A stretch of DNA of 64,000 nt from positions 1 through 64,000 of the forward strand of contig JAIQFS010000043.1 of assembly GCA_020073145.1 (NCBI GenBank), given 5' to 3'. Each line of letters opens with the position of its first letter. Within the stretch, counting starts at the first letter, position 1. A program made the position numbers and the translations under genes. Source of the DNA: Terriglobia bacterium (lineage in GTDB: Bacteria; Acidobacteriota; Terriglobia; Bryobacterales; Bryobacteraceae). The notes beneath the pieces were generated by a model that saw nothing but the letters and a program-made list of their open reading frames with translations, was not told the origin of the DNA and ran no database searches. Positions 1-64,000 of the stretch are shown here, in pieces.

Positions 1-1669
1 CGAAATTCTCGGGCTGTTCGCGTTCGAGCGACAACCGCGCGTCCCCCATGGTGATTTCCACCTGCGCTTTGGAGTCCGGGATGAAGTGGAATTCCGTCCG
101 CGCCAGGCGCGGCACCAGCGGGTTGATTTCGTAGAAGCGGTAGTAATCCCCGGTCCGTCCGTAGGCCGAAATGGTTCCCGTCCCCAATCCGATCACTCCC
201 ACCCGGATGGGCCCGCGCGTTTGCTTGTCCCGGATCGCCACGCCCACGCCGGTGTTGGGACCGTAGTACGTGGTGGGCAGGTCGCGCCGCGCCGGATTCA
301 GATACTCTTCGCCGTGATTGATGGTTCCGTGAGTGAGGGAGCGCACCGTATCCAGCCGCGTCGCCGGGCCGGAATCGCGCACCCGCAGCCCGCCGTAAAA
401 ATTGCGCACCAGCACGCGCGCGCCTTGCACCTCATCGCGCACCTGCAGCCCCAGATACGTCGCCAGGGCGATGGTGAGCGCCGCGGCCACCAGGGGCGCC
501 GGCTGCCGCCAGTTCTCGAACCAGGTCAGCTCCGGATCGTGTTTGAGCACCAGCACCACCAGCACCGCGGACGCCGCCATCCCGATCGGCATCTCATAAA
601 ACGCGTTAAAGAAGTGAGGCGCCACCAGGGCCACAAAGAGGCCGCCCAGCGCGCCTCCCGCCGACACCATCAGGTAGAACTGCGTCAGGTACCGCGGGTG
701 CGGCTTCAATCGCGCCAACTCCCCGTGACACACCATACAGCACGTGAACAGCCCCATGGCGAACAGCGGCAACATGATCTTGATCGGCAGATTCCCTTCC
801 TGCTCGCTCGACATGGCATACGCCATCGATCCCAACGCCACCGCCATCAGTTGCAAATAGGGCGTGCGCCGGTACCAGCCGCGCCCTTCGAAGCACAGGA
901 TGAACGAGAGCAGGTAGATGCTCAGAGGCAGGATCCACAGGAACGGAATCGCCGCGATGTTCTGCGACATGTGATTGGTGACCGCCAGCAGCATCACCGA
1001 CGCGCAGGCCGCCAGCCCCATCCAGATCCAATACTGCAGAGCCGGTGGTTTCGGCGCCGCTTCCAGTTCCGCCGGCGCTGCCACCTCTACCGCCGTCCCC
1101 GATCGGAAGGCCGTCAATCCGCAGATTGCCGCAAATACCACGTAGGCGATCGACCACATGTTGGCCTGTTCGCGCGTGGTGAATACCGGCTCGAACAGCA
1201 CCGGGTAGCTCAACAGCGCGAACATTGACCCCGCGTTCGAAAGCGCGTACAGCCGGTAGGGGATCGCACCCTTGTACCGGCGCGCGTACCAGGCCTGCAG
1301 AAGGGGCCCGGTGGTCGAAAGCAGAAAATAGGGAAGCCCCACGGTCACCGCCAGCAATCCCAGGATGCGCCACGACGGGTCTTCAATCCCGGCCGGTTTC
1401 CATGTAGCGTTGGGAAAAATCGGCAATACGGCCGCGCTGGCCAGCAACAGCGCCGCGTGCACCAGCATCTGCATCCGCGGCTTGAGGTACCGGACAATGG
1501 CGTGGGCATACAAATAGCCCAGCAGCAGCACCATCTGGAAAAAGAGCAGGCACGTGGTCCAAACCGCCGCGGAGCCCCCGAACCACGGCAGGATGATCTT
1601 GGCGATCACCGGCTGCACCTGAAATAGCAGAAACGCGCTGACGACAATCGTTAGTGCATACAGAATCAT
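1..1669 (-). CDS. Fused membrane/spermidine synthase-like protein (3' part beyond the left edge)
   Basis: The reading frame is open from an ATG at 1669 to the window edge, giving 556 residues. The N-terminus has the typical signature of fused MFS/spermidine-synthase proteins (FQVQPVIAKIILPWFGGS, then AVWTTCLLFFQ) and is followed by about ten hydrophobic segments. Near the edge the soluble part begins: VGVIGLGTGTISAYGR is a Rossmann SAM-type glycine motif and GDARLSLERE matches the polyamine-synthase core. Whether these membrane proteins really make polyamines is unknown; the family assignment is firm but the substrate is not. It lies 43 bases after gcdH on the same strand, so it may be co-transcribed. 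The end of the catalytic domain is missing from the window. Confidence 0.88.
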   Translation of the reverse strand, partial: MILYALTIVVSAFLLFQVQPVIAKIILPWFGGSAAVWTTCLLFFQMVLLLGYLYAHAIVRYLKPRMQMLVHAALLLASAAVLPIFPNATWKPAGIEDPSWRILGLLAVTVGLPYFLLSTTGPLLQAWYARRYKGAIPYRLYALSNAGSMFALLSYPVLFEPVFTTREQANMWSIAYVVFAAICGLTAFRSGTAVEVAAPAELEAAPKPPALQYWIWMGLAACASVMLLAVTNHMSQNIAAIPFLWILPLSIYLLSFILCFEGRGWYRRTPYLQLMAVALGSMAYAMSSEQEGNLPIKIMLPLFAMGLFTCCMVCHGELARLKPHPRYLTQFYLMVSAGGALGGLFVALVAPHFFNAFYEMPIGMAASAVLVVLVLKHDPELTWFENWRQPAPLVAAALTIALATYLGLQVRDEVQGARVLVRNFYGGLRVRDSGPATRLDTVRSLTHGTINHGEEYLNPARRDLPTTYYGPNTGVGVAIRDKQTRGPIRVGVIGLGTGTISAYGRTGDYYRFYEINPLVPRLARTEFHFIPDSKAQVEITMGDARLSLEREQPENF

Positions 1670-1712
1670 GTCTTGGTTTTTCCCTGGCCCCCGGCCCCTG
1701 ACCCCCAGCCGC

Positions 1713-2879
1713 TCATTGATACGCTGCCACTCCCGTGACCTTCTCTCCAATCACCAGCGCATGAATGTGGTCCGTGCCTTCGTACGTCTTGACGGTTTCC
1801 AGGTTGCAAAGGTGACGCATGATGGGATATTCATCCGTGATGCCGTTGGCCCCCAGCAGGTCGCGGCTGATCCGCGCGCAATCGAGCGCGATGGCCACAT
1901 TGTTGCGCTTGAGCATCGAGATGTGGGCCGGCTCGATCTTGCCCTGGTCCTTCAACCGCCCCGCCTGCACCGCCAGCAGTTGAGCCTTGGTGATCTCGGT
2001 GATCATCCACGCCAGTTTCTCCTGCACCAGTTGGTGCGAGGCAATCGGCCGGTCATCGAACTGCTTGCGCATCACGGCGTATTGGCGCGCGGTTTCGTAG
2101 CAGTCCATGGCCGCCCCCACCACGCCCCAGCCGATGCCGAAGCGCGCTTGCGAAAGGCAGGCCAGCGGCCCCTTCAGCCCCTTGGCGCCCGGCAGCATGG
2201 ACCGATCGTGTACCCGGCAATCCGCGAACGCGAGACTCGACGTCACCGACGCCCGCATCGACCACTTCCCGTGAATATCCGACGTCGTAAATCCAGGCGT
2301 GCCCCGCTCCACGAGGAACCCGCGGATGCCATCCTCGGTGCGAGCCCACACCACCGCCACATCCGCCAGCGTTCCGTTGGTGATCCAGGTCTTCTCGCCG
2401 TTGAGGACCCACGCGCCGCCGTCCTTCACCGCGCGCGTCCGCATGCCGGCCGGGTTCGACCCGAAATCCGGCTCGGTCAGCCCAAAGCACCCCACCGCTT
2501 TCCCGCTCTGCAGGGCGGGCAGCCAGCGCTGCTTCTGCTCCTCCGACCCGTAGGCATGAATCGGGTACATCACCAGCGCGCCCTGCACCGATACGAAACT
2601 GCGCACCCCCGAATCAACGCGCTCGAGTTCCTGCATGATGAGCCCATACTCCACGTTGCTCATTCCCGCGCAGCCGTAGCCCTCGAGATTCGCGCCCAGA
2701 AAGCCAAGTTCGGCCATCTCCGGAATCAGCTCGCGCGGAAAGCGCGCATCGCGGAAGCAGTCGCGGATGAGCGGCAGCACCCGCTCGTCGGCGAAGCGCC
2801 GCGCCGTCTGCCGCACCAGCAGCTCCTGTTCGCTGAAGAGCGAATCCACCGCGAAAAAGTCGACGCCCCGGAACGGCAT
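1713..2879 (-). CDS. gcdH: Glutaryl-CoA dehydrogenase (acyl-CoA dehydrogenase family)
   Basis: This is a 388-residue flavoprotein that oxidises and decarboxylates glutaryl-CoA to crotonyl-CoA in lysine/tryptophan/aromatic breakdown and passes electrons to ETF. Evidence is full-length similarity to the family: CFGLTEPDFGSNP (substrate/FAD loop), WVLNGEKTWITNG, and the C-terminal KTYEGTDHIHALVIG, whose glutamate is the catalytic base in this family. Length is normal (about 390). I chose the ATG at 2879 because AGAGG lies ten bases upstream; a GTG at 2906 would add nine residues. The membrane Fe-S oxidoreductase at 25194-27074 is a candidate downstream electron acceptor of ETF, but it is not adjacent. 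Confidence 0.9.
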   Translation of the reverse strand: MPFRGVDFFAVDSLFSEQELLVRQTARRFADERVLPLIRDCFRDARFPRELIPEMAELGFLGANLEGYGCAGMSNVEYGLIMQELERVDSGVRSFVSVQGALVMYPIHAYGSEEQKQRWLPALQSGKAVGCFGLTEPDFGSNPAGMRTRAVKDGGAWVLNGEKTWITNGTLADVAVVWARTEDGIRGFLVERGTPGFTTSDIHGKWSMRASVTSSLAFADCRVHDRSMLPGAKGLKGPLACLSQARFGIGWGVVGAAMDCYETARQYAVMRKQFDDRPIASHQLVQEKLAWMITEITKAQLLAVQAGRLKDQGKIEPAHISMLKRNNVAIALDCARISRDLLGANGITDEYPIMRHLCNLETVKTYEGTDHIHALVIGEKVTGVAAYQ

Positions 2880-2997
2880 AGATTCGTAACCTCTATATTT
2901 GAACACGAAATTTCGCGCTCCCCGCCCCTCAGCCGAAAGGCGCGCCGAGCTCGCTTCCGCAGCGCCTCCGCGGAGGAAGTGCTACCCTTGAGGCACC

Positions 2998-3135
2998 ATG
3001 TCAGCCATCAACGGAGACAAAGCGCGATTCCACCGCGAACGCAAGAGCAAGCTGGCGCGGCGCGAGCGGAGCCAATTGCTGCGGAAGAAATTGAGCGGTA
3101 AGCCGGCCGCAAGTCCCAAGGGCGGTTCGCTCTAA
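2998..3135 (+). CDS. 45-residue basic protein, conserved small protein of unknown function
   Basis: A 45-codon frame starts MSAINGDKARFHRERKSK and continues with alternating Arg/Lys runs to PKGGSL. It has no signal peptide or membrane segment and a very high positive charge, so a nucleic-acid or ribosome partner is conceivable. I recall very similar short proteins (MSAINGDK followed by R/K-rich sequence) scattered through Acidobacteriota genomes, which is why I call it a gene despite its size; I could not run a search. It is divergent from gcdH (91-base gap) and convergent with pyrE. No function should be assigned. Confidence 0.7.
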   Translation: MSAINGDKARFHRERKSKLARRERSQLLRKKLSGKPAASPKGGSL

Positions 3136-3165
3136 AGCCGGTTCGCTCTTGAGCGAGGATCGGAG

Positions 3166-3768
3166 CTAGCGGCGCGAGGCGCCCGTCAATGCGGGATCGG
3201 ACTGGCCATCACCCTGCTCCTTCAGTTCGTCGAGCGTGAAGATGCAGTCGAGCAGGCAATCCTGAGCGGCCAAATTCTGGGCCGCGCCCATCTGACGATC
3301 CACCAGGCACACGGCCCCCAGAACGCGCATTCCCGCCTGCCGGGCGTTGTCGATGGCCGTGATCGTCGACCCGCCGGTGGTGCACACGTCATCGATAATC
3401 ACCACTGCCACTCCCTCGGTGGGAGCGAGACCCTCCACGAACTTCATGGTCCCGTGCTTCTTCGGTTCCTTGCGGACCACAAACGCATCGAGCGGCCGAT
3501 CCGTGGCAGCGCTCTCGTGGGCAATGGCCATACCGATGGGATCGGCGCCGAGCGTCAAGCCTCCGACCGCCGCGGGATGCCAGCCGCGCTCCGCCATCTT
3601 CTCGAGAAACAGCCGCCCGATGAGCGGCATGGCCGCCGCCTTGCAGGTGGTCAGCTTGGCGTCCACATAGACGCTGCTGGTTTGGCCTGACACCAGCTTG
3701 AATTCCCCGAAGCGCACGGAGTGCTGCCGTAGCAGGGCTTTGAGTTGTTCGCGGTCGGGATGAGCCAT
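3166..3768 (-). CDS. pyrE: Orotate phosphoribosyltransferase
   Basis: This 200-residue enzyme joins orotate and PRPP to give OMP in pyrimidine synthesis. The PRPP-binding motif VVIIDDVCTTGGST is clear at about residues 123-136, and VRKEPKKHG carries the catalytic-loop lysines typical of OPRTases. I start at the ATG at 3768 (MAHPDREQ); an upstream in-frame codon at 3801 would run back into dnaE. dnaE ends at 3782, only 13 bases upstream on the same strand, so dnaE-pyrE form one transcription unit. The last ~15 residues (GQSDPALTGASRR) look like a lineage-specific tail. Confidence 0.92.
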   Translation of the reverse strand: MAHPDREQLKALLRQHSVRFGEFKLVSGQTSSVYVDAKLTTCKAAAMPLIGRLFLEKMAERGWHPAAVGGLTLGADPIGMAIAHESAATDRPLDAFVVRKEPKKHGTMKFVEGLAPTEGVAVVIIDDVCTTGGSTITAIDNARQAGMRVLGAVCLVDRQMGAAQNLAAQDCLLDCIFTLDELKEQGDGQSDPALTGASRR

Positions 3769-3781
3769 GGCTGGTTCCAGT

Positions 3782-6700
3782 TTACCCCGCCACCTTCTCA
3801 ATCGCTTCCGGACCGCAGATCTCTTCCACTACGGCGCGGAATTCCTTGTCGGGCTTCACCTTGGCCGCCACGTCCAGCATCACAGAAAACTCCCGCGGCA
3901 ACTCCAGCCGCAACCGCACCTGCGTATCTCCCGGCTTGCGCTTGAACAAATCCTCCAGCGCCTGCGCCTTGTCGGCCTTCCCATTTTTTCCCAGCCACAC
4001 CCGGATCGCGATCACCGCCGGCAGATCCACTCGCGCGTTGTCCAGCGTCACGATGTCCTGAATGGAAATCTTCGGCCGCGCGTTCTCTTCGGGCTCGAGC
4101 GCCAGGCCGCGCACCAGCACTGCCCGGTCTTCCACGATTTCCGGCGCCAGCCGCTCATAGCTGGTCGTGAAGACCATCGCTTCCACGGAACCGCTCCGGT
4201 CCTCCAGCGTCAGCGCCACCCACGGCTTGCCCTCGCGGTTGCGCTTGCGCGTGATTGCGGTCAGCACCCCGCACAACGAGACCTCCGCGCCTTTGCTCAG
4301 CCCTTCCAGAGTGGAACTGTCGTGCGTCGCCAGGTCGGTGATCTTATCGGCGTAGCGGTCGAGCGGATGCCCGGTCACCCAGAACCCCAGCATCTCTTTT
4401 TCGCCCGCGAGCTTCTCTTTATCGATCCATTCGGGCACGTTGGGCAGCGGCGCCGCGTGCGATTCGTCAGGACCGTGCGCTTCGCCGAATAACCCCTCCT
4501 GCCCGCTGGCGCGGTCGCGTTGGGAGCGTTGGCCGCCCTCCATCGCGCCTTCCACCACCGCCATCTTTTGCGAGCGCGTCCCCTCCAGCGTGTCCATGGC
4601 GCCGGCCTTGATCAGGCTCTCGATCATCCGGCGGTTCACGGCGCCAGTGTCCACCTTCTCGCAAAACTGGTGCAGCGAGTGGAATCGCCCCACTTCCTCC
4701 CGCGCCCGCGCCACCGCTTCCACCGCCGACTGCCCTACGTTCTTCACCGCCCCCATGCCGAAACGAATGGCGTGGTCGCCATCGGGCGTAAAACTCCACT
4801 CGCTCGCGTTCACATCCGGAGGCAGAATCTGGATGTTCATCTCGCGGCACTCGTTGATGTACTTCACCACCTTGGCCGTGTTGCCGGTTTCCGAGGTCAG
4901 CAGCGCCGCCAGGAAATCCACCGGGTAGTGCGCCTTCAGATACGCCGTCACGTACGCCAGGTAGGCATAGGCCGCCGAGTGCGATTTGTTGAATCCGTAG
5001 CCGGCGAACTGCTCCATCAGGTCGAAAATCTTTTCGATCTTCTTCTGCGGGAAGCCGCGCTCGAGCGCGCCTTTCACAAAGCGCTCGCGCTGCTGCGCCA
5101 TCTCCTCGGCCTTCTTCTTGCCCATGGCGCGGCGCAACAGGTCGGCATCGCCCAGCGAATAGCCGGCCAGGCGGTTGGAGATCTGCATCACCTGTTCCTG
5201 ATACACGATGACGCCGTAGGTCTCTTCCAGCAGCTCTTTCAGTTCCGGCAGGTCGTACTGCACCGCGCGCCGCCCCCACTTGCGCTCGATGAAGTCGTCG
5301 ATCATCCCGCCCTGGATCGGCCCCGGCCGGTAGAGCGCGTTCAGCGCCGTCAGGTCCTCGATGCGGCTCGGCTGGTAGCGCCGCAGGATGTCGCGCATGC
5401 CGGGCGATTCAAACTGGAAGACCCCGCTAGTGAGACCCTTTCCGAAAATTTCGTAGGTCTTTGGATCGTCGAGCCGCAGCTCTTCCGGATTGAGCTTCAC
5501 GTTGTGCCGCTTATCGATCAGCCGCAGCGCGTCTTCGATCAGCGTGAGCGTGGTTAGCCCCAAGAAGTCCATCTTCAGGAGCTGCAGCTTCTCGAGCCCG
5601 TTCATGTCGAACTGCGTCACAATTTCGTCGCGGTTCGTCTTGTACAGCGGTACCAGCTCCTGGAGCGGTTGCGGCGAAATCACCACGCCGGCCGCGTGCA
5701 CCGAGCAGTTGCGCGCCAGCCCCTCCAGGCGCCGCGCGACTTGCAGGATGTCCGCCACCCGCGGGTCGCGCTTGGCCGCCTCGTCGAAGCCCGGCTCCTG
5801 CTTCATCGCTTCATCGAGCGAGATGTTCAAGACGTTGGGCACCATCTTGGTCAGCCGCTCCACATCCGCGAACGGCAGTTCCAGCACGCGCCCCACATCC
5901 TTAATGGCCGCGCGCGCGCCCAACGTATTAAAGGTGATGATCTGCGCCACCTGCTCGCGGCCGTATTTTTCGGTGACGTACTGAATCACCTCGCCGCGCC
6001 GGTTCATGCAGAAGTCGATATCGATATCGGGCATGCTGATGCGCTCGGGATTGAGAAAGCGCTCGAACAGCAGCCCGTACTGCAGCGGATCGATATCGGT
6101 GATCGACATCGCGTACCCCACCAGCGAACCCGCTGCCGACCCGCGCCCCGGCCCCACCGGAATCCCTTTGCTCTTGGCGTACCGGATGAAGTCCCAGACA
6201 ATCAGAAAATATCCGGAGAATTTCATCTTCTGGATCATCTGAATTTCGCGATCCAACCGCTCCGCGTACTCCGGCAGGTCGTGCTTCAGCATTCCCTGCG
6301 CGCGCAACGCTTCCAGGCGGGGCCGGCGCTTTTCGAAACCTTCTCGCGCCACGTACTCGAAGTAAGTGTCGGTGGAGTGCGTTTGCGGCACGTCGAACTT
6401 CGGAAACGGCTCCTTGACCTTTTCCAGCTTGACCTGGCACCGCTGCGCGATCTCCCACGTCCGGTCCACCGCGTCTTCCAGCTCGCCGAACAGCTCCAGC
6501 ATCTCCGCGCGCGACTTCAGGTAAAAGTCCGGCGAATTCCACCGCATCCGGTTCGGGTCGCTTAAAAACTTCCCCGTCTGGATGCACATCAGCAACTCGT
6601 GCGCCCGCGCATCGTCCTTGCGCAGATAGTGCGAATCGTTGGTCGCGACCAGGGGCAGCCCGGTCTCCTGCGACAGCCGGTTCAGTTCCGGCGTCAGCCG

Positions 6701-7249
6701 CTTGTCCTGCTCCAGGTGATGGTCCTGCACTTCGAGGAAAAAGTTGTTCTTCCCGAAGACATCGGAATAGGTGTGCGCGAGCCGCTTGGCGTCCGCGTAC
6801 TGATCGGCCAGCAGGGTCTCCGCGAGGTGCCCGCGCAAGCAGGCCGAGAGTGCGATCAACCCCTCGGAATGCTGCGAGAGCAAATCCAAATCAATGCGCG
6901 GCTTGTAATAGAACCCCTCCAGGTACCCGGTCGAGACCAGCTTGATGAGGTTCTTATACCCCTGCTGGTTCTCGCACAGCAGCACCAGGTGGTTGTAGCG
7001 GTCCGTATCCGACCGCGTCTTGTGCCCCTTTTGCGAAACATAGACCTCGCACCCGATCACCGGATGCACGCCCTTGGCCTTGGCCGCGTTATAGAACTTG
7101 ACCGCGCCGAACAGGTTGCCGTGATCGGTCATGGCCACCGCCGGCATTTTCTGCTCGACCGCGATGTCCATCAACTGGTCGATATCGCAAGCCCCGTCGA
7201 GCAGCGAATAATCCGTGTGGCAATGCAGGTGAACAAACGGCGACGCCAT
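3782..7249 (-). CDS. dnaE: DNA polymerase III alpha subunit
   Basis: This 1155-residue protein is the replicative DNA polymerase. Domains in order: PHP domain at residues 1-210 (LHCHTDYSLLDG, MTDHGNLFG, with the metal-binding histidines retained), palm/catalytic core with GPGRGSAAGSLVGYAM at about 370 and the catalytic PDIDIDFC at about 409, the finger region (NKSHSAAYAYLAYVTAYLKAHYP is spread over about 765-787), helix-hairpin-helix, and a C-terminal OB-fold (CGVLTAITRKRNREGKPW). Length matches DnaE1-type enzymes (1150-1180). It is the upstream gene of pyrE. The 530-base region in front holds a degenerate repeat rather than another gene. Confidence 0.97.
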   Translation of the reverse strand: MASPFVHLHCHTDYSLLDGACDIDQLMDIAVEQKMPAVAMTDHGNLFGAVKFYNAAKAKGVHPVIGCEVYVSQKGHKTRSDTDRYNHLVLLCENQQGYKNLIKLVSTGYLEGFYYKPRIDLDLLSQHSEGLIALSACLRGHLAETLLADQYADAKRLAHTYSDVFGKNNFFLEVQDHHLEQDKRLTPELNRLSQETGLPLVATNDSHYLRKDDARAHELLMCIQTGKFLSDPNRMRWNSPDFYLKSRAEMLELFGELEDAVDRTWEIAQRCQVKLEKVKEPFPKFDVPQTHSTDTYFEYVAREGFEKRRPRLEALRAQGMLKHDLPEYAERLDREIQMIQKMKFSGYFLIVWDFIRYAKSKGIPVGPGRGSAAGSLVGYAMSITDIDPLQYGLLFERFLNPERISMPDIDIDFCMNRRGEVIQYVTEKYGREQVAQIITFNTLGARAAIKDVGRVLELPFADVERLTKMVPNVLNISLDEAMKQEPGFDEAAKRDPRVADILQVARRLEGLARNCSVHAAGVVISPQPLQELVPLYKTNRDEIVTQFDMNGLEKLQLLKMDFLGLTTLTLIEDALRLIDKRHNVKLNPEELRLDDPKTYEIFGKGLTSGVFQFESPGMRDILRRYQPSRIEDLTALNALYRPGPIQGGMIDDFIERKWGRRAVQYDLPELKELLEETYGVIVYQEQVMQISNRLAGYSLGDADLLRRAMGKKKAEEMAQQRERFVKGALERGFPQKKIEKIFDLMEQFAGYGFNKSHSAAYAYLAYVTAYLKAHYPVDFLAALLTSETGNTAKVVKYINECREMNIQILPPDVNASEWSFTPDGDHAIRFGMGAVKNVGQSAVEAVARAREEVGRFHSLHQFCEKVDTGAVNRRMIESLIKAGAMDTLEGTRSQKMAVVEGAMEGGQRSQRDRASGQEGLFGEAHGPDESHAAPLPNVPEWIDKEKLAGEKEMLGFWVTGHPLDRYADKITDLATHDSSTLEGLSKGAEVSLCGVLTAITRKRNREGKPWVALTLEDRSGSVEAMVFTTSYERLAPEIVEDRAVLVRGLALEPEENARPKISIQDIVTLDNARVDLPAVIAIRVWLGKNGKADKAQALEDLFKRKPGDTQVRLRLELPREFSVMLDVAAKVKPDKEFRAVVEEICGPEAIEKVAG

Positions 7250-7779
7250 GGCGACACTTTCCGGGGAGGCGGGACACTTTCATTTTGTCACAGCATCCTT
7301 GCGGAACAAACCCGATTCAGCGCCGAAGCCGCGCCGCGAGGAAAAATACGAAACGAACCCATTTGGGCGTCGTGTTCGGAGAAGGAACCAGCTTCTTTTG
7401 TTTCTCCGGCCGCGCGCCCCGGGGGTTGCAATACGAAACGAACCCATTTCGACCGCGCGGTTAGGCAACACCCTGGTTTTGTGGCGCTTGCCGCGTGATC
7501 GGCGGGTTTGCGAAACGAAGCCATCGAAGGGAGTCGGTCTGCGGGATCCGCAGGCTGATCTCAGGATAGCGTGGCGACTTGAGCGGGTTGGCGTAAATCA
7601 TTGAACTGACACGCACGAGGCCTGGTGAACGCAAAGGTCTCGCGTTTGCGGCCGCCATGTTCTCCGAAATCGGCTACGGTGAGCCGTCCGCAAATCGCGT
7701 GGGGGCGTTACCGCCGGCCGGGCGCAGCCAAGGGCTGGTTCGCTCGCTTCCGCAAACGAGCCAGCCCAAGCTTGGCTCG
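7250..7779. other. Gene-free spacer between dnaE and the TonB-dependent receptor
   Basis: I find no convincing gene in these 530 bases. It contains several copies of a short degenerate DNA repeat (separate entry). It also carries the dnaE promoter on the minus side and the 3' flank of the receptor gene. The short open frames here are not consistent between repeat copies, so I do not call a protein. Confidence 0.6.
7302..7526. repeat. Degenerate interspersed repeat, core GAAACGAACCCATTT
   Basis: Two identical 20-base copies (AATACGAAACGAACCCATTT) occur at 7345-7364 and 7430-7449. Weaker relatives are GGAACAAACCCGATT at about 7303-7317 and GCGAAACGAAGCCATCG at 7510-7526. Spacing is roughly 45, 85 and 80 bases. 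The two perfect copies are 85 bases apart, which is not a multiple of three, so they read as different peptides (ETNPF versus RNEPI). The unit is therefore conserved as DNA, not as protein. I recall similar 'NEPN/ETNPF' repeat clusters between genes in Planctomycetes and Acidobacteriota; their function is unknown. Confidence 0.7.
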
Positions 7780-10700
7780 CTAGAACAACAGTTTCAGGCT
7801 GAACTGCGTTTGCCGCGCGGCGCCGGCAATCCCCGGAACCGCCAGGGAGGTGATTTGACCGGCGGTCGGGCTCAGCGTGCCCTGGTAATTGGTCTGGGCC
7901 GACCCGGCGTTGAACACTCCCGTTGCCGGGAAGTTGAAGTTCGCATGATTGAAGATATTGAACAGCTCGGCGCGGAACTGCAGGTTGAGCCGTTCGTTGA
8001 TCTTCGTGCTCTTCATGACTCCGATGTCGGTGTTCACGAAGCCCGGCCCGATCAAGGCGTTTCGTCCCATGTTGCCGACGGTGCCATACGCCGAAGAAGT
8101 GAAGCACGCGGGGTTGTACCACCGGTGCACGTTCTGGTTCGCGTAGACGTTGCAGCCGCCAACCACGTTGGGACGGGGGTTGTCGAAGTTGTTGCCCAAA
8201 TCCGCCTGGTCGCCCTCGCCCAGCGAGAACGGAACACCGGTATGCCACGCCTGAATCCCGGTCACCTGCCAGCCTTCCTTCAGCCGGTTGCCCTTGAAGG
8301 GAAACATGTAGACCACGTTGCCGGAAAGGTTCTGGCGCAGGTCGTAGCTGCAAGGTCCGACGTCACTGTTCCAATTGTAGGGATTGGTATTGGCGGACGA
8401 CACGTTGTTGAAGCCCAGGCCGCCATAGGTGTACGCGCTGTCGATGCAGTGCGACCAGGTATAGGAGAGCTGGCCCACAAAACTGGACGAAAGCCGGTGC
8501 TGCAGACCAATCTGCAGCGCATTGTAGTGCGAATGGCTGGTGGTGTCCGTCATATCCAGCGCGCCGAAGGCCGGACTCGGCCGGGGATTCTGGTCCATGA
8601 CCGGCGTTCCAAACGCGGTTGTCGCCACCGGGTCGGGATGCGCGAACGACATGACGCCGTTCGTGATGGTCGGGGTGGGAGCGTTGAAATCGTGGAAGGC
8701 CAGGAGGTGAACTCCTTGGCTGCCGACGTAGCCCACCGTCAGCAACGTATTCTTGGGCAGTTCCCGCTGGATGTTGAGAGAGTATTCGATGGTATACGGG
8801 GTGGTGTGAACCCCGTAATAGGTTCCGTTGGTCAGACTCAGCAGCGGAGTGCCGCCGCCCACGAACGGCACCGGCCAACTGGGATCGTTGTTGAAGAAAA
8901 ACTGGTTCGTCGTATTGTACGGCGGATTGGTGAGGTATGCGGACGAGAATGTGTACGTCTGGAACACGTCGTGGAAAATACCGAAGCCGGCACGGATGGA
9001 AGTCTTGTGGTCTCCCTTCACATCCCACGCCAGCCCGACCCGCGGATCCAGGTTATGGATCGAAGGATTGCTGGTATAGGCATGCGACACGTTCTGGAAG
9101 GCCGTTCCAAAGGGCGGCCCAACGGCGTTATAGAAGTTGTTGTGAGTCTCGATCGGGTTGGATTCAAAACCGTAGCGCAGCCCGAGATTCAGGGTCAGCC
9201 GGTTGCTGATCTTCCAATCGTCCTGAATGTAGGGTTCCAGCGAAATCAGGCGTTCGGCGCGATAGGTATTGGTTCCGCCGTTGGGCGCGCCGGTGAACGA
9301 AAGGGGATTGCCACTCAGAAAATTCGGCAGGCTGGTGAAGATATAGAAACCGTTCCAATACGTATACGCGTACGGATTGAGTTGTTCGCGCCGGAAGGCA
9401 GCGCCGACGCTGAGGGTGTGAGCCCCTTTGATCCAGGTCAGGTCGTCCTTTTCGGTGAACTTGTTCTGCAGATAATGGAATGGGTTGATGAACGAAGAGC
9501 CGAGCGGTGCGATGCCGTTCGGCAGGGCGATGTAGGCATCCTGCCGCGCCGGGGTGAACAGTTCCAGCGGCGCATGCTGGGTCGGCTGGGTCTCTCCGGT
9601 GATCGGACGCGAATAGGAAGAGGTGAACTGGTTCGTCACGGTCGGCGAGAAGATGTGGCTTTCGCCCACGGTCAAGAAGTTGTTATGGGTGACATCGTAT
9701 GTGGGCCAGAGGCCAATTCCGGCGAAGTTGGTGCGAGTCCCGTAATCGATCTGCCACCGGGCAAACATCGAATCTTTGGCGGAGATAGTCCAATCGACGC
9801 GGGCGAGGCCGAAGTTCTCCGGCGAAGTCTGAGCGCCCACATAGTTGTAAAGGCCGATATCGGGACTGATGGAGGGTCCGTTCGGAAGCGGATAGAGCGC
9901 CAGCATCGCCGCCGAGGCCGGATTCACCGCGTACTGCTGGCCGCCGACGATGCCCTGGTGCACGGCGGCGCTGGGGACGAAGTTCGGGTACGTCGTATCC
10001 AGCACCTGCTGGATGCCTTCATAGTTGACGAAGAAGAAAACCTTATCCTTCCTGATGGGGCCGCCGAGACTGCCGCCGAACTGGTTTCTGCGGAAGGGGG
10101 GAGGGGAACCGCCGTCGAAGAAGCCGCGCGCGTCCATGGCGCTGTTGCGGAAGAATTCATAGGCCGAACCGTGAACTGCATTGGTGCCGGATTTGCTGAC
10201 GGCGTTGATGGCTCCCCCATTGCCGCCATACTGGGCGCCGTAGGTGCCGGTGAGAGTCTGGAATTCGGCGATGGACTCGATCCCGAGCGAAGTGCCGGTC
10301 ACGTCGCCACCGGCGTTGCGCTGCCACCAGTTCAGCATCGATTCGCCATCCAGCATGTTGGCGTAGCCTTCCGGCCGGGTGCCGGAGATGGAATAAGCCG
10401 GCGCCACCGAAGTCAGCGCGCTGCTGCCTCCTGCCGGGTAGGACGCCACGCCGGGCGCCAGCAGAATCAGTTGCTCGAAATCGCGGCCGTTGAGCGGCAA
10501 CTCGCGCATTTGCGTCTGATTCACGAGCGCAGACACCGCCGAGTTGGTGGTCTCCACCTGAGCTGCGTTGGCTTCCACGGTGACCGTTTCCTGGGTCTGT
10601 CCGAGGGAGAGTTGAAGATCCAAGACTGGCGCGCTTCCGACCGTGAGAATGAGCCCTGACCGCACTGCCGTCTGAAATCCGGTTTTCGACACGCGTACTT

Positions 10701-10944
10701 CATACGTCCCAATCCCCAGATCGGGAACGCTGTAACGCCCTTGGGATTCGCTCACGACGGTCCTCGCAGTTCCGGTGCCGGTGTTCCGGATCTCGATGAC
10801 TGCTCCGGGAACCGCAGCCCCGGATGTATCCGTGACCGTCCCGGAAATGCTGGCCGTCGCTGCCTGTCCAAACAGGCGGCCCGTGCTCATCAGCCCGGCG
10901 ACCAGACACACAAGACTGAGCAATCCGACTTTCTTTGTTGTCAT
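7780..10944 (-). CDS. TonB-dependent receptor, Oar-like, with N-terminal carboxypeptidase-regulatory domain
   Basis: A 1054-residue outer-membrane protein. It has a signal peptide (LLSLVCLVAGLMSTGRLFGQ), then a carboxypeptidase-regulatory-like Ig domain (SGTVTDTSGAAVPGAVIEI, about 35-115), a plug domain (ELPLNGRDFEQLILLAPGV at about 148-166), and a long beta-barrel ending in the aromatic terminus FSLKLLF expected for BAM insertion. This architecture is the Oar-like receptor family that is greatly expanded in Acidobacteriota; the substrate cannot be read from sequence, though large oligosaccharides or peptides are usual guesses. The TonB protein at 33111-34103 could energise it. It stands alone, 395 bases after the tRNA/purD unit in its own direction. 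Confidence 0.9.
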   Translation of the reverse strand: MTTKKVGLLSLVCLVAGLMSTGRLFGQAATASISGTVTDTSGAAVPGAVIEIRNTGTGTARTVVSESQGRYSVPDLGIGTYEVRVSKTGFQTAVRSGLILTVGSAPVLDLQLSLGQTQETVTVEANAAQVETTNSAVSALVNQTQMRELPLNGRDFEQLILLAPGVASYPAGGSSALTSVAPAYSISGTRPEGYANMLDGESMLNWWQRNAGGDVTGTSLGIESIAEFQTLTGTYGAQYGGNGGAINAVSKSGTNAVHGSAYEFFRNSAMDARGFFDGGSPPPFRRNQFGGSLGGPIRKDKVFFFVNYEGIQQVLDTTYPNFVPSAAVHQGIVGGQQYAVNPASAAMLALYPLPNGPSISPDIGLYNYVGAQTSPENFGLARVDWTISAKDSMFARWQIDYGTRTNFAGIGLWPTYDVTHNNFLTVGESHIFSPTVTNQFTSSYSRPITGETQPTQHAPLELFTPARQDAYIALPNGIAPLGSSFINPFHYLQNKFTEKDDLTWIKGAHTLSVGAAFRREQLNPYAYTYWNGFYIFTSLPNFLSGNPLSFTGAPNGGTNTYRAERLISLEPYIQDDWKISNRLTLNLGLRYGFESNPIETHNNFYNAVGPPFGTAFQNVSHAYTSNPSIHNLDPRVGLAWDVKGDHKTSIRAGFGIFHDVFQTYTFSSAYLTNPPYNTTNQFFFNNDPSWPVPFVGGGTPLLSLTNGTYYGVHTTPYTIEYSLNIQRELPKNTLLTVGYVGSQGVHLLAFHDFNAPTPTITNGVMSFAHPDPVATTAFGTPVMDQNPRPSPAFGALDMTDTTSHSHYNALQIGLQHRLSSSFVGQLSYTWSHCIDSAYTYGGLGFNNVSSANTNPYNWNSDVGPCSYDLRQNLSGNVVYMFPFKGNRLKEGWQVTGIQAWHTGVPFSLGEGDQADLGNNFDNPRPNVVGGCNVYANQNVHRWYNPACFTSSAYGTVGNMGRNALIGPGFVNTDIGVMKSTKINERLNLQFRAELFNIFNHANFNFPATGVFNAGSAQTNYQGTLSPTAGQITSLAVPGIAGAARQTQFSLKLLF

Positions 10945-11304
10945 ATGACTCCCTCAAACCCGTGTAGGGTGCATGCAAAGATTGAGCACGCGCCCTAAAT
11001 CAAGACGATTTGCGGGCATAATACCTCAGCCTGTTTGCAGGAGTCCATAAACCCGAGGTGATAATCAATATCTCCAGGAGTGATACACAGATCTTCAAGC
11101 TCTTAGGCCCGTTACGTGTGCCTCTGCGCGTGGCTTAGCTGGGATTGAAAAGTATGAAATCTCACGCGAGCGCAGGATTAGATGTGCCAACAGCGCTTCC
11201 TTGTGTGGTTCCGCGAGATGCGATGCGCGAGTGTTCCCCGTTGCTGCAGCCGTTGAGCGGCTGCAATCCAGGAACGTGCGGACCTTGGGTGGGTCGGCGG
11301 AGGC
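10945..11304. other. Spacer upstream of the receptor gene and downstream of tRNA-Arg
   Basis: About 360 bases without a supported gene. It must contain the receptor promoter (minus strand). It also holds a stem-loop at 11245-11265 beyond the tRNA 3' end. I see no repeat, no further RNA and no convincing coding frame. Confidence 0.5.
11245..11265 (-). terminator. Stem-loop downstream of tRNA-Arg
   Basis: TGCAGCCG and CGGCTGCA form a perfect 8-bp stem with a 5-base loop. It lies about 40 bases beyond the tRNA 3' end in the direction of purD/tRNA transcription. There is no T-run after it on the minus strand, so termination is only a guess; a processing or stability role is equally possible. Confidence 0.35.
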
Positions 11305-11381
11305 TGGTAGGGACGGGCAGATTCGAACTGCCGACCTGTCGCTTAGGAGGCGACCGCTCTATCCATCTGAGCTACGTCCCC
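11305..11381 (-). tRNA. tRNA-Arg (anticodon CCT)
   Basis: The minus strand folds as a 77-nt cloverleaf. The acceptor stem is GGGGACG/CGTCCCT, with a G-U closing pair. The D arm is GCTC...GAGC. The anticodon stem GTCGC/GCGAC encloses the loop CTCCTAA (anticodon CCT, reading AGG). The T arm is GGCAG-TTCGAAT-CTGCC, the discriminator is A, and CCA is encoded in the DNA. Its first ten bases overlap the end of purD, whose TAG stop is the T-A-G at tRNA positions 8-10, so the tRNA is probably cut out of a purD read-through transcript by RNase P. Confidence 0.95.
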
Positions 11382-12601
11382 ACGTTCCTTATATTGTACC
11401 GTTGCAATCCCTTGCGCCCGATGTCGGTGCGGTAGTGCATGCCGTCGAAATGGATCTGCCTCACCGCCGCGTAGGCGCTCGCGACGGCTGCCGGCAAATC
11501 CGCCCCGCCGGACGTAACTCCAAGCACCCGCCCGCCCGCCGTCTCCACTCCCTGCGCGCTCGGGCGCGTCCCCGCTTGAAACACGGTCGCGCCCGTGGCT
11601 TCGGCAGCCTCGATTCCCTGGATCGGCTTGCCCGTTTCATACGCGCCCGGATATCCGCCAGAGGCCAGCACCACGCACACGCTCGGGCCGCTACGCCATT
11701 CGAGTTGAACGCCGCTCAATCCGCCGGTCGCCGCCGCCAGCAGTACGGGCGCAAGGTCCGACGTCATCCGGTGCATCAGCGGCTGCGTCTCGGGATCGCC
11801 CAGCCGGACGTTGAACTCGAGCACCTTCGGGCCCGCCGCTGTCATCATCAAGCCCGCATATAGGAAACCCGTGAAGCCGGTGGCTTCCACGGTGGGCCGG
11901 ATGACACGGTCCATCACTTCGCGCGTCTGCGCCTCATCGAGAATGGCCGCGTCGCAATACGCGCCCATGCCGCCGGTGTTGGGACCCTGGTCGCCATCGA
12001 AGACGGTTTTGTGATCCTGCGTCGCGGCGAGCGGCACCACGTTCTTGCCGTCGCATAACGCGATGAAGCTGACCTCGCGGCCCTGCAGGAATTCCTCGAT
12101 CACCAGCTTGCCGGTGAGCGTGGCGAGCGCCCCTTCCGCCTCCGCGCGGTCGTGCGCGATGACCACGCCCTTGCCCGCCGCCAGCCCATCGGCCTTCAAC
12201 ACCACGGGAAAGCCGAACCGGTCGAGCGCCGCGCGCGCTTCGTCCGCATTCTCCATCGTCACGAACTCCGCCGTGGGGATTTTCCTTTTTGTCAGAAAGT
12301 TCTTTGCGAAAATCTTGCTGCCCTCGAGCCGCGCCGCGGCCCGGTTCGGCCCGACAATCTTGAGTCCGCGCGAGCGGAACTCGTCCACCACGCCGGCCAC
12401 CAGCGGAACCTCCGGCCCCACGACGGTCAGGTCCGCGCCGATCGCCTCGGCCGCCTCGCGCGGCTCTCCCGCCATGCACTTTCCCACCTGCGCTATTCCC
12501 GGATTTCCGGGCGCTGCGAACACCTCCACGCCGGGAGATTGCGCGAGTTTCCAGGCCAGGGCGTGCTCGCGTCCGCCGCTTCCGATCACCAGAATTTTCA
12601 T
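11372..12601 (-). CDS. purD: Phosphoribosylamine-glycine ligase (GAR synthetase)
   Basis: This 409-residue ATP-grasp enzyme makes glycinamide ribonucleotide in purine synthesis. N-terminal [17 protein letters not shown], the ATP-grasp core ([17 protein letters not shown]) and GDPETQ are diagnostic. I start at the ATG at 12601. The frame runs about ten residues past the usual family end (after YRTDIGRKG) and stops inside the tRNA-Arg gene. It is divergent from mnmG with only 20 bases between the two start codons, and no Shine-Dalgarno is visible in front of either. A -10-like TATCAT at 12613-12618 (minus strand) ends eleven bases before the ATG. Confidence 0.95.
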
Positions 12602-12608
12602 GGGTCGG

Positions 12609-12618
12609 TACAATGATA
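12609..12618. promoter_or_regulatory. Overlapping divergent -10 elements between purD and mnmG
   Basis: TACAAT at 12609-12614 on the plus strand ends seven bases before the mnmG ATG at 12622. TATCAT on the minus strand (12618-12613) ends eleven bases before the purD ATG at 12601. The hexamers share two bases. If both are used, the two messages start at or within a few bases of their start codons, and the two polymerases would exclude each other. The -35 boxes would lie inside the opposite genes and are not obvious. The evidence is position and sequence only. Confidence 0.45.
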
Positions 12619-12621
12619 GCA

Positions 12622-14410
<1,789 letters not shown>

Positions 14411-14421
<11 letters not shown>

Positions 14422-14998
14422 GTTGCTCCGCCAGAAGTTGGCGGGAATCCTGGAGCTGACGGAGGCACAGATCCAAGCCGTGGAAGCCCACTACCATTTG
14501 ATGGTGCGCTGGAACCGGGTTCTAAATTTGACTGCGGTCGATTCTCAGGAAGAAGCCGTCGAGCGGCACTTCTGCGAGTCGTTGTTCCTGGCCGCGCACC
14601 TTCCGGAGGGCCCGTTTCGGATCGCCGACGTTGGTTCGGGTGCGGGATTTCCGGGAATTCCGGTTGCCATTGCCCGTCCGGATTGCTCGGTAACCCTGAT
14701 CGAGTCTCATCAGCGAAAGGCGGTATTTCTTCGGGAGGCCACGCGAGGCCTGCCTAACGTCCAGGTGAGGGCGGAGCGGGCAGAAGAAGTAGCCGAGCAC
14801 TTCGAATGTGTCGTCTCCCGCGCCGTGAGCTATCAGGACTTGGTGCCGGTCCTATCGAAGCTGGCTGATTCCGCCGATCTGCTGACTGGCGCAGAAGCGC
14901 CTCCCGCCTTGTTGGGTTTTCAATGGAAAGCGCCGATCCCGCTACCCTGGGGGAAGAATCGGTTCTTAAGAATCAGTGTTTCACGTGAAACTCGATAA
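14411..14998 (+). CDS. rsmG: 16S rRNA (guanine-527 N7) methyltransferase
   Basis: A 195-residue SAM-dependent methyltransferase that modifies G527 of 16S rRNA. The SAM motif [20 protein letters not shown] is clear at about residues 73-92, and NRVLNLTAV near the N-terminus is typical. It begins at a GTG (14411) inside the end of mnmG, so translation is coupled. Its 3' end contains a parS site read as SVSRET, meaning the centromere sequence is also protein-coding. It is a little shorter than E. coli RsmG (207). Confidence 0.93.
14977..14992. promoter_or_regulatory. parS site 1 (inside the rsmG 3' end)
   Basis: TGTTTCACGTGAAACT matches the bacterial parS consensus TGTTTCACGTGAAACA at 15 of 16 positions; only the last base differs. 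ParB is expected to load here as the centromere of the chromosome. Two copies within 42 bases, directly before parA, is strong support. Confidence 0.93.
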
Positions 14999-15002
14999 CC
15001 GT

Positions 15003-15018
15003 TGTTTCACGTGAAACA
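15003..15018. promoter_or_regulatory. parS site 2 (upstream of parA)
   Basis: TGTTTCACGTGAAACA is a perfect 16-base match to the parS consensus. It covers the position where a -35 box for parA would lie (a -10-like TAGTAT sits at 15030-15035), so ParB bound here could also repress parAB. Confidence 0.96.
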
Positions 15019-15041
15019 TTAACCCGTGGTAGTATTGCCGC

Positions 15042-15833
15042 TTGGGCCGCGTATTTGCGATTACGAACCAGAAGGGCGGGGTGGGCAAGACGACCACCGC
15101 GATCAATCTGGCTGCTTCTTTGGCCGCGAGCGAGTTTAAGGTCCTGGTCATCGATTCCGACCCGCAAGGCAATGCTACCAGTGGGCTAGGCGTCGAAAAA
15201 AGGCCCGACCGACCCAGCCTGTACCACGTTCTACTGGGGGATGTGCCGGCCCGGGACGCCGTGCTTCCCACCGAACTCGAAGGCCTGAGTCTCATCCCCG
15301 CCGACAAGAACCTGGTCGGTGCTAACCTCGAACTGGTCGAAATCCCGAATCGGGAATACCGTCTGCGGGAACGCATCCAGGAGCTCCGCGACGACTATCG
15401 GTTCGTGCTGATTGACTGCCCCCCCGCTCTCGACCTGCTGACTCTGAACGCCCTCGTCGCCGCCGACGCGGTTCTGGTCCCGATCCAGTGTGAATTCTTT
15501 GCCTTAGAGGGCATTTCGGAGCTCATGGACACCATCTCCCGCGTCCGCGAATCGTTCCAGCATCCGCTGCAAGTGGAAGGGATCCTCCTCACGATGTTTG
15601 ACGACCGCACGAACTTGGCCCGCCAAGTCGCCAATGATCTCAAGGAGTTCTTTGGAGACGAGGTGTTTAAAACCGTGATTCCGCGGAGTATTCGACTGGC
15701 GGAGGCGCCCAGTTTCGGTAAGCCCATTCTCACCTACGATCCCCGCTCCCGAGGCGCCGAAAGCTACATCAAACTCGCAAAAGAGATCTTGGATCATGAA
15801 CAAAACCGACAATCCGCGCAAAGCGCTCGGTAG
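15042..15833 (+). CDS. parA: Chromosome-partitioning ATPase ParA (Soj)
   Basis: A 263-residue deviant Walker ATPase: KGGVGKTT (Walker A with the signature lysine) at residues 11-18, DSDPQGN at about 40, and VLIDCPP as Walker B. It forms DNA-bound dimers that pull ParB-parS complexes apart. A stop codon lies four codons upstream, and TTG at 15042 is the only possible start; there is no Shine-Dalgarno, and TAGTAT ends six bases before it. Its end overlaps parB by 38 bases. Short length and position identify it as the chromosomal type. Confidence 0.96.
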   Translation: MGRVFAITNQKGGVGKTTTAINLAASLAASEFKVLVIDSDPQGNATSGLGVEKRPDRPSLYHVLLGDVPARDAVLPTELEGLSLIPADKNLVGANLELVEIPNREYRLRERIQELRDDYRFVLIDCPPALDLLTLNALVAADAVLVPIQCEFFALEGISELMDTISRVRESFQHPLQVEGILLTMFDDRTNLARQVANDLKEFFGDEVFKTVIPRSIRLAEAPSFGKPILTYDPRSRGAESYIKLAKEILDHEQNRQSAQSAR

Positions 15834-16677
15834 GGGACTCGGGGCGCTGCTTCCCACGCGGCCGCCGACGCAACCCGTGCCTGCGATGGAAGAGAATACT
15901 CAGTCGATTCCGATTGATTCCATTGATCCGAACCCCCTGCAGCCCCGTCGCACCTTCCAGCCGGAGCGACTAGAGGAGTTGGCCCAGTCCATTCGCGCCA
16001 ACGGCATCATCCAGCCGCTCGTAGTGCGCCGAGAAGGGCTGCGTTATCAATTAGTTGCCGGTGAGAGACGATGGCGCGCCGCCAAACTGGCGGGGGTGGC
16101 GCAGGTTCCCGTCGTGGTTCGCGAAATCCCCGACGACCGCCTGCTGGAAATCACCCTCATCGAAAACATTCAGCGCGAGGACCTCAACCCCATCGAAACC
16201 GCCGTGGCTTTCGAACGGATGATGCGGGAATTGGTGCTGAACCCGGAGCAGGTGGGCCAGCGGACTGGCAAAGACCGCACCACGATTATCAATCTCATCC
16301 GCCTGCTGCAGCTTCCCGACGACCTGCAGCAATTGGTGGCCGAGCGCCGGATCAGCGCCGGTCATGCCCGCTGCCTTCTGTCTCTGCCCACCATTCAGCT
16401 CCAGCGCGAACTGGCCGAAAAAGCCGTCGCGCAGGGCTGGTCGGTGCGGCAAGTCGAGCGGACCGCGCAGAAGATGCTGGAGGGCCGCAAGCCCAAGCAT
16501 GTCGATGAGGTCGACACGGACCCCAACGTCAAAGCCGCCATTCAGGAGATGGAGCGGGTGCTCGGGACCCGCGTGCGGATCATCGAGAAAGCCAAACAAA
16601 AAGGCCGGATCGAAATTGAGTTTTATTCGAACGATGACCTGGACCGGATTTATACCGCCATCGTCGGGGAAGAGTAA
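15796..16677 (+). CDS. parB: Chromosome-partitioning protein ParB (Spo0J)
   Basis: A 293-residue parS-binding protein. KALGRGLGALLP at the N-terminus is the usual ParA-interacting motif. The ParB/Srx CTPase domain follows with QPLVVRREG and GERRWRAAKLA (the conserved box C/GERR motif). ENIQREDLNP then leads into a helix-turn-helix (HARCLLSLP region), and a C-terminal dimerisation domain ends the protein. The start overlaps parA by 38 bases. It converges with the MerR-type gene, with two bases between the stops. Confidence 0.96.
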   Translation: MNKTDNPRKALGRGLGALLPTRPPTQPVPAMEENTQSIPIDSIDPNPLQPRRTFQPERLEELAQSIRANGIIQPLVVRREGLRYQLVAGERRWRAAKLAGVAQVPVVVREIPDDRLLEITLIENIQREDLNPIETAVAFERMMRELVLNPEQVGQRTGKDRTTIINLIRLLQLPDDLQQLVAERRISAGHARCLLSLPTIQLQRELAEKAVAQGWSVRQVERTAQKMLEGRKPKHVDEVDTDPNVKAAIQEMERVLGTRVRIIEKAKQKGRIEIEFYSNDDLDRIYTAIVGEE

Positions 16678-16679
16678 CT

Positions 16680-17060
16680 CTATTTCAGCAGTTGCAGGAT
16701 ATCCGACAGCTCTCTGCGGATCTCGGGTAACGGGTCTGTCGAAAACAATTCGTGTTGCACACGTTTCGGGGCCCGCGCCTTGGCTGGACGAACCTGCAGC
16801 GACTGCCGTGCGCCTTCAATGGTGAACCGCTTTTCGTACAGCAGGTGCTTGATGCGGAGCAGCAGCTCCACGTCTTTGCGCCGGTAGAGGCGGTGGCCGG
16901 TTCCAGATTTCTTGGGAGAAAGTTGCGAGAATTCGGTTTCCCAGTAGCGCAGCACATACGGCTCGACGCCCAGGATCTCGCTCACGTCGCCGATCTTGAA
17001 GTACAGTTTGTCCGGGATTTCGGGAGTTCCCAGCTGCACGGCAGCGTCCGTCATCGCCAT
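16680..17060 (-). CDS. MerR-family helix-turn-helix protein
   Basis: A 126-residue protein with an N-terminal MerR DNA-binding domain (FKIGDVSEILGVEPYVLRYW at about 21-40, then HRLYRRKDVELL). The C-terminal part is short and has no obvious ligand or metal site (no cysteine cluster). Many bacteria carry such a short MerR protein near housekeeping loci, with no known ligand. AGGA lies eight bases before the ATG at 17060. The target is unknown. Confidence 0.85.
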   Translation of the reverse strand: MAMTDAAVQLGTPEIPDKLYFKIGDVSEILGVEPYVLRYWETEFSQLSPKKSGTGHRLYRRKDVELLLRIKHLLYEKRFTIEGARQSLQVRPAKARAPKRVQHELFSTDPLPEIRRELSDILQLLK

Positions 17061-17090
17061 CCGTAATCCTAACGCAGCGCGGGAACAAAG

Positions 17091-19088
17091 TCACTCGGTG
17101 AAGACGGCAACGGTGTGCCGGCCGCGCGGCAACAAGAGCGTGAAGGGGCCGGCCCGCCCGGCCTGGTGGGCGCCATCCACCTGGGCGCCATCTACCTGGA
17201 TGCGGCGCGGAGGGCGATCCAACACCGCGATCGCGCGCGGGGCGCTCTGATAGGTGAATTCGATAGCGGACTCGTAGAGGACGCGGGCGGTCTGCAACTC
17301 TGCATTGAGGCGCAACAGGCGTGGGCCGGCTGGGTGCGGGTCCGGTTCGACGGTGTGCCGGCCGGCGGGAAGCCACGCGGTCTCGTCATCCGCCACGGGC
17401 CAGGGCTGGCCATCCACCAGGGCGGCGCCGGTCCAAGGCAGACCGACTCCGCGCGCCGAATCGACCGTGGTCTTCGCGCCGAGACGTTCGATGTGAGCCA
17501 CTGCGGCAGCGGCCGAGGGCAGCAGCTCCAGATCGGGCGGCGATAACGCGTGTTCGAAATAAAGCGCGGTCCGCTGGAAATGCGCAGTCGCCTGGCGAAC
17601 CAGTTGCAGCAGCTCGGTGCCGACCTGCTGCTTGGTGGGATACACATCCTGGTAGCGCTCGACGATGTTCAGGTCGAGCGCCAGTTGCTCGCGATGCGGC
17701 GTCAGCGCGCCGTAACGCTCAGCAAGGACCTGGAAGCGGAGCGGACCCAGATCCCACAGGGTGGCCGGCTCTTCGATCAGGAACGTGAAGGCGTGCCGGT
17801 CCAGCAGCGGAAGGACCCGCGCCGCATCGGCCCCGATGGCGTCCCGCATTTCCGGATCCAGCCGGTCATCGACGTGGGTCAGCACCAGATCGAGATCCGG
17901 TTTCTGTGCGCGGACCGATTCCAGAACGGCCATCCACTCTTCCTGCATCTTCCCCGCCAGCCGGCTCCGGAAATCGAGGAAGGCCCGCTGAGACTGCGGA
18001 TCGTTCCGCGCGGCGAAGAGCTCGATCGGGTCGAACCCGTGCTGCGCGCGAAACGCGGCCCGCACATCGCCGTTCATGGGGGTAAAGCGCGACGGGTTGC
18101 CGATGCCTTCCAGCGATTCGAAATACAGCTCCGCCAGATTCGCTCCATCCCAATCGAAGCGCCCGAGCAAGCCGCGCACGCCGGCAGACACGGCGTGAAA
18201 GCAATCGCGGTTGGTCAGGTTCATGAGCTTGCGCCAGTCGAGCTGGGCATCCTGGAGCAGGGCGGTCTGCTCGCGCCATTCGGGGTGATCCATCCAGAAC
18301 TGCTCGCTGACGTGCGGCAACTCGAGCCACGCGTAGACCAGGATGCCCTCGCGGTGACACACTGCGATGAGTTTCGCCAGGTAGGCGTCGCGCTCGGCAT
18401 CGGGCTCGTAAAAATGCCACGCGGCGACGTGCAAAGCCGCGATCCCGGCCTTGCGCCAGCGGACGGCAAAATAATCCAGGTCGACTCGTGAACGGTAGGA
18501 GGAATCGAAGAAGGCCCACAGCCGCGACGAGCGGAACGGCGGCTCCAGTCCCAAATCGCACAACGCCGCTAGCAGGAAAGGAAACCGCTCGTAGCCGCGG
18601 TCGCCCGGAGAGGCCGCCACCCACAGCACGGCGCCGGCGCCGCGGTGCAGTCCCGCGACCAGCGGAGCTCCGGACCAACGCTCGCGCGTGAACACCCGCG
18701 CGCCTTCCGGAAGAACGAACACCGGCAGATTGAGGGCCTTCTCCCACACGATCGGCAGCTTCGGCCGGCGCTCCTCGATGAGGCTTGCGACCCTCACAGT
18801 TCCCGCTCCGGGCTGAAAGCCCAACTGGCCGGCTAGCGGAGACTGACCTTCGAGGATCAGGATGGCGCCCTGGTCCACGCGCAGGATCCAATCTTCTCGG
18901 GCCGGCGCTCCGGCTCGAGCCACCAGAACGTGGGCGCGGTCCGGCGGCTGGGCTTCGAATCCGATGGCAGAGAGGATCTCCGGCCAAGCGCCGGCTTCGC
19001 CTGAAACCACGCTAAAGTACGGCAACTCGCCGCCGCGGGCGGCGCCGCACGCCAGCATCAAGCTGACGGCGCTAGTGAGTAAACGCAT
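17091..19088 (-). CDS. Secreted multidomain protein with a glycosidase-like TIM-barrel region
   Basis: A 665-residue protein with a signal peptide (MRLLTSAVSLMLACGAARG). I see three regions. Residues about 20-190 form an alpha/beta domain reminiscent of a glutamine-amidotransferase-like fold. Residues about 195-500 look like a hypothetical glycoside-hydrolase TIM barrel (RLWAFFDSSYRSRVDLDYFA, ILVYAWLELP, WDGANLAELYFESLEG). A C-terminal beta-rich part carries two copies of an AGRHTVE/RGRHTVA-type PEGA-like end. The likely role is processing or binding a polysaccharide, by analogy with the PgaB C-terminal domain; that is inference. I start at 19088; its start overlaps the upstream TPR gene by 17 bases, so the two are co-translated. 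The catalytic acids cannot be assigned with confidence. Confidence 0.7.
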   Translation of the reverse strand: MRLLTSAVSLMLACGAARGGELPYFSVVSGEAGAWPEILSAIGFEAQPPDRAHVLVARAGAPAREDWILRVDQGAILILEGQSPLAGQLGFQPGAGTVRVASLIEERRPKLPIVWEKALNLPVFVLPEGARVFTRERWSGAPLVAGLHRGAGAVLWVAASPGDRGYERFPFLLAALCDLGLEPPFRSSRLWAFFDSSYRSRVDLDYFAVRWRKAGIAALHVAAWHFYEPDAERDAYLAKLIAVCHREGILVYAWLELPHVSEQFWMDHPEWREQTALLQDAQLDWRKLMNLTNRDCFHAVSAGVRGLLGRFDWDGANLAELYFESLEGIGNPSRFTPMNGDVRAAFRAQHGFDPIELFAARNDPQSQRAFLDFRSRLAGKMQEEWMAVLESVRAQKPDLDLVLTHVDDRLDPEMRDAIGADAARVLPLLDRHAFTFLIEEPATLWDLGPLRFQVLAERYGALTPHREQLALDLNIVERYQDVYPTKQQVGTELLQLVRQATAHFQRTALYFEHALSPPDLELLPSAAAAVAHIERLGAKTTVDSARGVGLPWTGAALVDGQPWPVADDETAWLPAGRHTVEPDPHPAGPRLLRLNAELQTARVLYESAIEFTYQSAPRAIAVLDRPPRRIQVDGAQVDGAHQAGRAGPFTLLLPRGRHTVAVFTE

Positions 19089-21051
19089 ACCACATCCCCA
19101 CGCGCAGGTCGCGAAAGGCGGCCTGCGGATAGCTGGCATGAATCAAATAGGCGCCGCGCAACCAGTCGACCGTGACAAACACCGACCGCGGCAGCACCGG
19201 TGGACGAAAGCGGATTCCAGGGCCCCATTCTACGAAATTGGCCCAACCCTGCCGTTTGGCGTCCACGGTCACGTTGGCGTTCGCATAAACCTGGGCCCGT
19301 AGCGCCGGCGGACCCGCCGTGTATCCGAAACGGGTTTGCTGGTAGCCTAGAAAGTCATTGCCGAAACGGCTCAGAAACACGCCATCGGTGGTGGAGGCGA
19401 GGAACCACCCTGAGGATTCGCCGCCCAACGCCGCGCCCACCCCGCGGGTGACCGAAATGCCGCCGCGATAGTCGGGTAGCAGATGGCCGGTGACGTAACT
19501 CATGGCCGAGCCCGCTTCGGCCCAGCCTGTGATCCCGTGCCACGGCACGGTCGCTACGCCAACTGCCAGGATGAAGGAGCTTTCCGAGAGATACTGCGGG
19601 GCGGCGACTCCCGTGCTGACCCTGGTGTCGCCGATGAACCGCAGGCTGACGTACGGGCGAAGCGGGATGCCCAGGCGCACGTCGGTCTTGAGCTGCCCAT
19701 AGGAAAAGAAATCGTGCCAACGGGTGGAGAACACGGGCAACAGCCAGACCGTGGTCCGGAATCGCGCCGTGGCGCCGCGCAAGTTGTGCCAAGCTCGCGC
19801 GGCCTCGCGGGCAATCCGCGGGTCGGCGCTGCGGCGCGCGAGATCGAACCAGCGCTCAGCCCGTGTATCCTGATGCAGCATGTTGGATACCTGGCCGAGC
19901 TGGAGCGTCAAGGTGTCGTCGGCGGGTTCCGCCTCGTGGGCGATCTCCAGATATTTCAAGGCATCCGGCAGATAGCCGGCCTGGAGGCTGCGCTCGGCCA
20001 TGACCTTGGCATCGACGTCGGCGGGCTTCGCCTCGGTGCGCGGCCCGAGCGGAGCAGGACCGTGGAGTACGGTCCGCACGCGCCCGGCAAGTTCCTCATC
20101 CGGACCGGCCAGGACGCGGTCGAAGAACGGCTGCGCCGCGGCATCATCGCCACGCGCGTGGAGCAGAAAGGCGAGTTGAGCGGCGGAGAGCAGGTCGCCC
20201 GGCGGCGTTTCCGCCAGCAGCCGGAATTCGGGTTCAGCGTCGAGCGGCCGGTCCATGCGCAGCAACAGGTAGGCCAGCTCGCGGCGCAGCTCGACGCTGG
20301 CGGGATCGAGCTGGAGAGCACGCCGGAATTCGTCGACGTACGGGTAGCGGTCGGGAAGCAGCTCCCGCGCCCGTTCGGCGGCGCGCATTTCCCCGCCGCG
20401 CGATGCGGCCAGCAGCGCGGCGTCGGCGTCGGATCCGGGGGGAGATCCGCGGTTGAGTTGCTTCCAGACACGGCCGAGGTCGAGCAGCACGGAGCGGCGG
20501 GCGGGCAGGATCCGCCAGGCCTTCTCATAGTGCTCGGCCGCTAACGCAAGGTCGTCGCGCTGTTCGGCGAGTGTCGCCAGCTCGAAGTGCGCGCTGAAAT
20601 TGTCAGGTCCGCGAGCCAGCGCTTCCTGCCAGCGGGCGATTCCTGCAACCAGAGGCTCATCGATATTCCGGAACGCTTGCTCGGCGGTGGCGTTTCCCTC
20701 CCGGCGCAGGCGGTCGAAGATGCGCCGGGCTTGCGCCTGTTCTTTGGCTTCGTAACAAAGGAAAGCGTACTCGAGGGCCACCGCGGTGTCGTCGGGGTCC
20801 AGGCGGAGCGCTTCGCGAAACTGGTCTCGGGCGCGCTCGTTTTCGCCGATCTTGAGATAGGTATAGGCTAGGTCTTTGCGGATCGCGGAGCGCGCCGGCG
20901 CCGCCTCGATGGCCGTCAGGAAACCGGCGACGGCAGTGTCATAGTCGCGGACGCGCAGCGCGTCGTAGGCGCGCGCCAGCGGCTCATAGGCGGGATCGGG
21001 CGCCTGGGCGCAGGCGCAGGTTATGGCGGCGAAGAGTATGGCGACACGCAT
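19072..21051 (-). CDS. TPR protein with a C-terminal outer-membrane beta-barrel (NfrA/PgaA-like)
   Basis: A 659-residue secreted protein (signal MRVAILFAAITCACA). Residues about 25-410 are TPR repeats (for example AIRKDLAYTYLKIGENERAR and REALRLDPDDTAVALEYA). The last ~230 residues are beta-rich with alternating aromatic strands (VWLLPVFSTRWHDFF onward), resembling the C-terminal barrel of NfrA, PgaA, PelB and BcsC proteins that export exopolysaccharide. I start at the ATG at 21051, which gives a clean signal peptide; an upstream in-frame start at 21078 exists. The downstream gene overlaps it. No polysaccharide synthase is adjacent, so the partner is elsewhere or the pair does something different. 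Confidence 0.75.
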   Translation of the reverse strand: MRVAILFAAITCACAQAPDPAYEPLARAYDALRVRDYDTAVAGFLTAIEAAPARSAIRKDLAYTYLKIGENERARDQFREALRLDPDDTAVALEYAFLCYEAKEQAQARRIFDRLRREGNATAEQAFRNIDEPLVAGIARWQEALARGPDNFSAHFELATLAEQRDDLALAAEHYEKAWRILPARRSVLLDLGRVWKQLNRGSPPGSDADAALLAASRGGEMRAAERARELLPDRYPYVDEFRRALQLDPASVELRRELAYLLLRMDRPLDAEPEFRLLAETPPGDLLSAAQLAFLLHARGDDAAAQPFFDRVLAGPDEELAGRVRTVLHGPAPLGPRTEAKPADVDAKVMAERSLQAGYLPDALKYLEIAHEAEPADDTLTLQLGQVSNMLHQDTRAERWFDLARRSADPRIAREAARAWHNLRGATARFRTTVWLLPVFSTRWHDFFSYGQLKTDVRLGIPLRPYVSLRFIGDTRVSTGVAAPQYLSESSFILAVGVATVPWHGITGWAEAGSAMSYVTGHLLPDYRGGISVTRGVGAALGGESSGWFLASTTDGVFLSRFGNDFLGYQQTRFGYTAGPPALRAQVYANANVTVDAKRQGWANFVEWGPGIRFRPPVLPRSVFVTVDWLRGAYLIHASYPQAAFRDLRVGMWYAFTH

Positions 21052-21276
21052 AGCCCGACACACGGATAGTACGACCAAGCGGGTCGATTCTCATCGGATT
21101 TTGAAGCCGACAACCGGCGGAAGTTCACTCACGACTGTGCGCCAGTTTCGTCGAGCAATTGGCCGGCTCTCGACTCCAACGTGTACCCAAAGAGGCAATC
21201 ACTGCGGAGGCAGACGCGCCTCCAGGGACCAATCGGCAAAATAACGCGCTTCGAACTCTCGGCTTACACCGTCACC

Positions 21277-23106
21277 TCACCGCTTCCGCATCGGAACCCA
21301 AGAGGGTGCACCCTCTTCGGTCGAGTTATCGGTCAGCAGACGAACGTTCGAGCCGTCCGCACGCATGACGGCGATCTCTCCATAGGGCTGGAAGGTCAGA
21401 CCGGCGGGAGAAGCCAACAGCAGGTGGATCGCTTCATCCTTGAATCCCTGCTGCCCCGTCGCGAAGGCAATCCATTCCCCATCGGGAGAGAAACTGGAAT
21501 GAGCGTTCTTGCCCGGCGCATGAGTCAGACGTTGCAGGCCGGATCCATCCGGCCGGATCCTGTAAATCTCATAATCGCCGTCCCGCTTACTGGTGAAAGC
21601 GATCCAGTCGCCGCGGGGCGACCAATCGGGGAATACATCGTATTCCGAACCGGTCTCCAGTTTCCGGCTTTTGCCCGTCGCCAGGTCCAGAATGTGCAAA
21701 CCCCGCACCGGACCCTTCGTCACACGATAGGCCACCTGTTTGCCGTCAGGCGACCAACTCGGCGATCCGCTATTTTCATCGGCCGCTGTGAGGGCCGTCA
21801 TACTGGACCCATCGGGACGAATGCTCATCAATTGCGCCGGCTTGATCGTCTCCCTTTGATAAAGCCCTCCCAGGGTAAACAGGATGACGTCGCCCACCGG
21901 AGACCACATCGGCAACATCATGTCATCGGTAGCCGGACCCTCAAAGATCACCCGATGATCGGAACCGTCCGGACGCGCCACAACGATCGAGCCGCTCCGG
22001 GACGCGCCATTCAGGGTGCCCTCCTGGTAGACCATCCGGTCTCCGCTGGGAGAAAAGGAAGCAGGATAGGGGAAACGCCGCAAAACGAACGACGGGTCCC
22101 TGCCCGGCCACGGGCGAACCATATAGTCGCGATCCGCGCTCACCTCCACCTCGCGATGAAAGATCATGGTGCGGCCGTCGGGCGACCAATCCGGCGCCTC
22201 GAAGTCGCCCGCGAGTTTAACCCCGCCGGTGTAGGTAAGGCCGGTGCTAGTCTGGTACGCGATCTCGTTCGAATCCACGTAGCGTGGAAAGACTTTCAGC
22301 CCCCCGCCGTCCGTAATTGTCTTTCGCGAGCCCGTCTTCCAATCCACTGAGACGATCTGGCTCAGGCCGTTGCCGAAAATCAAGCCGCCTTTGCAGACCT
22401 GGTCCAGAGCAGCGGTGTAGAAAATGAGGCGGGATCCATCCGGTGACCAGTGTGGGGTTCCCGTCAACTCGGAGGAATCGGTGATTCCGCGCAAACCCGA
22501 ACCATCCGGATGCACAACGTAAATACGGGTGAATTGCGGGGTTACAAAGGGCGCAGGACCGGGCGCGGTCGTGGCCGGACACTCTTTGATCCGGGGATCC
22601 CGATCCGAAGAGAAGGCAATCCATTGTCCGTCCGGAGACCATGCGGGCCTGAAATCTCCGGCCGGATGATTGGTAAGGTTGCGCAGTTTGTGCGTCGCGA
22701 GATCGAGAACCCAGATGTCCGCCTGCCCGCTCCGGCTCGATACGAACGCAAGGCTCTTCCCGTCGGGCGAGAGCGCCCCCTGGTCGTCAAAGGCGGGATC
22801 ATCGGTCAGCCGCTCGAGCTGCGATCCGTCCGCATGGACCCGATAAATGTCCGCGGAGCCGGCGCGATGCGACGTGAAAACGATCCATCGTCCATCCGGA
22901 GAAAAGGTCGCATTGTAATCCAGCGCGGAGTTGGGTACGAGCGGGCGCGGGTTACTGCCGTCTCGCGCAGCTATAAAGATGTCCGTGTTGTACGGCGCGT
23001 AACTCTTGATCGCGATGGTATATTTGGCGGCGCTATTGCCTTGGGCTGCCGCAACCACACAACATAAAAGCGGTAGGTGAAGTAAGCCGAATCGTGAACA
23101 GCCCAT
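21277..23106 (-). CDS. TolB-like beta-propeller (PD40/WD40-like) secreted protein
   Basis: A 609-residue protein with a probable signal peptide. It is built from about ten repeats of the pattern SPDG-(R/K/Q)-x-(I/L)-x-F-x-S-x-R with DI(Y/W), for example FSPDGRWIVFTSHRAGS and WSPDGQWIAFSSDRD. That is the TolB C-terminal propeller fold. Probably periplasmic and used for protein binding, but there is no TolB N-terminal domain and no Tol/Pal gene nearby, so it is not TolB itself. It is preceded by an 180-base spacer and stands alone. Confidence 0.85.
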   Translation of the reverse strand: MGCSRFGLLHLPLLCCVVAAAQGNSAAKYTIAIKSYAPYNTDIFIAARDGSNPRPLVPNSALDYNATFSPDGRWIVFTSHRAGSADIYRVHADGSQLERLTDDPAFDDQGALSPDGKSLAFVSSRSGQADIWVLDLATHKLRNLTNHPAGDFRPAWSPDGQWIAFSSDRDPRIKECPATTAPGPAPFVTPQFTRIYVVHPDGSGLRGITDSSELTGTPHWSPDGSRLIFYTAALDQVCKGGLIFGNGLSQIVSVDWKTGSRKTITDGGGLKVFPRYVDSNEIAYQTSTGLTYTGGVKLAGDFEAPDWSPDGRTMIFHREVEVSADRDYMVRPWPGRDPSFVLRRFPYPASFSPSGDRMVYQEGTLNGASRSGSIVVARPDGSDHRVIFEGPATDDMMLPMWSPVGDVILFTLGGLYQRETIKPAQLMSIRPDGSSMTALTAADENSGSPSWSPDGKQVAYRVTKGPVRGLHILDLATGKSRKLETGSEYDVFPDWSPRGDWIAFTSKRDGDYEIYRIRPDGSGLQRLTHAPGKNAHSSFSPDGEWIAFATGQQGFKDEAIHLLLASPAGLTFQPYGEIAVMRADGSNVRLLTDNSTEEGAPSWVPMRKR

Positions 23107-23285
23107 TCGTCATCCCTCTTTAGTTTCATCGATGACTATCACAAGCTCCGCGTCACCGACGGACGGTGTCTCAAAAGCAAACGATCACAACAAAACAATC
23201 CGGTCGGAGCTAAAAACCTACACCCCGGCGGGCGTTACCAGCCGCGCGGGATTCTCGCGATCGTTAACCGAGTGGTGAGGAACGC

Positions 23286-23777
23286 CTACTTCAACTGCTC
23301 CGCCACCTTGGCCACGCCGGCTTTGGCGCAGGCGTCGTCCTGCTCCTGGCTGGATCCGGAGCTGCCGACGCCGCCGATGATTTCGTTGCCGATCTGGATG
23401 GGGACTCCGCCGCCCAACGCTAGGATGTCGGCGACGTCGCGTTGCGCGGCATAAGCGGGCTCGGCGGTGCGCTTCTGAAACTCCAGCGTGGTGGTGCGAA
23501 ACATCCGCGCCGTGAATGCCTTGCGGCGGGCCATGTCGGCCGTTTGCGCGGTGGCCTGTTCATCGCGCAGAATCACCAGTACCTGGCCGGCGCGGTCGAC
23601 GACGGCCGCCGCAGTGGCATAGCCCTTCGCCTTACAAGCCGCGAGGGTGGCTTCGGCGATGGTCTTGGCCATCCCCAGCGATAGATTCCGCTGCGTCACC
23701 ACGCCCTGCGCGGCCGAATGGCCCGACAGCAGCGCGGCCACGCCAATTCCCGCCAGCGCCTTCAGCTTGTATGACAT
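23286..23777 (-). CDS. GlcG/HbpS-family heme-binding-like secreted protein
   Basis: A 163-residue DUF336-type protein. It has a signal peptide (LKALAGIGVAALLSGHSAAQ), then the characteristic GYATAAAVVDRAGQVLVILRD and ARRKAFTARMF, and a C-terminal glycine stretch (ILALGGGVPIQIGNEIIGGVG). Family members (HbpS, GlcG) bind heme or small molecules, but the function of most is unknown. ATG at 23777 is chosen because GGAGGGG lies six bases upstream; an in-frame codon at 23798 has no such site. A perfect TATAAT at 23798-23803 gives a short leader. Confidence 0.85.
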   Translation of the reverse strand: MSYKLKALAGIGVAALLSGHSAAQGVVTQRNLSLGMAKTIAEATLAACKAKGYATAAAVVDRAGQVLVILRDEQATAQTADMARRKAFTARMFRTTTLEFQKRTAEPAYAAQRDVADILALGGGVPIQIGNEIIGGVGSSGSSQEQDDACAKAGVAKVAEQLK

Positions 23778-23797
23778 GAGCCCCTCCGTCGGTGACA

Positions 23798-23803
23798 ATT
23801 ATA
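23798..23803 (-). promoter_or_regulatory. -10 element for the GlcG/HbpS-like gene
   Basis: On the minus strand this is a perfect TATAAT, 20 bases before the ATG. It is followed by GGAGGGG as ribosome-binding site, which makes this one of the few clear conventional promoter/leader pairs here. A convincing -35 is not visible. Confidence 0.5.
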
Positions 23804-23833
23804 CCCACTCGGATGCGTCGAGCAAGCAGGCAG

Positions 23834-23984
23834 ATCGAGATGACCGTCAACGATCCCAAGGCGTACACCAAGCTGCGGACGCTGCAACTGACCCAGACCC
23901 TCATGCTCGACTCGGAGCTGTTGGACTACATTTGCCTCGAAGAACGAATAGGACGAACGGCACCTGGGGGAAAGTAAGGGTTGA
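23834..23984 (+). pseudogene. Decayed 3' end of a conserved gene
   Basis: IEMTVNDPKAYTK...DSELLDYICLE reads like the C-terminal ~40 residues of a secreted Acidobacteriota protein family whose end I recall as DDPKAYTKPW...TELLDFICxENEKD.HLVG. After CLE the frame is lost. Reading the next frame from 23943 gives NE, a TAG, then DERHLGESKG and a stop, which restores the expected ending. One frameshift plus one in-frame stop, and no upstream part of the gene, mark it as a remnant. The family identification is from memory. Confidence 0.5.
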
Positions 23985-24227
23985 CGTTCGGGGTGCAAAA
24001 CGTCCTCCTCGAACCGCGTAAATTTGGGACGATTGCGACTCGGCGCACCTCGCCTGAAACTGCCGATCGCTGAAACAACGACCCTTACGGGCATGGACCT
24101 TGGGTTGCCTGCGGATGCAGCGTTGCGGGTTGCCAGCCTGCGTAGGCCGCTAGGCAGGTCCCGGGCAATCCGTTTCGGTTTGAATTGCGGGGCCACCCTG
24201 GCCGTGCGTGCGGGGTGGCCTTTTTTT
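23983..24227 (+). ncRNA. Candidate structured non-coding RNA ending at a strong terminator
   Basis: No coding frame is convincing, yet the stretch folds into consecutive helices. They are 23983-24004 (GACGTT/AACGTC), 24035-24070 (GCGA-CGGC/GCCG-TCGC), 24109-24120 (CTGC/GCAG) and 24127-24171. The last is a long hairpin: GGGTTGCC/GGCAATCC outside, then CCTGCGTAG/CTAGGCAGG around GCCG. A terminator with seven T's closes the unit. There is no plus-strand gene downstream, so it is not a simple leader. It could be a 6S-like or other regulatory RNA, or the 3' tail of the decayed gene. I cannot match it to a known family. Confidence 0.45.
24191..24227 (+). terminator. Rho-independent terminator
   Basis: GGCCACCC (24191-24198) pairs with GGGTGGCC (24213-24220), loop of 14, followed directly by TTTTTTT (24221-24227). 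The T-run is on the plus strand only, so it ends a plus-strand transcript coming from the candidate RNA or the gene remnant upstream. Confidence 0.85.
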
Positions 24228-24273
24228 CGGGACGGCCAACCGCCGGATCCGGGGTAAGCGAGCGGGCTGCCGG

Positions 24274-24693
24274 CTACTTCCCCGGATGGCCGGTAATGGC
24301 CGCGCAGGCGGCGCGGACGGCGTTGCCCAGCAGATGGGTCGAGCCGCTATAGATCAGGTCCTTCTGCTTATTGAAGACCGCCACTTTGTTGCCGTGCTCG
24401 AACGGCGTGAAGGGATTGCGCGGCTCATGGTCCAGCCGCACCGTGTACTCGGCCTTGTCCTGGTCGCCGGTGATGAGGACGTCGGGACAATGCTGGACGA
24501 ACGCCTTCATCACCTCGGTGTTTTCCGGGCTGGCGCCGCCGGAGAAGGAAAGCGCGCCTTTGACATCGCTGCCCGACACATCCCCCGAGACCTGGATGGG
24601 ATGGCTGTCGGTGACGAAGATCCGCGGTTTATCCGCCGCCGCGATTGCCAGCGGAAGGGCGAGGGCCAAGAACAGAGGGTACGTACGTTTCAT
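24274..24693 (-). CDS. Small secreted protein of unknown function
   Basis: A 139-residue protein with a clean signal peptide (MKRTYPLFLALALPLAIAAA). The mature part contains RIFVTDSHPIQVSGD and the alpha/beta-like pattern of CPDVLITGDQDKAEYTVRLDHE, ending with an ILYSGSTHLLGNAVRAACAAI-like helix. That layout recalls proteins that read out a lipoprotein/LpoB-like fold, but I do not recognise the family with confidence. It is followed 20 bases earlier in its direction by nothing obvious, and the small GYF-like gene lies 54 bases upstream on the same strand. Confidence 0.65.
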   Translation of the reverse strand: MKRTYPLFLALALPLAIAAADKPRIFVTDSHPIQVSGDVSGSDVKGALSFSGGASPENTEVMKAFVQHCPDVLITGDQDKAEYTVRLDHEPRNPFTPFEHGNKVAVFNKQKDLIYSGSTHLLGNAVRAACAAITGHPGK

Positions 24694-24747
24694 GACAGTC
24701 TCCAGGGTGGTGCCGACCCAAGAGACGCGCCTTGCGGGGAGGCGGTT

Positions 24748-24933
24748 TCAACGAGCGCCGAGAGCCTGCGCGGGAAATCCGCCGATCTCGGAGGCCTTCA
24801 CCCAGCGGCGTTCGTGAACGTCGAAGACGGAAGTATCGGGCGTCAGATCGCCCTGGCGCACGGCGGCTAGCCATGCGGAACGGCCGTCAACCACCTGCTC
24901 GGCGCCCTCGCGGTCGATGAATCGGAGTCTCAT
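24748..24933 (-). CDS. Small GYF_2/DUF4339-like protein
   Basis: A 61-residue frame from the ATG at 24933. The segment AWLAAVRQGDLTPDTSVFD...WVKASEIGGF has the spacing of the GYF_2 (DUF4339) domain, which normally reads as L-x-x-A-x-x-x-G-x-(I/L)-x-(P)-D-T-x-V and ends with W-x-x-A. Such domains are usually protein-binding modules attached to larger proteins; here it stands free. No signal peptide or membrane segment. It may be co-transcribed with the secreted protein downstream. Confidence 0.55.
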   Translation of the reverse strand: MRLRFIDREGAEQVVDGRSAWLAAVRQGDLTPDTSVFDVHERRWVKASEIGGFPAQALGAR

Positions 24934-25076
24934 AGGTTCGCGCGTCCCGGGGGCGTGTGCACCGCCCCGATCTCCTGATGGTGAGCCCAAGCGAGGCCGA
25001 ACGCCAGCGTGAGAGGTACCGTTGCGGTAATGGAACCTTGGATCTAACGGGGAGCCCGGGCCACAGGAGGGAAGGG

Positions 25077-25152
<76 letters not shown>

Positions 25153-25193
25153 TTGGGGTGAGTTCCGATTATAACCCATTACAACTGGAATTC

Positions 25194-27074
25194 TCACGGC
25201 GCAACGCCCTCTTTTTGCGGCGGAAGCGCGGCCGCTGCGATCTGGGCGATATCGAGCAGCCGCGGCGGGGCGCCGGACATGGTTCCCAGGGCGTCGCGGA
25301 ACATGGTCTGGCAGAACGGACACGCGGTGCCGATCACGGCGGCGCCGGTCGCGACCAATTCCGCGGTGCGCTCGCGGTTGATGCGCGTGCCTTTCTCCTC
25401 GCCCAGGAACATCTGGCCGCCGCCCGCGCCGCAGCAGAACGACCGCTCGCGCGCGCGGGGCGGGTCGATCGCGTCGGCCTGGCGGGCAATGACCGCCCGT
25501 GGCGGATCGTAGACACCGCGATACCGTCCCAGGTAGCAGGGATCGTGATACACCACCGTCTCGCGGCCGGCGGCCGGCCCGGGCAAGCGGGATTGGAGGC
25601 GTGCCAGCAGCTCGCTGTGATGTTCGATTTCAAAGGTACCGCCGAACTCGCGCCAGTCCTGGCTGATGGTGCGGACGCAGTGCGGGCAGATGGAGACCAT
25701 CTTTTTCACGTTCGCGGCACGCAGGGTTTCGATGTTGGCTTCGGCCACTTGCGAGACTGCCAGGTCGTTGCCCAGGCGGCGCGCCGGGTCGCCGGTGCAT
25801 TTCTCCTTGCGCAGGACGCCGAAGGTGACGCCCGCATGGCGGAGCACGCGCGCCAGCGCGAGCACAATCTCGCGGCCTTGCGGATCGTAGGCGCCCATGC
25901 AGCCCAGCCAGAGGCAGTATTCCTGGGTGCCGTCGTACAGCGGAAGCCCGCTCGCGTCGATGAATTTCTGGCGGTCGCCGGCGGGGAAGCCGAGGGCGTT
26001 GCCGTGCCGCTCCAGGTTAAGGAAGAACTTCGTGCCGTATTCGTCTTCCCACTGGCCGGTATTCACCGCGCCGCGCCGCAGTCCGAGAATCACCGGCAGA
26101 TGCTGGATTCCCACCGGGCATTGGTATTCGCAGGCGCCGCAGGTGGTGCACTGGAACGCGGCCTCTTCGGAGATGTGCTGCCCGAGCAGCGGCGCATCGC
26201 TGCCCGGGCCCTGCTCGTTCAGATACGCGCGCAGGCCGAGAATGATTTCTTTCGGATTGAGCACCTTTCCGGTGTTGGCGGCGGGGCAATGTTCGGTGCA
26301 GCGGCCGCACTCCACACAACTGTAGGCCTGGAGAGCATCGATGCGGGTGATGTCCTTGCCGGCGGTCAGGCCGAAATCCTCGTCGCCTTCGAGCGGCGGA
26401 ATGCGGCTGAAACCGGATCGCCGTAGGAAAACGGTGAGCGGGCTGAGCACCAGGTGCAGATGTTTGGTGTGGGGAATGAGCGGCAAGAACGCCAGCAGCG
26501 TCAGGGTGTGCAGCCACCAAATCCAGCGCGCGGCCGGCCCAGTCGCGCCGGGCGCGCTCTCCGCAAACCAGAGGCCCGCGAGGTAGGTCGCCATCAGGAG
26601 GAAGATCAGGAGCGCGATGACGCCGGATTCTCCCGAGACTTTACCCAGCCACTTGGGGCGCACGAAGAAGCGGCGCGCGAAGAGTCCCGCGATGGAAACC
26701 GCCACGGCCAGCGCCCACACGGCCACGAATCCAAAGTAAAACTGCCCGAAGCCGCCATCGGGGGAAAGGAACTCCCCGCCGAACGCCGACGCGATGTGAT
26801 TGACGGTGATCAACGCGAACGCGCAGAAACCCCAGAAGACGAAGGCGTGCGCCAGTCCGGGTAGGGGCCGCTCGGTGATTACCTTGCCCTGCAACCCGAC
26901 TTCCCAGAAGAGCTGCCAGAGGCGCGGCCTCAGCGGGCGCAGTTGAAAATCGGGTGTTGCGCGGGCGCGGCGGATGCGGCTGAGCACGCGGCGGAACCGC
27001 CAGCCGAACAGCGCTCCGGAAACGGCCATCAGTACCAGCAGAAGCGCGCGCTCAAGCCCGGAGGCGTCATGCAT
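25194..27074 (-). CDS. Membrane-bound Fe-S oxidoreductase (heterodisulfide reductase/EtfD-like)
   Basis: A 626-residue protein. The first ~230 residues hold about five to six membrane helices like the nitrate-reductase gamma subunit, with conserved-looking histidines. Then come two [4Fe-4S] ferredoxin motifs, CVECGRCTEHCP at about 253 and CTTCGACEYQCP at about 312. Two CCG domains follow (CLWLGCM at about 388, and DPCYLGRYRGVYDPP with SFCCGAGGGQMF at about 515-560). This combination occurs in DsrMK/HdrDE fusions and in EtfD/EMO, which passes electrons from ETF to menaquinone. Given gcdH in the same region, the ETF role is my preferred inference. No etfAB is in the window. The tRNA-Lys gene follows on the same strand. 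Confidence 0.85.
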   Translation of the reverse strand: MHDASGLERALLLVLMAVSGALFGWRFRRVLSRIRRARATPDFQLRPLRPRLWQLFWEVGLQGKVITERPLPGLAHAFVFWGFCAFALITVNHIASAFGGEFLSPDGGFGQFYFGFVAVWALAVAVSIAGLFARRFFVRPKWLGKVSGESGVIALLIFLLMATYLAGLWFAESAPGATGPAARWIWWLHTLTLLAFLPLIPHTKHLHLVLSPLTVFLRRSGFSRIPPLEGDEDFGLTAGKDITRIDALQAYSCVECGRCTEHCPAANTGKVLNPKEIILGLRAYLNEQGPGSDAPLLGQHISEEAAFQCTTCGACEYQCPVGIQHLPVILGLRRGAVNTGQWEDEYGTKFFLNLERHGNALGFPAGDRQKFIDASGLPLYDGTQEYCLWLGCMGAYDPQGREIVLALARVLRHAGVTFGVLRKEKCTGDPARRLGNDLAVSQVAEANIETLRAANVKKMVSICPHCVRTISQDWREFGGTFEIEHHSELLARLQSRLPGPAAGRETVVYHDPCYLGRYRGVYDPPRAVIARQADAIDPPRARERSFCCGAGGGQMFLGEEKGTRINRERTAELVATGAAVIGTACPFCQTMFRDALGTMSGAPPRLLDIAQIAAAALPPQKEGVAP

Positions 27075-27142
27075 GATTACCCACTGAATGTAACATGGGA
27101 TTTTCCGGCGGTCGCCGCTAGAATAAGGGACGGAGAACTTGC

Positions 27143-28093
<951 letters not shown>

Positions 28094-28109
28094 GCGGCGG
28101 CGCGGTGCG

Positions 28110-29710
28110 CTATTGCGGCACGTGGGTGAGCGGGGGGTTGACGGTGACGGTCGAGTTTGCGTCCACGTGGACGCCGGTGGCGTTGGCGGCCGCGCCCCGC
28201 AGGACTGTCTCGGGCACCGCATCCAGGTTCTTGCGGTCCACCGCGAGCAGATGGTAGTCGCCGGGCGCGACGCTGCCGATTTCGAAAGCGCCGGTAGTTC
28301 CGGCCTGCACCACGCGAGTCAAATCGAGCATGGCGGCGTTTTGGGGCCAGAGCAGGACGAGGCCGCTGCCCTCGTCGGCCACCGTTCCACGCACCGTGCC
28401 GGCGCCGGGCCGGTAGACCACGCGCACGGGCGGCATTCCAGGAGCGAGATCCACGGGCTGGCCCAGGATGTCCTGTGTGCCGAGCAGGACCGCGGCTGAA
28501 TAATACCCCGCGGGGAAGCCCGGGATCGGAATGACGCGATACCGGCCCGCGGGCACGTTTTCGAAGGTCACCTTGCCGTCGGACTCGGAGGGCACCGGGG
28601 GAAGCGTCACGCTGATGCCCTCCACGGGTGTCAGCAGCAGCAGTCCGTTTCGCCCGTCGCCGCTGTGGGGAGGCGGGTGGTCACCCCAGTCGAAGGTGGC
28701 CTGCAGGGTGAGCGTCTCGGGGAAGCGAATTTCCAGACCATCCAAACTGTGGTCGGTCACTGTGGCGGGAAGCTCCTGGCTCCAGGATAGAGTCAGGTTC
28801 CGGCGGGCGTCGCGCTTGGGCTCGGCCTCAGCGCGCAGAGTCCAGTCGCCGGGCGGGACCGCCGGAAATTCGAAAGTGCCATCGGCTTTGGATTCCACCG
28901 AGGCCTCCTGAGTGTGCTGCGACGGCACGCCGAAGAAATAACGCACCGGGCCGAACACCATCTGTCCGCCGAATCCGTGCTCGTTGGCGGGCGACAGGAG
29001 GGCGACAGGGATCTTGGCGAGCGGCTTGCCCGCTTCATCCAAAACCACGCCGCGCAAATGGTAAACCGGCTCCGCGCGAAGACGGATTTCGAACCCGGGA
29101 GGTCATCGCCGGCGTGCACGGTGATGACGCTGGCTTGGGCTCGGTCCAGGGTGGAGGGAAAGTAGGTCGGTACCGCCTGGGCCGCGCCTTCCTTCGGGGG
29201 ATTTTCGGACGCCGGCTTGGGCTTGGCCAGCAGAGTGTAGGGCCCCGGTCTCACGTCGGTCAGTTCGAACGTGCCATCGTCGCCGGTCTCGACTAAGTGG
29301 TACTGCGACAAACCGACGTCAACGCGCGCCGCGGGTTTTCCGTCAGGATCGAAGACGCGGCCGCGCAGAACCGCCAGGGGCGCGAGCGCCCCATCGAGCC
29401 GGATGGGGATACCGCCGGCGCCAATGGAAAGTGCTGGCTGGCTGAGCAAACCGTCTTGCGGTGGGTCGGCGAAGCCGGCTTTTTCGAAACGGGAGAAATA
29501 CCGCCCGGGCTTCACGCCGGTGATCCGCCAGACGCCGGATTCATTCGTCGTGACGTTGTAGTGCACCGCCTGCTGGGTCCACAACGTGACTTCAACCCCG
29601 CCAAGACCCGCGTGCGTCACGCTGTTGGTGACGGTGCCTTCGACTGTGGCGCCGTCCTGGGCGAGCAACCGCGCGGCCATCCAGACCAACAGTGCGACGC
29701 TTTGCTTCAT
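28110..29710 (-). pseudogene. Frameshifted secreted protein with carboxypeptidase-regulatory-like domains
   Basis: The reading frame is split at about 29090-29095. The upstream half (MKQSVALLVW...HAGDDLPG) and the downstream half (VYHLRGVVLDEAGKP...PPLTHVPQ) together give ~533 residues aligned with the intact neighbour (534-538). Inserting one T in GGTTCGAAATCC on the minus strand restores FEIRLRAEPVYHLRG, matching the neighbour's FEIRLAASAVYRVRG. Thus it is a one-base deletion, recent enough that both halves remain coding-like. A base-calling error is possible. The gene has a signal peptide and at least two CarboxypepD_reg-like Ig repeats (DGATVEGTVTNSVTHAGLGG and LRGRVFDPDGKPAARVDVG). Confidence 0.8.
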
Positions 29711-29711
29711 A

Positions 29712-31316
29712 TCAATCGGGCCAGTGAATGACCGACAATTGCACGGTGGCGGTGGAGTCTTCCTCCACGCGGGCGCTTGCGGCAGTGGAGAGAACCGTCT
29801 GCAGAAACGCGTCCGAGTCGCCCGCGGTATTCACGGTATCGAAGGCCAGAACGGAATACGAGCCGGGAGGAACGCTGTCGAAGCGGAACAGGCCGCGCTC
29901 GTCGCATGTAGCCGCACGCACCAGGTCCGGAGTTCCGCCGATCTGCGGCCAGAGCAGAACCGTCGCGCCCGCGCCTTTTTCCACGGTTCCATTCACCGTG
30001 CCGGCGTTGGGCTTGTAAACCACCCGGAGGGGCGGGGGGTCGGGGTTCAGATCGACGGACTGGCCGAGGATGTCCTGGTTGCCCAGAAATACGGAGGCCA
30101 CGTAATAGCCGGGCGGGCCGCCGGGCATGGGGACGATGCGATAGCGGCCGGGGATCACCGCCCCAAAGAGGATCGTGCCATCGGACGCGACGGCGCCCTG
30201 CCTTCCGTTTCCGTCGGAGACCAACATCAACGCGGCCTGGCGGCTGGCCTCGGGAGGAGGCCGATCTCCCCAATCGACGGTGCCTCGGAGCGAGAAGAGC
30301 GAAGAAAAGCGGACCTGAAAATCGTCGATGTCTTTTTCGGAGACGGTGAGGACTGCGCCGCCCGTCATGGTCAAGCCATCGTGGGCGGGGGCCGACTCGA
30401 CGCGCACGAACCACTCGCCCGGGCGCACCGAGGGGAACTCGAAGACGCCGTGGCTGTCGGTTTCCACGTCGGCTTCCTGTAGTTGGCTGATTCCGCCGCC
30501 CAGGAAGTACTTGTCGTCGCTGAAGGAGACCTGGCCCGGGACCGGAGTGCTCCGCAGGATTCCAAAGCCGCGAGTCAAGGTGACATGCCGCGCGGAACGC
30601 AGGGAGACATCGGCGTGCGGCGCGGGCGCGCCCGACCGATCCACGACGACGCCGCGCACGCGGTACACGGCTGAGGCGGCCAACCGGATCTCGAAGCCGG
30701 AGAGGTCATCGCCGCCGTGGACACGGATGGGCTGCGCCTGCGCCGGATCCGTTGCGGACGGATAGTAGGTGAGGGCGACCTCGGTGCGCTTGCCGTCTTG
30801 GGAAATTGCGGCGGCTGCCGGTTTGGGTTTGGCGAAGAGGGTGTAGGAACCGGGATGGACTTCGGTCAAGGCAAATTCGCCATCGGTGTTGGTTTCGGTG
30901 GTGTCGAGTTCGTTGGATCCGACTTCGACCCGCGTGGCCGGCTTCCCTTCCGGATCGAACACGCGCCCGCGCAGGGTGGCTAGCGGAGTCAGTTGAAGGT
31001 CGAGCCGAATCGGCTTCTCACTGGCCACGCGGAGGCCTGGTTCAAAAGGACTGGTCTTCGGCGGAGGCAAAAAGCCGGACTTCTCGAATTGGGTCTGGTA
31101 CGGGCCGGGCCGGACATTGGCGATGCGGTAGGCGCCGGAAGCATCGGTGGTCGCGCTGTACTGGTTTCGCGGCTGGCCGAGCATCGACAGCGTGACCGCC
31201 ACGCCGCCTAGAGGGGCCTGAGTGACACGATTGGTGATGGTGCCTTCGACCGTCGCGCCGTCCTGGGCACAGAGCAGGGGCGCGATCCACAACAGCAAGA
31301 CAGCAGCCCGCTTCAT
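29712..31316 (-). CDS. Secreted protein with tandem carboxypeptidase-regulatory-like domains
   Basis: A 534-residue protein with a signal peptide (MKRAAVLLLWIAPLLCAQ). It contains Ig-like CarboxypepD_reg repeats: DGATVEGTITNRVTQAPLGG at about 18, LRGRVFDPEGKPATRVEVG at about 105, and VRGVVVDRSGAPAPHADVS at about 225. Further beta-sandwich repeats run to the end. No enzyme motif is visible, so a surface or carbohydrate-binding role is only a guess. Its stop is one base from the ATG of the frameshifted paralogue, so they were a coupled tandem pair from a duplication. An alternative start at 31328 adds four residues. Confidence 0.85.
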   Translation of the reverse strand: MKRAAVLLLWIAPLLCAQDGATVEGTITNRVTQAPLGGVAVTLSMLGQPRNQYSATTDASGAYRIANVRPGPYQTQFEKSGFLPPPKTSPFEPGLRVASEKPIRLDLQLTPLATLRGRVFDPEGKPATRVEVGSNELDTTETNTDGEFALTEVHPGSYTLFAKPKPAAAAISQDGKRTEVALTYYPSATDPAQAQPIRVHGGDDLSGFEIRLAASAVYRVRGVVVDRSGAPAPHADVSLRSARHVTLTRGFGILRSTPVPGQVSFSDDKYFLGGGISQLQEADVETDSHGVFEFPSVRPGEWFVRVESAPAHDGLTMTGGAVLTVSEKDIDDFQVRFSSLFSLRGTVDWGDRPPPEASRQAALMLVSDGNGRQGAVASDGTILFGAVIPGRYRIVPMPGGPPGYYVASVFLGNQDILGQSVDLNPDPPPLRVVYKPNAGTVNGTVEKGAGATVLLWPQIGGTPDLVRAATCDERGLFRFDSVPPGSYSVLAFDTVNTAGDSDAFLQTVLSTAASARVEEDSTATVQLSVIHWPD

Positions 31317-31402
31317 ATGCTTTTGCATAGTATGACGCGAAATGCGGGCGGACGGGCAGGGCTACTTCACCCGGCCGATCGGAAATCGGCCCAGTCGGCG
31401 CC

Positions 31403-32854
31403 TCAGTCTTTCCACTCCATCGCCAGCCGCACCAGCGTGCGCATCGGCACGCCCGACGGACCTTTGGCGGTGTACGGTTTGGATTCGTCGATCCAGGCGG
31501 TGCCGGCGATGTCCAGGTGCACCCACGGCGTGTCTTCGGCAAACTCCTTCAGGAACATGGCGGCGGTGATCGCCCCGCCCCACCGCCCACCCACGTTGGG
31601 CAGATCGGCAAAAGCGCTTTTCAAGTAGGTCTCTTTGTAATCGTCTTCGAGCGGCATGGGCCACATGCGCTCGCCTTCGGCTTTGGCGGCGGCCAGCACG
31701 CGGTCGCGCAGCCCGTCGTCGCTGGCGAACAGGCCCACGTTCAAGTGGCCGAGAGCCACCACGATGGCGCCGGTGAGCGTGGCCGCGTCCACCAGGTGGG
31801 TGCAGCCCTGCTTGCGGGCGTAGGTCAGGGCGTCGGCCAGGATGAGACGGCCTTCGGCGTCGGTGTTGATCACCTCGATGGTCTTGCCCGACATGGCCGT
31901 GACGATGTCGCCCGGGCGCTGCGCCCGGCTGCCCGGCATGTTCTCCACGCAAGGCATGAACAGGGTCACCGGGATGGGAGGCTTGAGCTGTGCCAGCGCG
32001 CGCATGGCGCCCAACATGGAAGCGCCGCCGGCCATGTCGTACTTCATTTTTTCCATGCCGTCGGCCGGCTTGATGGAGATGCCCCCGGTGTCGAAGGTGA
32101 CGCCCTTGCCCACCAGGCCCAGATGCGCGCTGCCCCGCGCTGACGCAGGTTGGTAGCGCATGACGATGAATGCGGGAGGCTCGGCGCTCCCCTGCGCGAC
32201 TCCCAGCAAGGCTCCCATGCCGAGCACTTCCATCCGGGCGCGGTCCAGCACCTCGCAGGCCAGCCCATACTCGGCGGCCATCTGGCGCGCGGCCTCGGCA
32301 ACTTTGGAGGGGGTCAGCAGGTTGCCCGGTTCATTGACCAGGTTCCGCGTGAAATTCTGGGCCTCGGCGATGATCTGCCCTTGCCGGGCGGCCTGCTCCA
32401 GCCACGGCCCTGCGCCCTCCGTCACTACCGTGAACGATTCAATGGACTTCTTGTCGTTGCCGGTCTTGTACCGGTCGGGATCGTAGTCCCCCAGGATGGC
32501 GCCTTCCACGGCGGCGGCTGCGAACTCGGGGTTCGCCAGGCTTCCTTCCAAAGCGAGGGCAACCTGCTTGATGGACTTGGATTTCAGATGGCGTACGGCA
32601 GTAGCCGCCAACTTGCGCAATTCGCCCGAATTCCACTTTTCGGGCTTTCCGGCACCCACCAGCAGAACCCGGCGGGCCACCACCCCGGCGGGGTGGTGAA
32701 GAAGGGTTAGCTCCAGGGACTTGCCGGCAACCTCGCCTTGGTCGAACAGCCCGGCGGCGCCGAACCGCTCCTCCTTCCGGCCCTCCGGAACCACCACTAC
32801 TAAGGTTTCGGTGTCGACCTGATCGAGCGGGTTTCGTTCTATGGCAATTTGCAT
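31403..32854 (-). CDS. pepA: Leucyl aminopeptidase (M17 family)
   Basis: A 483-residue cytosolic dizinc/manganese aminopeptidase. The family signature NTDAEGRLILADALTYA is present at about residue 337, and GKGVTFDTGGISIKPADGM carries the metal- and substrate-binding lysine and aspartate. MAGGAS follows, as expected. Length is normal. No Shine-Dalgarno precedes the ATG at 32854, but GACAAT ends seven bases before it, so the message may be leaderless. Some PepA proteins (E. coli) also bind DNA; nothing here shows this. Confidence 0.95.
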   Translation of the reverse strand: MQIAIERNPLDQVDTETLVVVVPEGRKEERFGAAGLFDQGEVAGKSLELTLLHHPAGVVARRVLLVGAGKPEKWNSGELRKLAATAVRHLKSKSIKQVALALEGSLANPEFAAAAVEGAILGDYDPDRYKTGNDKKSIESFTVVTEGAGPWLEQAARQGQIIAEAQNFTRNLVNEPGNLLTPSKVAEAARQMAAEYGLACEVLDRARMEVLGMGALLGVAQGSAEPPAFIVMRYQPASARGSAHLGLVGKGVTFDTGGISIKPADGMEKMKYDMAGGASMLGAMRALAQLKPPIPVTLFMPCVENMPGSRAQRPGDIVTAMSGKTIEVINTDAEGRLILADALTYARKQGCTHLVDAATLTGAIVVALGHLNVGLFASDDGLRDRVLAAAKAEGERMWPMPLEDDYKETYLKSAFADLPNVGGRWGGAITAAMFLKEFAEDTPWVHLDIAGTAWIDESKPYTAKGPSGVPMRTLVRLAMEWKD

Positions 32855-32901
32855 CAGTTCGATTGTCCCGCAAATGGGGTATCGGTGAAACGCCTTTCGC
32901 T

Positions 32902-32917
32902 ATTCCATTTTTGGAAT
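32902..32917. promoter_or_regulatory. Palindrome between pepA and tonB
   Basis: ATTCCA-TTTT-TGGAAT is a perfect 6-bp inverted repeat with a four-base spacer, 48 bases upstream of the pepA start and 194 before tonB. It could be an operator for either divergent gene. Sequence symmetry only. Confidence 0.3.
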
Positions 32918-33110
32918 CCCCGAAGGCCTCGCCAGATGGTTAAATTTGGTAACGGTTGGTTGTTCCTACCAGAGCAATTAGCGCTCCTGTGATACACTGA
33001 ACGTGAGAAATCCCGAGGGTTGGATGTTCCAAAAGCTGTAACGATGGACCCGGGAGGAACGTCCAAGCTGTTGTGGACAGCACCCCTCCGATTTGAGGGC
33101 CGAGAGTAAA

Positions 33111-34103
33111 ATGCCCGATCTGCCGCAAGACCAGACCCACCTTGCCAACGAGCCCGACGACCACCTGCAGCGCCTTCTGGTCCCTGAGCCACAGTCCTGG
33201 TTTCACCGGGTGAAGGCTGATATTCAGGAATTGATCAATCCCCCGAAACTGCCACCGCTCCAAGTGACTTCGAGACCGGTCGCGGTAAAGGACATCTGGG
33301 GCCTGTATGGCCGCCAGAAAAAATCGTGGGCGATGTCGCTGTCCATCCAGTCGGTGGTGGTCCTGTTGTTGTTCACGGTGTTTTCCGCCCGCGCCGTGCA
33401 GGAAAAGGTGAGAGAAATCGTTACCCTGTCTCTGCCCGATCTGGCGCCGTACCAACCGAAGATGGCGCCCCAAAAGCAGAATAGCGGCGGCGGTGGCGGC
33501 GGCGGTGACCGCTCTCCCCTGCCCGCTTCCAAAGGCCGCCTACCGAAAGCGGCGCTCAAACAATTCACGCCTCCCATGGCGGTGGTCAATAATCCCGACC
33601 CCAAGCTGACGATGGAGCCGACCATCATTGCGCCGCCGGATGTTCCCCTGCCCCAAGTGAATATGGCGCAGTACGGCGATCCTCTGGCGCGTCTGGGTCC
33701 GGCTTCCAACGGACCGGGCTCGGGTGCGGGCATCGGATCGGGTTCGGGCGGCGGTGTCGGTTCCGGCAAAGGCGGCGGTTTCGGGCCCGGTGAAGGCGGC
33801 GGTGTCGGCGGCGGCGTCTTCAAAGTGGGCGGCGGCGTCACGGCCCCCTCGCTGCTTTACAAAGTGGAGCCCGAATACTCCGAAGAAGCCCGCAAGGCCA
33901 AATTTCAGGGCACGGTGATCCTCTACGTGGAAGTGGCGCCCGACGGCCGCGCGGTGAACCCGAAGGTGGTCCGCAGCCTGGGCCTCGGCCTGGACGAGAA
34001 AGCCATCGAGGCTGTCCGCAAGTGGAAATTCCGGCCGGGGTATAAAGACGGCAAACCCGTCACCGTGGCCGCCACCATCGAAGTCAACTTCCGTCTGCTT
34101 TAG
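33111..34103 (+). CDS. TonB-family energy transducer with a cytosolic N-terminal extension
   Basis: A 330-residue protein. It starts with about 70 cytosolic residues (MPDLPQDQ...), then one membrane helix at about 72-95 (SLSIQSVVVLLLFTVFSA). A periplasmic linker rich in Pro and Gly follows, with a Gly-Ser run at about 210-245. The C-terminal TonB domain is at about 250-330 (KVEPEYSEEARKAKFQG, VRKWKFRPGYKDGKPV, VNFRLL end). The glycine-rich linker replaces the usual Pro-Lys spacer. It would pass proton-motive energy to TonB receptors such as that at 7780-10944. I chose ATG 33111; TTG at 33093 adds six residues. No exbBD is adjacent. Confidence 0.9.
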   Translation: MPDLPQDQTHLANEPDDHLQRLLVPEPQSWFHRVKADIQELINPPKLPPLQVTSRPVAVKDIWGLYGRQKKSWAMSLSIQSVVVLLLFTVFSARAVQEKVREIVTLSLPDLAPYQPKMAPQKQNSGGGGGGGDRSPLPASKGRLPKAALKQFTPPMAVVNNPDPKLTMEPTIIAPPDVPLPQVNMAQYGDPLARLGPASNGPGSGAGIGSGSGGGVGSGKGGGFGPGEGGGVGGGVFKVGGGVTAPSLLYKVEPEYSEEARKAKFQGTVILYVEVAPDGRAVNPKVVRSLGLGLDEKAIEAVRKWKFRPGYKDGKPVTVAATIEVNFRLL

Positions 34104-34139
34104 CTCCACACTGCGGGCGCAGCCGAGCGTTCCTGGTTT

Positions 34140-34463
34140 TCATTTCCGCGGCAGATTTCGAATCTCGAAACGGCCCAGCAGAATCGGCCTGGATACCGCC
34201 AAGTCGTTGTTTTGCAGGTTCCGCGGATAGGCCACGCCGCCCGTCGGAAATCCATAGACGAATCCGGTTTGGCTGTCGATGGCCACGCGGCCGGACAGCG
34301 ATGCCGACCCGCCGGGCACGTCGATCTGGCGGATCTCGGGATCGAACTGGAGGATCGGCTCCGGGTTGTCGGCGCGTACCGCGGGAAGCGGCAGGCGCAC
34401 GGCGCAGACGGCGAGCAGGACGGCGACGACGGTCAGAATGATCTTGGTGAGATCGAGCTTCAT
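34140..34463 (-). CDS. Small exported or membrane-anchored protein of unknown function
   Basis: A 107-residue protein. One hydrophobic segment (IILTVVAVLLAVCAVRLPLPA) at about residues 7-27 is a signal or anchor. The mature part ends VAIDSQTGFVYGFPTGGVAYP...RPILLGRFEIRNLP. The phrase DxxTGFVYGFP suggests a small beta-structured domain; I know no function. ATG at 34463 is preceded by AAGGAGA seven bases earlier. It shares a strand with the DUF971 gene and rel upstream (70 bases), perhaps as one unit. Confidence 0.65.
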   Translation of the reverse strand: MKLDLTKIILTVVAVLLAVCAVRLPLPAVRADNPEPILQFDPEIRQIDVPGGSASLSGRVAIDSQTGFVYGFPTGGVAYPRNLQNNDLAVSRPILLGRFEIRNLPRK

Positions 34464-34532
34464 CAAGGCTCTCCTTGTGCTTGAGTGAATAGACTGACGC
34501 GAGGAGAACCCGAAGCGTGGAGCCTGATGGCC

Positions 34533-34880
34533 CTATTGCTTCAGGCACTGCGCGCACTGGCAGATGGCGCGCAGGTGGTCGTAGGAGTAGATGCCGGTGT
34601 TGTGACCGTCGCTCCAGTTGATGCGGATGGCGTAGTTGCCCACCGGATCCACGCTCAACATGGTCAGGCGCGGCTGATACATCTGGAAAGGGCTGCTGGT
34701 CTGGGGCTTGTCGGCCTGCGGTTCGCGCGGCGGCGTGCCGTGGGCGCCGGTGCAGGTGGCGCAGGGGCACTTGTCGCGCAGATACGGCAGGCCGTACTCG
34801 CTGTGATGGCCGTCTTTCCAGTCGATCTTGACACCTTTCGACTTGGAGATGGCGATGTGCTCGGGGTCGGTGGAAGTCAT
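34533..34880 (-). CDS. DUF971 / gamma-butyrobetaine hydroxylase-like N-terminal domain protein
   Basis: A 115-residue protein. It shows the fold signature KIDWKDGHHSEYGLPYLRDKCPCATCTG and, at the C-terminus, WSDGHNTGIYSYDHLRAIC. The DGH...Y...LR...CPCA pattern is the DUF971 zinc-binding motif, with four to five cysteines retained (CPCATC, CQCAQC). DUF971 domains occur fused to Mrp/ApbC Fe-S carriers, so an Fe-S role is often inferred. I start at the ATG at 34880; a few residues could be added. It lies 36 bases after the rel gene on the same strand. Confidence 0.85.
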   Translation of the reverse strand: MTSTDPEHIAISKSKGVKIDWKDGHHSEYGLPYLRDKCPCATCTGAHGTPPREPQADKPQTSSPFQMYQPRLTMLSVDPVGNYAIRINWSDGHNTGIYSYDHLRAICQCAQCLKQ

Positions 34881-34916
34881 TCTTCGGTTAGACCAGCTTC
34901 GGTTCAATCAGCATTC

Positions 34917-37157
34917 TCACTTGAAGAGCCGCTCGACGTCGCGGACGCCGGAAATGCGCCGCATGGCCGCCACCAGTTTTTCGAGCTGCTTTTTGTCGCG
35001 CACGTCCACGGTCATTTCGACGATGCCGCCATCCTGGTCGACGGCGGTCTTGGCTTCCAGGCTGCGGATGTTGGTGTTTTCATCCGAGATCGCGCTGGTG
35101 AGCTGGTTGAGCATGCCGGGGCGGTCGTCGGTGAGCAGCACCAGGCGCACCGGAAACGCTTCCTCCACGGCGCGGGCCCACTCGACTTCGATCTTTCTTT
35201 CCACGTCGTACATCAGGCTCTGCACGTTGGGACACAGTTTGGAATGGACGGCCACGCCCTTGCCGCGCGTGACATAGCCGACGATGGCTTCCCCGCGGAT
35301 GGGGTTGCAGCACTTGGCGCGGTACACCAGCAGATCGTCCAGGCCGCGCACTTTGATGACGGCGTCGCCATCTTGCTGCCGCGCACCCGGGGCGGGGGCA
35401 GCCTGAGGCTCGGCCGCCGCGCCGCCGGTGGGCTTGCTCTCTTCGGGCTCGTCCGCGACCACCTCAGGCGCCACTTTGGCCAGCACCTGGCGCGCGGAGA
35501 ACTTGCCGTAGCCCAGCGCGGCGTACAGATCTTCCATCTTGCTGTAGCCGTACTCGCCGGCGACGCGGTCGAAGTCGCTCTTGGTGACGCGCCCCAGTTG
35601 CACGCCCAGGCGGCGCGCTTCTTTATCGAGATACTTTTCCCCGATCTCGATGGCTTTGACGCGCTCGCTGGCGTTGATCAGATGCTTGATTTTGTTGCGC
35701 GCACGCGCCGTCTTCACGAAGGCCAGCCAATCCTTGCTGGGCTGGTGGCCGGACTGGGTCATGATCTCGACCACATCGCCGTTGCGCAGCGACGAACGCA
35801 GCGGCACGATGCGCCCGTTGACCTTGGCGCCCACGCAGGTGGAGCCCACGTCGGAGTGAATGGCGTAGGCGAAATCGATGGGGGTGGCTTCGCGCGGCAG
35901 CACGATCACTTTGCCGCGCGGTGTGAAGGTGTAGACCTCCTCCGGGTACAGATCCACCTTGAGAGTGGACATGAACTCGCCGGGATCCTGCATGTCCTGC
36001 TGCCACTCCACCAGGTGGCGCAGCCAGGCGATGCGCTGGTCGTCCTCGGCCGGCCCCTTGCGGCCTTCCTTGTATTTCCAATGCGCGGCAATGCCCTCTT
36101 CGGCGACGCGGTGCATCTCGTCGGTGCGGATCTGCACCTCAAACGTCTGGCCGTGCGGCCCGACCACCGAAGTGTGGAGCGACTGGTAGAGGTTGGGGCG
36201 CGGGATAGCGATGAAGTCTTTGATGCGGCCGGGAATCGGCCGCCACTTGTTGTGGATCACGCCGAGCGCGGCGTAACAGTTCTTCACCGAATCGGTGACG
36301 ATGCGGAGCGCCATCAGATCGTAGACCTGGTCCATGGCGATCTTCTGCCGCCGCAGCTTATGAAACACCGAAAAAGGCCGCTTGATGCGGGCTTCCAGGC
36401 GCGCCGGAATGCCTTCCCGCCGCAGCTCGGATTCCACGGTGTGGCGGATCTCTTCGAGAAACTCCTCATTGGAGTGCCGCCGCGATTCGATGTTGGTGAC
36501 AATCTCGCGGAAGGCGTCCGGCTCGAGATACTGGAAGGCCAGGTCTTCCAGTTGGCCGCGCACCTTGCCCATCCCCAGGCGGTGCGCGATGGGGGCGTAG
36601 ATTTCGATGGTCTCGCGCGCGATGCGCTCCCGCCGCTCGGGGCTGAGAAACCCGAGCGTCCGCATGTTGTGCAGGCGGTCGGCCAGCTTGACCATCATCA
36701 CGCGGATGTCTTCCACCATGGCCAGCAGCATTTTGCGGAAACTTTCCGCCTGCCGGTCTTCGGCCGAATAGAAGTCGAGTTTGCTCAGCTTGGTGACGCC
36801 ATCCACGCAGTGCGCTACTTCTTCACCGAACTCTTTGCGCACTTGCTCGAGGGTGACACTGGTGTCTTCCACCACGTCATGCAGCAGCCCGGTTTCCATG
36901 GCCACCACGTCCATGCGCATCTCGGCCAGGATGAGCGCCACTTTGACGGGATGGACCATGTAGGGCTCTCCCGAATCGCGGGTCTGCCCCTCATGCCACT
37001 GGCGGGCGAAGCGGAAGGCGCGTTCCAACGGCGCCAGGTCGTCCTTCGGGCGGTACTCGCGGATTTTGGTTTCCAGGTCGCGGTACAGCTGCTCGACCGG
37101 ATCCGGAGGAGGCGGCGCCATGAACGGTTCCGAGGGAATCGCCGATTCGGAGGGCAC
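34917..37157 (-). CDS. Bifunctional (p)ppGpp synthetase/hydrolase (Rel/SpoT)
   Basis: A 746-residue stringent-response enzyme. Order: HD hydrolase domain at about 45-200 (HDVVEDT, KLADRLHNMRTL, both metal-site motifs intact); RelA/SpoT synthetase domain at about 255-375 (KRPFSVFHKL, RPNLYQSLHT); TGS domain (VFTPRGKVIVLPREATPID region); a conserved CC domain (KCCNPIRGE); and a C-terminal ACT domain (VLLTDDRPGMLNQLTSAI). Hydrolase motifs are complete, so it should both make and degrade (p)ppGpp. GTG at 37157 is used, with TACAAT ending eight bases upstream and no Shine-Dalgarno; an ATG at 37121 is an alternative. Confidence 0.95.
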   Translation of the reverse strand: MPSESAIPSEPFMAPPPPDPVEQLYRDLETKIREYRPKDDLAPLERAFRFARQWHEGQTRDSGEPYMVHPVKVALILAEMRMDVVAMETGLLHDVVEDTSVTLEQVRKEFGEEVAHCVDGVTKLSKLDFYSAEDRQAESFRKMLLAMVEDIRVMMVKLADRLHNMRTLGFLSPERRERIARETIEIYAPIAHRLGMGKVRGQLEDLAFQYLEPDAFREIVTNIESRRHSNEEFLEEIRHTVESELRREGIPARLEARIKRPFSVFHKLRRQKIAMDQVYDLMALRIVTDSVKNCYAALGVIHNKWRPIPGRIKDFIAIPRPNLYQSLHTSVVGPHGQTFEVQIRTDEMHRVAEEGIAAHWKYKEGRKGPAEDDQRIAWLRHLVEWQQDMQDPGEFMSTLKVDLYPEEVYTFTPRGKVIVLPREATPIDFAYAIHSDVGSTCVGAKVNGRIVPLRSSLRNGDVVEIMTQSGHQPSKDWLAFVKTARARNKIKHLINASERVKAIEIGEKYLDKEARRLGVQLGRVTKSDFDRVAGEYGYSKMEDLYAALGYGKFSARQVLAKVAPEVVADEPEESKPTGGAAAEPQAAPAPGARQQDGDAVIKVRGLDDLLVYRAKCCNPIRGEAIVGYVTRGKGVAVHSKLCPNVQSLMYDVERKIEVEWARAVEEAFPVRLVLLTDDRPGMLNQLTSAISDENTNIRSLEAKTAVDQDGGIVEMTVDVRDKKQLEKLVAAMRRISGVRDVERLFK

Positions 37158-37210
37158 TCTAACTCATTGTAGAACAGGGGGTGCGGACGATGTCTGTGGG
37201 CAGCGCGCGG

Positions 37211-38422
37211 CTAACCCACGGATGCCCGCGTCTGGAAAGCGTCCAGAGCGGCCCACACGCCAAGACCCACGCCTTGGGCCATCTGCTCCAAGTCGACCAT
37301 GTTGTGGGCCAGGAAAATCAGTATGGATCCCTCGGTGGGACCTGCCTGCCACCAACCCCCGTAGGCGCCAGGCCAACTCACCGCTCCTGGATTACCCCGC
37401 CGCATCAGGTCACTTTTGTCAGTCTCCAAAACGACGGCGACACCCAGCCCGAATCCTCGACCTGCCGCGAAAGGCTTCCGTCCGAGCCATCCGGAGTTCG
37501 CGCGCTGGCTCTCCGTGAGGTGGTTGGTCATCATCAGCGCCATCGTTTCCGCACGTACCAGGCGGCCCCCATCCACCGCGCCGGAATTCAGGAACAGTCG
37601 CGCGAACTTCAGGTAATCGCCGATCGTGGACCAGAGTCCGGAACCGCCAGACTCATAAGCCATATCCTCCGGCCGTTCGGCCACTACCACGCCGGCCCAG
37701 ATGGTTCGCTTCGTCAGCCGGCCCCCTTCGTCGAATCCGTATGCGGCGGCACGGCGATTTCGCGCTGCCGCCGGGACAAAGAAGCCCGTGTCCTTCATCG
37801 CCAACGGATCGAAGATCCGCCGCCGAAGCACGGCGCCGAGCGGTGCACCTTCGATTCTCGCGATCAGCAACCCCAGCAGGTCAGTCGAGCGGCCATAGTA
37901 CATCGCGCTTCCGGGCTGCCCGATCAAGGGCAGCCTCGCGAGCCGGGCAATCCAATCGTCGGGTGCGACATCGCTATCAAGATCGCCGCCCAGCGCCTCG
38001 CGGTAGGCTTGGGCGATCGGGCCTCGATGAAAGTCGGCATACGTCAGTCCGGCCCGGTGGGTCAGCAAATCCTCGAACGTGATCGGGCGTTCCAGTGGAT
38101 CGGTTGCATCGAGGGGCCCGTTCGGAGAGCGTAAGACCCGCGTGTGCGCGAACTCCGGGGCATAGCGGGCAATCGGGTCGCTCAGCGCCAGCCGGCCTTC
38201 GTCCACCAACATGAGGGCCGCCAGCGAAGTAATCGGCTTGGTCATGGAGGCAATCCGGAAGATCGTGTTGGGCTCGATCGGGAGCTTGGCTTCCGCGTCT
38301 CTCCACCCGGCACAGGCAGTCCGAGCCTCTCCCGCGCGCCGGATCAAGGTCGCTGCTCCGGCGATCTGACCCTGGTTCACGAAATTCTGTAGAGCCGCCT
38401 GGATTTCGCTATCCCTTTTCAT
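37211..38422 (-). CDS. Serine hydrolase (class C beta-lactamase/esterase family)
   Basis: A 403-residue protein without an obvious signal peptide. Its SxxK motif is SMTK (FRIASMTKPITSLAALML) at about 60. The second motif is YYGRS instead of the usual YSN. WPGAYGGWWQAGPTEGS near 370 stands in for the third motif. These replacements fit EstB-like esterases more than true beta-lactamases, so I expect an esterase or peptidase of unknown substrate. It is divergent from the TetR gene over a 70-base AT-rich spacer, so that regulator likely controls it. Its ATG has TAAACT seven bases upstream and no Shine-Dalgarno. Confidence 0.88.
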   Translation of the reverse strand: MKRDSEIQAALQNFVNQGQIAGAATLIRRAGEARTACAGWRDAEAKLPIEPNTIFRIASMTKPITSLAALMLVDEGRLALSDPIARYAPEFAHTRVLRSPNGPLDATDPLERPITFEDLLTHRAGLTYADFHRGPIAQAYREALGGDLDSDVAPDDWIARLARLPLIGQPGSAMYYGRSTDLLGLLIARIEGAPLGAVLRRRIFDPLAMKDTGFFVPAAARNRRAAAYGFDEGGRLTKRTIWAGVVVAERPEDMAYESGGSGLWSTIGDYLKFARLFLNSGAVDGGRLVRAETMALMMTNHLTESQRANSGWLGRKPFAAGRGFGLGVAVVLETDKSDLMRRGNPGAVSWPGAYGGWWQAGPTEGSILIFLAHNMVDLEQMAQGVGLGVWAALDAFQTRASVG

Positions 38423-38443
38423 ATCAGTTAGTTTACGTATGTC

Positions 38444-38477
38444 CGATAAAATATAAATACACTATAAAATATTATCG
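38444..38477. promoter_or_regulatory. AT-rich inverted repeat, candidate TetR operator
   Basis: CGATAAAATAT (38444-38454) and ATATTATCG (38469-38477) form an imperfect inverted repeat centred in the spacer between the divergent hydrolase and TetR genes. The surrounding 45 bases are almost all A/T in a GC-rich genome. An operator for the adjacent TetR protein, controlling both genes, is the natural reading; no binding data exist here. Confidence 0.45.
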
Positions 38478-38492
38478 TTATAAAATCAAGCG

Positions 38493-39107
38493 ATGGCGAC
38501 AGATTCCCCAACCAGTGCTCTCTCCTCACGGCCTAAGGGCGACAAGCGCGACCGGACGCGCGCCAAACTCCTGGAAGCCGCGCGCGCGTTGATCCGCGAA
38601 CGGGGCTACGAACGCACCACTCTCGAGGACGTCGCGGAACGGGCGGGGATGACGACAGGAGCCATCTATGGCAACTTCAAGAACCGCGATGATCTCTTCA
38701 TCGCGCTAGGCCAGACCTACTGGGCTCCGATCAGGCCGCGTGTGAAACTAGGTTCCAGCTTCCCTGAGATCCTGCATGCGATGGCGGAAGCGACGATTGC
38801 GGCGATCCCCGACCGCAGCGCCGCGGCGGTGGGGCGGCTCACCGGGCTGGCCTACGCGATAACCGACGAAACGATGCGCGCGCAGGTGACTGGGGCTACC
38901 GCCGAAAGCTACGCCCTTGGCGAGGCATGGCTTCGCGCGGTCACTAACGAGGAAGACCTTCCCATGCCGGCGGCTCATTTGGTGCGTGTGCTTCATGCGC
39001 TGACCGAAGGACTCGTACTCCAGAGACTGCTGACTCCCAGCCTGCTGCCCGACCAAGTCATTCGGGAGGCTTTCGCCGCGCTGGCGAGGAAGCCACCGAG
39101 AGCCTAG
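38493..39107 (+). CDS. TetR-family transcriptional regulator
   Basis: A 204-residue repressor-type protein. The N-terminal helix-turn-helix is clear (LLEAARALIRERGYERTTLEDVAERAGMTTGAIYGNFKNRDDLF), in pieces at about 28-72. The C-terminal part is the variable ligand domain. Ligand unknown. It sits divergently beside a serine hydrolase. TATAAA ends eight bases before the ATG and there is no Shine-Dalgarno, so its own message may be leaderless. Confidence 0.92.
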   Translation: MATDSPTSALSSRPKGDKRDRTRAKLLEAARALIRERGYERTTLEDVAERAGMTTGAIYGNFKNRDDLFIALGQTYWAPIRPRVKLGSSFPEILHAMAEATIAAIPDRSAAAVGRLTGLAYAITDETMRAQVTGATAESYALGEAWLRAVTNEEDLPMPAAHLVRVLHALTEGLVLQRLLTPSLLPDQVIREAFAALARKPPRA

Positions 39108-39167
39108 CGCGGGTGTGATTCTGCGCACGGACTCTTGCCCGCGGCCGCCGATACAATAAAGGCAAAC

Positions 39168-40415
39168 GTGCCGCGGACGATTCTGTGGGCCCTCATTCTG
39201 GCGCTGTGCCCCGCGGCGCACGCCTATTCGGTCCTCACCCACGAAGCGATCATCGACACGGCGTGGGACCAAAGCATCAAGCCCCGCCTTCTGCAGAAAT
39301 ATCCACAAACTACACCCGAGGAATTGATTGAGGCGCACGGCTACGCCTATGCGGGCTGCATCATTCAGGACATGGGCTACTATCCGTTTGGAAACCGGTT
39401 CTTCAGCGATCTGGTCCATTACGTCCGTAGCGGAGATTTCATCGTCAATCTGATTCACGAAGCGCGTGACCGCAACGAGTTTGCTTTTGCCCTCGGCGCC
39501 CTCGCGCATTATGCCGCCGACACGCAAGGCCATGGGATCGCGGTGAATCCTGCCGTAGCCCTCGAATATCCAAAACTGGCGAAGAAATATGGACGGAAAG
39601 TCACCTACGGCGATGATCGCCCGTCCCATCTCAAGGTCGAGTTCAGCTTTGATGTCCTGCAGGTGGAGCGCGGCAATTATGCGCCCCAGTCCTATCACGA
39701 CTTCATCGGCTTTCAGGTGTCGGCGGCGGTTCTGGAGCGCGCCTTTCGCGACACGTACTCGCTGGACCTGGCTGACGTCTTCCACGATTTGGATCTGGCA
39801 TTGGGGACCTATCGTCATGTCGTGAGCTCAACGATTCCCCAGATGACCCGCGTGGCGTGGCGCCTGAAGCGCGACGAGCTGAGGAAGGCCGGGGTTGGGA
39901 TCACGCGCCGCCAGTTCACTTACAATTTGTCCAAAGCGAGCTACCGGAAGGCGTGGGGGAAGCAGTATCAGAAGCCGGGCGTGGGCTCCTGGTTCTTGGC
40001 GCTGCTGATCCGTATTCTGCCCAAGATCGGGCCGTTGAAGCCGCTGGCGTTCAAACCCCCCACGACCCAGACCGCCAAACTGTTCGAGGACAGCTTTGAC
40101 ACCACCGTGGAGGAATACCGCAATCTGCTCGCCGAAGTCGGCGATGACCGACTGATTCTGCCCAACCGCGATTTCGATACCGGCCAGCTCACCCGTCCGG
40201 TGGAATACCGCCTGGCGGACGACACCTACGCGAAGTTGGCCATTTTGCTGGCGGAGAAGGACGCGAGTTCGGTCGACGCCCGCGTGCGCGCCAACGTTCT
40301 CGAGTACTATCAGGACGAAAGCCTTTCCTTCTCCACCAGGCGAGACCCGAAAGCTTGGACTCAGACCACGCAGGCCCTGGCGAAACTGATGGCGCAGACG
40401 GCGCAGACGCACTAG
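39168..40415 (+). CDS. Secreted zinc-dependent phospholipase C-like protein
   Basis: A 415-residue protein with a signal peptide (RTILWALILALCPAAHA). The zinc-dependent PLC domain shows THEAIIDTAW at the mature start and ALGALAHYAADTQGHGIAV, whose His-x3-4-Asp and His spacing fits zinc binding; DMGYYPF precedes them. The remainder is helical with no known domain. Similar proteins are common in Acidobacteriota, mostly uncharacterised, so 'phospholipase' is a family label, not a proven activity. I start at GTG 39168, which has AAAGG at the right distance and begins the signal peptide; the longer TTG start at 39135 is less likely. Confidence 0.8.
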   Translation: MPRTILWALILALCPAAHAYSVLTHEAIIDTAWDQSIKPRLLQKYPQTTPEELIEAHGYAYAGCIIQDMGYYPFGNRFFSDLVHYVRSGDFIVNLIHEARDRNEFAFALGALAHYAADTQGHGIAVNPAVALEYPKLAKKYGRKVTYGDDRPSHLKVEFSFDVLQVERGNYAPQSYHDFIGFQVSAAVLERAFRDTYSLDLADVFHDLDLALGTYRHVVSSTIPQMTRVAWRLKRDELRKAGVGITRRQFTYNLSKASYRKAWGKQYQKPGVGSWFLALLIRILPKIGPLKPLAFKPPTTQTAKLFEDSFDTTVEEYRNLLAEVGDDRLILPNRDFDTGQLTRPVEYRLADDTYAKLAILLAEKDASSVDARVRANVLEYYQDESLSFSTRRDPKAWTQTTQALAKLMAQTAQTH

Positions 40416-40457
40416 GGGCGAACCGATCTCACTCCTAGGTGCTAAGATCACCTTGAC

Positions 40458-41111
40458 ATGGAGATCCGGCCGGGGAGCGACGGCTCGCTCCTGGTCTCGT
40501 TCGGTGACGCGATCTCGATCGAGGCCCACCAGCAGGTGCTGCGGTTGACCGACGCCTTCGCCGAGCTGCCGTTGGGCATTCGCAACCTGCATCCCGCGTT
40601 TGCTTCCGTGCTCATCGACTTCGATCCGCGGCGGCGCAGTCACGCGGACGTCGAGGCGCTGGTTCGGGAGCGAATGGCCGCGCCGGCCGCTGCCTCCTCT
40701 GCGGAAAGCCGCCTGGTCGAAATTCCGGTCTGCTATGACGGCGCGGACGGCCCCGATCTGGAGGATGTCGCGCGGCACACAGGGCTCGACGCGGCGCGCG
40801 TGGTGGAGCTGCATGCCTCTGCCGAGTATCTGGTGTACTTCCTGGGATTCTCGCCGGGATTTCCTTATCTCGGCGGCATGCCGGCCGAGCTGGCCACCCC
40901 GCGTCTGCCTGCCCCGCGCAAGCGTGTTCCGGCCGGAAGCGTGGCCATCGGCGGCGCGCAGACCGGCATCTATCCCATGGAATCGCCGGGCGGCTGGCGG
41001 CTCATTGGGCGTACCTCGCGGCGGTTGTTCGATCCGGCGGCGGAACCGCCGGCGCTGCTGCGTATGGGAGACCGCGTCCGCTTCGTTCCCGTGAAGGAGG
41101 TGCCGCGTTGA
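40458..41111 (+). CDS. pxpB: 5-oxoprolinase subunit PxpB
   Basis: A 217-residue KipI-type protein, part of the ATP-dependent PxpABC complex that opens 5-oxoproline to glutamate. The signature FSPGFPYLGGM is present, as are IPVCYDG and KRVPAGSVAIGGAQTGIYP; the latter is the cyclophilin-like core. Its stop shares a TTGA with the start of pxpC, so the three genes are translationally coupled. 5-Oxoproline arises from damaged glutamine, so this is a repair and salvage enzyme. The Bacillus homologue (KipI) also inhibits a sporulation kinase, which is not relevant here. Confidence 0.94.
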   Translation: MEIRPGSDGSLLVSFGDAISIEAHQQVLRLTDAFAELPLGIRNLHPAFASVLIDFDPRRRSHADVEALVRERMAAPAAASSAESRLVEIPVCYDGADGPDLEDVARHTGLDAARVVELHASAEYLVYFLGFSPGFPYLGGMPAELATPRLPAPRKRVPAGSVAIGGAQTGIYPMESPGGWRLIGRTSRRLFDPAAEPPALLRMGDRVRFVPVKEVPR

Positions 41112-41989
41112 AGGCCCTGCGCGTGGTCCGGCCCGGCTTTCAAACCACCGTGCAAGACCTCGGACGCTTCGGCCATGCGCATCAAGGCGTCTCGGCCTCG
41201 GGCGCCGCCGACGCGCTGGCGCTGCGCGCGGGCAATCTGCTGGTGGGCAATGCGGAGAACGCGGCAGCACTTGAAATGACGCTGGTCGGCGGGGCCTTTG
41301 CGTTCGAAGCCGACGCCGTGGTGGCGTGGACCGGCTCGGATTTCGGCGCCGCGCTGCCCTTGTGGACCGCGGTGGAAGTGAAGGCCGGAGCGGTGATTCG
41401 CTGCGGCGCATCGCAATCGGGCGCGCGCGCCTATCTGGCGGTTCGCGGGGGAATCGAGGTGCCCCAGGTGCTGGGCAGCGCGTCCAGCCATCTGCTGACC
41501 GGGTTGGGCGGCCGTGCCTTGCGGGCCGGCGATGTGCTCCCCATTGGCGACGCGGCCGTGCGGAGGCCGCGGGCGGAAGGGGCGCGCCCGCCGGAGTTCT
41601 CCAAAGACCTGCTGCGGGTCACCGCCGGGCCGCAAGCCGGCTGGTTTACGGATGAACTCTACCGGGCATCCTATGCAGTGACCGAAGAATCCAACCGCAT
41701 GGGGCTGCGTCTGCGCGGTCCGGCCATCCCCAGCCCGCCCGGCCACATGCTGACCGAAGGCGTGACACTGGGTGCGGTGCAGGTTCCGCCCGGCGGGCAG
41801 CCCATCATTCTCTTTGTCGAGCACCAGACTACCGGCGGCTATCCCAAGCCCGCCAACGTGATCTCCGCGGACCTGGGGCGCGTCGGCCAGCTCCGCCCGC
41901 GCGATGAGGTGCGGTTCGAGCGCGTCACCATCGAGCAAGCGCTCCGCCTGTTGCAGGCGCAGGAGCAATGGCTATATTCCTTGATATGA
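41108..41989 (+). CDS. pxpC: 5-oxoprolinase subunit PxpC (biotin-dependent carboxylase-like)
   Basis: A 293-residue KipA-type protein. FQTTVQDLGRFGHAHQGVSASGAADALALR and AYLAVRGGIEVPQVLGSASS are split over the N-terminal half; the C-terminal half carries TEGVTLGAVQVPPGGQPI, typical of the family. It begins with a TTG that overlaps the pxpB stop (TTGA) and its end overlaps pxpA (ATGA). Functions with PxpA and PxpB in 5-oxoproline hydrolysis. Confidence 0.94.
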   Translation: MKALRVVRPGFQTTVQDLGRFGHAHQGVSASGAADALALRAGNLLVGNAENAAALEMTLVGGAFAFEADAVVAWTGSDFGAALPLWTAVEVKAGAVIRCGASQSGARAYLAVRGGIEVPQVLGSASSHLLTGLGGRALRAGDVLPIGDAAVRRPRAEGARPPEFSKDLLRVTAGPQAGWFTDELYRASYAVTEESNRMGLRLRGPAIPSPPGHMLTEGVTLGAVQVPPGGQPIILFVEHQTTGGYPKPANVISADLGRVGQLRPRDEVRFERVTIEQALRLLQAQEQWLYSLI

Positions 41990-42669
41990 CGATGGATCTC
42001 AACTGCGACATGGGCGAGCTCGACGACGCCGCGCACGAAGCCGCGTTGATGGAGTTCATCACCTCGGCCAACATCGCCTGCGGCGGCCATGCCGGTGACG
42101 AAGCCACCATGGAGCGCACCGCCCGCCTGGCGCGGTCGCGCGGCGTGCGCATCGGGGCGCACCCCAGCTATCCCGACCGGGCCAACTTCGGCCGCCTGGA
42201 GATCGCCCTCACCGAGGCGGACATCGAAACCACCGTGCGCCAGCAGATCGAACGTCTGGAGGCGGTGGTCCAGAAGGTTGGCGGCCGCATCGAACACGTG
42301 AAGCCGCACGGCGCCCTCTACAATGTAGCCGCGCGGGAGGCAGGCGTAGCGCGCGCCATCGGCCGTGCCGTCCAGGCGTGGAACCGCGAAGCAACGCTCT
42401 TCGGTCTTCTCGGCTCGAGGTCGCTCGACGTGTGGCGCGCGATGGGGCTGACGGTGGCCGCCGAAGCCTTCGCCGACCGCCGCTACGAACCGGACGGCTC
42501 CTTGCGCCCGCGCCAATTCGCCGACGCCCTGATCACCGACCCGCACGAGGCTGCGGCCCAAGCCTTCCGTTTTGCGCGCGAAGGAAAAGCCCAGACGATC
42601 TGCGTCCACGGTGACACACCGGGCGCTGTCGGCATTTTGAAGGCCTGCCGCGCAGCGCTTACCGAGTGA
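41986..42669 (+). CDS. pxpA: 5-oxoprolinase subunit PxpA (LamB/YcsF family)
   Basis: A 227-residue protein with the family hallmarks: DLNCDMGE at the N-terminus, TSANIACGGHAGD, GAHPSYPDRANFGR and VKPHGALYN, then VHGDTPGA near the end. It is the catalytic-type subunit of the 5-oxoprolinase complex. I use the ATG at 41986 because it overlaps the pxpC stop as ATGA; an upstream frame start exists at 41968. Gene order here is B-C-A. It converges with the DinB-like gene, with two bases between stops. Confidence 0.95.
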   Translation: MTMDLNCDMGELDDAAHEAALMEFITSANIACGGHAGDEATMERTARLARSRGVRIGAHPSYPDRANFGRLEIALTEADIETTVRQQIERLEAVVQKVGGRIEHVKPHGALYNVAAREAGVARAIGRAVQAWNREATLFGLLGSRSLDVWRAMGLTVAAEAFADRRYEPDGSLRPRQFADALITDPHEAAAQAFRFAREGKAQTICVHGDTPGAVGILKACRAALTE

Positions 42670-42671
42670 TC

Positions 42672-43193
42672 TCAGTGGCCGATGGCGGCGCGGACTTCCC
42701 GAATCTGGGCGGCGTGGCGCTGGGCGTGGCCGGCAATGATGCGCACGAATTCGGCGCCGTTCATCGGGCCAAATCGCGGGTGAACCACTTCGATGGAGTA
42801 GAGATCGCCGCTGCGCTCCTCCGTGAACCGGATGGTGCGGGTGCGAGCGTCGTTAAACTCGTCCAGGGCCTGGGCCACGCTGGTGAACCGGCCGGTGGGA
42901 CGGGCGGCCTCGGGGGCTTCGGCGCGGAAGGATCGGTCGGTAACCATCGCGGCCATCCGGGCTTCCTTGTCTTTGTCAACGGTCGGGGTTTCGAGGTGCT
43001 TGGCCTGCTCCAGCCAGCCGAGGAACCGGCCTTCGACAAAAGTCACGTGCTCCATGCACTGCAGGACCGACCATCGGCCGGCTTCGGGGCTGATAGCGGC
43101 GTGCTGGTCCGAAAGGCTGCTGGCCGCGGAGGTCAACTCCTGGCGGCTGTTTTCCAGGACCTGGACGATTTCGCTGCGGATTTCTGGCGCCAT
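42672..43193 (-). CDS. DinB-like (DUF664/YfiT) four-helix protein
   Basis: A 173-residue protein. The spacing of histidines fits the DinB metal triad: MEHVTFVEGRF at about 53 and AGHAQRHAAQIREV near the end. It has the expected WSVLQCMEH start of the fold. DinB-like proteins include thiol-dependent transferases and proteins of unknown role. ATG 43193 follows TAGACT by seven bases with no Shine-Dalgarno. No thiol-synthesis gene is nearby. Confidence 0.85.
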   Translation of the reverse strand: MAPEIRSEIVQVLENSRQELTSAASSLSDQHAAISPEAGRWSVLQCMEHVTFVEGRFLGWLEQAKHLETPTVDKDKEARMAAMVTDRSFRAEAPEAARPTGRFTSVAQALDEFNDARTRTIRFTEERSGDLYSIEVVHPRFGPMNGAEFVRIIAGHAQRHAAQIREVRAAIGH

Positions 43194-43339
43194 GCAGAAA
43201 AGTCTAGCAAATCCTGGCAGTTCGTTCCGGTACGGCGGCGGGCGCTTCGTCGCCGGCGATCCCAAGGCTACCGTTGCGTTTCGGAGAGGGCTCCGATATC
43301 ATTGCATGCAGGATTCGCGCGTCCAAGGAGGCCTGAAGA

Positions 43340-44683
43340 ATGAGTATGCTACGGGGATCGCTGGCTGGTTTGGTCCTGGGGATGGCGGCTTTCGCCGCTT
43401 CCAACTCCGCCCCGGTGACGTTCAACAAAGATGTGCTTCCCATCCTGCAGAAGAACTGCCAGGCGTGCCATCGGCCGGGCGAGCTGGCCCCCATGTCGTT
43501 TCTCACCTACAACGACGCGCGGCCGTGGGCCAAGGCGATGAAGCAGGCGGTCCTGACCAAGAAGATGCCGCCGTGGTTCGCCGAGAAGGGCCACTTCGCC
43601 AATGACCGGACGCTGTCGCCCGAGACCATCAACAGGCTGGTTGCCTGGGCGGACAACGGCGCGCCGGAAGGCGACGCCAAGGACAAGCCGGCCCCGGTTT
43701 CCTTCCAGGATGGGTGGAACATCAAGCCGGACATGATCATCGAAATGCCCAACGACTTTCACGTGGCGGCGACCGGCACCATCAACTATCAAAACATCAA
43801 GGTGAAAGTAAATTTCCCGCAGGATATGTGGGTGGTTGCGGCGGAAATGCGCCCGGGCAATCCGAAGGTGGTGCACCATGGCCGCGTGATGGTGCTGCCG
43901 CCGGGCGCCGCCTGGATGTCCAAGGCCGCGTATGGCGAGCCGTATGAGGAAGGCTCCGAAGGCATGGGCGGCGCCAAGGAAGGCACCGATCTGTTGGGCA
44001 AATACAACCCCGGCCTCGGGGCCCAGACCTTCGATGTGGAAGACTCCGCCAAGTTCATCCCCAAGGGATCGGACCTGGTGTTCAATCTGCATTACACCTC
44101 CATCGGCACGCCGCAGACGGACCGCTCGAAGGTGGGGCTCGTGTTTGCCAAGCATCCGCCAACGAAGCGCTACTGGATGTCGCCGGGCACGCCCGCGGCC
44201 TTCAACCTGGTCATTCCGGCGGGCGACAGCAACGCCGAAGTCGTGAGCGAAGTGACGGTGGGAGTGGACAACGCCAAGCTGGTCTACATCCAGCCGCACA
44301 TGCACCTTCGCGGCAAAGACTACGAGCTCCGGGTGACTTATCCATCGGGCGAGTCGGAGACCGTATTCAAAGGCGTCTGGAACTTCGATTGGCAGGTCGG
44401 GTATCAGCTTGCCAAACCGCTGCTGCTGCCCAAGGGCACCAAGATCCTGGCCATCGCGCACTATGACAACTCGGTGAACAACCGGTTCAATCCCGATCCC
44501 GGCAAGACCATCTTGTGGGGCGATCAGAACTGGGATGAAATGCAGTCCGGCTTCCTAGGGCTGGTGTTCGATATGAAAGAGGACGCCAACAAGGCGTTCA
44601 TCCAATCCGGGCCCAGCCTGTTGAAGCGCGGAACCACGGCGGGACCGTCGTTGGCTGTAGCGGAAGCGATCGAGAAAAAGTAA
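43340..44683 (+). CDS. Secreted cytochrome c fused to copper type-II monooxygenase-like domains
   Basis: A 447-residue periplasmic protein. Signal peptide (LRGSLAGLVLGMAAFAAS), then a c-type heme domain with CQACH at about 38 (ILQKNCQACHRPGELAP). PNGase/peptidylglycine-monooxygenase-like modules follow. Their possible copper ligands are VVHHGRVMV at about 174-182, LHYTSIG at about 250 and QPHMHLRGKDYELRV at about 319. Acidobacteria carry many such proteins, sometimes called ascorbate-dependent monooxygenases; substrate unknown. AAGGAGG sits about eight bases before the ATG, the best ribosome site in this part. A large hairpin terminates it at 44707-44740. Confidence 0.85.
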   Translation: MSMLRGSLAGLVLGMAAFAASNSAPVTFNKDVLPILQKNCQACHRPGELAPMSFLTYNDARPWAKAMKQAVLTKKMPPWFAEKGHFANDRTLSPETINRLVAWADNGAPEGDAKDKPAPVSFQDGWNIKPDMIIEMPNDFHVAATGTINYQNIKVKVNFPQDMWVVAAEMRPGNPKVVHHGRVMVLPPGAAWMSKAAYGEPYEEGSEGMGGAKEGTDLLGKYNPGLGAQTFDVEDSAKFIPKGSDLVFNLHYTSIGTPQTDRSKVGLVFAKHPPTKRYWMSPGTPAAFNLVIPAGDSNAEVVSEVTVGVDNAKLVYIQPHMHLRGKDYELRVTYPSGESETVFKGVWNFDWQVGYQLAKPLLLPKGTKILAIAHYDNSVNNRFNPDPGKTILWGDQNWDEMQSGFLGLVFDMKEDANKAFIQSGPSLLKRGTTAGPSLAVAEAIEKK

Positions 44684-44706
44684 CCCACCCTCTCCCCAAG
44701 CCATTC

Positions 44707-44740
44707 GCGGAAAGGCCGGATTTTTTCCGGCCTTTTCCGC
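44707..44740 (+). terminator. Stem-loop terminator after the cytochrome/monooxygenase gene
   Basis: GCGGAAAGGCCGG pairs with CCGGCCTTTTCCGC (one bulged T) around an ATTTTTT loop, about 25 bases after the stop. The stem is very stable; no long T-run follows, so it may act by pausing or as a bidirectional barrier. Confidence 0.65.
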
Positions 44741-44816
44741 AGCCAGCCCCCGCGCGGACTCGCCCCTGCAGAACAATTTTCGTCACAAAACCCCACCCGC
44801 GCGCGTTTAAGACAGT

Positions 44817-45377
44817 GTGCAGCCCGAGGAACTGGCGTTAAGCCCGATGGGGGCCGCTGCCGGCGACGGCAAGTGGTTTGAAATGATGTTTCGCGACCAC
44901 TATCCGCGGCTGGTCGGGCTGCTGACGCGCCTGACGGGAGACCGCGGGCAGGCCGAAGAGATTGCGGCCGAGACCTTTTCCAAGCTGGCCCGGCGTACGG
45001 CGTTCTTCGGAAGCCGGGAGGAACCGGCGGCCTGGGTCTACCGGGTGGCGACCAATGCCGGGGTGGACGCCCTCCGAGCCCGCGCCCGGCGCCAGAAGTT
45101 GGAGGACGCGGCGGGAGCGGAACAGATGCGGCAGAGGCCCGGCGGAGGGGCTCTGGAAGACCTGATCCGCGAAGAGCGGGCGGTCCGCGTGCGCGCGGTG
45201 CTGGCCTCGATGAAACCGCGCGAGGCCCAGCTCCTGCTGTTACGGTCGAGCGGGCTGGCGTACCGGGAGATCGCCGAGACCCTGGGAATGCAGGCAGGAA
45301 GTGTCGGCACGCTGCTGGCGCGCGCGGAGCGGGAATTCGAGCGCCGGTATCGCGCCCGCCATGGAGACGACGTATGA
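44817..45377 (+). CDS. ECF-type RNA polymerase sigma factor
   Basis: A 186-residue sigma-70 family protein. Region 2 is at about 20-85 (FRDHYPRLVGLLTRLTGDRGQAEEIAAETF) and region 4 near the end (MKPREAQLLLLRSSGLAYREIAETLGM), with the SVGTLLARAEREF helix. It starts with GTG at 44817. The downstream anti-sigma gene overlaps it by ATGA, so the two are made together. The regulated genes probably include the third gene of the cassette; the promoter motif of this ECF group is unknown to me. Confidence 0.9.
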   Translation: MQPEELALSPMGAAAGDGKWFEMMFRDHYPRLVGLLTRLTGDRGQAEEIAAETFSKLARRTAFFGSREEPAAWVYRVATNAGVDALRARARRQKLEDAAGAEQMRQRPGGGALEDLIREERAVRVRAVLASMKPREAQLLLLRSSGLAYREIAETLGMQAGSVGTLLARAEREFERRYRARHGDDV

Positions 45378-45967
45378 AGCCATGCTGGTCGGAAGGCGAA
45401 CTGAGAGCGTATCTGGATGGCGAGCTGCCGACTCGGGATATGGAGCGGGTGGCCGCGCACCTGAAGGACTGCGCGGTGTGCGGCGCGCTGCGGGCCGAGC
45501 TGGAAGGCCGGGCGGAGCGGGTGTCCGGACTGCTGGAGGCCTTGCCGGAGCCGGAACCGGTGGCGCACCTGCCGCGCGCGCCGCAGCGCGCGCCGGCGGG
45601 CTGGCGGTGGGCGGCGGTGGCGCTGGCGGCTTCCCTGGCCCTCGCGCTGGCCTTGCTGCCGAAGCGAACGAATCAGGCAGCGGTAGCCCCGGCTCATGCT
45701 CCGAAGCCGGCTGCGATCGCACTTCCTGCTCCGCCGCCGGTGGCGCCGGCCATCATCCGGCGCGTCCCGCGCAAGGGCGCGGCCCCGGTAAAGCTGAAGC
45801 CCAAGATCGAGTCCTACATCGCCCTGGATGATGAGCCGATCGAAACGGGACTGGTGGTGCGAGTCGGATTGAACGGCGGCCGGGTGCCCGCCGACGTGAT
45901 TGTGGGACCGGACGGGCGCGCCCGCGCCATCCGGCTGGTCAGCGACACTTCAGGAGAACTCAAATGA
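45374..45967 (+). CDS. Anti-sigma factor with zinc-finger (ZAS-like) domain
   Basis: A 197-residue protein. The N-terminal zf-HC2/ZAS motif is present: WSEGELRAYLDGELPTRDME, then HLKDCAVCGALR giving H-x3-C-x2-C. One membrane helix (WAAVALAASLALALALLP) lies at about 78-95. A proline/alanine-rich linker and a C-terminal domain (IESYIALDDEPIETGLVVRVG) follow; that last domain would be periplasmic and is a possible sensor. It overlaps the sigma gene by four bases and the following gene by four. Confidence 0.87.
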   Translation: MKPCWSEGELRAYLDGELPTRDMERVAAHLKDCAVCGALRAELEGRAERVSGLLEALPEPEPVAHLPRAPQRAPAGWRWAAVALAASLALALALLPKRTNQAAVAPAHAPKPAAIALPAPPPVAPAIIRRVPRKGAAPVKLKPKIESYIALDDEPIETGLVVRVGLNGGRVPADVIVGPDGRARAIRLVSDTSGELK

Positions 45968-46875
45968 AACGAATCGATTGCGTGGTTGCGATTTTTTGCA
46001 TTGGGGTTGCCGGCGCGCAGACGCAGGATGAAGAGGTTCTGAAACTGAAGGCGCGAGCGCTTCAGGCGGCGGACCAGGCCAAAATACAGGTGCGCCAGGC
46101 CGAGCAGCAAGCGTGGGAACAGACCCTCCAGGAAGCGAAAGTGTATTCCGTGGGCGGCGCGGTGATGGGCGCCACGGTGAAGAACGCTCCTTACTCAGCG
46201 GTGGAGGTGACGGAGACCACGCAGGCGCTGGCGGACGGCAACCGCATTCACCGTGAGACCCAGACCACGGTCTACCGCGACAGCGAGGGCCGCGTGCGGC
46301 GCGAGACCCCGGACCAGGTGACGATCTGGGATCCGGTGGCCAACACCAGCTACTCGCTCAGTCCCAAGCAGCAGACCGCGCGCAAGATGCCGCTGGGGTA
46401 TTCCTACGTGTCGACGGGGTACGGCGGCCAAGCCAAAACGTTCGTGATGCTGTCGCCTCCGTCGGTAGCCCTCTCCGACAGCCTGGTGACGCTTTCCCAG
46501 GGGGCGGGTCGCGGCGGGGCCGCTGGCCTCCAAGTGGCGACAGGGGGCCGCGGGCCCCTACGGGTGCCAGGCGGCCGGGGCGGCGCGGCGGCCGGCAAGA
46601 CCGAGTCGCTCGGCAAGCAGGCGATCGAAGGAGTGCTGAGCGACGGGACGCGCGTCTCTTCCACCATCGACGCCGGAGTGATTGGCAACGACCGGCCCAT
46701 CCAGATTACGTCGGAGAGTTGGTACTCGCCCGAGCTGCAGACGCTGGTGAAGAGCGTCCGCAGCGACCCGCGCACCGGCGAGGAAGTCTTCCGCCTCACC
46801 AACGTCAGCCGCGTGGAACCGCCCTCCATCCTGTTCCAGGTGCCGGCGGACTATCAGGTGGTGGGGCCGAAATGA
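45964..46875 (+). CDS. Secreted protein of unknown function, third gene of the sigma/anti-sigma cassette
   Basis: A 303-residue protein with a signal peptide (MKRIDCVVAIFCIGVAGAQ). The N-terminal mature part is a Gln/Ala-rich helix (LKARALQAADQAKIQVRQAE), possibly coiled-coil. The core has a beta-structured repeat-like pattern (YSAVEVTETTQALADGNRI and RETQTTVYRDSEGRVRRE). A Gly-rich stretch at about 180-205 follows, then the VLSDGTRVSSTIDAGVIGND segment. Proteins of this type often sit behind ECF/anti-sigma pairs in Acidobacteriota. Co-translated with the anti-sigma gene (ATGA). I assign no function; it might respond to or shield the envelope signal sensed by the pair. Confidence 0.75.
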   Translation: MKRIDCVVAIFCIGVAGAQTQDEEVLKLKARALQAADQAKIQVRQAEQQAWEQTLQEAKVYSVGGAVMGATVKNAPYSAVEVTETTQALADGNRIHRETQTTVYRDSEGRVRRETPDQVTIWDPVANTSYSLSPKQQTARKMPLGYSYVSTGYGGQAKTFVMLSPPSVALSDSLVTLSQGAGRGGAAGLQVATGGRGPLRVPGGRGGAAAGKTESLGKQAIEGVLSDGTRVSSTIDAGVIGNDRPIQITSESWYSPELQTLVKSVRSDPRTGEEVFRLTNVSRVEPPSILFQVPADYQVVGPK

Positions 46876-46908
46876 CGCACAGCTTAGTGAGAAGGCGGCG
46901 GATGGCGC

Positions 46909-47061
46909 TCAGCCGATGCCCAGGTCGTCGATGCGCTCGAGCGGCGTGCCGCACACCCGGCAGATGAGCGCGCGACAGTCGCCGCAAACCAGCGGATCGG
47001 AAACCGGCCTGGCGCAGGCGGGGCAATAGAACTCGGTGGCGGTATGCTCGGATTCGGGCAT
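46909..47061 (-). CDS. 50-residue zinc-ribbon protein
   Basis: A 50-codon frame with three CxxC pairs: YCPAC, VCGDC and ICRVCG. It starts MPESEHTATEF and ends ERIDDLGIG. The pairing suggests a small double zinc ribbon, as in many short Acidobacteriota proteins of unknown role. It is convergent with the secreted-protein gene, with 33 bases between stops. Too short for many gene finders. No signal peptide. Confidence 0.7.
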   Translation of the reverse strand: MPESEHTATEFYCPACARPVSDPLVCGDCRALICRVCGTPLERIDDLGIG

Positions 47062-47091
47062 ACCGCCATTATCGTTCCTGGCCGGCTGAGT

Positions 47092-47406
47092 TTACTTGGC
47101 GGCGGCGATTGAAGCCACTTTGATGGTGTTGGTCTTGGCGTCCAGGGTGCCGGTTACCGTCACCTTCTTGGCGGCGAACTTCTCCGGCGTCGTTTGATCG
47201 CTCAGGGTATACGACGCCTTTCCGTCATAAAGTACGTATTGGGCTCCGTGCGATTTCACGCAGGCCACCGTGCACTGGGCGTCGGTGCCCATGCCCATCG
47301 CCTTATGGTCGCCGTTGGCGCAGCCGCTGTCGGTGATCACGCCGGTGAACGAAGCCCCGAACATCATGCCGGCGGCCGCCAAGGTGAGTGCCATCGTCTT
47401 CATCAT
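47092..47406 (-). CDS. Small secreted cysteine-containing protein, last gene of the efflux operon
   Basis: A 104-residue protein with a signal peptide (MKTMALTLAAAGMMFGAS). The mature part has CANGDHKAMGMGTDAQCTVACV, i.e. C-x9-His/Met-rich-x5-C-x3-C, then a small beta domain (GKKVTVTGTLDAKTNTIKV-like pattern). Cys, His and Met near each other could hold copper. I recall similar proteins in Acidobacteriota that are not tied to efflux systems, so the metal role is inference from position. Its ATG overlaps the stop of the upstream 225-residue gene (ATGA). Sixth gene of the Cu/Ag-type operon. Confidence 0.75.
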   Translation of the reverse strand: MMKTMALTLAAAGMMFGASFTGVITDSGCANGDHKAMGMGTDAQCTVACVKSHGAQYVLYDGKASYTLSDQTTPEKFAAKKVTVTGTLDAKTNTIKVASIAAAK

Positions 47407-48080
47407 GGTTGAATTCTCCCGTTTTTCTCTTCGATTTGAAGCCAGAGCTGATTGTAAATGGCCTCGGTGATCGGTTGTTTGAGCTCGAAGTTGAAACCTT
47501 TTCTGTCTCCGTAATGGGACAGGGCCCGCTCGAACGTGGTGATGCTCAACTGAAACGGACCGGAACTGCTGATGCTCTCGATATCGGAATAGCGCCAGGT
47601 GCGCGAGTCGGCGGCCGCGGACGTCGCATACACGATGGAGTCCGCGCCGAAGTTCAGCGTACCTTCGGAGCCGGAGATGCGCCGCAGGTGTTTCACCGGA
47701 ATCGAGATTCCCTCCGTGGCAGGCTGCGGCAACGCGGCCACAAACCGCTGGTCCATGCGATTCTTCCAGAGCGCGTCGAGCGTTTCCACCGGCAGCTTTC
47801 CGGTGAATTCATAGCCTTTGTCCGCGCCTAACCGCAGTTTTTGATCCTTGTAGGTCAGTATACGAATTCTTCCGGGTTCCAGGATGAGCTGCTGGATGTC
47901 CTCGTACTTCCAGTTCCAGGAATGTCCCTTGGGGCCGGCGAAGCGCACGCCGGTATCATCCGCGGTCATGACTCCGTCGCAGCCTTTGCGGAGATGCTCG
48001 TGGCGCACCGCGAACTCCGCCGCGGAAGCGCTCATTGCCAGCGCCAGAATCAGGCAACTTGCCGTTTTACCGATCGCCAT
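47403..48080 (-). CDS. Secreted protein of unknown function, fifth gene of the efflux operon
   Basis: A 225-residue protein with a signal peptide (GKTASCLILALAMSASAA). The mature part shows two similar beta repeats: HLRKGCDGVMTADDTGVRF with WNWKYEDIQQLIL, and HLRRISGSEGTLNFGADS with RTWRYSDIESIS. This suggests an internal duplication of a PH-like or small beta-domain. One Cys in the mature part, so no obvious metal site. Start at ATG 48080, which overlaps the end of cusA by 31 bases; the overlap is strong evidence of co-translation. Function unknown. Confidence 0.72.
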   Translation of the reverse strand: MAIGKTASCLILALAMSASAAEFAVRHEHLRKGCDGVMTADDTGVRFAGPKGHSWNWKYEDIQQLILEPGRIRILTYKDQKLRLGADKGYEFTGKLPVETLDALWKNRMDQRFVAALPQPATEGISIPVKHLRRISGSEGTLNFGADSIVYATSAAADSRTWRYSDIESISSSGPFQLSITTFERALSHYGDRKGFNFELKQPITEAIYNQLWLQIEEKNGRIQP

Positions 48081-51000
48081 TTCCACACCTCATAAATTGC
48101 CGGATACACCACCAACTCAAGAAGAAACGAAGTGAAGATCCCGCCGATCATAGGAGCGGCGATGCGCTTCATCACGTCCGCTCCGGCCCCCGTGGACCAC
48201 ATGATCGGAAACAGGCCCACAAACATGGTCGCCACGGTCATGAACTTCGGCCGGATGCGTTTGACCGCACCGTGCACGATGGCCGCGCGGAGATCCGCCA
48301 GGGTGCGCATGGTTCCCGCCAGGCGGCGCTCCTCGTACGCCAGCTCCAGATAGAGCAGCATGAACACGCCGGTTTCGGCGTCGACTCCCATGAGCGCAAT
48401 CAGCCCCACCCACACCCCGATGCTCATGTTGTAGCCCAGCGCGTACAGCAGCCAGATAGCGCCCACCGCCGAGAACGGCACGGCCAGCAGCACCAGCATG
48501 GTCTTGGCCGCCGACTTGGTGTTGAGGTAGAGCAGCAGAAAGATCAGGAAGAGGGTCAGTGGGAGCACAATTTTGAGGCGCTCGCGCACGCGTTGCATGG
48601 CTTCGTACTGGCCGCTCCAGGCCAGCGTGTATCCCGGCGGCAACGGCACGTGGTCGCGAACGGCCTGCTTGGCCTCGGCCACGTAGCTGCCCACGTCGCG
48701 GCCCGCTACATCGATGTAGACGTACCCGTTCAGCATGCCGTTTTCATCGCGCAGCATGGAGGGGCCTGTGGCCAGCTTCAGGGTGGCGATCTCAGCCAGC
48801 GGAATCTGCGCTTTGCCATCCGGAGTTGGCACGAGCGCGCGCTCCAGCCGCGGGATGTCGCTGCGGTAGTCGCGGTAGTAGCGCACGTTGATGGGGTAGC
48901 GCTCGCGGCCTTCAACCGTGGAGCTGATGTTGTCGCCGCCGATCGCGTTGAGCACCACCGCCTGCGCGTCGTCCACCGTCAGTCCGTAGCGGGCCAGCTG
49001 GTCGCGCTTCAGATCGAAATCCAGAAAGTAGCCGCTGCCCACGCGCTCCGCAAACACGCTGCGGGTGCCGCGCACCGGCGGCAGCACGCGCTCGATCTCG
49101 GTCCCGATGCGCTCAATCCGCGCCAGATCCGGTCCATACACCTTGATCCCCACCGGCGTGCGGATTCCGGTGGTCAGCATGTCGATGCGGTTCTTGATGG
49201 GCATGGTCCAGGCATTGGAGACGCCGGGAATCCGGAGGGCGGCGTCCATTTCGGCGATGAGGTCGTCGGTCGAAATGTGGTCGGGGGTGATGCGCTCGCA
49301 AAAGCGCTTGGTCCACTGCGGCCAGCCGTCGTACCAGGTGGGCACCTTCCGCCATTCGCTCTTCGGCTTCAGCGTGACGATGGTTTCCATCATGGAGAGC
49401 GGGGCCGGGTCGGTGGAGGTTTCGGCGCGGCCGGCTTTGCCCAGCACGCGGTCCACCTCGGGGAAACGCATCAAGATGCGGTCTTGCGCCTGCAGGAGCT
49501 TCTGCGCCTGGGCCACCGAGATGCCCGGCAGCGTGGTCGGCATAAACAGCAGCGAGCCTTCATCGAGCGGCGGCATGAACTCCGAGCCGAGCTTCTGATA
49601 GGTCGGAATGGTCACCGCGACCAGTGCGATGGCGCCTCCGATGATGCCCCACTTCCAGCGGAGGCTCCACGCCACCACCGGCTCGTACATCCGCATGAGC
49701 ACGCGGCTGATGGGATGCTTTTCTTCGGAGTGGATCTTGCCCACCAGAATGCCGTTGACGATCGAGCCGAGCCAGCGCGGCCGCACGCGGAACCGGTCTT
49801 TGCGGAAGAACAGCAGGCGCAAGGCGGGGTCGAGCGTGATGGCCAGGACCGCCGCCACGATCATGGCGAAATTCTTGGTGTAGGCCAGCGGCTTGAAGAG
49901 GCGGCCTTCTTGCGCTTCGAGCGTCAACACCGGCAGGAACGACACCGCAATCACCAGCAGCGCGAAGAAGCTCGGCCCGCCCACTTCCTTGACCGCGCTA
50001 ACAATGGCCCGCTGGTAGTCGCCAAGACTCCACCCGGCGTCCGCGTTTTCCAGTTTCTTGTGCGTCTGCTCCACCACCACGATGGCGGCGTCCACCATGG
50101 CGCCCACCGCGATGGCGATGCCGCCGAGAGACATGATGTTGGAGCTCATCCCCATCAGCCGCATGGGTACGAACGCGATCAGCACGGTCAGCGGAATGGT
50201 GAGGATGGGGATGATGGCGCTGGGAATGTGCCACAGGAAAATCAGGATGACCAGCCCCACCACCACCAGTTCCTCGGTGAGCGTGTGCTTCAGATTCTCG
50301 ATCGAGGCCAGGATCAGCTCCGAGCGGTCGTACGCCGTCACCACCTGGACGCCCGGCGGCAGGCCCGGTTCGATTTCCTTGAGCTTGGCTTTGACGCGGT
50401 CGATCACCTCGAGGGCGTTGGCCCCCTGGCGCATCACCACGATGCCGGAGACCGTGTCGCCCTGGCCGTCGAGGTCGGCAATGCCGCGGCGAATGTCCGG
50501 CCCCAGCGTCACGGTTCCGACGTCGCGCACCAGAATCGGCACGCCCGTAGGGCTCGCTGCCAGCGCGATATTCGCCAAGTCTCCGGTGGATCGCACGTAG
50601 CCGCGGCCGCGCACCATGTATTCGCGCCCGGTGAACTCCACCAAGCGCCCGCCCACGTCGCTGTTGCCGGCGCGCACCGCCGAGACCACTTTGGAAATGG
50701 GAACGCCGTAAGCCGCCAGCCGGTTCGGATCCACGTTGATCTGATACTGGCGGACGAATCCCCCGAGCGGCGCGACTTCCGCTACGCCCGGCACGGCCTG
50801 CAAGTGGTAGCGCAGATACCAGTCCTGAAGCGAGCGCAACTCCGCCAGATTGTGGCGTCCATGGTCCACCAGCGCGTACTGAAAGACCCAGCCCACGCCG
50901 GTGGCGTCCGGCCCTAGCTCGGTCTTCACTTCCTGCGGCAGGCGCGGCAGGATCTTCGAAAGATACTCGAGCGTGCGCGACCGTGCCCAGTAGAGGTCGG

Positions 51001-51298
51001 TGCCGTCTTCGAAAATGATGTACACGTACGAGTAGCCAAAGTCGGAGAAGCCACGGACGTCTTTCACTCTCGGCGCGCCCAGCATGGCGCTGACGATGGG
51101 ATAGGTGACCTGGTCCTCCATGATGTCGGGACTGCGGTCCCAGCGCGAGTAGACGATCACCTGCGTGTCGCTCAGATCGGGGATGGCGTCGAGCGGGATG
51201 GTATGGATGGCCCACCAGCCCGCCAGCGCTCCCGCCGCCACGAAGAGCAGGACCAGGAAGCGGTTGCGCGCCGAGAACTCAATGATTCGGTCGATCAT
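48050..51298 (-). CDS. cusA: RND heavy-metal efflux transporter (CusA/CzcA family, Cu/Ag-type)
   Basis: A 1082-residue inner-membrane pump with twelve predicted helices. The N-terminus DRIIEFSARNRFLVLL and DLSDTQVIVYSRWDRSPDI are typical of the monovalent (Cu+/Ag+) CusA group. The pore domain carries EFMPPLDEGSLLFMPTTLPG, and the second half repeats the RND layout (DVGSTCV is not present; GVWVGLIALMGVDAETGVFMLLYLE is, in pieces). Metal methionines cannot be placed exactly by eye. It exports metal from cytoplasm or periplasm through CusB and CusC. It overlaps cusB by 20 bases. Confidence 0.93.
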   Translation of the reverse strand: MIDRIIEFSARNRFLVLLFVAAGALAGWWAIHTIPLDAIPDLSDTQVIVYSRWDRSPDIMEDQVTYPIVSAMLGAPRVKDVRGFSDFGYSYVYIIFEDGTDLYWARSRTLEYLSKILPRLPQEVKTELGPDATGVGWVFQYALVDHGRHNLAELRSLQDWYLRYHLQAVPGVAEVAPLGGFVRQYQINVDPNRLAAYGVPISKVVSAVRAGNSDVGGRLVEFTGREYMVRGRGYVRSTGDLANIALAASPTGVPILVRDVGTVTLGPDIRRGIADLDGQGDTVSGIVVMRQGANALEVIDRVKAKLKEIEPGLPPGVQVVTAYDRSELILASIENLKHTLTEELVVVGLVILIFLWHIPSAIIPILTIPLTVLIAFVPMRLMGMSSNIMSLGGIAIAVGAMVDAAIVVVEQTHKKLENADAGWSLGDYQRAIVSAVKEVGGPSFFALLVIAVSFLPVLTLEAQEGRLFKPLAYTKNFAMIVAAVLAITLDPALRLLFFRKDRFRVRPRWLGSIVNGILVGKIHSEEKHPISRVLMRMYEPVVAWSLRWKWGIIGGAIALVAVTIPTYQKLGSEFMPPLDEGSLLFMPTTLPGISVAQAQKLLQAQDRILMRFPEVDRVLGKAGRAETSTDPAPLSMMETIVTLKPKSEWRKVPTWYDGWPQWTKRFCERITPDHISTDDLIAEMDAALRIPGVSNAWTMPIKNRIDMLTTGIRTPVGIKVYGPDLARIERIGTEIERVLPPVRGTRSVFAERVGSGYFLDFDLKRDQLARYGLTVDDAQAVVLNAIGGDNISSTVEGRERYPINVRYYRDYRSDIPRLERALVPTPDGKAQIPLAEIATLKLATGPSMLRDENGMLNGYVYIDVAGRDVGSYVAEAKQAVRDHVPLPPGYTLAWSGQYEAMQRVRERLKIVLPLTLFLIFLLLYLNTKSAAKTMLVLLAVPFSAVGAIWLLYALGYNMSIGVWVGLIALMGVDAETGVFMLLYLELAYEERRLAGTMRTLADLRAAIVHGAVKRIRPKFMTVATMFVGLFPIMWSTGAGADVMKRIAAPMIGGIFTSFLLELVVYPAIYEVWKWRSVKRQVA

Positions 51299-52553
51299 GG
51301 GCGCCTCCCTCCCGGGCGGACTGCAGCTGGCTTTCGGAATCGAGCAGGAAATTGCCCGAAGTCACAATGCGCTCGCCCACGCGAAGGCCGCTCAAGATTT
51401 CGATGCCGTTGTCGCGCTGCTCGCCGATCTCGACCGGCCGCGGCTCGAAGTAGCCGTTGCCGCGGTCGACGAACACCACCTGGCGGTCGCCGGAATTGAG
51501 CACGGCCGATTGCGGCACCATGAGCTTCCGCGCGCCGCCGGCCTGCAACTGGACCTCGCCGTACATGTCCGGCTTCAAGGTGAAGTCGGGATTGTCGAAC
51601 TGGATCCGCACTTTCAGCGTGCGGGTATTGGGATCCACCTGCGGCAGGATGTTGCTGACGCGCCCGCGGAACACCCGCCCCGGCAGATAGTCGAGCGTCA
51701 GAGTGGCGGGCTGGTTCAGCCGGACGTGCGACGCCTCGTACTCGAAGACATCGGCCATCACCCAGACCGTGGAGAGATCGGCCACGGTGTAGAGCGGCGT
51801 ATCGGCGCCCACGCGCTGTTTGGCGAACGCGTTGCGCTCCATGACGAAGCCCGAAATGGGCGAGTAGAGGGTCAGGTTCTTGATGGTTTCGCCGGTGCGG
51901 CCGATGCGGTCGATCTGCGCGTCGCTGATGTCCCACAACTCGAGCCGCTTCCGGGCGGCGGCCACCAGACTTTCGGTGCTGCCCACCATTTCGTGGACGG
52001 GGTTGTCGTGCATCAGGTGCTGGGCTTTGATCGCCAGCAGGTATTCCTGCTGCGTGGCCAGGGCTTCCGGGCTGTAGATGGTGAGCAGAGGATCGCCCTG
52101 CTTGACGGACTTGCCGGTGAAGTCGACGAAGACCTGGTCGATCCACCCGTCCAGCTTGGCCTGCACCTTGGCAATTTTGGTTTCGTCCAGCGTGACCCGG
52201 GCGGCGGCGCGCACCGTATCGGTGACGTCTTCGTATTGCGGCGAGCCGTATTCCACGCCGATGAGCTGCTGTTGCTGCGGCGTAATGGCCACGCCCCCGG
52301 GAGGCAGCTTGGACTCATACTGGCTCTGCTGGCCATCGTAGACCGGCGTCAGCTTCATGCCGCAATCGGGCGCGGTGCCGGGATGGTCGGACTTGTACCA
52401 CGGGTGCATCGCATCGACGTAATAGAGAACTTTCCGGTCTCGGGCCTGCGTGGCGGCCTGCGCGGAAGCCGGCGACTTCCCATACCAGCGTCCGTAGCCG
52501 TAGCCGCCCGCGTAGGCGGCAGCAACCAGGAGAATCACCAGAATCTTTTTCAT
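51279..52553 (-). CDS. cusB: Efflux adaptor CusB with N-terminal heavy-metal-binding domain
   Basis: A 424-residue membrane-fusion protein. Signal/anchor (MKKILVILLVAAAYAGGYGYG), then a heavy-metal-binding segment, YYVDAMHPWYKSDHPGTAPDCGMKLTPVY in pieces, at about 45-75 (Met, His and Cys as in the CusB/YHS-type motif). The lipoyl/barrel-sandwich and beta-barrel domains follow (GWIDQVFVDFTGKSVKQGDPL, YSPISGFVMERNAF). I start at ATG 52553, because a longer frame to 52943 would lie within cusC. It overlaps cusC by four bases (ATGA) and cusA by 20. Confidence 0.92.
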   Translation of the reverse strand: MKKILVILLVAAAYAGGYGYGRWYGKSPASAQAATQARDRKVLYYVDAMHPWYKSDHPGTAPDCGMKLTPVYDGQQSQYESKLPPGGVAITPQQQQLIGVEYGSPQYEDVTDTVRAAARVTLDETKIAKVQAKLDGWIDQVFVDFTGKSVKQGDPLLTIYSPEALATQQEYLLAIKAQHLMHDNPVHEMVGSTESLVAAARKRLELWDISDAQIDRIGRTGETIKNLTLYSPISGFVMERNAFAKQRVGADTPLYTVADLSTVWVMADVFEYEASHVRLNQPATLTLDYLPGRVFRGRVSNILPQVDPNTRTLKVRIQFDNPDFTLKPDMYGEVQLQAGGARKLMVPQSAVLNSGDRQVVFVDRGNGYFEPRPVEIGEQRDNGIEILSGLRVGERIVTSGNFLLDSESQLQSAREGGAHDRPNH

Positions 52554-53785
52554 CGTTCCAGCTCCATGCCCGTCAGCTCTTCCAGCCGCGCCAGCGCGAC
52601 GTAGAACTGCATGAGTTCTTCGTGGTACATCAGGTCGTACTCCACCACGTTCATAAAATTGGAATACACCGAAACAAAATCCACCGACCCCGTCTGGTAG
52701 CTGGCGAGCGACGATTCGAGTGCCAGCTGCGCCTCCGGGAGAACCGACTTCTGGTACAGCTCCATCAGTTGGCGCGCCGTGTCGGCCACCGTGTACTCCT
52801 CGCGGACGCGCGCCTGGATCGACACGTCCGCCGCTTCGTAATTGTGCCGCGCCTCGCTCACCGCAAACGCCTGTTCGCTGACTTCGGCGCGCTGCTTGCG
52901 CCAGAAATACGCCGGGATTTTGAAATCGACGCGGAATTGCCACATGGGCGGCATGCTGGCCTGATTGAAGTAGCCGCCGGAGAGGGTGTAGTCGGGGTAG
53001 TAATCCTTGCGCGCCAGGTTGACCGCCAGCTCGCTGCGCTCGATCTTCTTGGCTTCCTGGGCCAGCGCCGGGGCCTGGGTCCGCGCGTGGGCCAGAATCT
53101 CCTCGAGCGGGGCCGGCATCGCCGCCGGTTCGATCTCATCTGCCGCCTCGACGGGCCCGCCCGCCGGCCGGTTGAGCAGCGCGTTGATCTCGATCTGCTT
53201 GCTGATGCTTTCCTGCTGGTAGCGCAGCAACTGCGTCTGAAAGATCGAGAACTGGGTTTGGGCCTTGAAGATATCCTGTTGCTGCGCCTGGCCCACGGAA
53301 TAGCGCGCCTCGGAGATTTGCAGAATGTTCTGGAGCAGCGCTTGGGAGCGCTTCACCGAAGCGGCCGCTTCGGTGGCGTGGTGCAGTTCGTGATAGGCCT
53401 GCTTCAGGCGGGAGATCACACTCAGCCGCACCGACAGGTAGCCCTGGAAGTCCGCGTCGGCTTCTTTCTGCGCGATCTCGCCGCGCAGTTTCTGCTTCCC
53501 GGGAAACGGCATCTCTTGGGAAATCGACAGGCCGGCGTTGCTGGTGGGGACCCGCCCGATGCCGTCGACCGGCCAGGGCCCGCCGTTCGAGGTGTAGCCC
53601 AGCGACAGCGTCGGGTCCGGCAAGCTCGCGGCCTGGCTGGGCCGCTGCCGCGCCGCTTCCACCTTCTTTTGCGCGGCCAGGATCTCGCGATTGTGGCGCA
53701 GCGCCTCCTGGACCAGGGACGGCAACGGTTGCGCGCCCGCCGGGATTGCCAGGGCCGCAAGACAGAACCAATAGGGAGATCTCAT
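52550..53785 (-). CDS. cusC: Outer-membrane efflux channel (TolC family, CusC)
   Basis: A 411-residue outer-membrane factor with a signal peptide (YWFCLAALAIPAGAQ). Coiled-coil helices of the TolC barrel-tunnel repeat are seen twice (LVQEALRHNREILAAQKKVEAA, and AYHELHHATEAAASVKRSQ). ARYSVGQAQQQDIFKAQ and LALESSLASYQTGSVDFVS, with the GxxxxxDxxxA pattern, mark each repeat. Forms the export duct with CusA and CusB. Slightly shorter than E. coli CusC (457). It overlaps cusB by ATGA and begins 46 bases after the first gene of the operon. Confidence 0.92.
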   Translation of the reverse strand: MRSPYWFCLAALAIPAGAQPLPSLVQEALRHNREILAAQKKVEAARQRPSQAASLPDPTLSLGYTSNGGPWPVDGIGRVPTSNAGLSISQEMPFPGKQKLRGEIAQKEADADFQGYLSVRLSVISRLKQAYHELHHATEAAASVKRSQALLQNILQISEARYSVGQAQQQDIFKAQTQFSIFQTQLLRYQQESISKQIEINALLNRPAGGPVEAADEIEPAAMPAPLEEILAHARTQAPALAQEAKKIERSELAVNLARKDYYPDYTLSGGYFNQASMPPMWQFRVDFKIPAYFWRKQRAEVSEQAFAVSEARHNYEAADVSIQARVREEYTVADTARQLMELYQKSVLPEAQLALESSLASYQTGSVDFVSVYSNFMNVVEYDLMYHEELMQFYVALARLEELTGMELER

Positions 53786-53831
53786 TTCCTCTCACCACTC
53801 AAGACACACTTCGAGGGAGCGAAAGGAAAGA

Positions 53832-54167
53832 CTAGATGCGGAAACTGGAGTTGAGGGAGAGAAGATCGGGCGGCGTGTACTCCGCCGTCACGAATGTGAA
53901 TTCAGAAGAGATGGCTGGCGTCACCGGCTGGATTGCCATTGCAACCACCGGGGCGGCCGGGGCTTGCGAAGGGCCGGAATCCGCCTTCACGAAATTGTGT
54001 AACGTCGGAGACGGGCAAGTCACGGGCGCTTTGGTATGGTGGCAGCATTGATGAGCCGGCTGGTGGTCCGCCAGCGCCAGCATGGCCTGCGGGCACGAAT
54101 AGCAGTTCCCCCAAAACAGCGCGAGCACCACCAGCGCCGCCATGATCGAACTGGACATCGCCCTCAT
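53832..54167 (-). CDS. Small secreted Cys/His protein, first gene of the efflux operon
   Basis: A 111-residue protein with a signal peptide (MAALVVLALFWGNCYSC-like). The mature part starts HQPAHQCCHHTKAPVTCPS, a cluster of His and Cys suitable for copper or silver. The rest is Pro/Ala-rich with the aromatic VTAEYTPPDLLSLNSSFRI end. That it opens the operon, with the promoter and palindrome directly before it, suggests a periplasmic metal scavenger or sensor, similar in idea to CusF but not homologous that I can see. Start at 54167; ATG 54158 is possible. Confidence 0.72.
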   Translation of the reverse strand: MRAMSSSIMAALVVLALFWGNCYSCPQAMLALADHQPAHQCCHHTKAPVTCPSPTLHNFVKADSGPSQAPAAPVVAMAIQPVTPAISSEFTFVTAEYTPPDLLSLNSSFRI

Positions 54168-54176
54168 CGAAGCTCC

Positions 54177-54204
54177 ATTATACTCCGATTGTTGACAATC
54201 GCAA
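54177..54204 (-). promoter_or_regulatory. Efflux operon promoter with a palindromic operator in the spacer
   Basis: On the minus strand TTGCGA (54204-54199) and a perfect TATAAT (54182-54177) are separated by 16 bases. The palindrome CGATTGT-TG-ACAATCG (54186-54201) is perfect in both halves and covers that spacer. The -10 ends nine bases before the ATG at 54167, so the message has almost no leader. Spacer palindromes are the layout of MerR-type and other metal-responsive operators, but MerR-type spacers are longer (19-20). No regulator gene is adjacent. Confidence 0.7.
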
Positions 54205-54272
54205 CAGAGTTTCAGGCTCTAATTGCCGCAATGATGTAGTTAGAATGGGCGCTCTCGTTGGATAACGCCTCA

Positions 54273-54289
54273 TTTTTACAGAGTAAAAA
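54273..54289. promoter_or_regulatory. Perfect inverted repeat upstream of the outer-membrane protein gene
   Basis: TTTTTAC-AGA-GTAAAAA is a perfect 7-bp inverted repeat, 106 bases before the plus-strand ATG at 54395. It is the second perfect palindrome in this 228-base divergent region. An operator for the plus-strand gene is likely; the T- and A-runs could alternatively form a weak terminator hairpin. Confidence 0.4.
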
Positions 54290-54394
54290 GCTCCCTCTTG
54301 CCGTCACACATCCTGCCCTAGTAGGCTGATAACAAAGGCTTTATCCAATGGCTGGGCGAGTGCAGCGGGAGACGCCCAAGAGGTGTCGAGTTTC

Positions 54395-55279
54395 ATGCGC
54401 AAGAGTCTTCAACGAGCAGCACTCCTTCTGTTAACCGGTTGGGCCGCCTTCGCCCAAGGCAGGGAGTCCGGCGATGCGTCGCGCGGGGTTACCTGGAACG
54501 AACGCTTCGAAGGAAGTGTAAACACCTTGGGGGCCGTCAACCAGCTCGATACGACGGTCGGGTACAAATTCAACTCGCACTTCTCGGTGGATGGCGGCAT
54601 CCCGGTCTACTTTGTCCGGCCATCGAGTTCGGCCACAGCGGCTACCGGCACGTCCTCATCCAACGGAATCGGCAACGTCTACGCGCAACTCCGGCTCACG
54701 CTGGCCAATCCGGCGGTCAACTTTGCGTCCACGCTGACCGGTACTGCCCCCACTGGCGATCGAGCAACCGGCTTCAGCACGGGCCACGCGACCGTGGATT
54801 GGAGCAACTATTTCGACCGTAGCTTTTCCCGCCTGACGCCATTCGCCAATCTGGGAATCGCCAACTCCGTGTCCGACACCATGTTCTTCATTCGGCCGTA
54901 CACCACGTACGGACTGGTGACTCACGTGGAAGGAGGCGCGCGCTACCGACTGGTGCGGATGTTGAGCGTGGGCGCTTCGGCGTATGGCATTGAGCCTTCA
55001 GGCCAGCAGACGGTGGTAAGCCGCATCGTGAAGTCGAAACAGGGCGGCTCTGTCAACTCCGGGGGCAGCAAAGGAGGCGTCTTCGAAACCGCCAATGTCA
55101 CCACCGGGTCGGCCGACATTGCGAAGGACCACGGATTCTCGACGTGGGCGCAGATCCAGCCCGGAGGGAGCATCGAGGTCTATGCCGGCTACTCCCGGAG
55201 CACACAGTATGCGCTCGACACGATTTTCTTCGGCATCAGTCTCAACCTGGGGAAAGCAGTTCGATCCCTGGGGATCTAA
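54395..55279 (+). CDS. Outer-membrane beta-barrel-like secreted protein
   Basis: A 294-residue protein with a signal peptide (QRAALLLLTGWAAFAQG). The mature chain alternates polar and hydrophobic residues with many aromatic strand ends (TVGYKFNSHFSVDGGIPVYF, NVYAQLRLTLANPAVNFAST, GGARYRLVRMLSVGASAYG). The end DTIFFGISLNLGKAV is barrel-like. I do not know the ligand. ATG at 54395 is preceded by AGAGG twelve bases before; a GTG at 54383 is an alternative. It is followed 34 bases later by a histidine-rich secreted protein. Confidence 0.75.
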   Translation: MRKSLQRAALLLLTGWAAFAQGRESGDASRGVTWNERFEGSVNTLGAVNQLDTTVGYKFNSHFSVDGGIPVYFVRPSSSATAATGTSSSNGIGNVYAQLRLTLANPAVNFASTLTGTAPTGDRATGFSTGHATVDWSNYFDRSFSRLTPFANLGIANSVSDTMFFIRPYTTYGLVTHVEGGARYRLVRMLSVGASAYGIEPSGQQTVVSRIVKSKQGGSVNSGGSKGGVFETANVTTGSADIAKDHGFSTWAQIQPGGSIEVYAGYSRSTQYALDTIFFGISLNLGKAVRSLGI

Positions 55280-55313
55280 CGTCAGCAAAAACCCTACACA
55301 AGGAGACCTGCAA

Positions 55314-55838
55314 ATGAAACGCTCATCGATTTTGACGATTACGTTAGCAGCGGCTACCTGTCTGACCACGGCCGTATGGGCTGAGCACGGAGGCGCCGCC
55401 GGAGTTCATGGGGGAGGAGGCCACGGGGAAGCGCCGGAATTTCACGGCGACACGTCTCACTCGGGCTCCAAAACCTCGGGCACGGGATCGGGCGCCGCGG
55501 CGAATTTCCAGGCTCGCCTGGCCGGGAACACCGGTCTCGCCACGCGCCTGCAGCCGCTGCTGCCGCCGAATACCACTCTCCAAGCCGCCGCGCAGGGCTT
55601 CAAAAATCAGGGCCAGTTCATTGCGGCGCTACACGTTGCCCACAATCTCAACATCCCGTTCGATCAGCTCAAGAGCGAGATGACCGGCGCCGGGCATGAC
55701 TCGCTCGGCCATGCCATCCATGACCTGCGCCCGGACCTGACCGGCAAGGGCGTCCATAGCAACGTGAAACTCGCGGATCATCAAGCCAAGAACGACGTCG
55801 AAGAGTCCAACGAGACTTCCGAAACCAGCGGCAGCTAA
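55314..55838 (+). CDS. Secreted histidine/glycine-rich protein of unknown function
   Basis: A 174-residue protein with a signal peptide (ILTITLAAATCLTTAVWAEHG). The start of the mature part is a His/Gly run (HGGAAGVHGGGGHGEAPEFHG), a possible metal chelator. After that comes LAGNTGLATRLQPLLPPNTTLQAAAQGFKNQGQFIAALHVAHNLNIPFDQLK in pieces, a helical segment I recall in many short Acidobacteriota proteins. AAGGAG lies about nine bases before the ATG. Co-directional with the barrel protein upstream. The histidines plus the nearby efflux operon suggest metal stress, which is weak inference. Confidence 0.7.
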   Translation: MKRSSILTITLAAATCLTTAVWAEHGGAAGVHGGGGHGEAPEFHGDTSHSGSKTSGTGSGAAANFQARLAGNTGLATRLQPLLPPNTTLQAAAQGFKNQGQFIAALHVAHNLNIPFDQLKSEMTGAGHDSLGHAIHDLRPDLTGKGVHSNVKLADHQAKNDVEESNETSETSGS

Positions 55839-55869
55839 GGAAGCCCCGGCGACTCAACGCACCCGTGGT

Positions 55870-55901
55870 GCAGGCGGTTTCTCCCGGACGAAACCGCCTG
55901 C
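55870..55901. terminator. Stem-loop between convergent genes
   Basis: GCAGGCGGTTT and AAACCGCCTGC form a perfect 11-bp stem with a ten-base loop, located between the plus-strand His-rich gene (ends 55838) and the minus-strand GGDEF gene (ends 55941). It has no T-run; it can act as a barrier in both directions. Confidence 0.6.
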
Positions 55902-55940
55902 CTGCATCGTCTCCGGCAGACAGCCCCGGTTTCCGCGAGA

Positions 55941-56888
55941 CTATCGCGGGGAGCTGGATGCGGATAACGCAGCGAGGCCGCCGGCAAAGGCCTCGGTGCG
56001 GTCTCGGCCGTTGGCTTTCGCCAGATAGAGGGCCGCATCGGCCTCCCGCATGAGCCGGTCGGCATCGACCGGGCCGGAGCCATCCGCCGCCGTCACCCCC
56101 AAACTGCACGTGACCGGCCGGGTGACGCCGGGCAGCAGAAAGGGCTGGGCACCGATGGCCGCCCGTAACCTCTCGGCCTGGGTGACTGCGCCCTGGTGAT
56201 CGCAGCCCGGCAGAACGATCAGGAACTCCTCGCCGCCGTACCGGCCTACTGAGTCGTAGGGGCGGACATTCCCTTGCATCCGTTGAGCGACTTGGCGCAG
56301 GACGGCGTCGCCGGCGCTGTGACCGTACTCGTCGTTGATCGATTTGAAGCAATCCAGATCGGCCATGACGACTCCCACGGAGGAGCCCTCGCGCTGCGCG
56401 CGGGCCAGTTCGTGGTCGAGGTTCTGCAGCACGGTGACGCGATTCCACACGCCGGTAAGGCCGTCGCGCGTGGCCTGCTCGCGCAATGCCTCGCGGGCCT
56501 TGACCAGTTGTTCCTGGAGTTCCAGAATCCGCCGGCCGGCCCACAACCGCGCGCACAGTTCATCGGGGTCAAAGGGCTTGGTGACGTAATCGTCGGCGCC
56601 TGCCTGAATGCCCACCACCACATCCTGGCTTTGCGTCCTTGCGGTCAGCAGCAGGATATACACATAGTGCGTCCGGCTGGCCGCCCGCGCGCGGCGGCAT
56701 AGCTCCACACCGTCGATCCCGGAGGCCACCCAATCGAGCAACGCCAGACGGGGGCCCTCCTCGGCTTCGAGGAGGGCGCAGGCTTGCTCGCCGTCCGGGA
56801 CCGCGACCACTTCGTAGCCCCATCCTTCGAGGAGGCTACGCAGCATCGCGCGGAACGCGGGGTCGTGTTCGGCGACCAGAATTCTCAT
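55941..56888 (-). CDS. Response regulator with GGDEF diguanylate cyclase output
   Basis: A 315-residue protein. Receiver domain at 1-120: VAEHDPAFRAML, phospho-acceptor Asp in LALLDWVASGIDGVEL, LLTARTQ, and Lys in DDYVTKPFDPDE. GGDEF domain at about 140-300: DGLTGVWNRVTVLQNLDHEL, active site GGEEF, and the inhibitory RxxD (RPYD) five residues before it. So it should make c-di-GMP when phosphorylated and be inhibited by product. No histidine kinase is next to it. It is 27 bases after the FadL gene and probably in its operon. Confidence 0.93.
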   Translation of the reverse strand: MRILVAEHDPAFRAMLRSLLEGWGYEVVAVPDGEQACALLEAEEGPRLALLDWVASGIDGVELCRRARAASRTHYVYILLLTARTQSQDVVVGIQAGADDYVTKPFDPDELCARLWAGRRILELQEQLVKAREALREQATRDGLTGVWNRVTVLQNLDHELARAQREGSSVGVVMADLDCFKSINDEYGHSAGDAVLRQVAQRMQGNVRPYDSVGRYGGEEFLIVLPGCDHQGAVTQAERLRAAIGAQPFLLPGVTRPVTCSLGVTAADGSGPVDADRLMREADAALYLAKANGRDRTEAFAGGLAALSASSSPR

Positions 56889-56915
56889 GGCGCTTTGGGT
56901 GCCGGGGTCATCCAG

Positions 56916-58241
56916 TTAGAACTGGATGGAGGTGTTGAGAGTCACCGCCTGGGTTCCCAGCTTGACCACACTGTTGTTGTACTCGCCCGACAGCAGCGAG
57001 CTCTGCTGCACACGGGCAGTCCCGCTCAGGTCGTAGGCGTAGGCCAGGTCGAAGCGGTAGCGTCCGTGCCGGTAGCCGATGCCCGTCGTGAGCTGGTTCC
57101 CCATGATGGCCGCGGTGAGCGGCGTCACCGTGGAGCTCGGGACCGGGTCGTTCTGATGGGCGAAGCCGCCGCGCACGGAGACGCTTTCGGTCAGCAGGCG
57201 CTCGAACCCGCCGTGGAACGAGAACTGGTCTTTCCAGTGGAGCGGCACTCCGTCGGCGAGAGAACTGGAGTTGAGCAGCCCGTTGATATCGGCGTTGTTG
57301 CCGTTGGTGAGCGCCACCGGCAGCGTGGTGAAGGCGTCTTTCCAGTTGACCCAGTTGGTCTGGAAGGCCAGCAGCCAGCGAGGATTGACGCGCCAGTTGA
57401 CGCTGCCAATCACCGATTGCGGCAGCACGTTGCGCACGTTGGCCGAATACTGGAAGTCAGGACGCGCGCCGCCCAGCCCGACCGCGGCGAACTGCGCGCC
57501 GGCATTCCCCGTGGCCGTGCCTTCGCTATTGATGACGGTCTCCGATTTCCACGCGAGCCCGAAGGTGAGCTTGCGGGTGGGGCGCGCGATCGCGCCGATA
57601 CTGGTGTTCCAGCCTTTGCCGGAGGTGTGCAGATCCAGCAGCGTCTTCAATCCCGCCAGCGCCGGGTGCTGTTGAAAGATGTAGGGCGCCTCCAGCGTGT
57701 TCTGGTTGTAATCCAGGCCGACGGTGGCGCCAATCGAGAGTCTGGGGCTGAGGGAGAACGCGAACCCCGCGGCGGTTCGCGCCGCCAAGATCGCGGCCTT
57801 CTGCTGCTGCAACCCGTACGTCGCGCCTGCCACGCCGGGGGCATCCACATACCGCCAGTCCGACACCGACATCAGCTCGGGCATGACCCCGACGCCGAAG
57901 CTGAAGCGTGAATGACCGATGGGCGTGCCGAACGCGCCGTAGGGCATCACGCCCGGCGCCGTTTGCATCGGAGAATCCTGGTTGACCGAGTTGGTGAACG
58001 AGCCGCGGGCGAACATGCCGGTTACGCTCACATCCACGCTGCGGGCGCTCAGTACCGAGAGGCCCGCGGGATTGGTGGCTAGCGCCTCGAGTGCGCCGGA
58101 GCTGGAGGGGACGTACACGCCGCCCAAAGCCATCGACCGGGCGCCGGCCGCGTTCCAATAAAAGTCCTGGGAGTAGATCGGCAGGGAGGTCAGCCCCATC
58201 AGGGCGATCCAAGCGAGTGAAAGTCGGTTTGCGGTTTTCAT
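56916..58241 (-). CDS. FadL/TodX-type outer-membrane hydrophobic-compound transporter
   Basis: A 441-residue beta-barrel with a signal peptide (LAWIALMGLTSLPIYSQ). The N-terminus FYWNAAGARSMALGGVYVPSSSGALEALATNPAGLS matches the OMPP1/FadL family plug (NPAGLS is the conserved turn). Repeated strands follow (FGLAWKSETVINSEG, WRVNPRWLLAFQTNWV). The end TQAVTLNTSIQF is aromatic. It carries fatty acids or other hydrophobic compounds. Located between the HD-GYP gene (65 bases upstream) and the GGDEF gene (27 downstream), all on one strand. Confidence 0.9.
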   Translation of the reverse strand: MKTANRLSLAWIALMGLTSLPIYSQDFYWNAAGARSMALGGVYVPSSSGALEALATNPAGLSVLSARSVDVSVTGMFARGSFTNSVNQDSPMQTAPGVMPYGAFGTPIGHSRFSFGVGVMPELMSVSDWRYVDAPGVAGATYGLQQQKAAILAARTAAGFAFSLSPRLSIGATVGLDYNQNTLEAPYIFQQHPALAGLKTLLDLHTSGKGWNTSIGAIARPTRKLTFGLAWKSETVINSEGTATGNAGAQFAAVGLGGARPDFQYSANVRNVLPQSVIGSVNWRVNPRWLLAFQTNWVNWKDAFTTLPVALTNGNNADINGLLNSSSLADGVPLHWKDQFSFHGGFERLLTESVSVRGGFAHQNDPVPSSTVTPLTAAIMGNQLTTGIGYRHGRYRFDLAYAYDLSGTARVQQSSLLSGEYNNSVVKLGTQAVTLNTSIQF

Positions 58242-58306
58242 TCAGATCTCTCTTTCGAATTGGGATATTCTGTTCGCGAACGGGGCGAAGCCGCGCTTTC
58301 CGCGGT

Positions 58307-59743
58307 TCATTGCACCGTCCCGGAAGCCAGGCCCGGGGAAGGTAGATTCATGGCTGCGCTGGCGAGAACTTCGTAGCATCGCGGATCGAGCGCCCGCGGC
58401 GTTTCCTTGCGGATAATGTCGAGAGCCGTTTCCACCGGCATGGCGTCCCGGTAGGGACGCTTGGCCACCAGCGCATCGTACACATCCGCCACGGCGACAA
58501 TGCGCATGGGCAGCGAGAGTTGATCGGCGTTCCAACGCCGGAAGTAGCCCGAGCCGTCCAGCCGCTCGTGGTGCGCGCCCGCCACCCGGCTCATTTCCTC
58601 AAAGCCGCGGATCCGGCGGAGAATCTCGTAGGAGTGATACGGGTGCTTCTTCACCACCTCGAATTCTTCCTGCGTCAGCTTCCCGGGCTTCTCCAGGATT
58701 GTGTTGGACACGCCCAGTTTTCCGAGGTCGTGCAACAGCGAGACGCGCCGGATGAACGTGATCTCCGGGGCGCTCAGGCCCAGGCCGCGGGAGATGGTGA
58801 CGGCGGCATCGGCTACGCCGTTGGAGTGCCGGTACGTGAAGGGCGACTTGGCGTCAATCACTTCGGCGAAGGCCAGGCAGATCCGGTCGAGAGTTTCCTC
58901 ATCGGCCATCACCTGGCGTTCCTCGGGCTCGAGCGCGATCACATCGCTCAGAATGTGTGCCGAATCGAGGTCCCGCCACAGCCGGCCCATCAGGGCCAGC
59001 GATTCGACCGCCTGCACCAGTTCCGGATCGAACCAGCGGCCGCTGCGCTGCCGCGCCACGTCCAGGGCGGCTTCCGGTCCTCGGTTCACCAGAAAGACCT
59101 CGAGCGTTTGCGCCAGAAGCATGATGCGTGAAAACAGCGGAATGTCCTTGCCACGCAGCCCGTCGGGATATCCGCGCCCGTTCCAGTGTTCGTCCAGGCT
59201 GTGAATGGCCGCGGCCACCCACTCCGGAAATCCCATCAAGCGGGCGATCGAGGCGCCGCGCTCGCAGCGGATCCGGGCTAACTCGCACGACTCGGTCTGC
59301 TGCTTGGCCGCCACCCGCACCAGCGTCCGTACGCGCTCCAGGAAGGGCGCGCCGGTGGCCACGTGAGTCACCGCATACTGCAGGCTCTCCCAGCCCACGC
59401 GCGTCCAGTCGGTGGTTTTGACGTCCCCTTTGGCGCGAATCTCATCCGCGTTCAGCGTATGGAACAGCCGCGAAGAGTTGCTGCTGCACCCGGCGTCCTT
59501 GAGAAGCAGGGCGTAGTAGAGATCGCCCAGGTCCGAGGTCCCCAGGCCCAGATGCCGGCCAATGCGCATGCCGATCATGCACGCCCGCACCGAGTGCCCC
59601 ATGGGTTGGCCTTCGGTGAGATCGAGCGCATAGGAGAGCGCCGAGATAATCTCCGAGACCCGAATCACGGAGGGACTGTGCGGCGGGCCTTGCGGGATGC
59701 CCAGGGGCTGGGCGAAGGGAGCGGCGGATTGCGCGACTGGCAT
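58307..59743 (-). CDS. Dual HD-GYP-type phosphohydrolase
   Basis: A 478-residue protein with two HD-GYP-like halves. First half: GHSVRACMIGMRIG and LLLKDAGCSSNS, where the HD pair is replaced by KD, plus DEHWNGRGYPDGLRGKDIP, a normal GYP motif. Second half: LLHDLGKLGVSNTIL (HD intact), KKHPYHSYEIL and HHERLDGSGYF, where GYP is GYF. The first half may be degenerate and the second active, or they may pair. It should degrade c-di-GMP or a related dinucleotide. ATG 59743 is preceded by GAGAGG; an in-frame start at 59773 is longer. No membrane or receiver domain. It leads the FadL-GGDEF group. Confidence 0.88.
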   Translation of the reverse strand: MPVAQSAAPFAQPLGIPQGPPHSPSVIRVSEIISALSYALDLTEGQPMGHSVRACMIGMRIGRHLGLGTSDLGDLYYALLLKDAGCSSNSSRLFHTLNADEIRAKGDVKTTDWTRVGWESLQYAVTHVATGAPFLERVRTLVRVAAKQQTESCELARIRCERGASIARLMGFPEWVAAAIHSLDEHWNGRGYPDGLRGKDIPLFSRIMLLAQTLEVFLVNRGPEAALDVARQRSGRWFDPELVQAVESLALMGRLWRDLDSAHILSDVIALEPEERQVMADEETLDRICLAFAEVIDAKSPFTYRHSNGVADAAVTISRGLGLSAPEITFIRRVSLLHDLGKLGVSNTILEKPGKLTQEEFEVVKKHPYHSYEILRRIRGFEEMSRVAGAHHERLDGSGYFRRWNADQLSLPMRIVAVADVYDALVAKRPYRDAMPVETALDIIRKETPRALDPRCYEVLASAAMNLPSPGLASGTVQ

Positions 59744-60398
59744 GACCAATTCCTCTCGCGCCTCCAAATGCACGCCGGAGGCCGAGCCGCCTGCCCATGT
59801 GTTTTCAATGGCTTAGTCAGTTTCCCGGCGAATCCGCAAGTGACACATTGGCGTTCCGTTAGTTAACCGGTCTGACAGACGGTCCAGGCCCTCTGGCCTT
59901 GGATGTCAACGGTGGCGAACTGCGCAGGCCCCAGAGCGCCTAGGCGGCGAGACGGCAGCCCAGCCAACAAGGCCCTGCGAAGGCTGGAATCTTGGAGAAA
60001 CCCCCGCCCGGCCCGCAGACCCTGCTGCTCAGAACGATCAACACGTTCCTTGGAAACGTCGCGCTGGGAACTAGCGCGGTGGTAACGGCGGCGACGATGG
60101 CGTAGCCTGGTCCCTGAAACTCTTAGACAACAGGATCTGGGCTCCGGACTCTCAGCTCCGGTCTTTGTAGAAGAATCTTCTTTTCGAGGGATGTCAGTCC
60201 TTCTTCAACTGTCCGAGCAAGGCGACCCGTAATGAGAGGCTCTCAAACTTACGGTTCTGACGTCTCCGCATCGGGATGTCTCCGCTTTTCTAACTTCAAA
60301 TTTAGATCTTGACCTAGACCAAAACCTATGCTATTCAATATTTCGTTTCTATTTCGTCAAACACTGTTCAGACTGGCACACCCAAATAGGAGGCGGAG
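59744..60398. other. Gene-poor spacer, possible 37-codon frame
   Basis: No gene is well supported in these 655 bases. A frame at 59992-60105 (+) begins with TTG and reads LEKPPPGPQTLLL and ends VVTAATMA. Its third codon bases are GC-rich as in real genes, and AAGG lies eight bases upstream, but it is short and I recognise nothing. The rest, including 60110-60380, is visibly more AT-rich than the surrounding genome. Confidence 0.35.
60309..60337 (+). promoter_or_regulatory. Possible promoter upstream of the 60399 gene
   Basis: TTGACC (60309-60314) is followed after 17 bases by TATTCA (60332-60337), in an AT-rich stretch about 60 bases before the ATG. The -35 is a good match, the -10 only partly. 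Confidence 0.35.
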
Positions 60399-61229
60399 AT
60401 GGTGCCGTTGACGCATTCAATCGTTGCGATTCTGTTACTAACGGGTGGCACATTCGATCTAATGGCGCAGCAGAGAATTCAATACACCTTTGATGCTGTC
60501 GAGGAGGCGGGGGTTTTGGTGGTGCCCGGGAATGATCTGCGTTTCGATGGGGCCTTACAGCCATTCCGGGACAATCCCCGATCCAAGCTGATCGGCCTGG
60601 AGCAGGTTAGACCCTATGGACTGATCATCACAAATACCTCGGACAGGCCGATTAGTGTAGTTTCGTTGCGATGGGAACGCGACTACGCAAACCAACCACC
60701 GAATTTCACTCTCGAGCGGCTGGATTCCAGACAAACACCGGACAGATCGGCACAGTTCCTCCCCGGTCAGTCCTACATGGCCCTTCCCCGCATGGCGGGC
60801 TTTGGACCGAACCTCGCACTGATCGATCCTGCGATGGCGGCTCGAACTGCCGGGCAATTCCAAAAGGCAAATACGATTTCGGTCGTCGTGGATGCGGTTA
60901 TTTTCGATGATGGCAGGCTTGTTGGCCCCGACACCGGGGGAATGGCGGTGACCTACGAGGCAGAGCGGAGTGCGATCGCGAACATATTGCGCGATCTAAC
61001 CAACATCCAGGATCAAGGTGGGTCGCCGAGAGCCTACTTCCAGCAACTGCTTACGCTCCGCCCCCAGCGAACCGTGCAGGTCGCGGATTCTCTGCGCGAT
61101 TCGCCCTATAGATATGATGCGGCGCGCTTCCGATTAGCCACGATCTTCGCATCGAAAACAGAGGATGCTGGCACTGCAATCGCCGCTCTTACCACGATGC
61201 AAGCGAACATCAAACCTGTACACCGCTAG
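60399..61229 (+). CDS. Secreted protein of unknown function
   Basis: A 276-residue protein with a signal peptide (IVAILLLTGGTFDLMAQ). The first half of the mature chain is beta-rich, with ITNTSDRPISVVSLRWERD (a typical 'additional domain' Ig-like phrase). The second half is helical (AIANILRDLTNIQDQGGSPRAYF). AGGAGG lies eight bases before the ATG. It is followed 28 bases later by the frameshifted small secreted protein. The AT-rich setting, the lack of recognisable homologues and neighbours of unlike composition suggest lineage-specific or acquired DNA. Confidence 0.75.
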   Translation: MVPLTHSIVAILLLTGGTFDLMAQQRIQYTFDAVEEAGVLVVPGNDLRFDGALQPFRDNPRSKLIGLEQVRPYGLIITNTSDRPISVVSLRWERDYANQPPNFTLERLDSRQTPDRSAQFLPGQSYMALPRMAGFGPNLALIDPAMAARTAGQFQKANTISVVVDAVIFDDGRLVGPDTGGMAVTYEAERSAIANILRDLTNIQDQGGSPRAYFQQLLTLRPQRTVQVADSLRDSPYRYDAARFRLATIFASKTEDAGTAIAALTTMQANIKPVHR

Positions 61230-61257
61230 AATCGCAAGGAAAGGACACACAGAAGCC

Positions 61258-61631
61258 ATGCGTCATAAACCAGTGCTGCTAGTGACAGTGATGCTCATTT
61301 TCATTCAGGCACTATCCGCTCAGCCTCGCCAACCGACTGCTATGCAGAGGATGGACCATTAGTATCGATCTATGCAAGTATGGATGTCCTCGGTTTCTGT
61401 GCGCCGGTTCCGAATACCCCATTCGCAGGCCGCCACATCGAAACCGCCAATTGCTCCGTTCCTGTGACAGGTGTCGCGGTTGGCTTTAACGAAGGGACAG
61501 GCGTTTCAGCCGCAGCCTATCTCGCAGGTATTGGATTGTACGCGGAGGACTATGAGGACTGCTATTACAACGATGACGATGATCCACCTTTATACTTTAA
61601 CTGTTCGGGGGAAGGCAGGGAGTTTCGGTGA
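61258..61631 (+). pseudogene. Frameshifted small secreted protein
   Basis: The first frame gives a good signal peptide (VLLVTVMLIFIQALSA) from the ATG at 61258 but stops at 61362. Shifting frame near 61318-61325 continues SASPTDCYAEDGPLVSIYAS, then MDVLGFCAPVPNTPFAGRH, through four more Cys to 61631. The joined product would be about 123 residues, cysteine-rich and secreted. The break may be a real mutation or a base-calling error. No programmed slippage heptamer is visible. Confidence 0.65.
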
Positions 61632-62000
61632 CAGGCTGGACTGTTTTTTCCCCGTAGCCGTACGTCATGGACACGCCTGGAGAGCTCTTCACGTGAAGAT
61701 TGCTGGCGTTGCCGTAGACATAGCCGATGGCGCCCCAAGGCTTCCCCGGGTCACGTAGCTGAGCCCTAATCAAAAGAGCAAGTCGCTGCGGCCAGTTACC
61801 ACGCTGCTGGGTCGAAAACCGTATCACCGTTCAAGCCGTTCTATCGGAGACAAGCCTTCAACCACAGGTAAGCACCTGGGCAAGCATCTCCCACCGAAGT
61901 GTTCCCCGTCACGAAAACTCGGCTCCGCGCGATTCTGTCCGAATCACCCGTCGCTCCCGATCTCGGAACCGTCCCGGCCCGCCGCTGTTACACTGAAGCC
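61632..62000. other. Spacer upstream of the heptose adenylyltransferase gene
   Basis: About 370 bases without a supported gene. A minus-strand frame at 61597-61827 reads WGAIGYVYGNASNLHV and VSMTYGYGEKTVQPV with GC-rich third positions; it could be a decayed gene end, but it overlaps the 3' end of the frameshifted gene and I know no relative. TACACT at 61989-61994 is a -10-like hexamer for the next gene. Confidence 0.4.
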
Positions 62001-62474
62001 GTGGGACGCCTCTACAACCGCACCGAACTCGTGCAACAACGAGCGCACTGGAAGCAGGAAGGGAAAACCGTAGTTTTCACCAACGGCTGCTTTGACTTGC
62101 TGCACCCGGGCCACGTTCGTCTGCTGGAACAGGCGCGGTCGTTGGGCGACGTGCTGATTGTCGGCCTCAATACCGACGCCGGGGTGCGGCGCTCCAAAGG
62201 GCCGTCCCGGCCGCTGACCCCGGAAGGCGAGCGGGCCGAGTTGTTGCTGGCGCTCGCAGCCGTCGACGGCGCCGTTCTGTTTGACGAAGACACGCCGCGC
62301 CAGTTGATCGCCGAATTGCTGCCGGATGTCCTGGTCAAAGGCGCCGACTGGTCGCACTTCGTCGCCGGGCGCGAAGAGGTGGAGGCCGCCGGCGGTAGAG
62401 TGGAATTGGTGTCTTTGGAGCCGGGCTATTCGACTACGGGCATCATCGAAAAGCTACTCACTCAGCAACCTTGA
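62001..62474 (+). CDS. rfaE2: D-glycero-beta-D-manno-heptose 1-phosphate adenylyltransferase (RfaE2/HldE C-terminal type)
   Basis: A 157-residue nucleotidyltransferase with VVFTNGCFDLLHPGHVRLL (the HxGH nucleotidyltransferase motif) and GLNTDAGVRRSKGPSRPL; the length is that of the stand-alone RfaE2 form. It activates heptose for LPS core. I start at the GTG at 62001, where the usual family N-terminus begins, with TACACT ending six bases before it; the longer frame to 61899 has no family similarity. It overlaps mfd by four bases. No heptose kinase is in the window. Confidence 0.92.
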   Translation: MGRLYNRTELVQQRAHWKQEGKTVVFTNGCFDLLHPGHVRLLEQARSLGDVLIVGLNTDAGVRRSKGPSRPLTPEGERAELLLALAAVDGAVLFDEDTPRQLIAELLPDVLVKGADWSHFVAGREEVEAAGGRVELVSLEPGYSTTGIIEKLLTQQP

Positions 62475-64000
62475 TCCATCCAGCCGTTCGCGATCTCTTT
62501 CTGGACTTGGGGAAGCATCCCGGCTTCCACGAGGCCGCGCGCCGCCTCGGCCGCGGCGGGCGCATCTCGCTCTCCGGCCTGACCACCACCGCCAAAGCCG
62601 TCTATTCGGTGCTGCTGTGGCAGTCTTCCGGCCGGCCTCTGGTCGTCGTGGTCGACGGCAACAAGCAGGCCGAGGCCCTGTCCGAGGCCCTGCAGACGTT
62701 CTTCTCCCTGATGGCGGCCGAGGAGCGGAACGGGCCGCTGCTGCTGCCTGCGCTCGACGTCCTGCCGCTGCAAAACCTCTCGCCGCACGCCGAAATCTGC
62801 GAAGAACGCGCCATCGGGCTGTGGCGGCTGGCCAGCCAGCGCGTCCCCATCACCATCCTGCCGGTGGCCGCGGCCTTGCTCCGCATCGCGCCCGGCGACC
62901 ACTACCGACAGCTGGCGTTGAAGCTGCACGTGGGCGACGATCTGCCGCTGGACGATGCGCTGGCGCACCTGGCAAGCATCGGATACGAGCGGCGGGAGCC
63001 GGTCGAAATGGTGGGCGAGTATTCGGTTCGCGGTGGCATCCTCGACGTCTTTTCCCCGGAAGCTTCCAAGCCCGTGCGCATTGACCTGTTTGGCGACCAG
63101 GTGGAATCCATCCGTCGTTTCGAGGTGGAATCGCAGCGCTCCATCCACAAAATCGAGGATTGCACCCTGCTCCCCCTGACCGAATATCAGCGGTCGCGGG
63201 CGCTGCTGGCGGAATTGAATGAACGGATGCAGGAAGCTGGCCTGCCGGGGCGCGACCTGCCGCCACCGGGCGAGACCTTTCCCGGATGGGAATTGTTGTC
63301 CGCCATGATCCGGCCGCGCGACTCCTCCGTGTTCTCGCTGCTCGAGAACCCGCTGGTGGTGTGGGACGAGCCGGAGCAGGTTCATAGCGCAGCCGCGCGT
63401 TTCTGGAAACGGCTGGAGCAGATCGAGCGCTCCCCCGCCTACGACCCGGACAAGATCTTTTTCCGCTGGGAGGATCTCGAGCGCCAGGCCGCCTCGGCTC
63501 CCCAGGCCGAACTGAAAGAGCTCGAATTCGGCATCCCCGGCGACGGTGACGTCCACATCGGCACGCGGCCGTCGCTGGCTTTTCACGGCAACATGCAGGT
63601 GGCCATCGCCGAGGCGCGCAATCTGGTGGAAGCGGGTAACCGCGTGGCGTTCTTCGCGTCGTCGTCAGGCGAGGTGGAACGCGTCGCCGATATCCTGAAC
63701 GAGTACGGCATCGCCTACCAGCTCGGCCTCGATCAGAAAGATTCGACCCCCGCCTACCTGGCCGAGCGCGCTTATATGGCCGGCGAAGTCGCCAGCATTT
63801 ACGTCATTAAGGGGCTGATCCGGCACGGCGCGGCGTTTCTGGAGTCCAGGCTGGTGGTCTTCGGCGCCGAGGATTTGTTCGATACCTCGGAGTTGGTGGC
63901 GCGCGCTCCCGCGGCCAAGTCGGCGCTGGCCACCTTTTCCGCGGACCTGATCGAGCTCAAGCCCGGCGACTACGTGGTGCACGCCGAGCACGGCGTGGCG
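62471..64000 (+). CDS. mfd: Transcription-repair coupling factor Mfd (5' part; continues beyond the window)
   Basis: The open frame starts with TTG at 62471, overlapping the rfaE2 stop (TTGA), and runs to the window edge (510 residues). It has the UvrB-homology domains 1a/2/1b: ALDVLPLQNLSPHAE, VGEYSVRGGILDVFSPEA, RIDLFGDQVESIRRFEVESQRS in pieces. It ends in the RNA-polymerase-interacting domain (ELKPGDYVVHAEHGVA). The translocase half lies outside the window. Mfd removes stalled RNA polymerase and recruits UvrA. Confidence 0.95.
   Translation, partial: MIHPAVRDLFLDLGKHPGFHEAARRLGRGGRISLSGLTTTAKAVYSVLLWQSSGRPLVVVVDGNKQAEALSEALQTFFSLMAAEERNGPLLLPALDVLPLQNLSPHAEICEERAIGLWRLASQRVPITILPVAAALLRIAPGDHYRQLALKLHVGDDLPLDDALAHLASIGYERREPVEMVGEYSVRGGILDVFSPEASKPVRIDLFGDQVESIRRFEVESQRSIHKIEDCTLLPLTEYQRSRALLAELNERMQEAGLPGRDLPPPGETFPGWELLSAMIRPRDSSVFSLLENPLVVWDEPEQVHSAAARFWKRLEQIERSPAYDPDKIFFRWEDLERQAASAPQAELKELEFGIPGDGDVHIGTRPSLAFHGNMQVAIAEARNLVEAGNRVAFFASSSGEVERVADILNEYGIAYQLGLDQKDSTPAYLAERAYMAGEVASIYVIKGLIRHGAAFLESRLVVFGAEDLFDTSELVARAPAAKSALATFSADLIELKPGDYVVHAEHGVA

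Follow-up and report, generated by a model that had tools for sequence, protein, structure and literature searches.

In Escherichia coli, NfrB, NfrA and YbcH form, together with WecB, the N4 glycan receptor system, as set out in two papers (PMC8669469, PMC8669472), and a 2021 survey described the c-di-GMP-linked Nfr pathway chiefly from Proteobacteria. E. coli YbcH is a DUF4434 protein in Pfam, and the canonical operon, wecB-nfrB-nfrA-DUF4434, is present in Thalassospira and Zymomonas. PelB is the TPR-barrel exporter partner of PelA. For the poly-GlcNAc system, the TPRs of PgaA are reported to bind the polymer and to raise the activity of PgaB (PMC5933820, PMC9384988). Searches of the open-access literature found no paper linking NfrB to Acidobacteria or DUF4434 or DUF2334 to exopolysaccharide, and none on exopolysaccharide glycosyltransferases of Bryobacteraceae; for NfrA together with Acidobacteriota, they led to heavy-metal metagenomics.

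The window analyzed here, a 64,000-nt stretch of DNA from a member of Bryobacteraceae, carries a gene pair that probably constitutes the periplasmic and outer-membrane half of a gene-split, synthase-dependent Nfr-type exopolysaccharide system. Like the E. coli Nfr system, it combines an NfrB-type synthase, an outer-membrane protein with TPRs and a barrel, a secreted protein encoded next to the barrel gene and a UDP-GlcNAc 2-epimerase in the genome, and an MshEN domain is matched in 16 of 22 aligned synthase relatives (E<=0.01, E. coli included). Unlike in E. coli, the genes lie at unlinked loci, the barrel has no NfrA_C match, the second protein is PgaB-like with 665 aa rather than DUF4434 with 296 aa, and the MshEN region is shortened in the window genome. 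The pair resembles PgaA-PgaB in joining a TPR-barrel exporter to a periplasmic hydrolase of PgaB fold. It differs in that no N-terminal deacetylase was detected, Glu stands where PgaB has its catalytic Asp, hhalign finds no homology at the sequence level and no PgaC-type synthase is adjacent. It also resembles PelA-PelB in hydrolase and TPR-barrel export, with PelA among the Foldseek matches of the second protein, but this match is of low TM (rank 6; 0.31 / 0.27), no deacetylase domain is matched, and the scanned window genes include no other Pel gene.

Gene structure and predicted folds

The two genes, both on the minus strand, overlap by 17 nt (19072..19088) and encode proteins of 659 and 665 residues; direct reading of the overlap and of the ORFs agrees with the earlier note on this arrangement, and the overlap is conserved at the loci of relatives. 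The TPR gene (19072..21051) starts with an ATG at 21051 and its stop ends at 19072, with an alternative TTG at 21078 that would give 668 aa. Its product has an NfrA-type layout, comprising a signal peptide (by eye), TPRs matched by Pfam families and a predicted C-terminal outer-membrane barrel. In the AlphaFold model (mean pLDDT 90.5, pTM 0.49), the helices of a TPR superhelix (residues 22-428; 19768..20988) are followed by 12 strands (residues 431-658; 19078..19761) in a region without a Pfam match, so that the barrel proposed by the earlier note is predicted here as well. A fold search with the whole model returned match lists filled by TPRs.

E. coli NfrA matches NfrA_C (PF13283) in a Pfam scan, whereas none of 43 barrels of the present family does at E<=1, with HMMER filters that drop most weak matches. 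Homology of the barrel to NfrA by sequence is not claimed, as barrel-only hhalign against NfrA barrels gave E 0.098 (probability 0.6%). TPRs and barrel together reached E 5e-5 (probability 67%), which is not taken as NfrA homology because repeats can explain the match; the PgaA control gave E 0.56. When E. coli NfrA alone was the target, the matches were weak, covering 84 TPR columns (probability 19%) and 16 barrel columns (probability 3%), and a PDB sequence search with the barrel profile returned no match.

The second gene (17091..19088) encodes a secreted, PgaB-like and glycosidase-like TIM-barrel protein according to ORF reading, Pfam, the model and structural matches. Its ATG at 19088 gives 665 aa, and an in-frame upstream ATG at 19139 gives the 682-aa form used for residue numbering. 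The model (pLDDT 87.7, pTM 0.88) contains an N-terminal alpha/beta domain (residues 40-200; 18540..19022), a TIM barrel (residues 203-546; 17502..18533) with conserved acids D212, E273, D331, E337, E341, D424, E456, D489 and E529, and a C-terminal beta-rich region (residues 547-682; 17094..17501), in line with the fold anticipated from the letters alone. Glycoside hydrolases lead the structural matches, and the top match of the TIM barrel is the hydrolase domain of PgaB (GH153; Z 27.2, 318 residues, 3.5 A). The protein is a candidate HexNAc-polymer hydrolase.

Pfam yielded no polysaccharide deacetylase domain in this protein or its family, and none of 56 family members matches DUF4434 (PF14488) at E<=0.1; weak matches at the same threshold are to DUF4350 (4/56) and the GH42 trimerisation domain (2/56), and in fused relatives these fall just ahead of the hydrolase part. 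Homology to YbcH (hhalign not significant) and sequence homology to PgaB (no hhalign alignment) were both rejected. When the hydrolase profile was run against PDB sequences, all matches were weak (best E 0.013), and the plasmid records searched contained no match.

Conservation and gene neighborhood

Of 200 genomes sampled from the family, 187 carry the hydrolase-like gene; one genome (G112) has a hydrolase match without the barrel. In 119 loci with both genes, a set restricted to hydrolase matches of at least 400 bits and counting some genomes twice, the distance from the TPR stop to the equivalent hydrolase start has a median of -17 nt and lies within 60 nt of zero in 99, and the conserved overlap suggests translational coupling. 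Of the three points on which the earlier note had staked its reading, a C-terminal barrel and a glycosidase fold in the second protein are predicted, and synteny of the pair elsewhere was found. Beside the pair, no other clear gene family occurs in more than 14 of 80 loci, a count made over flanks of varying length after visual removal of the frames that run antisense to the pair. Adjacency to parAB/mnmG is limited to near relatives and a few others and is therefore no evidence of function.

An unlinked NfrB-like synthase

The earlier note saw no adjacent synthase, which holds locally. None of the genome's 27 PF13641 places is on the window contig (C26), the ten window ORFs scanned include no glycosyltransferase, and no NfrB-like GT2, fusion-type GT2 or epimerase lies near the pair in any of 80 family loci (flanks up to 10 kb, E<=1e-20). 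Genome-wide it does not hold, as a single NfrB-like GT2 is encoded on another contig (G000:C28, about 23.55-25.15 kb, minus strand). This GT2 aligns with E. coli NfrB across 541 aa at 34% identity (E 3e-83) and has a Pfam GT2 match; none of the other GT2 stretches tested matches NfrB at E<=1e-3. The motifs D154/E156/D157 (DAED), T249/E250/D251 (TED) and Q294/R297/W298 (QxxRW) are invariant in the synthase alignment (A6). The protein ends within the MshEN region, where Pfam gives no MshEN match at E<=0.1, though inspection by eye shows two MshEN-like repeats. The UDP-GlcNAc 2-epimerase is encoded on a further contig (G000:C21). Among 21 synthase stretches, the only clusters present in more than 4 are the synthase itself and a frame that overlies it in antisense. 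Synthase and pair are megabases apart in two one-contig genomes (G099, G144) and 12-13 kb apart on one contig in two others (G178, G193).

Across a 100-genome sample of the order, 82 genomes have both hydrolase (E<=1e-5) and synthase (E<=1e-60), 2 have the synthase only, 16 have neither and none has the hydrolase only, in counts that ignore relatedness. The two synthase-only genomes (G139, G192) lack hydrolase and barrel alike, and one genome (G110) has two hydrolase copies against one synthase match. In family f3, hydrolase, barrel and synthase occur together in exactly G207, G212 and G216 of 18 genomes, and the other 15 lack all three. Fisher tests, which ignore relatedness, gave p 0.0012 for f3 and p 1e-16 for all 100 genomes. 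A control GT2, the L166 synthase of the window genome, was found in 7 of the 100 genomes (up to 14 candidates scored per genome), none of them in f2 or f3. The hydrolase and synthase trees (19 pairs, 18 genomes) share the f3 trio and several further clades, with a distance correlation of r 0.66 that 0 of 2000 permutations equaled; this agreement is not counted as proof because vertical descent alone would produce it and because the two copies in G070 were paired arbitrarily.

Remote relatives

Outside the order, the barrel profile matched only two genomes (G509, G421) of a 297-genome phylum sample, in which up to nine candidates were scored per genome. Both barrels (loci L160, L161) are encoded directly upstream of an NfrB-like GT2, with 39% (471 aa, E 8e-104) and 37% (602 aa, E 6e-109) identity to E. 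coli NfrB, respectively, and that of G421 is fused to a UDP-GlcNAc 2-epimerase, an arrangement reminiscent of nfrB-nfrA-wecB. For the synthase types tested, the GT2 synteny that the earlier note proposed to seek in relatives is absent from the flanks of the 80 family loci and present in these remote ones. Remote hydrolase relatives are DUF2334 fusions in 9/9 loci, whereas the window genome has no DUF2334. A GT2 of a non-NfrB family lies downstream in 8/9, as the next gene in 7 and behind a beta-propeller gene at L127 (the stretch of L128 is cut), and an epimerase gene is present in 5/9. The nearest window-genome equivalents of these GT2s, L166 and L164, have about 26-29% identity.

Proposed system and alternative readings

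In the split Nfr-type system that we infer, the proteins would be physical partners in outward transport. The NfrB-like synthase would polymerize and translocate a HexNAc polymer, most likely from UDP-ManNAc that the epimerase supplies. In the periplasm, the chain would be shortened by the PgaB-like hydrolase, for which the TPR superhelix would serve as a scaffold while also guiding the polymer. The product, possibly a ManNAc polymer, would leave through the 12-strand barrel. Remote barrels beside NfrB-like GT2s, the single NfrB-like GT2 of the genome with its conserved motifs, MshEN in most synthase relatives aligned, co-occurrence set against the rare control GT2, the PgaB fold, the canonical wecB-nfrB-nfrA-DUF4434 operons and the DUF2334-fused hydrolase relatives with a GT2 downstream and, in 5/9, an epimerase gene argue for this reading. 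Against it stand the lack of linkage between synthase and pair, the genomes with only part of the set or with two hydrolase copies, the barrel without NfrA homology, the hydrolase without alignment to YbcH or PgaB, the shortened MshEN region of this synthase and the fact that the GT2s beside the fused hydrolase relatives belong to another family. Of the minimal exopolysaccharide export and processing module, or NfrA-like unit, suggested previously, export and processing with NfrA-like logic are best supported, but the pair is probably neither minimal nor synthase-free, since the NfrB-like synthase tracks it across the order. A more tentative proposal, for which the balance is somewhat unfavorable, is that the product is a previously unrecognized, near-universal surface polysaccharide of Bryobacteraceae, plausibly a ManNAc polymer, made by a split machine of NfrB synthase, a different barrel family and a PgaB-like hydrolase replacing DUF4434. 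If true, the c-di-GMP-linked Nfr pathway would extend to a major soil-bacterial group as a near-core trait, synthase and exporter would need no linkage, and the place of DUF4434 could go to another protein family. The reading also supplies a concrete partner prediction for testing and, in Acidobacteriota, a candidate for a surface glycan that may act as a phage receptor.

It is quite improbable that the pair instead exports and trims the polymer of another GT2 of the genome, such as a relative of the DUF2334-fusion synthases. The 27 PF13641 matches leave room for such a partner, and the fused hydrolase relatives adjoin a non-NfrB GT2 family whose nearest equivalents in this genome are L166 and L164; however, L166, the rival GT2 counted, is far rarer than the hydrolase (7 against 82 genomes), and the only barrel relatives found outside the order adjoin NfrB-type synthases. 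Very improbable is a stand-alone unit without a synthase, in which channel and glycosidase would capture or degrade external polysaccharide or serve as a surface receptor. The GT2-free window contig, the 0/80 family loci with a tested synthase in their flanks and the two genomes holding the synthase without the pair would suit it, whereas the presence of the NfrB-like synthase in 82/82 hydrolase-positive genomes, the exporter architecture of TPRs and barrel and the PgaB-type fold speak against it.

Compatible with the split Nfr-type system in other respects, though rather unlikely, is a TIM-barrel protein that acts as a non-catalytic polymer-binding scaffold. In a motif alignment by eye, Glu337 replaces the PgaB catalytic Asp, given as D474 of Bordetella bronchiseptica PgaB in PMC5933820, which speaks for a scaffold; against this, the near-invariant acids of the family alignment suggest an active site, with D331 and E529 conserved in 56/56 members and D212, E273, E337 and D489 in 55/56.

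Organization and conservation of the gene pair

The gene for a TPR/outer-membrane barrel protein (659 aa; ATG at 21051, stop ending at 19072) overlaps by 17 nt the gene for a secreted hydrolase-like protein (ATG at 19088; 665 aa, or 682 aa from an upstream ATG), both on the minus strand of the window. The latter gene, single-copy in the source genome (6.3 Mb, 88 contigs), occurs in 187 of 200 sampled family genomes, including 133 of the 140 of good quality. Among loci defined by a hydrolase match of at least 400 bits, in which some genomes are counted twice, 119 carry both genes, with the TPR gene upstream on the same strand at a median distance of -17 nt and within 60 nt of zero in 99. A TPR match was absent at nine further loci, seven with at most 1.2 kb of upstream sequence and two (L022 and L058) with room for the gene. 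Downstream of the pair and convergent to it lie parB, a gene at the parA position, rsmG/gidB, and mnmG/gidA (12613-16677, plus strand), an origin-like neighbourhood whose adjacency to the pair is limited to near relatives and a few others. Also nearby, on the minus strand at 7780-10944 and 21277-23106, are genes for a large outer-membrane barrel protein of carboxypeptidase-regulatory-like/TonB type (OMP_b-brl_4) and for a PD40 beta-propeller protein.

Predicted structures

The hydrolase model, built on a 34-sequence alignment (pLDDT 87.7, pTM 0.88), shows a TIM barrel between an N-terminal alpha/beta domain and a beta-rich C-terminus. Its top match in VIA-align was the hydrolase domain of E. 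coli PgaB (4p7l; Z 27.2, 318 residues, 3.5 A), with GH42 enzymes ranking below (Z about 24); Foldseek placed GH66 dextranases at the top, PelA sixth, and PgaB fifteenth. GHL6 was matched by 37 and GHL10 by 34 of 56 family members (E<=0.1), and the window protein itself had no domain match in the same scan. In the numbering of the 682-aa form, D331 and E529 are present in all 56 members, and D212, E273, E337, and D489 in 55 each. The PgaB motif FDGILFHDD corresponds by eye to WDGANLAEL, which places E337 at the position of the catalytic Asp, given as D474 for B. bronchiseptica PgaB in PMC5933820. The model of the TPR protein combines TPR helices with 12 long strands at the C-terminus (pLDDT 90.5), with uncertain domain placement because its pTM is 0.49.

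An NfrB-like synthase elsewhere in the genome

Remote relatives of both the hydrolase and the barrel have neighbouring GT2 genes, a clue to the missing synthase. In a 297-genome phylum sample, the barrel profile matched five genomes: G509, G421, and three members of the family. In G509 and G421, the gene following the barrel relative encodes a GT2 homologous to NfrB. That of G421 is fused to a UDP-GlcNAc 2-epimerase in one 1114-aa ORF (L161:10582-13926), a naturally occurring NfrB-WecB fusion, which supports UDP-ManNAc as the substrate. The window's genome has two UDP-GlcNAc 2-epimerase genes; that on contig C21 shares 47% identity with the epimerase portion of the G421 fusion.

The window's genome encodes an NfrB homologue on another contig (C28:23556-25154; 533 aa, 34% to NfrB over 541 aa), flanked by genes for a GAF/ANTAR protein and a GNAT-like protein; no second match (E<=1e-3) was found among the tested GT2 stretches, which wholly or partly covered 26 of 27 places. 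Across 21 synthase stretches, each neighbour family was seen in at most 4. MshEN was matched in 16 of 22 synthases, and not in this copy. The protein (L162:8554-10155 in its extracted stretch) stops inside an MshEN-like region, and many relatives reach about 580-650 aa.

The distribution of this synthase follows that of the pair. In an order sample of 100 genomes (80 from family f1, 2 from f2, and 18 from f3), the hydrolase (E<=1e-5) was present in 82 and the synthase (E<=1e-60) in 84: 82 had both, two (G139 and G192) the synthase only, 16 neither, and none the hydrolase only. Hydrolase, barrel, and synthase occur together in exactly 3 of the 18 f3 genomes, with none of them in the other 15; genus g82 has one genome with all three and two with none. 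The barrel search covered 26 chosen genomes, and among these the barrel was not found in G139 or G192. A hydrolase match without a barrel was seen in G112, a genome from outside the sample. G070 carries two hydrolase and two synthase copies, and G110 two hydrolases and one synthase match. A control GT2 of the window's genome (L166), one of the two nearest equivalents there of the GT2s beside DUF2334 fusions, was found in 7 of the 100 genomes, none in f2 or f3.

Pair and synthase lie less than 20 kb apart only in G178 and G193 (12-13 kb); in G099 and G144, each a one-contig genome, the record puts about 1.8 and 3.0 Mb between them. The flanks of 80 family loci held no match to NfrB-like GT2s, fusion-type GT2s, or epimerases (E<=1e-20). 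The second NfrB-like copy of G070 (L209:7557-9836) is longer, with several MshEN-like repeats by eye.

Relation to Nfr systems and proposed mechanism

Thalassospira and Zymomonas share the operon order wecB-nfrB-nfrA-DUF4434, and E. coli YbcH is a DUF4434 protein; therefore, a second protein beside nfrA belongs to a known plan. DUF4434 itself is presumably a relative of TIM-barrel glycosidases. In Pseudoalteromonas, a glycosyltransferase, an NfrA-matching protein, and DUF4434 occur without wecB in the stretch seen. The synthase of the window's genome resembles NfrB in the features compared, apart from its incomplete MshEN. The TPR-barrel protein may resemble NfrA in its mode of working, although it lacks an NfrA_C match. 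The hydrolase is predicted to share the PgaB fold, but it lacks the PgaB catalytic Asp and a deacetylase, and it is not DUF4434, unlike YbcH. Because these three proteins each agree only in part with their counterparts, the proposed split system is classed as a variant of the Nfr kind rather than a full member in every part. A 2021 survey describes NfrB as mainly gamma- and betaproteobacterial, and the term 'Acidobacter' is absent from its main text.

By analogy with Nfr (PMC8669469, PMC8669472) and PgaA-PgaB (PMC9384988), the synthase would polymerise the chain and carry it through the inner membrane, the TPRs would take it up and keep the hydrolase in place, the hydrolase would trim it, and the barrel would let it out. 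The epimerase links suggest that the polymer is a ManNAc polymer; the 2021 papers describe the E. coli Nfr product as uncharacterised.

A candidate separate system with DUF2334 fusions

In the phylum sample, hydrolase matches were found in 12 genomes, in seven of which the match is part of a frame of 1,293-1,659 aa; G162 and G200 add two further fusions of this type, both of them paralogues inside the order. DUF2334 precedes the hydrolase part at all nine fusion loci (L147:5385-12201, L149:8589-14886, L150:6441-12741, L152:7216-15738, L153:4985-12490, and L127, L128, L148, and L151), and no DUF2334 gene was found in the window's genome. Downstream of the fusion in eight of nine loci is a GT2 of one family, different from the NfrB homologues; it is the next gene in L147-L153 and follows a beta-propeller gene in L127, and the ninth locus, L128, is cut off at a contig end. 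Five of the nine stretches also carry a UDP-GlcNAc 2-epimerase gene: it lies close upstream in L147, L149, L150, and L153, and in L152 it is on the other strand at a distance of about 2 kb. Of the stretches lacking it, L128, L148, and L151 are short or truncated. The fusion loci and this second GT2 family are a candidate for a separate exopolysaccharide system of Acidobacteriota. The L153 fusion region contains an additional N-terminal GHL6 region.
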